A DNA stretch of 64,000 nucleotides. Source: Clytia hemisphaerica (lineage: Eukaryota > Cnidaria > Hydrozoa > Leptothecata > Clytiidae). Each line of letters starts with the position of its first letter. The first letter of the stretch is position 1. The translations under genes and the position numbers were made by a program. This document shows, piece after piece, positions 1 through 64,000 of this stretch. Where the stretch lies: assembly GCA_902728285.1 (NCBI GenBank), contig CACVBU010000693.1, positions 280,600 to 344,599 on the forward strand. Direction: 5' to 3'. The notes beneath the pieces were generated by a model, which saw nothing but the letters and a program-made list of their open reading frames with translations, made no database searches and was not told the DNA's origin.

Positions 1-1420
1 AGTAGTTTGGCATACATAATATATAATAAAACTATAATTTGCAAAGCATTTTATAGTGTACTACTCAAGCAGACACATTGCCCTGTTTGTTTGTTAAAAA
101 TTCTTGTTTCGCAAAACCCATTAAATCATGCAGCATTAGTGAAAAAATCAAAGTAAAAAATGGCGGGAAAAATAAGAATTCCGAAAAGATAAAGTGCAAA
201 GTCGGTCATTAATGATTTTGCAGGTGCGGGTTTCCCTCAAAAACCCTGAGTACATTTTCTGAGAAATTTCAAAAACGTAACCAGTGATTATAAAAAGATA
301 AAAAATCTTTTGAAAAAGATTAAATTACCAGTGTGTTTATGAGAAATTCTACTAAGGTTCTCACCGTTACAAAAAAATGCGTGGTAAAATCGGGAAGACG
401 TTATTCTCCCTGTCGAGTCAACTTTTCTAATAATTATCAAAACAATTTTCCTTTACACTCCACCTTACAGAGTTTCCATAAAAAGAATAAAGAGCTGTAT
501 ATATCTTAGACAGTGTAGATAGAGCCTCAATGGAGGAGAGTATAATATCACTAATGATAATACCGTGTGTGCGGAGGGTTAATACTATTTTGTTATTAGA
601 ACCGAGATCTCCTGTTCGTCATGGTATCCACGTGCTTTCTTTGGATAGTACAATTTATCATTAAGAAACCAGGTCCTGAATGATTTGTTTATTCAACACG
701 CACAAAATGTAATAGAAACCAGCCAAAAATTTATCAAACAATGCTGAATTAAAAACAGATTTGTATGGAAAAAAGAAATTCTTAGAATTTCACAAGTTCT
801 GCCCATTTTTTTTCCTCTTTCTCTTCTTACCCCCGGTTTTTATTTTTTACTTTCGTTTTCCTCGTTCGTTTTTTTTTTACAAGAACAAATAAATATTTGA
901 ACAGAAGAGTAAAGTGACATTTTTTCAAGGACTAACATCAAACCTATCACCCTAACAGAATTCTAACCATTCAAAATATAATCTCATCACCGAGTTACAT
1001 ACAGTTCATTCAAGTCTTTTTTTAATTTCTTGACCTAAAAAATAATATTAATTGTATTTACAATAGCCACATCTTAAATTATAAATTGGACTATAAAGAT
1101 CAATTTTTGGTGATATAAAAAACAACGATAAAAAAACTTAACGCTTATTATGAAGAATGTATACACGATAGAACTTCAGCGAACAAATAGCCAGCATACC
1201 ACATGAACATGAATGATATCATTTCACATGACCATTGCTCAAAATTTAGTTGTCCTTATTTGTCATCTGCTAAAGCCATTCATCAACGTATCCACATTTG
1301 GTCCTTTTAAGTTTCCTTAAGAATTCCAAACAAAACTCCATGAGCTATAAGTTGTAACAGTTTTATCAAGCCAAAATCAAAGGCTGAAATCCCAATCCGA
1401 ATATGAAAACAGTTTGCATA
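1..1420. other. Downstream flank and probable 3' UTR of katanin
   Basis: AT-rich sequence after the katanin stop codon. No second gene is visible. Candidate poly(A) signals for the minus-strand transcript (TTTATT or TTTAAT on the plus strand) occur near 1020 and 838, but nothing fixes the cleavage site. A T-rich run lies at about 805-880. Confidence 0.4.
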
Positions 1421-14980
<13,560 letters not shown>

Positions 14981-15749
14981 TTTGATCTTATTTAATCTGA
15001 AAAAAGTATATTATTTCAAACTACATAGATATATTAGCATAACTGAAACAAAAGGCATCTTTCCTTGTCTGTATGCATTCCCTATAATCAAATTTGATAC
15101 AGAAAATGCGCTTCCATACAATGGGATCGGCCTCTTTCTAAGGAACTGTCAAATAATGAAGAACCTACACTTTTTATTATTATGCAGCTGTTGTATACAT
15201 TTGAATATAATTCTATGTAACTCCTCCACATTGCTCCACATTAAAGGAAATAGATTTGGATAAAAAGTTACCTATAAGCATTAGTTATTTAGTATCATGC
15301 TTTAGATACTACTTAGCATGCATGTTTTGTGATTTATTTTCTACTTTTGACTTTTGTCGGAACATCTCAGTTTTTTCCAGGCATTTCTGCTTAAAGTAGT
15401 CCATTTTTTCCAGACATTTGGTGAAAAATGCAAGACAAAGTTTCTTTTTTGTAACAAAAATATATAACCTAGGTTACTGTATCTAGGGATTGGAAAATGC
15501 CATTGAATTGAAATTTTGACAAGTATTAGGTATTGATAATACAAGCTTGCAGCCAAAATTTCAGCAAACTCAAACTAGCAGTTGTGCTGGAAGTGAGCAG
15601 GTGGCCGAACTAAAATTTTGCAAATCATCTCCAATCATATCCATATACCGCTGGTCAAAATCTTGAAATTTTAATCTTTAAATATTTACAGTAAATTTCA
15701 CCCCAAGATTTTTCCCCAAAAAGAAATATGAAGATGCTAGAAGATAGAC
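14981..15749. other. Upstream region of katanin
   Basis: Minus-strand 5' flank. A likely 5' UTR intron acceptor is at 14997-14998. I could not place the upstream non-coding exon or a core promoter. No other gene is seen. Confidence 0.35.
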
Positions 15750-16807
15750 GGTGTCAATCGACCAACTACGAGTGAAAATCGCGATCAACCAATCGAATGT
15801 AATTGAACGCGGACGAATAATTGCAATTCGATTGTCGAACGTTATTTAATCTCAATAATGGAACGGCGGATTCCTGGGGTAATATTTGATTGTGTCCCAT
15901 TGGTATTAAGTTCAATTGAGATTCAATTATGTTTGATTAGTTCGATTACGATACTGTTTTATAAGATTGACTGCAATTATATTAGCCCATTCTGATAGAG
16001 CTTTAGGGCCTATTTGTTTCACTTACTATAAATGCTGTAGATGCTATTTGCTAAAAGTGCTATGAAATTCCATGAAAACTTTGAAAATGATAGTAAATAT
16101 TGCAAGTTTTGTTGTCTGCCATCTTTATGATCCCTGGTTGTACTTTGAATTTTGAAAAGTAATTTTCAATCCACTGTTTATTTACGGTTGTGTGACCACC
16201 ATCCCGCCATTATGAAAACAACTGCTATTTTGATTTCAGATATAAACCAGTGCGTGGAGCAAGCTACAGTTTCAGCTCTTCACTTCTCTAATTTGATTGG
16301 TTTAAAATCGGCAATCAGGCTAAGAAAGTATCATCCAGTCTAATTTTAGATGCAATTTTTACTGTGAAGAAATTGCAAACTTTGCTTTGCTTGCAGAAGG
16401 TTGATGTTTTTACTATTTTTGCTGAAAGGGAGTTTGCAAGTTTATTTACAAAAAGTGCTACAGATCTGGACAGAAAAAATTGAATCGAGTGCACTTGTAG
16501 TAAACATAGCAAAAATAGTGATGAAACAAATAGGCCCTTAGCCAAGTGGTAAATCACTCAAGTAAGTGTTAGTGATTTTGATTTATTATTGATTTGTGAT
16601 TGATTTTTAATTTGCTTTTTATTTATTTTCAAAGTGTTCAAGATTCTTTTTATTTAGTGATTTACTCCTCGGCTTTAGCGTGGACGGCCCCAAATACAGC
16701 ATTGGAAAATCAGATAATGGATGAGGGCATAATTACACCACAAGACAAGAGCAATCAAAGTGAACGAATGTAATTGAATCGCGTTCAACATTTGTTTGAT
16801 TGACACC
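15750..16807. mobile_element. TIR element (GGTGTCAATC ends)
   Basis: The left end GGTGTCAATCGACCAAC and right end TGATTGACACC are inverted. The subterminal segment AATGTAATTGAA..CGCG is also mirrored near both ends. It contains the nested Harbinger-like MITE at 16006-16537. No coding frame was found. Confidence 0.5.
16006..16537. mobile_element. Tourist/Harbinger-like MITE nested in 15750-16807
   Basis: Inverted ends GGGCCTATTTGTTTCA and TGAAACAAATAGGCCC are flanked by TTA at 16003-16005 and 16538-16540. The element is 532 bp. GGGCC ends with a TTA duplication are typical of PIF/Harbinger (Tourist-type) MITEs. No transposase is present. Confidence 0.75.
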
Positions 16808-16819
16808 ACCTGGTCGAAG

Positions 16820-16866
16820 GGTGTCAAAATTAGAAGAGGGATGTCAATATTAGACTGACTTACGCT
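16820..16866. repeat. Half-copy of the CCGTAAGT terminal repeat family
   Basis: Contains ATTAGAAGAGGGATGTCAAT followed by ATTAGACTGACTTACG. This matches one arm of the hairpin at 25501-25594. Confidence 0.55.
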
Positions 16867-17482
16867 AGTATCTACTCTGTACCAGAGTATATCCTGCGTT
16901 TATCGTTTCGTAGTACGGCAATGAGTTTTGTAGTTTTGTAGTAGTGCCTCTATGGTAATGAATTTCGAAATTTGCCATAGATTTTGGGTCTGTATACAGA
17001 CAAAATGTATAGTATCGAGAGAAGGGCTTTTTGAGAGTTTTATAAGCTGATTGCTTCTGGCGCTCATTCATGGACTGTTTATTCAATTTCAATCATTAAG
17101 ATTGTTGCATTTCACACAGCCCTTATTTTTGGTGCCTATGGCCTTTCAGTGCCTTGCCCAACGGGGAGCTGCAAAATCTCACCCTTCATACATAACGCCT
17201 CTTTTATTTGTTTCAATCCGTGATCCTAGAGCACAGGATTCGGCATAAGAAAAATTTACATATGTTGTCATCGCACGCCTAGATCCTAGTTTATTTTAGT
17301 CTAGACGTGCGATTATTCAAACACTTTTAAAAAAACTTACATTACAAGTGATTTCTTCGCATGCATCTTACAACAGATCAGGAAATATCACATGTAATAA
17401 ATCTCACGCCTCAATGATTCTAAGCGTGTGTGGAGGCATGCGCGTGTGATTACACACCCCATATGTCGAAGCTTTAGAGCAC

Positions 17483-17873
17483 TCCATTAATTTTCACGAG
17501 CCTTTTATTTTCACGCAGAATACCTTCGCGAAAATAAAATGCGTGCAAAATAGGCCGTGAAATTTAAAGGATGTGCGAATTAATAATATTTCTGAACGTG
17601 TAGAAATCTCCACCTTACGGCTTTTTTATAAAATGGGATCTTGCTTCATGTTAAACATGCCTCTGGGATGTAAAATCTAGCTTTTAAAATGCACACTTGA
17701 AGTAAGTATAAAACTTCTTATTTCACGTATTTTTACTCTCTTTATCTATAAATCATCGTCAAAAACACTCCGAAAATATCCCAGAATTTTCAAGATGCAC
17801 GAAAATTAAAGGGTGCGCAAATATCCTATTTCACGTGTTACGCGAAAATCAAAGGCGCACAAAAATTAATGGA
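17483..17873. mobile_element. MITE with TCCATTAATTTT ends
   Basis: Left TCCATTAATTTTCACG and right CACAAAAATTAATGGA are inverted. Subterminal TTTTCGCG-type motifs appear on both sides. No clear target duplication was found. Confidence 0.55.
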
Positions 17874-18349
17874 ATTAAGGTATTTCTCATCTTCAAATTT
17901 AATGCAAGAGTTAGATTGTCAACAAAGTGTCGTAAAAAATCATTGAATAAAAGAAGAACTTAAAATCTTATTGAAGGATTGGTGCAAAAAAGTGAAACAT
18001 GGAAAAGTGAAGCATGGAAAAGTGAAAAAGGGAAAAGTTTCATTTTTTTATTTCTTTAATCGCAATGGGGGATTTGGAAAATGTTCTATGTTTGTTTTTT
18101 TGCACAAACCCCTGTAACTATGGGCAAACACCCTGTTGCTAAGATGTAATCTTTATAAAATAGGAGTTTTAGTCTATAAAGTTAAGTAAATAATGACATT
18201 ATAAAAAATTAGGAGTTGTGTACATCAATTTACAACAAAATGTTTTTTCATGCTCAATAGGATGCTGATGCAAGTGGATATAGAACGATATGTTTTGAAA
18301 ACATTAAATGTTCCAAGAGAGCTGTTTTAGAGATAGTGACATCATTTCA

Positions 18350-18498
18350 GGATCGAATTAGCGTATCGCATTTCGCAATTCGCGATGCGTTTTTGGATTA
18401 CTTACAAGCTAAAAATTGAAAATTGATCCATTTTAGGATGCAAAATCATGCTTATCAAAAAATTGCGATGCACTTTCCATCCCTTATTTCGATGCCTG
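18350..18498 (+). repeat. Dispersed 150-bp repeat, copy 1
   Basis: Nearly identical to 32154-32303 in the same orientation, starting GAATTAGCGTATCGCATTTC and ending CCCTTATTTCGATGCCTG. It has imperfect inverted ends (GGATCGAA versus TTTCCATCC). The few differences suggest recent spread. Confidence 0.8.
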
Positions 18499-20346
18499 CA
18501 TTTTTATCAAAAACACAAAGCAGGGGATAAAAATATTGATATTTTTATAAAATATAAACCTTTGACACTTTCTTCATCAATTATTGTTATCATACCCAAG
18601 GTGATGCAAGAGATACAATAAGTTAAAATATAGCGATTGTGAAATAGCTATTTTTCTGTCAGGAGGCTGTTTAAAGGTAGGATAAATATTTTTAACACGT
18701 GTATAACATGTAGTAACATGCACATGAAATTGAAAAGATAACTAACTTCTGTACTATACATGTGTGATTAAAATGTGCAATACATAATACAGGTATTACA
18801 GGTCACAGAATGCAAAAGCATGTGAATAGTTTTTGACTTTTATTAAGGTTCTAGATCAATAAATTACCTTCAGAATGATATTTCTAACAATTACAAGTGT
18901 TTTCAAACATTTTCTTTGTGTTTTATAGTAATTAAAGCTGACTTATCACCGCTGACCTGAGTCCTGTCTCCCGTCTACTGCTACCTGTCTCCTGAAACCA
19001 ACTGGGCCAAGCCACTTCCACAACCTACCGTGAAGTCTGGTAACTTGCATCAGTAGAGGGAAACTTGCATAGCCATCAACATGGTTTCTGCCTACTTTTT
19101 CAGTCCCCCCTTAAAATGCAATTTTGCCCTTAAAGAAAACTCCCGCCCTTAAATCGAACAAAAATTACCAGTACCCCTTGTTAGAATGTCCCCCCCTTAA
19201 AATGAAAAAAAAAAAGAGGAGTCCCCCCTCAGATTTTTATTTTTAGAATTTGACAATAACAAAGTACAACGATTGGTTTGATATAATGCCATCAACATTA
19301 TATTGGGTACATAATGATATCCAACTAAATAAAATTCAATAAAAAGAAATCATTGGAAATAAACTGGATCCTATAATCAAATGATACAAATAAAACTTTT
19401 TATGAATAAAACCAAACAAAAGATGCTGTATCTGGTATAACAGTTGCGTTTTGATCTTAGGCCTTGTAAATTATCTTTATCATTAGATTTGAACTGGGAG
19501 TGTTTTCTGATTGTAGTCCTAGTTTACGTTAGGTCAAGCAAGTGGTCTTCCAAAGTAGAGAATTTAGGCAGTAAAACACAAGCAAGATTTCATGCTTATG
19601 ACATTGATTTTGGATGTGACAGAGCTTAAAATGTCAAATATCATTAATGTCAAACATCATTGATGTTGATCCAAGTTGACCTAACTATTTCAAAAAAATC
19701 TTTGTACCCTTCAGCAAACAATTTTTACAATAGAGAGAGAGAGAGAGAAAAAAGGATGCAGATTCATGGGCCCGGCGAGCCATTTGACTGGGGGGGGCAA
19801 GATTGAGGAAAAAAATGTCGCCCACCATGGTTGGGCGATGAAGAAAAATTTTCACTTTTTACACCCTCAAAACACCTTAAAACGTTATCTAATTGGGGAG
19901 AATAATAGTTTTTTATGGTTTGATTTGGTCTGTTAAAGGTTGTTCTAATGTACATAGCTTTCAATAATATAGCATGGTCTGCAAATTAGTGGGCATGAGA
20001 TTGTGAGCACAAAAACGGGAAAGAAGACAAAGATTATTAGAAAAATTATTAGACAAAGAAAATTATTATCAATAAAGCCAAATATTTTAACCCCCCCTTT
20101 TTTTTCTTATTTTGATAGATTCTTGCAGCTCTTGATAAAGAATCCCCCCCTTATTTAAAAAAAATGAAAAAAATCCCCCCTTTTTTTAATGGCAATTTTG
20201 GGAAGAAACCATGCATCAAATGACTGACCAATCAAAGCAAATTTCAAAGCAAATGAATTACCCAGCTCCGCTCGCAGCTCTAATCTCATATTTGCTGCCC
20301 TGCAAGTAATTTTGGCAAGTTTAGTTGCCAACAGAATCACCAGATA

Positions 20347-21378
20347 TCTATATTATAATACGCTTAAATCGGAACTCTCCCATTCTCGCATGAGGCTTTT
20401 TCGCTACTATTTTTAAATACACGGCAATTCTTTTCGCGCCTTTTTGATTGTATATTCAATTCTATTCGCCAAGTGCACTTCCATTCAAGAGAGCACATTT
20501 GTCCTTGATGGAGAAACACAACTGACTGTGCAATAGCACTATCATCAGCATAATTATATTTTAAAAAAAGTTTATGTCGGTTATGAAATAATTGATTACT
20601 GGAATACGTCGAAGTAAAATTTGAGTTTTCAAAAAGACATCATATTCTGATTACCCTTGAGATAATAAGCCCGATGACTTTCTTCTATTTGATCTTGATA
20701 AAAAGTTCAATTTAAATGGACTTGACAATATGAGAAACGTTGATGACTTATTCCAATCATTAAATTTTTTATCAATGTTGCTATTTTTGTTCATTGAGAT
20801 AGCAAAAGAAAACGCTTTTACTTACGCATTGAGTTTAATTGTTAAATAATTGTTGACTCTGTTAAGAGGTATTGAAAAAAGGCACTCTTTATATTCCACC
20901 GTACGCACGGCTTGGAGTGATCGGTGTTGCAATCCTCTAATTAATTTGAATTTCTATTTGTTTTTTTATCTTCATCCTTGCGTGAGGAAAATAATAGTCT
21001 TTCCTCTCCCAAAAACCCAAAAAAAAGCACGTTTAAAGTCAATTTTCACCAATATTTGCATCAGCATTATTTTTAGCGAGTCAAGAACATTATTGTTTGA
21101 AGGTTTTCAAAAAAAATTATGACAAATATACAATTTAAAGGAGAAGAAAAATCAATTCAACTAAAAATACTTTCCCATATTTTTAATGGCATTAATTTAG
21201 TTTCCCTTAAATTTTTAACATCAATTTTTACGAAGGCCTAAATTTAAGACAATTTCTTCTCGCAAAATAAGTACATTTGTATACAAATCCCTACAAGTTT
21301 CTGAAAAATAGAAAAGCGAGCGAAGCGAGCGTATTAAAAGGAGTAAGAAGTCGTCTCGGACGACGCCGGGACGGCTAG
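20347..21378 (+). mobile_element. Non-autonomous Helitron
   Basis: The 5' end is TCTATATTATAATACGC, preceded by A. The 3' end is CTAG followed by T, with a GC-rich hairpin (GTCGTCTCGGACGAC) just upstream. Helitrons insert between A and T, start with TC and end in CTRR after such a hairpin, all as seen here. About 1.03 kb long, with no Rep/helicase frame. Confidence 0.7.
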
Positions 21379-22052
21379 TCTATTATATATTAATAGCTGT
21401 AGTCTGTATGTGACTTTGTTTGTTTGTCCTGGTTTGTCTGTCTGTACGTGTGTTACTTTCATTTTCGCAATGTTTTTGTTGATAGAGCCTGGTTTAGACT
21501 TTGTCTGGCCTTTGTTTTGAAATTAAACACCCATCTACATTAAGCAATTTCAATTTCTGCCCTGACTTGCCTGCTCTTTTTTTCTCTTTTCTTTTATATA
21601 TTTCGAATGTAATTGACAACCTCATTTGATAACTACTCATAATGACATTTCAAAACAAAACAAAATCTTTTTACAGAAAAGAACAAATCTACAGTAAAAC
21701 TAAATATAAAAATCAAAAAGTTATGACCAAGGCTAAAAAAGCGCAACTTAAAATTGTCTTTGTTATTTTTTGAATTTGATAATAAGATTTACACTATTCT
21801 ATTTTATTTGCATGGTATTTTTTACCTTTGTCCTAAGAATCTCATTTTTTTTATTTCACTCCTTTATCTTGGCACCAAAGCTTTTCAAAGTATAGAGAGT
21901 TTGACGGCAAAATTAAAGAAAAAAATTGCAGTTAAAAATAATCTAGCAAGAAATACATATAGATATACATTTTACCACTCACAAATTTTGTAAACCAGGT
22001 TTGTTTTGATTTAACTCTGTTTAACTTTGTATTTTAATGACCGACCAAGTCA
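21379..22052 (+). mobile_element. Second Helitron-like 5' end, 3' limit unknown
   Basis: Starts TCTATTATATATTAATAGC directly after the CTAG of the previous Helitron. It resembles animal Helitron 5' termini. I did not find a matching CTAG-plus-hairpin end, so the stated end is nominal. The 79-codon frame at 21754-21993 is not recognisable. Confidence 0.4.
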
Positions 22053-22119
22053 TTTATTTGAGAGCTATGCGTGTTAGCCTCTACTGATGCAAGTTACCCG
22101 TTGTCACGGTATCTTTGCT

Positions 22120-24143
22120 GAGGCTCGGAAAACACGAGTTAAAAAACACGAGTTAAAAAACACGAGTTAAAAAACAGTTAAAAACTAGCTGTGTTGTAAA
22201 AACACGAGTTACAAAAAACACGAGTTACGTTAAATGTGACGTCATCAATGGGAAATTATGACGTCACAAGTAGATAATTTAACTCTTCAATTTATGGTGC
22301 ACCTTAAACTGATGAGTTAATTAACTCGTCAATTTATGGTGTACCATAATCTTACGAGTTAATTAACTCGTCAATTTATGGTGCACCTAAAACTGACGAT
22401 TAATTACTCGCAAGTTGGTGCACCGTAATCGGACTTACTAGTTAATTAACGCGTCAATTTATGGTGCACCTTAAATTGACGAGTTAAATTTTCATGAAAC
22501 CAAGTTGGTCAAAAATTCTAAAATGGTGATTAAAATAGCATACATTCAATATATTATCAAATTGAAATTATTAGTAGGCAAAATAGGTTCATTACGTGTA
22601 CAATTTAAAAATAATGTTTTGCTAAAAAAGAATATTTTTAAATGACGACATAAAAAGGAAAACAGTTATTAAATGAATTAAAGATTTTTAAAAGTGACAA
22701 TGAATAGAATTATTCAGGAATCGTAACCTTGTTAAAGTTCTATGTCGATTTCATACGCAATCGGAAATTCAAATTTTTCATCAAACAAAAACAGTTTGCA
22801 AAATATGTTTCCGGAATTTGAAACGAACGTGTTTATCACACAATGGAAACAATATGATAAATACCTGATTTCTGGGATAAAAGATATATTTTAAATAGGT
22901 TTAAAGAATTTTATCTGATTGAAAGATTTCTAGAGAGACATTAAAAAGAAACAAACGGCTTCGCAAAAATCTTTAAATGTAAATTAGGCATCGACAAATT
23001 AGTGTTGCGATTTTTGTCATCTCAGAGAAGAAGTCATTGCATTGTTTTTTCGCGCGCGTTCTATTTTGTCCCAATCAAATTCGAAAGATTCGAAAATGTT
23101 GCAATCAAAATCAAAACAAAAAGTTCCATTTGTGACTTTGGCAGACTGTGGCAGTGGCTTTTGAAAAGACATTGAGCTTTCAAAAAGTAAAACCTATAAT
23201 TCTTACTCTCATTTTAAAATAAAACTTGAGAATGAAGGAAATTGTAATTAATTAAATGAGATCGATGAAAGAGTTGTAGTAGAGAAGGAATGCTTTGTTT
23301 GCTCCAGTTTTCGCTGTGACTTCTTGCCTTCGAAATTCAGTTTTCAAAGGCAGCCTTTATTTATCTAAACTTTATTCTTATCAAATGGTGATTCAATTTT
23401 GGATATAAAAAACTCCCAAGGATGACCAGTAAGTTTTTATTTGATTTGGAGATGAAAAATGGCAAAAAAAGAATAAGTAGGAGTAGCTAGAGACAACTTT
23501 CGGCCATTTGTACAAATAGGGATTTCTTTTTCGAAGTTTTTCTTCCAGTAAGACTATTAACTGAAAATTAAGCTGCTAGTTTGAAAATCAAACCAAACCC
23601 AGCTTGATGGTTAATTTACTTTTGAAGATAAATGTAAAATATGTTTTGAATTTTTAAATGCTTTGAGTTCTTTATAAAATTAAAAACTAATACTCATGCC
23701 AAAATTTCCTATATACCCTTTACGTCAAAATCTAGATTTCAGAAAAGTTACACAAAACTTTTATCATGCCATCTCTTCTCGCTCGAAAATCACCACATTC
23801 CTCGAAAGAAAACAAGAAAACCCATAACATTATACATATTTGGCACAAAAAATAATTTAACCACCATTTTAGAATTTTTGACCAACTTTGTTTCATGAAA
23901 ATTTAACTCGTCAATTTAAGGTGCACCATAAATTGACGAGTTAATTAACTTGTAAGATTAAGGTGAGCCATAAATTGATGAGTTAATTAACTCGTAAGAT
24001 TAAGGTGCACCATAAATTGACGAGTTAATTATCTACTTGTGACGTCATAATTTCCCATTGATGACGTCACATTTAACGTAACTCGTGTTTTTGTAACTCG
24101 TGTTTTTTAACTTGTGTTTTTTAACTCGTGTTTTCCGAGCCTC
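22120..24143. mobile_element. MULE-like element with long inverted termini
   Basis: GAGGCTCGGAAAACACGAG and its reverse complement form the tips. An exact 9-bp duplication, ATCTTTGCT, sits at 22111-22119 and 24144-24152. The termini are long (about 430 bp left, 290 bp right) and contain repeated AACACGAGTTAAAA units, two TGACGTCA-type sites and GAGTTAATTAACTCGTCAAT units. The 1.3 kb core has no transposase. Long termini with 9-bp duplications are the Mutator-like pattern; that assignment is inferred. Confidence 0.8.
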
Positions 24144-24157
24144 ATCTTTGCTAATCT

Positions 24158-25401
24158 CATTGAGTTTAAAGCCCGAAAGGCTAGAGTAGAATCTCTAACT
24201 TTTCTTGGGCAAGAAAAAGTGATGCGAAGCCACTTATTTCCCATTCTAGTGATAGACTTTATATGGGAGAAGAATCTCTCGAAACGTAAACAAACGTAAA
24301 TCTCGTGATCCGCCAAGCCACAATAAACTTCCAATATGAATATCACTGGGCAGTCTGGGAAATCCTTCTAATTGCACGCTTAACTTTCCTGGGCATAAAC
24401 TTGTAAATACACGCTTATCATATTACGCCCTGTGCAATTGCAGGCTTAATTTTCCGCCCTGCTTGAGGAAGCTCGAGTGAATTAGTGGGGTTCAGTTTAT
24501 TTTAAGAGATGACACCATGGTCAAACGGACGAAAATTTATTTTTGCATCGGAACATCTACATTGAATTTTGCTAAAATAGTCCTGGAATATCCAATTTTA
24601 TTCTAGGAAAACTCAAGGAAAATGGCTTGTTTTGAGCTCACACGAAAAAAAAGTGCTTTCATTTCTCAGAATAATAGAGGTAATTATTTTTACAACTCAC
24701 ACTTTTTTATCACATTAGAATTGACATCTTGACATTTTAGTCATCTTGTCAGATGTTTTGTTTCGAGAGTTGCAATATAGTTTATTGTTCAACTTGAAGG
24801 GGGAATGTTTGTAAACATAGAATTTTTTTTCATAGCAGTTATTTGGGGGGTCGGATTTAAGCAGGGCTGTCAGAATTAGGACCACTCACGGTAAGTGAAA
24901 ATACAGGCCAGATAATCAACCAGTCCCATGTTTTGACCAATTGTCCCAAGTTAGAACAGTTGATGGTAGATTTCCATTTCCAAAAAGATAAGAAAGATTT
25001 CCATATTTTGTCCAATTTGTTGAGGGCTGACCAGGCTTTAGCTAGTCTGATTTCCATATCCCGTAATCTTGATATAGGAGTTTAAGCATAGACTGCCTGA
25101 ACAAACCTATGCTCAGAGCACATTTTTCCGATGATTTTAGCACCGCCCAACCGCCTGAGTGCATTTTCCTGATGATTTAAGATGCCGACCGACCAACTCA
25201 TATTTTGGGGCTGGAAATGACGCAAACACAACTTTATATTAATGACCCAGGTCAAATGGAGGAATAGATATTGATAGACTTAACTTTTCAACTCAGCGTT
25301 TGTGTAAAAACTATGTGCAGGCCTTCTGGATGGGAAATCAAATGGCATCGTTTCCCTTCGAGGAGTCTCGAGTCTAGCCCTTCGGGCTTTGGAAGTCAAT
25401 G
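24158..25401. mobile_element. TIR element (CATTGAGTTTAAAGCCC ends), copy A
   Basis: The left end CATTGAGTTTAAAGCCCGAA and the right end GGGCTTTGGAAGTCAATG are inverted. Inside are GAAGCCACTTATTTCCC-type arms and GTTTGTGTAAAAAC segments shared with 38018-38232. The middle contains unrelated sequence, probably an insertion. Confidence 0.6.
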
Positions 25402-25500
25402 GCTTATCTGCATGCATGCATTTGCACCTGCTAAAAACTACTATATACTGTATAGCTAGCTATAGCTTAGCCTGGAGATCCATGCTATGATTTCTTATTC

Positions 25501-25594
25501 TATACTGTAAGTTGGTCTAATGTTGACATCCCTCTTCTAATTTTGACATCAAAATTAGAAGAGGGATGTCGACATTAGACCAACTTACGGTATA
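25501..25594. repeat. Near-perfect 94-bp hairpin
   Basis: The two arms pair almost without mismatch: GTAAGTTGGTCTAATGTTG and ATTAGACCAACTTAC, with AGAAGAGGGATGTC inside. It looks like two terminal repeats of one TIR family fused head to head. Confidence 0.8.
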
Positions 25595-25819
25595 CTGATG
25601 GCAAAATATAAAGCATGGTATGGGCTGAGAGTTTGAATTTCCAAGATCCTAACGGTTGAAAACATAATAGCCAATCAAATTTTGTTATTCTTTTACTGGT
25701 CACACTTTCTTAGAGAAAGCGCAAGTTCCGAAATATGGTTTTTATTTTAGTAAGTGAGGACAGCGCTAAATTCGAATTTCCCACTGTAAATTTTTTGAGG
25801 CAGATTTGTGCCTCACAGG

Positions 25820-28389
25820 CAGTTACATCAATATGCCAAAAACATTTTGTTCAACCACCTTCACTTCAAGATAGGCAGTGAGGATCTTATCGCGATTCTC
25901 AGATTTACGGAAAACACCAGCTTTTTGCTGATTTTTGCCTCGATTGCCCAAAACCCGTAACCTTTTTAGCTTGAGGGAAGAAAAAAATTAGAGTTTTTGG
26001 CTAACGCCCAGTCAAAATTTTTTCATCTTCGCAGAATCCATTCCCAACCTCAAAATATATCTTTTTGTCTAGGGGTTTGTTTGGCAAATTCTTCCTTCGA
26101 AGAATATCGATCACTTTCGTTTTCCCCTGAAGACCTCGAGAAAAAATATTAGGGCCCGCACTCTAGGCGGGCGGCCTGGACTCGCTTTCATTTTGTATAA
26201 TTTTATAATGACGTATAAGGTAGCGTAATTCATGCAGAAATAATATGATAATCTTTTTGTTTTTATTTTCAGGTATGCCGCCAAACATTGACGTCATCGT
26301 GTATGGATTTAGCATGAACAATAGGACCAACAGACTTGACAAAAGGAACAAACAATAAAACGACCAGAGAATCTTACGATTAGGGCGTTTTGTCTCTCCC
26401 TGATATCACGCCCACAGAAGACGCAGTTTATAAAGCAGGGGTAAATAGTAAGTAATAGCTTTTGTAAGTGTTTATTTTGCGAAATATATAACCATTTTCT
26501 AATATGGTCTACAAACTAGCATTTCTAGAATTTTGATAATGGAAACTTAAATATATAATGAAGAAAAAAACAAACCATTTCAATTTTATTTACACGTTTA
26601 ACCCCCGGAAAAATTATGTATTACCTATTACGTAACTTTACATTTCCCGATTCGCTCAGCGGCGGATCTGAGGGGATTCAAATGGTTCAGCGTTTTTCAA
26701 CGTTTTTTGCCCTTTTCTGATGAGTCAGCAAAATTTCAAACTCTAATATCTCATGATCTAGCCTAGGAAACCCTATAAATGACCCCTCTAATCGATAGTA
26801 CTCTTCGAGACGCATCTGTTAAAACTGGTATCTTTCGCTGAAAATTTTCTCAAAAATGCTGACGTCAGCATAAAATATTGCATTTTTGAAGACGTATCAG
26901 CCAATTCCGTGAGACTAAGTCCGCCAAATGTGACAAATGACCCCATTTTGGAGATCTACTCTCAAGCTCTATCTGATGGCACAATCAGTTGAGAACTTCA
27001 AAAATCGACTTTCTAAGGACCCCCAGGCTAAAATGACCCTACCCCCTTCAAGCCCCCATAAAAAAATTTCCCCAGCTTTGCCAGCTTGGCAAAAACCGGT
27101 TTTGGGGTCCCAAGGGACCATATAATGAGAAAATAAAATAAAAACCCATATTTACTACTTGTAAGGGCTGATGCAAAAAAGCCCTTTTCGCCGCCGGACT
27201 ATCATTATAAGAATAAATTATCGAACTTTTTTACTATGTTTTAAATATTCACGAAATGAAACTGAAGTGTGTAAAGTATTTAATATTATAAATTGTCTTA
27301 TTTTTTCTTCAAACTTTTCTTCTAAACCATTTATTTGCTCTTTTATCCATGGCTTTCTCAAAAACATTTTCTGCAACAACCATGAATATATAAAAGAATA
27401 TACACCAAACAAGCAGTTTTGAGCATGATCTGGGTGTCTGTTTTTTCAAAATAAAAGGTCAAACCAAAGAAATATAAGAAATATAATACTCTTATATTTC
27501 TTTGCACAAACTATATTTCTGTTTTATGAACATTTTGTGGGATAAGATTGAAAAGAAGAAACTAGATGTGCGCTGTTCAAGCCGGGTCAAAAAAAATTCC
27601 TCCTTTCAGCGCATGTTAACCCGCTGAGGCCTATGTTTGGAGTTCATAGATAATGGGAACTGCAGACATGCAGGCGCTAATTGACGTCCCCCATGTTGAA
27701 TGGAAAAATGGTGACACCGCCCAAACAGGGCGGGCGCAAAATTTACGCCCAAAACGTTTGTTCCGAAAAAAAATTTTTGAAAAGAGATTTTTGAACCCCC
27801 TCAGAAAGATCCCAGATCTGCCTCTGTCGCTAACTCCCAGAGGAATTCCGATTGTAAACCCGATTGGTTAATTTCGGAACATCTTCATAATGGCAGATAA
27901 TTTAGTGTCTAGTGGAAAGGTTGTGTGAATTTTTTGATGTCAGTATTAATTTTGTTGGTTGATGGCTTGTTGAATCTGGCAAGAAAAAAGTAAACAGGTA
28001 TAGCTTTTTCTAACCAAGGATCTGAGGGATTCGAACAACACTGATAGGCCACCATAGAATGAACTTCCTTTAATTAATAGGATGAACCATATTCATGTGG
28101 CTTTCAGCCTTGCACTCCATCACATTATTTGAGATATTTTACTAACTACTGTAGCCCAGAGAAAAATTTTAAACCTTTATTATTTGAATGCATGTCTTTT
28201 TAATACTCATATAAAAAAATTAAAAAATTTTAACTTGGTCATTAGTCAAAAAATTTGCCTCTGCGATGGAGTGCAAGGCTGAAAGCCACATGAATATGGT
28301 TCATCCTATAAAAGGAAGTTCATTCTATGGTGGCCTATCTTGAAGTGAAGGTGGTTGAACAAAATATTTTTGGCATTTTGATGTAACTG
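25820..28389. mobile_element. TIR element of 2.6 kb with ACAGG target duplication
   Basis: CAGTTACATCAATATGCC and GGCATTTTGATGTAACTG are inverted ends, with about 55 bp of paired terminus. ACAGG occurs at 25815-25819 and 28390-28394. An inner hairpin (about 28046-28127 against 28261-28343, arm TTCATTCTATGGTGGCC) sits at the right side. No transposase was recognised. Confidence 0.65.
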
Positions 28390-28394
28390 ACAGG

Positions 28395-29770
28395 TCATGC
28401 ATACCCGCCCTGTATCAAAAATACAGGACGGTTCTCCTGTCTAGCTATAGATGCTTTCTAACATACTCATTGTATTGGACAAGTATTTTTTGGAGTGGCA
28501 GTTGTATTGAAGCGTTTTTTCTTACGAAACTTTTTTGTCCACAGGTAGCCATTTTTTTATTTTTTTTGAAAAATCCAGCTTTTTGTGTGCTTCCGTGCAA
28601 AGTTAACCTGATAACAGATGTTCGTAAGGCACGGTAAACCTCTGAAGGCGCTTGAAAATTATACATCTGAGGAAAATAGTCCTCCCGCGGAAAATTCTAC
28701 AATAAGAATCTTGTTGTGCGCCGGAAAGTTAAAAAATGATACGGCGCCCTATTCATAAACACAATCGCGCAACTTTGTTGTCGTTCCTAGTCCTTTAAGA
28801 CGAACGCGGTCCTTACGATTTCGAGATTGCATATTCGTCAGATTGTTTGTTTTCACACATCCCTTTAGAGCTTCAGCGTGGTGTGCAGAGAAAACATTCA
28901 CAATCTGATCTCAGGTTATGCAAAGATGGATCTTTCGGATTCTACTCTTTTTTTTCTAGAATTTTTTTTACACAGTACGGGAAATAGGTCAAAGCAGATA
29001 ACTACCAAAAGAAATTCTCCAGAGGTTTGTTTTTGAATGACTTTTCTGGGTTCAAAGACGTTCGGTCGCCAACTAGACTGATCGCCATAACTGGGCAGGA
29101 GGGGACTTTAGCTATCTGTAGGTCAAAATTTCAAGGTAAGTTGAAATAGTTAGAAAACACAGTAAATGAGCTAATTCACAAGGGATCAGAAAAGAAGTCG
29201 ATAAAACTTTACAAGGAAAGCATAAATAAGAAAGAAATTTCATTATACACAAATGCAAAAGTAAAGCTACCTACGTCTCCAGAAACCGCGCCGCCACGCC
29301 AACTAGCCACCACCGCCATTCAAATATGTAATATTAGTGTAACATCACTGTAATATAGACCCGGACTTTATAATGCGAAGTACGGGAGAGTAGTCTCTCT
29401 TACAGTCTTAGCGGTCTCTCCGTCGTTGTCTAACAACAACAAAATCAAAAAATTGCTGAGGATAAATTTTGAAATGCATTTTCATATTTAACACTCAGAA
29501 ATATTCTAAAACCATACTTAATATAACCATGATCTATCATACCTTTCCTCTGACAAATAGAAAGATCATTCATTTATTTTCCAAAATTTCAAGAAATTTT
29601 AAACCGCGTACGACGGAGGGACATAGTATGACGTCATAATAATCGAAAATCTGTACGGTACCGAATTTTGCTTACACTACCACCAACATCAGCGTGCCAA
29701 AAAAGCCGACAAGGAAAATCAAGCAGGAAGAAAACTTTTCAACTTCTTTACTTTCACAAAAGTTTTCACA
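28395..29770. promoter_or_regulatory. Upstream region of eIF1A
   Basis: Contains the 5' flank and probable 5' UTR of the eIF1A gene. A perfect CRE-like palindrome TGACGTCA lies at about 29630, roughly 140 bases before the start codon. Use of this site is not shown. No other gene is seen between 28400 and 29600. Confidence 0.35.
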
Positions 29771-32700
29771 ATGCCCAAGAACAAAGGTATGTTTTTTATG
29801 ATTATTTCATCATCAATTTTTTCTACAACTAGTGTCTATGTGTAAAGCGAGAGCACAAATTGCTAAGATAGCAGACATGCCAACTCTCACACATTGATTG
29901 ACTGATTGAGCAGGTTGGCAGACGACCCTGTGCCGCCGATGCACTGGACAGTCTGGTGTGTTTTGTCTGGTGCCAAAAAGTATCCCTCAGCCACACCGGA
30001 AACCTTTTGTCCGGTGATATTTCCGGGGGATAATTTTGTTAACTTCTGGACACTGGACAAAGTTTGTTTAAAAAAATTGTGTGCACTGGGACGCACCACC
30101 AGGCTTAAGTCTGGTGTTAAGATTGTCCGGTGTTAAAACCTGTCCTCATCCAACACCGAACTTTGCGTGTCCTGTGTTCGTAAAGTCCGGTGCGTCGACA
30201 GGGTCGTGTTGGCCACGTGCGTTTGGTTTGGGAACGCGAACACGAACGCAAACTACCCATGTCTAAACTTTTCAATTTATCTCCAGAACTAACAGATTTT
30301 TTGAAATTCTGTAAAAAGGTCTAAGTTCCTGAATAGTTTTACTATGTCCTATGAAAAAATCATAAGCATCAGTCTAATACTCGTTCATCTATTTAAGATT
30401 GAAGACAAAAATTTGCGAAGAAAAATAAACCTTGAGCACAAAAAATGCTTTTTTAAACACTTTTTTCCACCGAAAAACAAATAACTTTTACAGACTTAAC
30501 CGTAGAGTCGTCTAATCTCGACATACGTCTTGCAATCTCGACACCGGATCTGTAAAATAATCAAAACAAACCTTGAATGAAATTCTTGGTATCATTCTTA
30601 TCGAACAAGTTCATCCATCAAACTAGAAGTTCAATAAACATTGCAATCCTTTCAATTAAAAAAACAGCCAAATTATAAGCAGTTTTACACAACACACGAA
30701 ACGCATGCAAACTTCCTCGTGTCCATCATTAAAATTTTACAACTTTATTACGCTTCAAGTCACGTGATAAAAATAATTCGCGCGCTTAGTAGACCTGGTT
30801 TCCATTTCCTTTTTTATTTATTACAAGCACACGCTCTAGGCGCTAGGAGGCCGCGTTAAACTTTTAGGCGCCGCACCTAGCACACCCGGTCCCTTTTCAA
30901 ATTCATAAGGAAACCGGGTTCTTTTAATTATTTTCGGTTCACGGTAAAAAGGTCTACTAAAAAATTCCTCGCGTGAAAAATGTTGTTGTGATTTGGGCAT
31001 CTTCGTTAAAAGCATGCTAATTAGTTTTTTAGTGATTAGTGTTCTTTTCAAATATAAGTAATAACAGTTCACATTTCTCATATTATATTATCAATCTGTG
31101 ACGTGGATAGAGAGAGAGAACAATTTAGTGATTGATTGATAACTTTGGTATGTATTTGTTTATGTTTGATTTTTTATTTCGAAGACCAGCCTACAGCTAT
31201 GTCGAGATTGCAAGACGTATGTCGATATTAAACGACTCTACGGTACCTTCCCCAAACATTGAAGAAGCCTCTACTAATTAAAGTAAATGAGATAAGATAA
31301 GATAAAACCTTAAAATCAACCAGAATTTACAACCTTTTGTCCAAAGAAAAAGACGTGCTTTTCTCGCCGCCATTTTGTTTCCGAATGAGAATTCTAGAGA
31401 ATTCCATTCGTTTCCAGCTCCCGCGGTCTTTTTTCATCCAATCAGATCGCGGGATTTCACTTTCGCTTTCTCTAGTCCAATAAGACTGCGGGATTTGAGT
31501 CATGTGACATCTCTATTAAAAACCCGCGCGAAATACAGGGGGTCACAAATAGAAATACAGGGGGTCACACTACTGGCTACAGGAACTGAAAGCAAGCAAT
31601 TAAGGCCAATATTTTTGGTTTTTCTGAAGGACAAAAGGTATAGGAAGGTATAGGAAGCTTTACTGAAAGAGGGATAAAGCTGGGACAATCTATTTGAAAG
31701 ATATGGACATAAAAAAGGCACTTTTTTGGGTGATAATTAAGATTTTACTCAGAAACTTTAAAATTCTCTTACCCCTGTCTCAGGCCCCCCTGATATGAGC
31801 AAGGGAACCATGTTGGCGACCCCTACTGAAAATTTCAGATCAAAACAAACAAGGAATTAATTCCTGTAACTCGAAGAAAATTGGAAAAAGCTGGTTTTTG
31901 ACTGCTTCTGATCCTTAAGTGCAGGTGGCGTTTGCGTAGGGTAAAATGGCAAAATGCGAAAATCGAATTTGGCAAAAAATTTTTGAAAAATGACCCTACA
32001 AGATTTGACTATATCTTTTTATTCCATGAAGAGATTAATTTCAAATAAAAATTATATTGACAATGAATGGGTAAGGTTTCTAGAAATCCAAACATAAATT
32101 GCATAGCTTTTACCAAAAAATAGCAAAGTTAAGCAAATTTTCAATCGATCCAGGGATTGAATTAGCGTATCGCATTTCGCAATTCGCGATGCGTTTTTGG
32201 ATTACTTTACAAGCTAAAAATTGAAAATTGATCCATTTTAGAATGCAAAAGCATGCTTATCAAAAAATTGCGATGCACTTTCTATCCCTTATTTCGATGC
32301 CTGAGTTCATATCTTTAAGAGACTTCAAAAACCCACTGAGATTTTTTGAGGCTATAAACTAGACCTACTAAGGAAGCCTTGCTGAAAGTTTCAAAAAAAT
32401 TTGTTGTTGCAGCAAAAAGATACGCCATCTTGAATTTCACTCCAGATCTGCCAAAATAGCTATTTTTGGCCATTTTTTACGGTTACACAAAGATGGAAAT
32501 CCTGAAAACGTTATTTTTTTGGCCAAAACCCACCAGTAAACCACTCCAGGTCAAAGGTTTGCTTCAAAAAAGTCTCAAGGACTATCAGCAGCCAGCTAAA
32601 AGTGCTTCCAAACCCAGATTATGCAAAGTCTGAACCCCCCTACAGGAGGTGTTAAAGATTTTCGGGGGAAATTTTGGAGACTCAATTTGATTTTTTCTGA

Positions 32701-35700
32701 TTCCCTACAAAAAGTATGTGTACTTAAAGTAATGTACTTAAAAATAAAAATTCATTGGCTTTCAAAATCTGCTCCTCAGATTTTCGCTTAGGCTCTGGGG
32801 GCCATGTATATTTTCCAAATTGAATATTTCAAAATATTTCAAATTATTGCCATTGGATTTTTTTGCCCCAGGGCCCAGTCCCATTCAGTTTTGATTCTCG
32901 TTTCTTTTGCTATATTTTTCAAATGCGATTGTTTTGATTTACAGCTGCCATCTTTATAGCATAATAACAAAGCTGTTCTCATGTGTGTGCGCTTCCTGCA
33001 CTAGCATAGATAAGGTAAAACCTCAGGATAAGAGTAAACAAACATGGTACCATGGTTTCAGCCCACTTTTCTGGTGCCCCCATTGAAGCATGGTGCCCCC
33101 AACGAGTTAGGTCCCCTTGAAAAATTGCTTTGAGTTAGGTACCCCTATTCAGCAGATAATTTCTTTGAATTGACACTTACTTTTGATACTTTTGATGGGT
33201 TTTTTGAGTCTCTCAATCATCCAATTTGGAAATCCGATGATAAACCATTTCTCTCGCACTGTTTGAATTCGCTCTCCTGTAGGGATAATAATTCGGGAGC
33301 AGTGGTTCGTCCGGCAGTGTGGAAAGAAAAAGGTCAAGTTGTTTTTTAAATTTAAAATTTTTGTGCAGTTTGTGATATTACGAATGTAGAATGGGAGAGA
33401 ATTGAAAAGCTTAGGTCCTTCTTCAGATAGTGAGCCTCTCCAAATGTTTTTCTGTTTAGAATTTACTTCTTTAAGGTGGCATTTTCATCTGAGCCTCTGG
33501 TTTTCGTAGCAGGTGATACCCCCTTTGTTCTCAGAGTGGTTGAAATTTGGAGAATATTTTTCTAAGATATACCAAGTATAGATGATTTGATATCTTTCTC
33601 TACGTCTTTCCAGACTGTATAGTTTTAGAGTTTTAAGTTTTTCCCAATAGTTCAGTTTTTGTAAAGAGAATATTCCATTTAGGAATGATTTTTGAAGCTG
33701 TTCTAGTCGTTGCATTTGGTGTCTCTTGGATGGTGACCATAGCTGTGAACAGTAATCAATGTGAGGGACTGCCAATGTCTTCCATAGGGTCAGCATTACA
33801 GTAGGGTCCCTTGTTTTGAAAGTCTGATATATCCATGAACTGATGCCTTGACTTTGTCGATTACATTTTCTATATGATTGTCATATGTCATACCCACATC
33901 TAAAGTGATCCCAAGGTCTTTGACTGTAGTCTTGGTCTCTATCACCTTTTGGGTACCAGAGAAGTATTCATTTCTACTATAATTGAGATGTTCAAATTTA
34001 AGTCCATTCAATTTCAGATTATTCAATCCAGTCCATTCATAGACTGTGTTCATGTCATCTTGGAGCTGAATGATATCAGCATGGTTTTTGATTTCTTTCA
34101 TTAGACGTGTATCATCAGCAAATGATGATAAGAAAGAGTGTAATATCTTTTTGTCAATATCTTGTATCATTATCAGAAACAGTAGAATTGATACTTTTTG
34201 TTCTTTTGTCATTCCAAAAATCTTAAATGAATCTTAGTGAAACAGAGCCAAAAAAAATTATCTGCTGAATGGACTTAACTCAAAGCAATTTCTCAAGGGG
34301 ACCTAACTCGTTGGGGGCACCTGAAAAGACGTTGTGTGAAAAATTTATTTTGGAGCTAAACAAACACATTTTGCCTGCGAGGGGTTGGGCAAGTTGGTTT
34401 TCAGATTTTAACTCTACTTGGCTATCTTCTAGGCTATTACTTTAAAAGTACACTGTTAGATTTCAGTGGATTGCACTATTGCTCGAGGAATGAAGGATTT
34501 CAAAAATTTAGGCTACCAATCCACCAACCCATTTTTAAAGCTTCTAGGAACGAACCAAGCAAACAATAGACCTTATCGGAGTTTTTAATTTTTCTAAAAA
34601 AGCGATGCATTGTGGGATTGTTTCGAGTGTATTAATTACAATAGAATTCCCTCGAGGAATTCCTAAGAGATTTCTATTGTAATACACTCGAAACAATCCC
34701 ACAATGCATTGCTTTTTTAGAAAAATTAAAAACTCCGATAAGGTCTATTGGGCCTGTCCTATGGAGTAGTGCCACTATTGGGGTGCCACTTTCAGAATGT
34801 CAAAAAATAGGTAGAAAATTAAGCTTAAGATCATTTTTCCTAAGTTCTTTTTTATTAAACCATAGGAAAGGGAGGTAAAAATAGAAGAAGAGGAAAGAAT
34901 GAGAACGAAACTGAAAAGAGAGAATTGGTCTTCAAAGAAGAAGGACAAGAATATGCACAAGTTCTTAAAATGTTGGGAAACGGTCGTCTAGATGCCATGT
35001 GTTTTGATGGTACAAAAAGGTTATGCCATATCCGGGGAAAACTGAGGAAGAAAGTTTGGATCAACACAGGTGACATCATTTTGTTGGGCTTGAGAGATTA
35101 CCAGGTAAGAATTTCAGAAACAAAAAAGTCAAACATTTTAAACTTTGTATGCACATCAAATTCTGTTCATTAAAAAATAGACACGCGGGTTTTGCTGATG
35201 TTTTTTTTTCCATACCGCAAAAAATACCCACATCAAAGTGCTTTTATCAAGGTAGGGAAACCTGCCGATCCGTAACTATTTTAACCTTCCCTCCTTAGGA
35301 CAATAAAGCTGATGTTATCTTGAAATATACACCAGACGAAGCTAGAAACTTGAAAACATACGGCGAATTGCCTGATAATGGTATGTTAATTTTGCATGTT
35401 TCCTTCTGATTTTTTGCTCTTCTATTTTTGGACCTACCTCGGAGGTCCTTTAAATTAACCTCTGTTCGTTCGTTTGTTTGTTCGTTCGTCTACTATTACT
35501 ACTTGCTTTTCTCGGGATCTGCCTATTAATTTTTTCTGATGTAAAACGAGAGTACCCAAAAAGTATATATTAAAATAAAAACTTGTTTAACATCTTTTTA
35601 GTCTCATTTTGTACTATTGCAGGGGGGGTCAACATTTATAATACCAACCCATAGCCCAAAAACCTGACTTTTGACCGTTTGAGCTAAGTTAACACCACCA

Positions 35701-37371
35701 CCCCGAAATTGGTATCGATACCAACTTGAAAATCATAATTTTCAGAAAAAGGGGGGACCCACCCCCTTATTTTGGTATCGATACCAACTTGAAAATCATA
35801 ATTTTCAGAAAAAGGGGGTACCCACCCCCTTTATTTGGTATCAATACCAACATGGCTTCTTGAATTTGACAAAATATCATGGGACCCACTAATTTAGTAC
35901 CAATTACCAATCTGACAAATTTGAGTTTAAAGCTGTTTAAAGGGGACCCACCCCCTCCCACACAAACAGGGTACTAAGAGAAACTCCAAAAAAACTCATT
36001 TTTGAAATACTCTTTCTTCAACACAACACAAAAAATGTCATGTGCTAAAATAGAAAATGACTGAAAACTGACAATATAACATAATAAAAACAAACCCAAT
36101 GAAGCTAGCAAAATCAATCTGAATCAATGTTATCTGAATAGAACAGAATAGATTCACTCATTACCAAATGCTATCACAGAAAAAATATTTTTGCTTCAGG
36201 CTTGATCAAAAATAAAACTTGAAAATATCGAAAAAGTCCAAAATTAACAAACTGCAAAGTCATTTAAACTTATTATATTACTCATTTACAGTCATTATAC
36301 TCAAAAGCTAGAACAAATCCAATTGAAACCTGTTTAGACTGATATGTACCCCGGGTATTTTCTAGCTATGAAGGGCAAAAATTAGGAAAGTTTTGCTGTC
36401 ATTTTGATATGGATACCAACTTTCTGAATCATATTATTTAAAAAAAGGGGTACCCGCCCCCTATTTTGGTATCAATACCAACCGAGGATAACTCTTTTTT
36501 TCTAAAAAAGGGGGACCCACCCCCATCAATACCAACTTGACTTTTCAGACTTTTAAAGGAAAAAAAGACACCACCACCCGGCTATGGGTCTGGTATCTGG
36601 ATGTTGACCCCCCCCCCTGACTATTGTGGCCAGTTTTTCCTATTTTCTTATTACATTAATCTGCAGGTATCAGTATGTAGCTTATTAGTTTTACGATTAA
36701 TAGGACAAAGGTAATGAATTTAATAATAATGACATCATTTGGTTATGAAAGAAACTCACTCACTCCACATTCTTTTTGTTTGAAATCTTGTTGTTCCTCT
36801 CTTTTTCAGTGAAAATTGAGTCGAACATTAACAACGAGGATGCGAGTGGAGATATCGAATTCGAATTTCAAGATGACAGCGAGGAGGAAGATGATGACTT
36901 GGATGACGTAAGCAACTTTTTATGTTTGTGGGGATTTTCTTTCCTCGAACGTGTGGGGATGAGATGGAGTTTTTACAAGCTCTTATTTGATTTGGTTGGT
37001 CGTTAGCCAGTAATAAAACAATTTCGTTACTTTTTCTAATGAACGCGTCATTTTTATTACTTCAAATGACCAATCATTAAGGTATCTTATTAAAACTCCA
37101 TCTCATCTGAACGTGTGGTATTTTCGAACTACTCAAAGGACCAATTGAGCGAATAGTGGAAAAATAAACTCCCTAGCGTCAAAAATCAGGATTTCTAAAA
37201 AATGAAAAAAGGACTAGGTCCAGCTACTCACCCACGCAATAAATGTCTCAGACTTTCAGCCAAAACTTGGCCTCGCTTTTGCGAAAAACTCGCCCTGGCA
37301 CACAAATCCAAAACTCATTTCTTGAAGAAATAAAAATTATTTTATTCCTTTCGCAGATTGACAACATATAG
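29771..37371 (+). CDS. EIF1A: Eukaryotic translation initiation factor 1A (5 coding exons)
   Basis: Binds the 40S A site, promotes scanning and start-codon selection, and contacts eIF5B through its C-terminus. Exons: 29771-29786, 34866-35104, 35299-35380, 36810-36907, 37357-37371. All are GT-AG and in phase, giving 149 aa; human eIF1A is 144. The N-terminal tail [20 protein letters not shown], the OB fold ([60 protein letters not shown]) and the acidic tail ending DDIDNI all match the family. Exon 1 holds only five codons plus one base, and exon 5 only ITS last four codons and stop (I-D-N-I). Intron 1 is 5.1 kb of repeats, intron 3 holds an hAT-like element and intron 4 a small hairpin MITE. 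Identity is secure. Confidence 0.96.
29914..30213. repeat. TIR repeat with GTCCGGTG motifs in eIF1A intron 1
   Basis: Left GTTGGCAGACGACCCTGT is mirrored by ACAGGGTCGTGTTGGCC on the right, imperfectly. The body repeats GTC(C/T)GGTG several times. It starts about 130 bases after exon 1. Confidence 0.45.
30499..31244. mobile_element. TIR element of the CCGTA...TCTAAT family
   Basis: Ends ACCGTAGAGTCGTCTAATC and its inverse continue through CGACATACGTCTTGCAATCTC, giving about 46 bp of inverted terminus. A further inverted pair (TTAGTAGACC at about 30787 and GGTCTACTAA at about 30951) lies inside. There is no coding frame. The ends resemble the 25501-25594 hairpin. Confidence 0.65.
32154..32303 (+). 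repeat. Dispersed 150-bp repeat, copy 2
   Basis: Same unit and orientation as 18350-18498, differing at only a handful of positions. It lies in eIF1A intron 1. Confidence 0.8.
33092..34321. mobile_element. Inverted-repeat element enclosing a LINE relic
   Basis: The left arm (GGTGCCCCCAACGAGTTAGG, then TTGCTTTGAGTTAGGTACCC) is mirrored at about 34252-34321 (CCTAACTCGTTGGGGGCACC). The arms are about 70 bp and end inward at a shared ATTCAGCAGATAATT/AATTATCTGCTGAAT. Everything between is LINE-derived. Either a LINE landed in a palindromic element or a TIR element carried it. No target duplication was found. Confidence 0.6.
33140..34212 (-). pseudogene. Decayed non-LTR retrotransposon reverse transcriptase (C-terminal part)
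   Basis: The minus-strand frame 34212-33796 carries the catalytic box [11 protein letters not shown] and the downstream [12 protein letters not shown] and DLGITLD blocks. The next frame has [11 protein letters not shown] and [20 protein letters not shown]. After an in-frame stop at 33485 it continues with [20 protein letters not shown]. This order (YADD-like box, DLG, W-P, RR, RGP-LFNSLP) is that of Jockey/CR1-type LINE reverse transcriptases. One frameshift near 33796 and one internal stop show it is dead. The N-terminal half of the RT and any endonuclease are missing. The clade is uncertain. Confidence 0.85.
34564..34750. repeat. Near-perfect 187-bp hairpin MITE
   Basis: CAATAGACCTTATCGGAG is mirrored by CTCCGATAAGGTCTATTG, and the arms pair almost to the centre (about 34655). 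It lies about 115 bases before eIF1A exon 2, so it sits close to the intron 1 acceptor. Confidence 0.85.
35424..35545. repeat. Fragment of the GGACCTACC repeat family
   Basis: GGACCTACC, AATTAACCTCTGTTCGTTCG and a CTTTTCTCGGGATC block match the right end of the 10087-11196 element in inverted orientation. It lies in eIF1A intron 3. Confidence 0.6.
35620..36619. mobile_element. hAT-like non-autonomous element, 1000 bp
   Basis: Ends CAGGGGGGGTCAACAT and ATGTTGACCCCCCCCCCTG are flanked by ACTATTG at 35613-35619 and 36620-36626. CAG-GGG ends suit hAT, although the duplication is 7 bp rather than the usual 8. Internally, near-tandem units repeat TTGGTATCGATACCAAC, TCATAATTTTCAGAAAAAGG and GGGACCCACCCCC. 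No transposase. In eIF1A intron 3. Confidence 0.65.
36957..37108. mobile_element. 152-bp hairpin MITE with 10-bp target duplication, copy 1
   Basis: Arms GGATGAGATGGAGTTTTTA and TAAAACTCCATCTCATC are flanked by GAACGTGTGG at 36947-36956 and 37109-37118. It lies in eIF1A intron 4, about 50 bases after exon 4. It is an inverted copy of 59792-59942. Confidence 0.85.
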
Positions 37372-38017
37372 ATGGATAGGTGGCCTTGGCTGATTCCATA
37401 AAATGTCGATATCCTCAGCATAATTCCAAGAAGATTTTGATAAATCGAATCTAAAGAACGATTATCATGAGAATTTTTGCTGATCTAGCACAATTGAGAG
37501 AAGGAGAAATGAGAAACGATTTTAAAAACGTAGTTGGATAAAGTGGAGCTGGAATATCCACGTTCGAAGGTGTAACATGGAAATTAAAAAAAATGAGCGA
37601 TTCTTGAAAATGGGTTTGATCAAAAAACATAAGCAAACGAACAGGACTTTTAAAAATGAATCAATTTGAATCTCGGCTTCTCTTTTCTAATTTATTTTAT
37701 AAATCTATAATATGTTTTTTTGCCTTTCTTTGGTAGTCTCCTTTTTGTCTTTTCCAAGTTGCTTGATAGTTATACTGAACTTCATATTTTATTCATGAGT
37801 GATGAGAAACAGATTGAAAACACTTTTCAAAACATTTTGAAATTAAATGTTCTCTGTAGCATGGTCATTATCTTACATTTTATTGTAGAATTTACAATTT
37901 ATTGCAGTTTAAAATTATTATGCTGAAACAATTTTTCTATTCGACGTAATTAAACCGAAAAAACACGCTTTTATTTGCTTTATAGATTTGTTTGCCCGAA
38001 AAATGTGGCCATGAAAC
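37372..38017. other. Downstream flank of eIF1A
   Basis: Follows the eIF1A stop and should contain its 3' UTR. I saw no strong AATAAA; an ATTAAA is present near 37575. No other gene is visible. Confidence 0.35.
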
Positions 38018-38232
38018 CATCGAGTTTAAAGCCCAAATGGCTAGAGTAGAATCTCTAAGCTATCCCAGGAAAGAAAAAGTGAAGCCACTTATTTCCCATT
38101 CAGAACACACCGCTAGCAGTGGATTTTACTTTCAATTCAGCGTTTGTGTAAAAACCACGCGCGGGCGTTCTGAAGGGGAAATAAGTGGCTTCATTTCCCA
38201 ACCAGGAGTCTCGAGTCAGTTTGGAAGTCAAT
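38018..38232. mobile_element. TIR MITE, copy B of the 24158-25401 family
   Basis: CATCGAGTTTAAAGCCCAAA opens it. The GAAGCCACTTATTTCCC arm is mirrored by GGGAAATAAGTGGCTTC, and it closes near TTTGGAAGTCAAT. A short copy of 215 bp without the insertion seen in copy A. Confidence 0.65.
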
Positions 38233-38502
38233 ATATGAGAATCAGTTTGTTTATCTTTAATTTTTCATGTGTAAAAATGTGGTCTACACTATTGTCAGCT
38301 AAGAAAAACTTCATCATACATTTTAAAATCAAATCAAATACTTCAAAATTTATAAATTAAGACGAAATGAACACTTATAAGAAAACAGAAAATTGTGAGT
38401 CGCAATATACTTTGGCTATCAAGGTCCCGTTGATCTTTGAAAATTAGCCAGTTTTTGGATTTTTGGATGCTTATTTAAAAGATATGTGGGTAAATATTCA
38501 TT

Positions 38503-40100
38503 TCATGTTTTGACAAATTGTAATGTGATTGTTGCATAACCGGTATCGCCATTGATTATTTTTCGTCCGTCTGCTTGAAATATATCCTTCGCAATGAAAC
38601 TTTGTCCATTGAAATCTCCCAAAACATTACTTGTTTTGGTTTCAAAGTCATACTCTTGAATTGCTCCATCAAATGTAATCAATTCTAATTCACTCGTTGT
38701 GAAGCTCTTCTTCTCTTTAAACTGGTGGTTGATCTGAACTGTGTGAACGTTACCTACAATGATGCTAAGGAATGATAGCTGAGGAACGGACCAAATTGTG
38801 ATATTTTGGTTTACCGGTAAACTTCCGATATTTAAGACGAAACTACCGTGATATTCACACATTCTTCCAGTATCACTTGTACAAATCATCTCCAATGTAC
38901 CAATGAGATTATAGTTTACTAAAAAGGAAAAGAATATCTTCAGTGTATATAAATAACGAAATATTACTCAATAGCACACTGCTATGCAAACGTCATAATT
39001 ATTACTTTTAACATTTGACCGAAATTCAATCCCACAATCCTTTTCATCTTGATTCGTAATGCGTGCAAGTTATTACTTTTGTATTGTCCATAAGTGTAAT
39101 TGACTTGCAAAAGCAATTAATGCAAAGGATGATGGGATTAAAACTCGGACAAAATGTAATTTTGATGTCTATTTTTAGAATCACTGCGGTATGCTATTCA
39201 AAAGTAGTCATAATTTTTTGGCAAAATGACAAAAAATGCATCAACATATTGGGCATAGGACCTTAGTTAGCAAAATTTTCTCGGGCGGAATATTATAAAA
39301 AATGGCAACACTAGGGTATATATTTTGGACTAAGAAAACCGTACAACTCAACTAAGATACCGATACATCATAATATCTTTGATATTCATTTTACCTGTCT
39401 TATCTTCCATTTCGTCACCAACAATGGAAACCTAAACATTAAAATACAAGAAATAGATAATAGATTGTTACACAAGATGATGTTAATACCTAAACATTTT
39501 TCTTTATAGTCAGGCAGAATTAGGTTTTTACTTTGAAAAATAGTATATGGCTGAAATTTATGGCACAGAGGCTCCTTATCGGAAACGTTCGGTAAAACGC
39601 ACATAGGTCATAGTCGTTATAAAAAAACCCGGTCTGGCAATGTTTGATTGTTTTAGCTTTTTGTTCAATTTTCTTTTGTTACAAACAAAAGGGCTACATG
39701 GTGTAGGGTACGATTTTGAAAGCCATAATTCTGGTAGCACATGCCATCGTTTAGAAATTGAGTGCCCCCGGGGGGGGGGGGGGCTGGACACGGCGCATTA
39801 CAGAAAAATATTTACGTAGTTATGTACCTTCTTGAATATGGTCCCGGTTTTTGATTCGTTCGAGCTCTGTTCTTCAAACTTTCCAAAACAATAACATTTC
39901 TTTTCCTCAGTATATAAAGGTGTTTTCTCCAACCTTTGACATCGTAAAATACATTCCACTGTGGACCGTGCATCTTCAACAAAAACTGTGTTGTTTAAAG
40001 ATGCAGTAACTTGTTGACCTTCGTACAAACAACAATGACTTAACTTCGACAAAAAAAGTAATAAAATGACGATGTGTATTCGGAAGAAAAGCTTTTCCAT
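38503..40100 (-). CDS. Secreted PAN/apple-like protein, paralog A
   Basis: Unrecognised secreted protein. Exons: 40100-39828, 39431-39395, 38918-38503 (GT-AG, phases 0 and 1), giving 241 aa. Residues 1-23 are a signal peptide (hydrophobic run IVILLLFL). Next comes CCLYEGQQVTASLNN, then VECILRC and KKCYCF, a spacing that recalls a short PAN/apple module. Exon 2 adds only about 12 residues of acidic linker. Exon 3 is a beta-rich domain opening with IGTLEMICTSD..CEYHGSF and ending GYATITLQF. It is the most diverged of the three in exon 3, although its exon 1 is nearly identical to that of paralog C. It is the last gene of a head-to-tail minus-strand array. Function unknown; extracellular location is inferred. 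Confidence 0.85.
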
Positions 40101-41163
40101 CTTTCACGCTTTTTTGTTAAAGTTTAGATACTTTCCAATAATTTTTTGTATTGCTCTTCACAAATTTACCCAAAGAAATAAAATCAAAATCGTACCCTTT
40201 TTTAATTTTTACTCTCTACGAGTTAGAAAATTAAATCAGTGCCAATCAATGTAAACCCCATTCAGCTATTTATTATAAATTCATCGACGACAAATTTAAC
40301 AGTTTCTCGCAGTTTTGATATCCAAGTTTGATACAAATATTATTTCTTGTTATAAAAAAACAGGTACCAATTTCCAATTAATAAATCCTCTCATATTTTC
40401 ATTATTAGTTAGAAATACCTCAGCGGCTATTGATAAATAAATGAAAATGAAATGTCTGCTTTTTGTTAAATATCTAATTTTAATTAATTATTGGAATATT
40501 GTATTTATCGGGACTTTTGTTTTTCGGGAAGAAATTTATAAATTTACTATAATTACGCACCTAAACTCTATGGGACAATTTCTTTTGAGGAGGAGAGTGA
40601 TTTTGTGCAATGTCTTTAAAATGGCAAATTTTATGTAGGATTTATATCTTGCGGATTGTCGTCTGAAAGAATTATAATTAACATAAGTGTTCCCGTTTCA
40701 TACCAGACACATGTTTCATATCAGGACTCCCTATTGTTATATTGTGCTGAATGAATGAATGCTCCACATCCGTGTCAATTTTATGCGAAAAAACTTTTAA
40801 ATTAAAATTGATGAGTAAGTAAACAATATCACTCTCATTTAAAAACAAAACCTTTAAATGGTGATTCCAGCTCTCAATGAGAAAGGCTGAAATTTTCACG
40901 TGACTAATAAATTTGCGAGTTCTTCTTGTCCAATTAAAATGCACTTTTGCATCACGTGGCGGAAAAATATTGAAAATTATCATATAGAGTGGCCATTCCG
41001 TTTTACTTATAGGATATGAGCGCATTATAGAATAAGAGAGCAAAAAATCCATAGGGGTTATATCGAAATGAATAATTCTATTCGATTCGCATCCAGCCCA
41101 ATGAACTTATTTATAACCGTCTAACAATGGTAAAAGAATTCAAACGTAAACTCTTTTTCATTA

Positions 41164-41541
41164 GAGGTGTAGTAGTGTAGTGGTTATCGTATCTGAGAGG
41201 TCAGGGTTCGATTCTCACTCGGTGCTATGATTCGCTCGGCAAGTGAATATACCTTCGCCCGGGTCGACGCATGCCTTGTGAGGGGGACTGGGTACCGTCA
41301 ATCTGATAAAAGAGTATGGGAGTATGCCAGTATTGCTTGTGGTGTGGTGACGATATTCAACACCTGCGAAGTGTAGTTCGAGTATCATCGTATATACACA
41401 AAAAACTCTGTCGTGTCGCGAGCACAAAGTGAGCAGTGTCTGGTATAAGCGTGGTAATTTCCCTATCCTAGGGTAGGTATCTATCCAGGAAAGGGCCCAT
41501 TCCGGGTGATTCGGAGGGTTCACTTCTCTTCTCTCTTTCTC
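41164..41541 (+). mobile_element. tRNA-derived SINE
   Basis: The head contains a pol III A box (TAGTGTAGTGG, 41173-41183) and B box (GGTTCGATTCT, 41205-41215) at tRNA-like spacing. It is followed by a 300-bp non-tRNA body and a (TCTC)n tail. TTTTCATTA occurs at 41155-41163 and 41542-41550, a 9-bp target duplication. The head is too degenerate and the body too long for a functional tRNA gene. It sits between paralogs A and B. Confidence 0.85.
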
Positions 41542-41689
41542 TTTTCATTAAAACAGAGTGGATAATACAAATCTTAGTTAGTCCTAAAGTGCGACGCTGT
41601 CCCCGTATTAGGTTTGTAGGTACTGCGAACTCTTGCTAATTCTAACTTCTATTTTTTGAAGTTGAAGGGAACTTCAATAAAGCCATCGA

Positions 41690-41778
41690 CATCCTTTGAC
41701 ATCATAAAATACATTCCACTGTGGACCGTGCACCTTCAACGGGAAATTTCACCATTTAAAGATGCTGTAACATTCAGT
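41690..41778 (-). pseudogene. Broken exon 1 fragment of a fourth tandem paralog
   Basis: About 85 bases match exon 1 of paralogs A and C (the stretch coding VTASLN to VECIL), including TACATTCCACTGTGGACCGT. A frameshift separates the two halves, and the CGA codon after VECIL has become TGA. The signal-peptide and CYC ends are missing, and no exon 3 counterpart was found nearby. It lies just beyond the SINE. Confidence 0.8.
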
Positions 41779-42483
41779 GACCTAGATCACTGGGTTTAGG
41801 GTATGCTTTATTGATGATACTCTATATTAAAGTTCTCTACTTCATAACCTTCAAACCTGAAATATACACTCTTAAGGATAATTTCTAATATCCAATATTA
41901 ATGCGGAATAAATTTATACTAGCGACCCCCGAAAGATATTAGGTTTTGCGGAATAAATTAATGTGGATAGGCTGTCGTTTTAAGGGATTGTGCGGAATTA
42001 ATTAATGCGAAATAGCGTTTCAAATGATTTTTTTCTTTTTCAAGGAAAAGCACAAACTAGAAAATTTCAAACAAAATACAAACCAAACGTGTCATAATGT
42101 ATTCCCTTAAAGTAAGTTTGTTTGGTAAATAAGGTTTGTTTGCCATGGGATCAAAAAAAATTACTCTTTCTGTTAAATACAATTTTCAAAAATTCTTCTT
42201 TTCTGCTTTGTTTCCAATAGGGAGAACACGACATGGATTTTATCATTGCAGTGATTTTGCACCCCTTCCTGGGACCCATAAAAATGCACCGCTCAACGCA
42301 GCGGCGGCACATCTCTGTACCCTTTTCGCCTAAAAGACCACCTTGCTGGGCTTCGCATGAAATAGTCCTTGGTCTTGCCAATTAAGCTAAACAACTTGAA
42401 ATGAAATGTCCAACAATTCTTTCATCTAATTCGAGCGTTTCTTAGTTCAAAATCTATAACCATGCACCAAACGAAAACCATTT
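41779..42483. other. Spacer downstream of paralog B
   Basis: AT-rich spacer. Around 41900-42030 a short motif, GCGGAATAAATTAATG-like, repeats three times with variation. Probable 3' UTR of paralog B. No gene seen. Confidence 0.35.
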
Positions 42484-44546
42484 TTAAACTCTAATAATCT
42501 TAACTGTCACTTCAGCATAAGCGTCGGTCTTAGAAACTTTCTTTGTTTGGGATTTACCGAAAATGTTTTTCACAGCAAAAAGTTGCCCACTTAGATCAGC
42601 GATCAAATCAAAACCATTGGAGTCCCATTCTTTGATTTGTCCATCGAGTACCACATACTTATCAACATCCGTCGCAAAACTTTCATATTCGTTAAAGATT
42701 GCTGAGAAAGGGAGGGCAAAGGGTAATGACATTTGTTTACTGATCCTTTGCGAACCGCTTCTTGACCACACTTCAATGTTTTGATTTTCAGGACGATTTC
42801 CGATCTCAAATTTTAGATTGCCATAAAATTCACAGTTAGTGTCTTCATCTGTTCCGCAAAACATGCTTAAGGTTCCTCTGATTTGATAAGACACTGTTAA
42901 ATATAGAATGAATAAATAATCACATCACTTTAATCTCAATTTCATGATAGATTTGGTTAGCTCAAAGACATTCAATTAATTTATCCGCCATCTTGAAGTT
43001 TGACCAATTTTTGGAAAAGAAACTGTTGTGGGGGATCTATTTTAAGACAAGGGGTTTTTATTTCTATACCTTGTGGGGGCGTTCACTAGCCTATACTAGA
43101 CAGCACCCGCGTTTTTTCTACGGAATTCATGTCTTAACCTGTTAGACAAAAACCAAATTTGTGGCTATTTGTGGTTTGTGGCTAATGTCTACTCCACTTT
43201 ATGACTTTTTCGAAAGTTTATAGACCGGGCTTTCGGCTCTAAATATTCGATATTTTGACGTTACTTTTAGCTTTCAAAGCTCATGCAGTAGTGAAAAATG
43301 CGAATTTGCGTTAAAGCACTTGAAAGGCTTATATTTTTCGGAAAATTGTCAAAGTGGAACTCACTAAGAAACGGAATAAAGAATCTCGGTTTTAGGTGAG
43401 GTGCCCGCTAGGCGTTCACAAACATACCCCTTGATCGAGGGACGTTTCAACTGCAGTCGGCTCAATTTCACTTAGTTCGAAAAACAATGGTGTTTCATGA
43501 CCAGTTATTTTCTAATGAATTTTTCATTTGGAGCCTTAAAGAAGGCTGTCGTCAAAAAAGAGGTGGAAGGTAATGGCCATTTAAAGTAAAATGCTTACCA
43601 AGTTGATCTACATATGGGACGGTGGAGGGCGTGATTTTAGTATTGTTAGCGGTTCCTTCTTCAGCATTTGTCACCTAAAAAACGAAAAGAAAATGCACAA
43701 ACGGTATTATCTCTTTTCTAATAAACAGCTTTTTACTCCGGTGGGTGTCAACGAAAAACTTGCGAAAGTTGTAAAATTGTTTCTTAAAAACTCAAGTCAG
43801 TTTGTTGACCAAATTTTTTTGCAAGTTCCCATAAGAAATTAGTGAGACTATCCTTTGAGAAAAAGAAGTAAAAGAAGTCTAGGGATTCAATAAAGTCTAA
43901 AATATCGAAAATATGAATATCGTGATGTACAGTATGTCAGGGGGGTCCAATGGCTGAGTAATTTATCCTTGAGGGTGAAAATGGAAATATTTTATCACCA
44001 GGAGGCTTTGTGATATACCTTAAGTGAAGAAATTTTGGCGGATTTGAAAATTTGAAAATTTCTTTTTTCCACCATCCGCCAAGTTTGATTCCCTCTGAAA
44101 CTCACAGTCCACCAAATTTAATACCCTCTGAAAAAACTTTTTGCGCCATCCGCCAGATTATAAATTCCCGCCAAAATTTCTTTCCTTAAAATACATATTC
44201 AGAATATCAGATTTCAACTTATCATAGGGGTATGGCTCGACAATTTTTTCAATATTTACAATTTATTTACCTTCTTAAAAATGGTACCGTTGACTGAAGT
44301 GTTGTCACTGTTGTGTTGGATACTATCCAAACAATAACATTCCTTATTCTCACCATAGAAAGGTGTTTTCTTTAAACTTTTACATTCTAAAATACATTCC
44401 ACTGCTGAACTTACAGACTCAATAGAAATTGCGTTGTTTAAAGATGTTTCAACTTGTTGCGATTCGTATAAACAACAAAATGATTGATAAATGAAGCAAA
44501 GTAAAATACTACTAGAAAGTAACATGAAATTAATTTTCAAATCCAT
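42484..44546 (-). CDS. Secreted PAN/apple-like protein, paralog B
   Basis: Second member of the tandem family. Exons: 44546-44271, 43674-43599, 42893-42484 (GT-AG, same phases as A and C), giving 253 aa. I start at the ATG at 44546 because it opens directly into the signal peptide (FMLLSSSILLCFIYQSF). The upstream in-frame ATG at 44633 would add 29 polar residues. Exon 1 keeps CCLYESQQVETSLNN, VECILECKSLKKTPFY and KECYCLD but is clearly diverged from A and C. Exon 2 encodes a 25-residue T/P/N-rich linker with a possible N-glycosylation site. Exon 3 (GTLSMFCGTD..CEFYGNL, NEYESFATD, VVLDGQIKEWDS, DLIADLSGQ) is closest to paralog C. No known catalytic motif is seen. Confidence 0.85.
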
Positions 44547-45167
44547 TTGGAGCTTTCCATCGACAGTTCTTATACGTGTAGCTGTTTTAGGATCAAAGTT
44601 AAACTGAAAATTCACTCCAAAAATATAATTCATATGCTAATTTGATTAACTGGGACCTAACATTCAATATTTACTCAAGCCATAAGATTGATTAAATTGA
44701 CTTTCACGAAAAGATAGGAAAAAATTTGGGTTTCTAATTAACATCCAGTAGGGATTTCTTAAATTTCTAATTAAACTGTTCAAAAGGTAGCAATTTCTCC
44801 CTTACATTAAACTGTCCGTGAATGGCCGGGAAAGAAGACTTTGCCAAAATGATATCAAAGTATTGTGATTGCATTGAGGATCTCATTCCTCGACATTTAC
44901 AAGATAAAAATAGAACCTCCACAAAAAAAAGACATGCCTCTTTTATATAAGAGCCAGTAAAGCCCCCAAAAAATTTTGACTCAGACAGGGCTCTTAAATT
45001 TTTTTGAAATCTTCAGGTATAACTCTTTCATGACGGCCCAGCTAATTTCCTTCAATTTGGAACGATACTTTTGGCTGCCGTAATTTTTGTTAGGATTTAA
45101 TTTAAAACTCTGGCACACTGAAAAGATAGAGCATAAAAAGAGCTCTCCAACGAACCCAAACATGGCC

Positions 45168-45440
45168 TACACGCTTTTTTTTTTATAAGAATGGTGTAAA
45201 TCCATTTCATCATGGATATTCTTAACTTTTTTGGGAAAATCATCCTAAAATATGCTTACAGCATTCTTATTACTTGGGGGTAATTGGTAATTTATAATTT
45301 AAAATGCTCTAAAAATGACATTCTTTGCTTGAGTAGCAAAATTCCATGATGGTGATATTCTTAGCATATTCTTAATTTTTTGGCCATTTTCATCATGGAC
45401 ATTCTTATAAAGTGTATTCTTATAAAAAAAAAAGCGTGTA
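45168..45440. mobile_element. Foldback MITE with TA duplication (mariner-like)
   Basis: CACGCTTTTTTTTTTATAAG and its inverse form the ends. TACACGC/GCGTGTA implies a TA target. Inner arms with CATCATGGA(T/C)ATTCTTA also pair. 273 bp, between paralogs B and C. Confidence 0.6.
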
Positions 45441-45862
45441 TTTAGATTGCTCCAAAACTGAGATAATTGCATCTGAAGTTGTAACTTCTAAAAACGATTT
45501 TTTTGATTTTCGTTGCCCTGAAAGAGTTAATGTTCTTAAAATGTTCTTGATTCTGATTATCAGACGTCTGTATATTTTTCGAGCCTTTACAGATAAAAAT
45601 TTGGCGGGAAATACTAAAATAGCTATTAACCCATGTGTATAACGGTTTTCATTTTTCTATATTCTTGATTAAGTCTTTGTCTCGTTTAGTTTCTTCTTAT
45701 ATATTCTCTAGAGCTGAGCCTCAGATTGCTCTTAATTTGTTTTTAGATTTTAGTCAATTTTCAACCTTGCGTTTTTGCAAAAGTATTCTTATATATAAAA
45801 AAGCGTGTAACATTTATCTATATAAATAAAAAAGATTGATCTGAAATTAACTAAGCATATCA

Positions 45863-48815
45863 TCACTTGGCAGCCCTATTTATTCTCAAACCCACTTCGG
45901 CATAATCACCGTTGCTTTGAGTCACTTTTTTTGTTTTGAAAGTACCAAACAAATCCGTCACAGCGAGAAGTTCTCCATCAAAATCAGCAATCAAGTCATC
46001 ACTTCCACTGTCAGATTCTTTAATCATACCATCCAATACAATGAATTCATTTGGATCGGTCACGTAACTTTCGTATTCATCAAAACTATGAACAAAAGTT
46101 ACAACCCAGGGCCGACCTACAGGTTGTCTTGAAAACTTGTTTTGAGCCAATGACCATAATTGAATATTTTGGTTTTGAGGCAATCGACCGATACTTAACA
46201 AGAAGTTTCCATAGTATTCACAATTGTTGTTTGGATCACTTGTACACATCATCGATAAAGTACCAATCATTGAGTATCGGACTATTATAAAATACGAAAG
46301 TATACCAGTTGTCATTTAGTGAAAACATTTTTCTAAAAAAACCTCTGATTATGGAATTGTCATTCTAATCTAGCGTTTTCCACCCGGAGGGTACTACCCT
46401 TTCCATCAACCGACGGGGGTGCTCCACTGAGATTCGAAAAATAGACCATACGTGGGACTCGTTTTTTCAGAAAACTTTCCGGAATTTGCGAAAAAAATAA
46501 AGTCTGAATGGGACTGAAATTCCAAAATTTTCTCTAATTTTCTACTTTTTATCCAAATTTTCCAAAAAAGGCGAGGGACCTATTTTTCTATTTTGATGTT
46601 TTTGTGACCCTACCGGCCCCTACCTGGGACTTGCGGAGGTTGAAAAAGGTACCCTGACCAGCGGCGCATCCCCGTAACCCATTTTGCCCAAGTACCCCCT
46701 GGGTTTCCAGGCATCCTAAAGTACCCTATAAAGGTCGAGGTGAAAGAAAGTGCACTATAATTGTGTAAAAAAGTGAGAATAACAAAGTTTTTTGGACTAA
46801 ATTTCTGAAAATCTGACTGAATTATTTGCCTTATATATGTAATGGACAAAGATTTTCAAGGAAATGCACGGGTCATGCAAAAGGGTAAATTTTCACCGAA
46901 ATTTAAACAAATTTGGCTAGATTGTCTGCACTGTATTTTTAAAAGCCTAATTTTCGGTAAGTGTAGTCGGAGTCATTAAGAAAGCAATTTAACAATAAGT
47001 CCCAACGAATCAGACTAAAAAACTGCATTAAAGATCTGAGACAGGGGCTTCTCTTCATGTTGGTACGGTGGGTAGTTGATCCCGTCCCCAGGACTGTTGC
47101 TATTGATTGGCCAGAGTGGTAACGCGCTTAGTTTCTTGTCTTTAAAGCTTTTAGGCATGGTTTATACAAGTATTTTACACCCTCTTCTCACAGACCCACT
47201 GGGATACCGCCCCACTGGAAAAATCGGCTAAAATATTGTCCCCGGTGGGAAATTATACTCCAATTATTGTCCCCACTGAAAATAGACAATCAAATCAATC
47301 CTCACTGCCAAATATGTGCTATTTTCCCCATCCCCACTGAATTTTCTGACTTGAAAACAAAAGAATTTAAATCCCCATAAAAAATATGAGAACATCAATC
47401 CCCATCGAGTTTCAGTTTGTTAATTTATCCCCACTGGCTTAAAAAATCCTCCCGGGTCTGTGAGAAGGGGGTGTGATTTCGGATAAAAGCGTTATAAAGA
47501 AGTATACTGTAAAAAAGCTGTTAATATTTGTTTTACCTATTGGATTTGGTTTGGCTGGTTCAAAATCTGTTTCTCCCTCACCAAATTTTACCTGGAAAAT
47601 AAAAAATAAATTAATAGAAAGTCAACCATAAGGGTGGGTTGGTGTACGGGGTTTGCGATTTCCGAGATATCGAATAATTTTGCCAAAATTTCCGAAATTC
47701 TGTAAAAAAATACTTGCAATTCCGATACCGATTCTTTTGGGTATTTTTCCTCGTTTTGGCTAATTTTCATCAAATTTGATTTTTCATGTATGAATTCTGA
47801 AAAAGGGGGATAAAAACTTATAATACCGAAATTTCGAAGCAAAAATTCATGGATTTCCGATACCGAAGCAATTTTAGAATTCCGAAATACCGAAGGAATT
47901 TTGCCCAATTTCCGAAATTCCGAAGAAAAAAGTGTCGATTTCCGCAATTCCGAAATACCGTACGCCGCCACCATAAGTTGTATAAATCTTCGTGGCGTTC
48001 AAGGTCTCAAATGACTAGATACGTTTACAAGTCTAGACACACCAAAATTATGAGTGCAATTAAAAAAAGACAAAAGTTTTGGAAGGACATACTATTAATT
48101 ATCTTGATTTTAGGGCAAAAACATCCCAGAAATCAAGTTAAGTTAATTAAAAACATTTAAAATTACAGTTACAAATGCTCTAAAAATACACCCCTGTCTC
48201 ACAGCCCGGTGGAACTTTTTCCTCAGTGGGGATAGAAATTCCTATTGAAATCCCAATGGAGATAAAAATTATAATGTTCCAAGGTTGAAAAATCCAATGG
48301 GAATGGTTTTGGAGCGCGATTTTTAAACATCGAATTTCGAATGGGGAAGAAATCAAAGTCAATTTCCCAGTGAGTCTGAAATTAAAGGGTTTTCTTCCCA
48401 TCGGGGAAAAAATTTTTGCCAAACTTTCCAGTGGGGCTTGGGTCCCAGTGAGTCTGTGACACAGGGGTGTAAAAATGGCATTGAAGAACGCTTACAGACA
48501 AAAAAAAATCAAAATGCTAGGAAATCTAACCTTTTCAAATATTCTACCCGTTTTAGTAGTGTTTGTGGAATTATGTATTGTTGGATGTCCATTGAAGCAA
48601 AAACATTTCTTTTCTTCAGTGTATAAAGGTGTTTTCTTCAACCTTTGACATCGTAAAATACATTCCACTGATGACCGTGCATTTTCAACAGAAACTGTGT
48701 TGTTTAAAGATGCAGTAACTTGTTGACCTTCGTATAAACAACAAAATGTTTGAAGAAATGAACACGATAGCAAGAAAAAAATCAAGAAAAATTCTATGGT
48801 TTTTCCTTGAGGCAT
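45863..48815 (-). CDS. Secreted PAN/apple-like protein, paralog C
   Basis: First gene of the tandem array in transcription order. Exons: 48815-48531, 47591-47537, 46281-45863 (GT-AG, phases 0 and 1), giving 252 aa. The signal peptide is residues 1-24 (FFLIFFLLSCSFL). It is followed by CCLYEGQQVTASLNNTVSVE, VECILRCQRLKKTPLY and KKCFCFNG, almost the same as paralog A. Exon 2 encodes an 18-residue linker (FGEGETDFEPAKPNPI). Exon 3 (GTLSMMCTSD..CEYYGNF, DEYESYVTD, IVLDGMIKESDS, DLIADFDGELLAV) matches paralog B better than A. Intron 1 contains two MITEs and intron 2 one more. Family function is unknown; extracellular secretion is inferred from the signal peptide and cysteines. Confidence 0.86.
47177..47474. 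mobile_element. ACACCC-ended MITE, copy 1
   Basis: ACACCCTCTTCTCACAGACC and its inverse form the ends. The body is rich in CCCCACTG/CAGTGGGG motifs. It shares the ends and the ACTTGAAAACAAAAGAATTT block with 63209-63512 (inverted). In paralog C intron 2. Confidence 0.75.
47633..47972. mobile_element. MITE made of TTCCGAAAT-type repeats, ATAAG duplication
   Basis: GGTGGGTTGGTGTACGG and CCGTACGCCGCCACC form imperfect inverted ends, flanked by ATAAG at 47628-47632 and 47973-47977. The interior is a run of variants of ATTCCGAAATACCGAA. In intron 1 of paralog C. Confidence 0.65.
48188..48470. mobile_element. ACACCC-ended MITE, copy 2
   Basis: ACACCCCTGTCTCACAG and CTGTGACACAGGGGTGT are the ends. 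The flanks AAAAAT on both sides may be a target duplication. It is more diverged from copies 1 and 3 but has the same CAGTGGGG/CCCAGTGAGTCTGTG layout. In intron 1 of paralog C. Confidence 0.7.
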
Positions 48816-49104
48816 GGTTGAAGATGATGATTAAATTCATTCATTTACCAAGTTTATCAAAACCTATGCGAGATCCAATTTCACGTACAAGTGACGAAAT
48901 AAATACTTGTATTATTTTCCTTGATACAAAATTAACAAGACGACTTAAAGTCGAAAATTTCGCCTAGAATTTAAACTACATAGGAAAAACAAGAAGTAGA
49001 GATTGAAGCCAATTTGAAATCTACTTTACATCGAGCCTTGATGAAACAATTTTACAAGAACAACGAGGCTTAAAATCGCTAAAAAAAGAGACCAATTTAA
49101 GAAC

Positions 49105-50325
49105 AACTGTTGTTTAATTTTTAAGAACTAATAAACAAAGGTAATATCACCGTCTATCAAAAGTTATTTATTGGATTCTTTAAGCAAATGCTTATATAAG
49201 AAAAATGAATATGCTCATATTGTGCGCCATCTCTTGTTTATTTTGTAAGAGCTAATTACCGAAAGGTATATTACCGTCTATCAAGAGTTATTGATTTGAT
49301 TCTTATAAAGTAAATGCTTATAAGAAAAATAAATATGCTCATAATGAATGTGCGCCGTCCCTCGATTACTTTGTAAAAACTAATTACCGAAAGGTATATC
49401 ACCGTCTATCGAGAGTTATTGATTTGATTCTTATAAAGTAAATGCTTATAAGAAAAATAAGTAAGCTCATATTGTGCGCCATCCCTTGTTTACTTTGTAA
49501 GAACTAATTACCGAAAGGTATATTACCGTCTATCAAGAGTTATTGATTTGATTCTTATAAAGTGTATGCTTATAAGAAAAATAAGTCAGCTCATATTGTG
49601 CGCCATCCCTTGTTTACTTTGTAAGAACTAATTACCGAAAGGTGTATTACCGTCTATCAAGAAATATTAATTTGATTCTTATAAAGTAAATGCTTATAAG
49701 AAAAATAAATGAGCTCACATTGTGCCTCCGTTCCTTGTTTACTTTGGAACAACTAATTACCGAAAACTATATCACCGTCTATCAAGAGTTATTGATTTGA
49801 TTCTTATAAAGTAAATGCTTATAAGAAAAATAAGTAAGCTCATATTGTGCGCCATCCCTTGTTTACTTTGTAAGAACTAATTACCGAAAGGTATATTACC
49901 GTCTATAAAGAGTTATTGATTTGATTCTTATAAAGTATATGCTTATAAGAAAAATAAATATGCTCATATTGTGCGCCATCCCTTGTTTACTTTGTAAGAA
50001 CTAATTACCGAAAGGTATATCACCGTCTATCAAGAGTTATTGATTTGATTCTTATAAAGTATATGCTTATAAGAAAAATAAATATGCTCATATTGTGCGC
50101 CATACTTTGTTTACTTTGTAAGAACTAATTACCGAAAGGTATATCACCGTCTATCAAGAGTTATTGATTTGATTCTTATAAAGTATATGCTTATAAGAAA
50201 AATAAATACGCTCATATTGTGCGCCATACTTTGTTTACTTTGTAAGAACTAATTACCGAAAGGTATATTACTGCCTATCAAGAGTTATTGATTTGATTCT
50301 TATAAAGTATATGCTTATAAGAGAA
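49105..50325. repeat. Tandem satellite, about 124 bp x 10
   Basis: The anchor ACCGTCTATCA (or a close variant) recurs at about 49149, 49273, 49401, 49524, 49649, 49774, 49898, 50022, 50146 and 50270, a period of 122-128 bp. Each unit has TTGTTTACTTTGTAAGAACT, AATTACCGAAAGGTATAT, TTGATTTGATTCTTATAAAG and ATGCTTATAAGAAAAATAA, then GCTCATATTGTGCGCCAT. The first unit is the most diverged. No ORF runs through it. Confidence 0.9.
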
Positions 50326-52212
50326 TAAAGAAAAAATCAAAACTGTGGAGCTAAAGACAGAAAGATATATGACGTAATCCAAAGAAAACCCAGGAAAATC
50401 GTCCGTGGTTATACGAGCGTGTAATTTGTAAATTAAATTTAGTGAGTTGGTCCACCGTATCAAGCACTTTCGTTTTCTAATTTTTTTTCCGATGACACCG
50501 CCGCCGCGAAAGGCTATTGTAATACTTTCGCTAAGCGAAATTAACAAATCTCGAACTTTCAAAATGAAAACCATTCGTTACCTTTATCTAAACTAATTGA
50601 AAAGTGAAAAATCGAGTTCACAAGAAAAGTTCCCTATTAATGGTCTACTACTGTCAAAGTCCCCTATAAAGAATTTGTTAACAAACAGTGTTTGAAGATA
50701 ATCATCAAAAAATTTGTCACAAAAATTATGTGTAGAGACACAATATCACCACATTCAAGGTTTTCAAGGTAAAAGAAGGCGAGGGAAGGAAGCAAAGTCT
50801 CTAGACTGGACATTCCAAAAACCGGCTGAAATTTTGGGCAGGCGTTGAAAGTCAGGGAAGTGAAGTGACGCCCAATAAGGTATTCCTGACAGCTTTTAAA
50901 GGAAAATTTATAGCTTTCCAGGTATCTAAGAAATAGTATTTTCAAAAAAAAATTCATAGGGACAAGAAACGAATCTCTATTTTTATCCTAGTGAAGCTGG
51001 AGTTTTATTTTCCACCTTTATTTAGGATTACCTAACAGAAAGACTCTAGATAATTAAAGTCATCTTTAGATAACTAAAGTTATCAAAAAACGTTCGAAAA
51101 ATTGTCTAAAAATCATCCAAAGTAGTTTGTAATCGATATACCGGATTTATGAGAAAAAATCCCATTAAACCCCTGTAAATCAAATCAACTCACGTCAGTT
51201 AAAAATTGGCTGTCATTTGGAAATCCAATTAGCGAGAAGACACCAAATGGTTAGGAATAGTTGATTTGAGTAATGACTTTTAGACAGACATCTTGTTTTG
51301 CGGCAGATTAGTGAGCGATTAAAATCTCTTTAATTGCGTCCGGAACCTTTTATCTTATGACAAGCGGACAGGTTATAAATCATATTAAATAAACCGCCAA
51401 CTAATTGTACAAAATAGGGAACAAATTGTGCTATTAAGGATTTTTTTGTAATTAAAATAGTTCATCTTTTCTTTTCTGGTTTTTAAAAAAGTTTGCTTAC
51501 TCATGCCCTTGAATATTTACGCATGCGCTTTACAGTATCAATTAAAATTACAATCTGTCAAAAGTAGAAAATCTAGTAAATTCATATAATACCGCCTAAG
51601 GAAAAAACGGCCACAACGCTAATTGTAAGGTATTAAGTCAATGGAGTCAATCAGTGGTTAGGAACTGGAGATTCTTTTTGGTAATACTAAAATATTATAA
51701 AACACTGCGGCCATTATTGGCTCTATTGGTCATTGGCTATTTACGTGCTGTGCTTATTGGCAGCAAAAATCTACTAAACGAGGAAATTCAAGATAGATTG
51801 GTTTCTTAAAATTCTATGTTACAAAAAAGAGATTAAAAGTAGTAAAAAATGTTGACCTCGTAATATCTGAGCTCGTAATATCTGAGAGGTCATGAAATAA
51901 AATGCTAAAAGTTGTCTAAAATCTTTACATAAAATGATGTGAAAATACTTACTAGTGTCTTTAAAATGTGTTCGGTGAGCACCACATATGAATAAAATTC
52001 AGTACTAAAAGTGTTTTAAAATCCGGCAATTCTGTAATGTTGTAGAATTATGACGTCATGGTCGAACAAGATAACGTCAGCATTACGTAAGAGTTCGGTT
52101 GGTGTCCATATGAAAGTACATACAAATATCTACTGTGTGAAGCAGCTTTGATAGAAAAAATCCCTTAATAAATGTTTTTGTTTTGGTAATGGTGTGTGTA
52201 AGTGTAGGTATT
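50326..52212. other. Spacer between the satellite and innexin
   Basis: AT-rich spacer that should include the innexin 3' UTR. No exon, RNA gene or clear repeat was identified. Minus-strand frames of about 97 codons at 50278-50574 and 50664-50957 show no recognisable features. Confidence 0.35.
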
Positions 52213-54704
52213 TTACAATTGTGCAACATCGTTTAAGAGTTTTTGACTTGGTCCGTACGGGTTCATTTTTTGATCCTCAGGTGCATATCCGTTGTTGCCC
52301 TGGAAACGATCTAATCTCTCTTCCTTCAATTTGCGGATCAACCGACCGTAGACCGGCAAGTTTTTCTTACGGACATACTCGAGATATTCACATTCCCGTA
52401 AGGTTAAGGATTGGTAGACGCGTCTAGCCTGTGAGCCTTGAGATAAGAAACATGTGATGGTGACTAAATGGTCGACCACTTGCATGATGAATCCAATACA
52501 ACTAACAATCATACCGAAGATGAATAAAAACCACAAGACAATCAAAACGTATTGGTATAAGACATTCTGAGAGATTTCGCAAACGAATTTGTGTGTATTG
52601 AACAAGTGGTGTTTGATATCTTTGCTCAGTTCCAAAACTTCACAGAAACCGAATGTTGGAAGCATGATTTCTCCAGGTCTCAATCGTTTGCGTCCAGCAG
52701 TATAATCATAAGCTTTGCTATTGCTTTGTTTGCTCCAGTTAATCCATTCGGTACCGTATCTTCGGAAGTCACCATTCAACAGGTTGTCCGTTGCAACAAA
52801 GGCAATCACGTTAACGACGAGATAACAAATCTTACAGAAAATGTTCGCAAATAATCTCAATCGCATGCGCATTGGGGGGTTGATCTGGTAGTTGAAGTAA
52901 TTCTTGACAATTCCATCAATGTCTGGTTCGACAGCTTTGATGCTACTTTTCAAACTGATTAGATCTGTGTTGATGTATCGGAACAAGACATAAGGGAGAT
53001 AATAAAGGAAACCAATGACAGCGATGTAGAAGGGAAACCATTGATATTGGAGATAAAAGGTTTTCTCCAATGGCTCACATTGAGCATTTGTTTCAGTTTC
53101 GCAAAGAGCACCATTCATCATACCATCTTCTTTAAGATTTCTTGGGATACCATAATAAGCCATCTTTCCTTGGACCATAGGTAAGTCACGGTAAACGTAG
53201 AAGCCTAATGAAAAGCAAAGAATTGCAAGTTTAATATCATCAAAATACGGACAAGAATGAGTCTAATATGATATTGAGTAATCATCAGATGTGACTGTAC
53301 TGAGGTCTGAGAATGCACAATAGTGTACGTTTACATTCCTTGAAATTCCTTCTCTTGGGATTTTATGGAGGCTTTTAAAGCGTATAAAGGTGGTATTCTC
53401 ATTCAATATCAAATTTTTGAATTTATGATAAATCAAAGATATCTATGAAGATTTGATTTCTCAATGTAATGGTTTTTTTTTCTGGTAAAGGTAAATTACA
53501 AAGAGGAAACCATAACAAACTGTGGTGGTTTAGGAGAAAAGGCTGAGGAAGTGACTATTTAAACGCATACTTTCAAAATGTGCTTTTAATTAAACGAAAT
53601 AGTTGACGCAGAAAAAAGGAAATGACTTTGGAAAGTATAATGATGATAACGTAAAAACAGGAGGAAACGACCAAATTTTCGAGTTCAAGTTTCTACCGCA
53701 TTAGCAGTTAAGAAAATTCTTTTGGCTATCGAGTACTTTGTTAGTTTTAGATGGAGCTTTATTCTGACTATTAACTGAGTCTTTTCATTTTCGGACGAAA
53801 ATTCTCTCGAGAATATTGATTTATTAGTTGTGAATCTTTTTAAAAGAATCGATAAACTGACTTGAATTTTCAGGAAATTTTCTTATAAAAAGAAGGTAAA
53901 TTTTTTCGCTTTACAATACACGCACTTTTGAATGATATAACTGTTTCGGCTGCTCTAAATAATGAATCAATCGTAAGAAAATTCAGTATAGTGTTTACAA
54001 ATTTCGTGCTATTCTTTCTGGCTATTGTTCTTTCATTGATAAATGTTTTATTTAACAAGATTTTTCATCTTCATTTTCAAATTTAAATTTTTAAAGAGCG
54101 TTTTTGAAGAAGTTGCTATGACATTACACCACATGTTTTACCGTTATCTTTCGACATTTTTACAATTTAGCGGAGCAAATAAAATCGTCCGAGAAAAAGC
54201 AAATGTATACATATGTAAAAGCCACTAAACCCCTCATTAAAAAAAATCTTAAAACCTGTTAAAACCACCTATTTGAAAAAATAAACATATGATCAAATGA
54301 CTATCAATTCTTTATCTTATCTCCGCTTAGCTAACCAAACTATTTCCCTTCAAATCTTATTCCTTGTGAATTTAAAATTGAGACAAAAAACTGCTACACA
54401 TTCATCTACTGAAAATCTGGTAAATTTCAGAGATAAAAGCACCAAAGTCTAAACACAGTGTAAACAATAAATCATATATACCTTGAATCCAGCAAGCTTC
54501 ATGGACATATCCTTTGTCAATACCAGCAGTGCCAGGGATGACGCATGTCATTGTATCTTTGAACCAATTCAACCCTAACAGCATGCTGGAGACCATTGCC
54601 ATTTTGACCATGAAAATACGGTTAAATTGATCAGTTAGCGAATCATGACGGGCCTTAAATTTGATCTGTAGCAGACCTTTGATACTTCCAGTGATCATCG
54701 ACAT
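52213..54704 (-). CDS. Innexin (gap junction/hemichannel subunit)
   Basis: Four-pass membrane protein of invertebrate gap junctions. Exons: 54704-54482 and 53204-52213, with a GT-AG intron at phase 1 splitting the CWIQ-G motif, giving 404 aa. Transmembrane segments lie near residues 33-49, 131-152 (after the family motif YQW-F-P), 193-215 and 294-319. Extracellular loop 1 has C54 and C71 as expected, plus an extra pair C109 and C117. Loop 2 has C262 and C283, followed by ISQNVLYQYVLIVLWF, the counterpart of the usual INLFNEKI-FLWFW. The C-terminal tail is cytoplasmic. A good acceptor at 54716-54717 just above the ATG suggests a 5' UTR intron. Which innexin ortholog this is cannot be told without comparison. 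Confidence 0.93.
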
Positions 54705-54717
54705 TTTGGTGGTTGCT

Positions 54718-55692
54718 GAGAGTTATATATCGACAAATCCAAGTTTTTGATTTTTTTGAAGAGAAGCGTCTCTCTTCTACTATTTCACACACGCAACCCC
54801 CTTTTGCGTTTCGTGTTACGACGTTTACACACACTGTTTGTGTATGTGCTCACCTGCCTTCTTTGCTGAATGGTTTTTTGGACACTTTAATTTTTTGCCG
54901 CGATTTTAGAGGTGCACCGGGTTGGCGAGTTATCTGAAAAAAGAAATAAAATGTCACATTTATTTCAGGGTATTCAATGTAGATACGGAATATGGAATAT
55001 TAAATGTGATATGTGCATTATAGTATTTTTGATTTTCTAATCAATATCTGATGCCATTTATTCATCTAAACTACGAGTTGGAAACCCAAACCCTCTAAGA
55101 TTATGTTAAAAAGAAACGGTAGAAGAATTTTAAAGCTTGATTTCTAACTTGGTAAAAATATTAAGAAACGCGCTAAAACTTTAAAAAGACCATGAAAGTA
55201 GACGTAAACTAAAGAAATATATAACAAAAAACTTTTAAACCCATTCATTTGGAATTTATAGTAAAGTTAAAGATACAAAAAGAAAGAAAGAAAGAAAGAA
55301 AGAGAAATATTAAAATCATGATTTAAAAACTCGATTTAAAACAACGTAATTACATTCAAATATTACTCAGGAGATTCAACAGAGAAAAAAAACTCGTCAA
55401 AAGTCTTTTCATTTGTACACGTGTAGAAAAGCCACTTTTAAATGGATTTAAAAGGATTGAATGATACCAAATATCGAAACCTCTGACATGATACGGAATT
55501 TTAAAAGGATCGAGAAAAGATTGTTTCATAATCATAAATAAAGGTAACCTCAAAATTCAAACAAAGGGCGTGCAGATAACTTATAATCTTGAATGGTACG
55601 ATTAGATTTTCGAATACCAAGCAATTGTAAATCAACCAACCTCAAAAGTTTGTAAACCATACTATTTGTTTAATTGGTCATTTTTGAGAATG
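54718..55692. other. Upstream region of innexin
   Basis: Probable 5' UTR intron and promoter region of the innexin gene. A (GAAA)n microsatellite is at about 55280-55304. The non-coding first exon could not be placed. Confidence 0.35.
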
Positions 55693-55712
55693 GTTATTTT
55701 AGAGTCTGCTAA

Positions 55713-56098
55713 ATGACGTGCCCTACGTGCCCACGTGCCCTCATTTTTTTGACGTGCCTTCGTGCCCTACGTGCCTTACGTGCCTTCGTGCTCGCGTGCC
55801 TTACGTGCCTACGTGCTCGCGTGCCCTCCGAAATTTTACGTGCCCGACGTGCTTACGTGTTTACGTGCTTGCGTGCCCAAAGTTTTGACGTGCCCTCAAG
55901 TTTTGACGTGCCCTCAAGTTTTGACGTGCCCTCGAATTTTGACGTGCCCTCAAGTTTTGACGTGCCCTCGAATTTCGACGTGCTCTCAAATTTTGACGTG
56001 CCCTCAAATTTTGACGTGCCCTCCAATTTTGACGTGCCCTCCAATTTTGACGTGCCCTCCAATTTTGACGTGCCCTCCAATTTGGACGTGCAAATCAA
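55713..56098 (+). repeat. Left minisatellite terminus of the MULE-like element
   Basis: ACGTGCC-based repeats, changing at about 55880 into 18-bp units. Because 18 is divisible by three, several frames stay open (FDVPSN-type repeats). This does not indicate a protein. The inverted partner is 58336-58738. Confidence 0.85.
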
Positions 56099-56570
56099 CC
56101 AAAACTAAATAAAGAACTTTTCTGATTGGTTGAAAAAAGAGAAAATATGTGAGACGCATGCTATTTACTTTTTATCAGCTGGCTCTCTTTTTATTTCAAG
56201 TTAGGGGATATAGTATTAATTATAAGAACTTTCTGAAATAGGAAGGAATTTTTTAAGATTTTAATAGAGGTATGGCATTAGAAATCCCTTCAAATCTTAA
56301 GCATCACATTGAAATACAACTTGAAATTTTGCACAAAGACAGTCTCATAGTTTTTTGTTTCCTATATAAAAACTTTTTTAATTCGATGCCAAATTTTTTG
56401 GAAATTTCTATTAAAAAATGGTGTATGTTGTCTCCACTTTAAGGAGAATATTTTAAGTAAAACATCATAAAGTCAGTGACGCTGAAAATCTTAAATCCGC
56501 TGACCAAAAAGAAAAGTTTCTTTAAACACCACATTTTCTTATACAAATTGTCTGTGTCTGCACTTTTAAT

Positions 56571-57245
56571 TAAAGTCTGTTCACAATAAGTGTGCACTCT
56601 TTTTTCTTTTACCTATAACTTTTGAAGGAATTCTTCAATCTTTATAAGTTTGGTATCATTGGAAAGATATTAGTAAGTGGAACAATTTGAAATAAAAGTC
56701 TTTAAAAAAATCCTAAAAACGAAGATGAAAATGAAGAAGAAAAAAATGAAGATCTTGTAGAGAAGTGCTATAACTTTCATTTTCACTGGATTCTTTGATC
56801 TTAGGAGATCATCACTGTGAAGAAATTTCACTAAAATATTTATTCAATATAAAGTTATGATACAAAGTTAATAAGTGATTGACCCCAAAAAACAGCAGAA
56901 AACAGCAGAAAACAGCGTTTTTAGACGTCAATCAGCTTATAACTTTGCTTGATATCTTTTGACTGAATGATTATTTTTGAGAAATTTTTTCACAGTGATG
57001 ATGTTCGATAATCAAGGATTCACTTCAGTGAAAATGATAGCTATAGCACCTTTCTACAAGATCTTCATTTTTTTCTTCTTCATTTTCATCTTCATTTTTA
57101 GAATTTGTTTAAAGATTTTTTTATTTCAAATTGATCCACTCACTAATATCTTTCCAATGATACCAAATTTATAAAGATTGAAGAATTCCTTCAAAAGTTA
57201 TAGGTAAATGAAAAAAGAGTGCACACTTATCGTGAATAGACTTTA
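56571..57245. repeat. Large foldback element nested in the MULE-like element
   Basis: Two arms of about 330 bp pair nearly throughout: TAAAGTCTGTTCACAATAAG at the left and the inverse (with few changes) at 57245. The centre is near 56905. The arms contain AAGATGAAAATGAAGAAGA and its inverse. No coding content. Confidence 0.8.
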
Positions 57246-57280
57246 AAAAGAAAATAGTAAATCAACGAGTTTGGAAACTA

Positions 57281-58080
57281 TTCTAGTCGCGAGTTAGGGA
57301 GTTGCTAGTTTCGAGTTGGGGAGTTAAAAAATTACCGGCTACCGAAAAAGAATAACATATATCAAAAGTACGATTTTGAAAGTAAATGTAATATGACTAA
57401 TGAGAGTAATATATAACACACATAATACGTATAATACATATGCCACCTGTAATATGCTTATTGCCTTAAACACGTGCGCTGAGAGGTGAGAGCACGGAGA
57501 GCTATTTTCTACTGTCAATTCATATCCATTTATATTTCCTGCATCACATTGAGTATAAATATAATTCTTGATTAAAGTGACTTTAGAACCATTGTATTTT
57601 ATAATGTGATCAAAATTTTTATTAAAAAGTGTCAATTCCAATGATAAAATGACAAAAGAAAGTGTCATTATTTTTCTAGCTCTATATAAGCTATATCTAA
57701 GACTTTTTTGAGGCTAAGATGACTGTCAACTTATATCCTTTTATACAATAAGCATCGCTTGCAGTATGATCAATATTTTTTGGGGAATTTGTTTGACAAT
57801 AATTGTATTTAAAGATTTTGTCAATATTTTTACAAGAACGTGTCATGTTGTCAGCATTATGACAATCACATAACAGTACTTAGTATTTTGGCTTTGCTAG
57901 CCAGCACCTTACCATTTTCATAATCTTAAAGTCAATAATATGTTTGGTACTGGCTAATTTGAAATTTGTACTTTTGGGCTACATTTGTTTAAATTAGAAA
58001 ATTTTCGGTCGCCCTAAAGTTTTACGAACTCCCCAACTCGAAACTAGCAACTCCCCAACTCCCAAACTCACCAACTAGAA
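57281..58080 (-). mobile_element. Nested 800-bp TIR element with two related short frames
   Basis: TTCTAGTCGCGAGTTAGGGA at the left, and the block GTTGCTAGTTTCGAGTTGGG, are mirrored at 58025-58080. Minus-strand frames inside (57668-57339, and an exon-like piece ending near 57715) share a 37-residue ungapped segment (KYN..., GY-LTV) at about 49% identity. The first frame begins with a hydrophobic stretch. It is not certain that either is expressed. Confidence 0.6.
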
Positions 58081-58335
58081 CATTACATAGACTCTAAATC
58101 AACGATATTCTTATGTGTAAATAAGCGACATTCGAAAACGATGGCTTTCGCGAATATATTCAAGGACTTCAAGGACAATCTTATTAAAAGCTGTGAAGCG
58201 TGTGGTGTACTCAATATGATGATAAGTAAATACGGTGATTTTTGATTTTTACTCTTTTGTCTTTTGTGTCGACTTTTTGCGATTTTTGTGTGCAAAACGA
58301 GGAACAGTTTAACTTCACAGAAGAATTCATAGGAG

Positions 58336-58738
58336 AGTCAAAATTCGAGGGCACGTCGAAATTCGAGGGCACGTCAAAATTCGAGGGCACGTCAAAACTT
58401 GAGGGCACGTCAAAATTCGAGGGCACGTCAAAATTTGAGGGCACGTCAAAATTTGAGGGCACGTTAAAACTTGAGGGCACGTCAAAATTCGAGGGCACGT
58501 CAAAACTTGAGGGCACGTCAAAATTCGAGGGCACGTCAAAATTCGAGGGCACGTCAAAACTTTGGGCACGCAAGCACGTAAGCACGTAGGCACGTCGGGC
58601 ACGTAAAATTTCGGAGGGCACGCGAGCACGTAGGCACGTTGAGCACGTAAGGCACGCGAGCACGAAGGCACGTAAGGCACGTAGGGCACGAAGGCACGTC
58701 AAAAAAATGAGGGCACGTGGGCACGTAGGGCACGTCAT
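58336..58738 (-). repeat. Right minisatellite terminus of the MULE-like element
   Basis: Inverted partner of 55713-56098. It has 18-bp GAGGGCACGTCAAAATT(C/T) units at 58336-58560, then irregular GGCACGT units to the tip. Open frames here are by-products of the repeat. Confidence 0.85.
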
Positions 58739-59504
58739 TTAGCAGACTCGTTATTTTAATATTTTCAATTGAAGTAAAATGAAAAAGTGATTTCACAAAC
58801 AAACATTTCTAAAATATGCTGACATTCAAAGAAATTGTATTTCCATTGATGTTTAGGTGAAAAAGATCATTAATCACAATGCCATCTGTTTGCGAAATGA
58901 ATTGTTCTGAAATCAGTTACATCATTTACGAGAAATGATCAATTTCACCACAACCCTAATTCTGAATAAACGAAACAAATCAAAACAAAAGAAAATGGAA
59001 ACAAAAAAAGCCAAAGAAACAACAACAACAAAAAACAAAGACGAAAAGTAAACAAAAACAAAAATTAACTCACTTTTAGAAAAAATAACAATTTGGACAA
59101 CAGAACAGACTGTATGTCTGACCATAAGAAGGAGAAGTTCTAAACTAAGCAAGAGTCTAAAACTAATGGAAAAAAAATGAAGTCAATAGAACAAAACAAC
59201 AATAAAAGCAATCAATTGTAAAGTTTTACAATAGAGTGTCATCAATGAAAACGATAAAATCACTCCGGTAATGACTGCGTTATACAATAGAGTCTATTGA
59301 ATATGACCAACCGACGCATAATCGATCATAAACCATTCGCATAATGGCTGTTATTAAAAAGCACAAAAGAAGGAATGCTGAAAGCCATCTTATTTTAAAA
59401 GAAAAATGCTTCTTTAAGCATGCTACGATGATTTTTTTTATCGCAAATACAAATCTGACTAAGACGCAGTGAGATGGCACGAAAAGTCTAGATTTTTTAT
59501 AAGA

Positions 59505-60570
59505 TTATACGTTTTTTATAAGAACAAGCTATATAAGAACATGAGCCTTCGATGGCAAAAATGTTAAGAACAAGTTAAGAACATTTTAAAGCTTTACGGA
59601 CTCTTAAAACAGCTAATTTTTTAGGAAAATGGACAAAAATACATAAAAAATGGGGAAAATAAGAACATGTTGTGAACACTTTTAGGCTTGAAACTCTCAA
59701 AAAGTTAAGAACATCCGGAGGCTTCAAAAATTTTCTAATAAAGAATGACGTGTATACACCAAAGAAAAGCTTTTTGAAGCCCTCAGAGTTGGGATGAGCT
59801 GGAGTTTTTATAAGATACTTCACTAATTGGTCATTTGAAGTGATAGAGATGACGCGTTCTTTAGAAAAAGTAACAAAATTGTTTTATTACTAGTTAACGA
59901 CCAACCAAATCAAATAAGAGCTTGTAAAAACTCCAGCTTGTCCCTCAGAGTTGTCTCTTAGTGATCTGTGATCGAGTAGCAGTGACTTTTAAACAAGATT
60001 TCCATGTAAATGAATGCATAGACATATGAACAGTTAGTCATTGTGAGTCTTTCTAACTGTTCATATGTCTGTGGTGAATGGCAGCAAAAAAACTTTAAAT
60101 TCAAACTTGTTCTAGACTAAGTTTATTTGCAGGTTGAATGTATCAGAAAAGTGGTGGTCTTTCTTTTATATTAATCTAATCATTTTTTGAACTGATAAAT
60201 TGGATAAATACATCGTCCTGATAAAATGCGACTTTATATGGTTAGCAAAAGGTTGGAAAGTCTGACCACAGCGTATGGTAGAAAGAAAACAGTCAGGAAT
60301 TTACATCAAAATGAATTGACAGATATTCATAAACATGTTTTTTATAAAACCAAATAACTACATAAGCACATAAAGCTTTGATAGCCAAATTATTAAGAAA
60401 AAGTTTAAGAATATTTAGAGTTTATGGAATCTAAATTTAGAACACCCAATTCCATATAACTACGAATTTCTTAGGAAATTTCACAAAGAAAAATACTCAC
60501 AAAATGGTGAATTAAGTACATTTTTAGGCTCAAAAAGTTGAGAACATATACGAAGGCTTCAAAAATATTG
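59505..60570. repeat. Diverged direct duplication of about 225 bp
   Basis: About 59505-59735 and 60346-60570 share a series of blocks in the same order: TATAAGAACAT/CATAAGCACAT, a GATGGC/GATAGCC block, AAGAACA-type repeats, ACTTTTAGGCT/CATTTTTAGGCTC, AAAAGTTAAGAACAT/AAAAGTTGAGAACAT and GAGGCTTCAAAAAT/AAGGCTTCAAAAAT. Non-coding. Confidence 0.5.
59792..59942. mobile_element. 151-bp hairpin MITE with 11-bp target duplication, copy 2
   Basis: GGATGAGCTGGAGTTTTTAT and GTAAAAACTCCAGCTTGTC are the arms, flanked by CCTCAGAGTTG at 59781-59791 and 59943-59953. It is an inverted copy of 36957-37108, with shared inner blocks such as AAATGACCAAT and its inverse and GGTCGTTA. Confidence 0.85.
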
Positions 60571-61365
60571 ACAAACATCATCACATTTGAATTTATGCCA
60601 GTGAAAAAAGCCCTTACCTTCACAACTCTTTCGGACACCAGACAATTTAGTGCGCTAATCTGATCAATCAAAATAATTTTTTTTCTTTTCTTCGTTCTAA
60701 TTTGCTCTAGAATTTATACTGATTAAGAAAAATAATTGGCGCTCTTAATTGAAAAATAATGACATAGCAAATTACCGAATCACATTTTCATGAAATCAAA
60801 AAGAAATGCAACTCATTAAAATAATTGAAATACGTTACTCCATTGCTTAATCATTACATTACTCTAGAAGTTTGTGCTATAGTCAATATAATATAGTGTA
60901 TGAGAGAGAATATCATTTTTGTTTTTGTCAAATTGAGTTTTTGTCAAAAATCGCTGTCGTTCAATTAACAGTAAATGTACCCTTTGAAGGCTATTTGTAC
61001 AGCTTCGCAACCGTTTTAAAGTTTCGGTCTTTTTCCCCTGATGATGCGTAGTAGTATAGGAAGGCATTTCGCAAATATCAGAGTAGGAAGATATGTATGA
61101 GTATAGATTTGAAAATGTAAGAATTTGATCTTTCAAATTTTTTGATTTTAAGATTCATAAATTTTTTTTCTAATATATTGATCAATTAAAACTGACGGAT
61201 TTATCCCGCTGAAGCGCCCCTTTCATGTGTCCCAATAGCTCAAGCAACAAAAATCTTTAAGTTCCTTACATTAAAAGGCTACAAAGTAACAAAAGTAAAT
61301 CATAATGTGAAATTTTATAGCATCGCAACTCAAAGCGAAAATGCACAATACAAACTCATACAGTA
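60571..61365. other. Unassigned AT-rich stretch
   Basis: No gene, RNA or clear repeat was recognised. Short open frames look like chance. Confidence 0.3.
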
Positions 61366-61616
61366 CAGGGTGTCCCTAATTAAAGTATCGAGTTTGAACA
61401 TGCGATTGAGTAGAAAAGTTTGTGTGTGTTATCGCTAAAATATAAGAACGTTCTGCATCACACAGGCTTATTACAAAAGGTAGTTACAACGTATAAATTA
61501 ATCGTAATGACAAAGAAAAAAGAGGGAGAGCTTAAAATACAATTTTGTGAACACGCACATAAAACTTTCTACTCAATCGCATGTTCAAACTCGGTACTTT
61601 AATTAGGGACACCCTG
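61366..61616. mobile_element. Mariner-like MITE, TA duplication
   Basis: CAGGGTGTCCCTAATTAAAG and its inverse form the ends, with TA at 61364-61365 and 61617-61618. The paired termini run about 50 bp (through CGAGTTTGAACATGCGATTG). 251 bp, no transposase. CAGGGTG ends with a TA target are mariner-type. Confidence 0.85.
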
Positions 61617-63208
61617 TAGTGTATAAACTCAAGAAAAATAAAAATCGTTTTTTGTATCTTGAACCATTGTCACAAACGTATCTACTCTTCTGTTCTCGTC
61701 CTCTTGCCTCGTGCGTTTTCTAATTTCTTTAAAACAAAACATTTGAATTCGAACAAATCATTCGAAAGCGCATTAGTAAAATGCAATGTCTTCTTTTTTC
61801 TTTATATATTGTGAGTAGGGCAGAAACGGTGCATATCCCACACTGCACAGCTCCATGTGATGTCTTTTGGCCAACAGAATCGCTAGAATCTTACTGAAGA
61901 TATCGAAGATAAAAGGACTGTTTGCCAAAATTGAGCTTCTCGTTTTCCTAAAAAAATCGTTCTTATAAGATAAGAAAACCTTGTACGAAGAAGCATTAAC
62001 GAAAGGGAAAACAGGGTCAAAGATATTGAGGCTAAGGAAACAGGAAAACGAAAATAGCAAAACAACATATTTTTATGAAAAGACAAAAAGAACAAAAAAG
62101 CTGAATGCAACGTAATAACACAAAAGAGAAAGCATCAGCGTTTTTTCTCGTAACGTATGGTAATATTATGACATGGTACATAGTACAAAGTGAAATAGTG
62201 ACAATTTACACCGACCAGTTAAAAGAGATCAATTAAATACTCTCTAGGGTGATACTCTCTAGCAATGCTTTCGTCAGAGTTCGATAACAATGTTAGAACG
62301 AGTTTATGAATGGCAAAATACGTTTTGTTTGTGTCATAAGATGACGAGTCATGAGTAAAGGTATACAGTGCGAGAAAAATTTGTCGTGGGATCGAAAAGT
62401 GGGACAAATGCTCTAAGGATTTCCACGAGAAAAAAAACGTTAAATTTTTTACAACAGTTTTATGAGAAGAATGAAGCTCAAAATTGCCAAAAAATAAGCA
62501 CAATTCTTCTATACTTGGAATTGCTGAATTTGAAGCAATTTAAAGGTCAAAGTGGTTAAATTGGTTATAAAGCCTTTAATACCTCAATTTTGATCAAAAA
62601 GGATAAAAATAATTACAGGCTCTTATTTCACGAGTAAAATTATGCAAAATAGAAATTTAAACATTCTTTCAAACTCTAGAACAGAATTCGACCCAACATT
62701 TATCCGACGAATTAATAAAGCAATAATTTTTACGTCAATTTCCCGATACGAAAATGAAACTGAAAAGTTTCTCCATTAAGTAAGAAACAGGTCAGTTTTG
62801 AGATTTGTTTGAATCAAAACATCAACTATGAAAATAGTATCTGAGAGATTGGTATTTAAACTTCTCCTTTACAGTAGTATAAAGGTGGGCTTTGCCAGTA
62901 TTGTAAGTTCAAAGAGGAAGAAAGTGAGAGCATGTTGCCATGCTACCTAAAACATAAAATATTTTTCTCAAAAAGAAGAATTTCTGTGAGACATCCAACT
63001 CGCTAACGAAAATACGTAACTCCTTTTTACAATCAATCAGCAAATCAGCGTGTTTTTATATTTTCTGCAATTTAACATAAGATGCGATTGGTGTCACCGT
63101 TTTTAAAATGTACTGGATTTGTAAATTGCTTTATCAGACCTATTACGGGTAGATATGAGGTGGTCTTTAGCGAACTTGATTTTTAAAAATTTTGTCCCTT
63201 CAAGTTCA
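61617..63208. other. Unassigned stretch
   Basis: AT-rich sequence without a recognisable gene. Overlapping frames on both strands at 61773-62110 and 62219-62559 have no family signature. The region may hold decayed repeats. Confidence 0.3.
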
Positions 63209-63512
63209 ACACCCCCAGCTCACAAATCCGGTAAGATTTTTTCAGCCAGTGGGGATGAAAATGACGGACTGAAACTCGATGGGGATTGGTATTCCCGTAT
63301 TTTTAATGGCTTGGGATTTTAATTCTTTTGTTTTCAAGTCAGAAAGTTCAATGGGGACGGGAAGAAAATCATCATATTTTGCAGTGAGGATTGGCTTATC
63401 TGATTATTTTCAGTGGGGGCAAAAATTGGAGGATAATTTTCCACCGGGGACGATACTTTGGACGATTTCTCCAGTGGGAAGGGTTCCCAGTGGGCCTGTG
63501 AGAACGGGGTGT
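63209..63512. mobile_element. ACACCC-ended MITE, copy 3
   Basis: ACACCCCCAGCTCACAAATCC and GGGCCTGTGAGAACGGGGTGT form the ends. It matches copy 1 (47177-47474) in inverted orientation, with the block AATTCTTTTGTTTTCAAGTC and repeated CAGTGGGG motifs. Confidence 0.75.
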
Positions 63513-64000
63513 AGTTTAGAAATGGGCAAAATTTATTACTAGTCTATGGTCGATGTTATTCCCAACATTTTCTGAACGTTCAAAAAATGAACTCTGTAAA
63601 TTCTCTATATATTTTCTCACAGAAAACAACGAACGGTCGAAGGTTTATGTAACCTCAGGAAGCAGTGCTTTTCTTTTCAATCAAAAAAGAGAAAAGTATC
63701 GGTAATTAGTCTGGATTACAAATAGCAAATGACTTTTGTAATTAAAAGATAATATTGACCGTACAAATTGGATAATAATGGATCAAGAGTATTGGACGTC
63801 CTTTGAACGTCTTTCAAAGGTCACAGGAAGGACATTCAATTACTTTTTCAGACATGCTTTAATATCATCATGCTGCGTAGAGTGAAAACAAAGTTGGAGT
63901 TCGAAAGGGTATAAAAGGGTTTAATATATCAATACAGAGTTCTGTTCATCTTTTTGTTCGAGATTAAGAAGAAGCAATATTTAAGGAGTACAGACTAACG
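63513..64000. other. Right edge, unassigned
   Basis: No supported feature. A short inverted pair, GGACGTCCTTTGAACG / CTTTCAAAGG, lies near 63795-63820. Confidence 0.25.

Follow-up and report, generated by a model that had tools for sequence, protein, structure and literature searches.

Regional gene conversion as such is already well known, as accounts of several multigene families attest (PMC1852091, PMC8860441, PMC2955719). The protocadherins of fugu are described as having undergone lineage-specific regional gene conversion (PMC1852091), and in the protocadherin account of PMC3966226 only one particular ectodomain is homogenised; the same source presents the dependence of gene conversion on sequence similarity as established. 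Here we describe three genes of the hydrozoan Clytia hemisphaerica in which a 150-bp stretch inside a single exon has probably been kept alike by this process. Specifically, the data are best explained by gene conversion confined to the N-terminal modules and acting separately in each cluster, a reading to which we assign a probability of roughly 0.78.

The window analyzed is the whole stretch of 64,000 nucleotides (C480:280600-344599), and the genome searched comprises 417 Mb in 951 contigs; the labels C480, C276, C8, and C925 denote contigs of this one genome, C480 being the contig that holds the genes described here. The window also contains exons of katanin p60 and an innexin gene, and scanning it for Rfam families and tRNAs gave no match. 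As originally predicted, three head-to-tail genes, termed A, B, and C, share a three-exon layout and intron phases: all lie on the minus strand, and their GT-AG introns are in phase 0 (first) and phase 1 (second). The predicted product of each gene begins with a hydrophobic N-terminus, continues with a cysteine module and a linker, and ends in a C-terminal domain of 136-139 residues. The features are as follows.

38503..38918, minus strand: gene A exon 3, C-terminal domain and stop (splice sites and profile match)
39395..39431, minus strand: gene A exon 2 (splice sites, phase 0/1)
39828..40100, minus strand: gene A exon 1, signal peptide, cysteine module, and linker (open reading frame, donor GT, phase 0)
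39886..40035, minus strand: homogenized tract in A (93.3% identity to C over 150 bp; edges set by 15-base steps)
41690..41771, minus strand: decayed tract fragment of 82 bp (83% identity to A, 80% to C, 73% to B; a stop and a 1-bp gap; found by genome-wide DNA search)
42484..42893, minus strand: gene B exon 3 (splice sites, phase, and profile match)
43599..43674, minus strand: gene B exon 2 (splice sites, phase)
44271..44546, minus strand: gene B exon 1 (splice sites, phase)
44329..44478, minus strand: homogenized tract in B (about 78% identity to A and C; pS 0.21-0.24)
45863..46281, minus strand: gene C exon 3 (splice sites, phase, and profile match)
47537..47591, minus strand: gene C exon 2 (splice sites, phase)
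48531..48815, minus strand: gene C exon 1 (splice sites, phase)
48595..48744, minus strand: homogenized tract in C (identity to A; edges set by 15-base steps)

Over the 150-bp tract, A and C differ at 11 of 150 columns of the codon alignment (93.3% identity), while A-B and B-C each differ at 33 of 150 (about 78%). Counted in ungapped 15-base steps, A-C identity is 12-15 of 15 inside the tract and 2-7 of 15 outside it, and both edges fall within exon 1, with the signal peptide on the outside; the segment first proposed to have been exchanged, signal peptide plus cysteine module, must therefore be redrawn. Across the 50 tract codons, A and C differ at 6.0 of 31.3 synonymous and 5.0 of 118.7 nonsynonymous sites. 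The claim that exon 1 of A and C is almost identical down to synonymous sites thus holds for overall identity but was overstated for the synonymous sites themselves, where A-C (pS 0.19) does not stand detectably below A-B (0.21) or B-C (0.24; A-C versus B-C, Fisher p 0.76). What sets B apart is amino-acid changes (A-C versus B-C, p 7e-5), nonsynonymous divergence being 0.04 for A-C and 0.21-0.22 for the pairs with B, so that B is distinct in exon 1 at the protein level but not at synonymous sites. The low pS in all three pairs means that the tracts are young relative to the genes; B carries the same young tract as A and C and has accumulated many amino-acid replacements, which make up most of its difference from them. 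An exchange limited to A and C is accordingly not what the data describe, as the A-C excess is one of amino acids.

The rest of each gene is far older. Exon-3 pS is 0.68-0.78 for the three pairs, against 0.19-0.24 in the tract (permutation p 2e-4 in each pair; Fisher p 2e-6 to 8e-8), pS outside the tract is 0.73-0.77, and introns and 5' flanks match in 0 of 9 comparisons. A low-pS island with sharp edges therefore lies inside the exon. A recent duplication giving rise to A and C, with B older and exon 3 alone then diverging fast, would account for the closeness of A and C in exon 1 and for their weak union in the maximum-likelihood (ML) exon-3 tree. However, saturation has been reached at the exon-3 synonymous sites (A-C 0.68-0.69), and no alignment is obtained for introns, flanks, or signal peptide; selection on the protein does not speed up change in these. 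The intron and synonymous data already contradict this history, to which we give next to no credence. The conversion test that had been proposed gave a divided answer: a GENECONV-like test of A-C was significant with all sites (p 1e-4 to 0.003) but found no significant run in third positions alone (p 0.07 and 0.49). GC3 is 0.22-0.24 in the tract and 0.29-0.38 outside it, and in the absence of a GC rise we rejected gBGC. Nor is a dispersed repeat supported, since a DNA search of the genome with it returned seven matches, all in C480 and C276.

The island recurs in further clusters. Searched against the genome, exon 3 of C gave 19 matches at E<=0.001, and exon 1 of the same gene gave 30 at that threshold and 60 at E<=1; a search of viral and prokaryote contigs confirmed no relatives. 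Among copies D1-D3 on C276, module pS is 0.05-0.13 versus 0.70-0.77 in exon 3, and among E1, E2, and E4 on C8, exon-1 pS is 0.26-0.31 versus 0.71-0.87. When the C8 block is trimmed to its own edges in E2, E3, E4, and E33, pS falls to 0.03-0.13, with exon 3 at 0.76-0.89 for all but E2/E3, a recent whole-gene pair (exon-3 pS 0.14) that aligns over 1416 bp at 88%. All 15 within-cluster pairs tested, a set that includes copies with a different, PAN-type module, show a significant contrast between module and exon 3 (permutation p 2e-4 to 4e-4), and at degenerate residues that are the same in both copies, these pairs have a codon identity of 0.84-0.98 in the module against 0.31-0.59 in exon 3. These 15 pairs leave aside E3 (the whole-gene duplicate of E2), G5 (on another contig), E33, and E41, and use only the first 237 nt of the PAN-type module, a limit picked after the D6 break described below had been seen.

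Low synonymous divergence could also arise without conversion, if the 150 bp were constrained at the nucleotide level by splicing, RNA structure, or a regulatory site, and such constraint would account for the island falling on much the same protein module across several clusters. Codon choice at identical residues decays with cluster distance, however: module codon identity is 0.69-0.81 between C480 and C276 (9 of 9 pairs) and 0.39-0.72 against C8 (computed for 7 of 24 possible pairs). As the same codons drift between clusters, pure synonymous constraint is improbable. Moreover, B differs from A and C about as much at nonsynonymous (0.21-0.22) as at synonymous (0.21-0.24) sites, which is odd for a tract frozen as DNA, and constraint would have to apply independently to the PAN-type module and does not yield the mosaic first exon found there. 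The lack of significant conflict between the exon-1 and exon-3 trees, detailed below, is a further point on the side of constraint.

Unequal exchange, the other process named in the original prediction, fares less well than conversion. On C8 the block is common to copies on opposite strands (E4 versus E2/E3, pS 0.03-0.07, exon 3 0.89), and conversion is favored over unequal crossing-over because copies in both orientations have it; together with the two edges inside one exon, this leaves simple unequal exchange without a fit. No mosaic is claimed within the C8 cluster. MaxChi applied to 100 triplets of its exon-1 set placed 10 at the floor p (5e-4), nine of them with E41, and the single floor-level triplet reading E4 against E41 and E1 also contains E41. 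A candidate E39/E41 mosaic was discarded, and all claims on that pair were dropped, because an insertion in E41 near the block end made the codon alignment there wrong; the E41 differences left after nucleotide alignment look private.

Direct evidence of a recombination edge comes from the sister module type. The same C-terminal domain stands behind the PAN-type module in D6-D9 (C276) and G5 (C925), and this module has 35 matches in the genome. D6 differs from D7-D9 at 12-17 of 237 positions in the PAN part and at 52-53 of 120 after it, whereas it differs from G5 at 43 of 237 in the PAN part and at 30 of 120 after it, where G5 is its closest relative; over the whole module, pS between D6 and D7-D9 is 0.39-0.46. 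Diagnostic sites run 34:4 and then 12:34 across the break, which was set by eye at the domain edge, and MaxChi gives p 5e-5, the floor of 20,000 shuffles. D6 is thus a mosaic first exon and direct evidence of a recombination edge within a first exon of the family, with no donor gene indicated. This mosaic belongs to the sister module type on C276, outside the window.

The case for conversion had originally been argued from discordant trees, and that argument fails. Exon 1 was said to pair A with C, and exon 3 to pair C with B and leave A as the outlier. In amino-acid identity exon 3 does so (B-C 46%, A-C 39%, A-B 31%), but over its first 43 codons C is nearer A at nonsynonymous sites, and only the remaining part favors B. 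An ML exon-3 tree of A, B, and C with 16 relatives groups the three genes at 96/97, with their internal order not settled: A and C are joined at 72/53, neither B+C (p-AU 0.48) nor A+B (p-AU 0.17) is rejected, and the A branch is the longest of the three (1.37). The supposed flip is consequently not supported, as exon 3 rejects no pairing. The exon-1 tree rejects the pairings B+C (p 0.010) and A+B (p 0.019) but not A+C (p 0.48); in it B sits with C276 copies at 94/97, although A+B+C is still not rejected (p 0.12). The two trees, whose agreement had been put forward as counterevidence, are not in significant conflict and give no proof of discordance. The case therefore rests on the synonymous contrast, and conversion in exon 1 stands as the best explanation on that basis, more clearly in the paralogues, as D6 illustrates.

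Several observations count against conversion. The grouping of B with C276 copies in exon 1 (94/97) is not what strict homogenization within C480 would predict; selection alone would likewise place the tract on roughly the same module across several clusters, as is seen; and the third-position runs are not significant, the exon trees do not significantly conflict, and there is no GC rise.

A further explanation is exon shuffling, in which recent copies of the exon-1 segment were inserted before older, diverse exon 2-3 units. A phmmer search with the PAN query against exon-1-type open reading frames in the C. hemisphaerica stretches searched detected no similarity at E<0.01, and one C-terminal domain following two such N-terminal modules implies at least one swap. 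However, the signal peptide, the two flanks inside exon 1, and intron 1 have diverged to the same extent as exon 3, whereas a shuffled exon would bring its ends with it. Neither the grouping of D1-D3 (p 0.21) nor that of the PAN types (p 0.38) is rejected in the exon-3 tree; swapping thus need not have happened repeatedly, and we regard shuffling as the source of the island as very improbable.

The identity of the modules bears on this swap. The core C-x3-C ... C-x-C pattern, common to WSC and PAN/Apple domains, is found in the first exon of all three genes, and WSC (PF01822) matches B at 16.4 bits and A at 13.3 bits, below its cut-off of 27.8, with no match to C. According to PMC9024836, the WSC domain of Wsc1 and PAN domains have in common the PAN/Apple fold and two core disulfides, and the core cysteines described there are those of exon 1; the two additional, WSC-specific disulfides it describes have no counterpart in exon 1 of A-C, which carries no cysteines beyond C-x-C and scores below the curated cut-offs. 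PAN_1 (PF00024) matches the C276 PAN-type module at 19.2 bits (E 0.0011), below its cut-off of 21.4. The part after the PAN-like part looks to us like the start of a fibrinogen domain, a resemblance for which the profile search gave no match. The exon-1 and PAN-type modules may thus be two forms of one fold, judging from the cysteine pattern. The C-terminal domain, for which no family had been recognized, gave no Pfam match above cut-off in 16 members, and no Pfam C2 match either. Its 16-sequence profile found only weak PDB hits (Cry37AA1, E 0.0025; AfAgo-N, E 0.003; synaptotagmin-7 C2, E 0.085), the first of which we take to be a C2-like sandwich; hhalign against three typed C2 domains gave a probability of 27%, and structure models are all-beta but poor (mean pLDDT 43 and 51). 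A C2-like beta-sandwich is a weak lead, not a result.

Collectively, we propose that A, B, and C would be old tandem duplicates of a secreted-protein gene comprising signal peptide, small cysteine module, short variable linker, and C-terminal domain of ~137 residues. The rest of each gene would first have diverged to saturation, while conversion between neighbors kept overwriting the 150-bp cysteine-module stretch, the only part still similar enough to pair. Selection would keep the module alike, conversion would thereby stay possible, and synonymous differences would be erased too; signal peptide, linker, introns, and C-terminal exon, having drifted under the similarity that conversion needs, would escape. 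The outcome would be a common N-terminal module joined to diversified C-terminal domains, presumably in a secreted recognition or adhesion protein with its specificity in the C-terminal domain. Both this homology-threshold feedback and the direction of copying in A, B, and C are inferred. A broader, unlikely possibility is a genome-wide germline cassette set, in which at least two kinds of PAN/Apple-fold modules, kept uniform in each cluster by conversion, feed one phase-compatible, highly diversified C2-like domain in secreted recognition proteins; if true, an invertebrate would have a germline system whose common "handle" is actively homogenized and whose "reader" is free to vary. Several clusters in one genome let the limit of conversion be read within one exon, the introns and flanks serving as internal controls, and the idea that selection holds the module, conversion follows, and the rest escapes becomes testable with population data. 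The family further draws attention to a domain of secreted proteins that goes unrecognized by Pfam.

A keyword search of open-access papers, conducted without an animal protein database and hence a weak indication of absence, found no description of this family. Among described systems, the clustered protocadherins are likewise tandem paralogues in which one region is homogenized by conversion and the rest diversifies (PMC1852091, PMC3966226). They are, however, unrelated membrane adhesion proteins with common constant exons, whereas A-C are predicted secreted proteins encoded by separate genes, and it is a small N-terminal cysteine module that is homogenized. In the CEACAM family, too, conversion acts on the N-terminal extracellular domain of a multigene family, but the converted domain is reported as the variable, pathogen-facing one, while in A-C the converted part is conserved and the other end varies (PMC8860441). 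The SSSGP genes of the Hessian fly are clustered secreted-protein genes in which a homogenized part lies beside a highly diversified one, and for which concerted homogenization has been proposed; in that account conservation extends to the signal peptide, intron, and UTRs, and it is the mature protein that varies, whereas in A-C the signal peptide and introns have diverged and a coding module is conserved (PMC2955719).

Matches to C2 on contigs C203 and C672 of the host genome have equal scores and an order that is mirrored between the two, as if two alleles had been assembled apart, and some of the paralogue pairs that lie on different contigs could be alleles. Genes A, B, and C lie on one contig, as do D1–D3, the genes of contig C276 that repeat the A–C pattern. 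The features that accompany A–C in the window are as follows.

9186–15010, exons of katanin p60, which match the MIT domain at E 3.2e-24 and AAA at E 2.4e-5
33149–34233, reverse-transcriptase-like ORFs (sub-threshold RVT_1 match)
41690–41771, between A and B, decayed 82-bp piece of the exon 1 tract in its A/C-type version
47176–47474 and 63209–63513, two copies of a dispersed repeat, inverted relative to each other
49110–50332, immediately upstream of C, tandem array with a period of ~124 bp
52213–54722, minus strand, innexin exons (PF00876, E 5.5e-20 and 7.7e-4)

The tract piece stands by itself, the remaining gene parts being absent around it. Between A and B there is also a stretch (41163–41560) that resembles a tRNA-derived SINE; ARAGORN and Rfam scans returned no match there. 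The dispersed-repeat copies are 82% identical over 305 bp, and the first of them sits within intron 2 of C, upstream of exon 3.

In the C276 cluster, two exon 3 copies (192072–192521 and 193421–193870; 99.3% amino acid identity) lie below a single exon 1; one copy may serve as an alternative terminal exon, or the pair may have arisen by a recent duplication. Adjoining this cluster is one further feature.

C276:183405–183926, plus strand, ORF

This ORF appears to encode a PAN followed by a fibrinogen domain, and the PAN-type module that precedes the same C-terminal domain in D6–D9 may derive from it.
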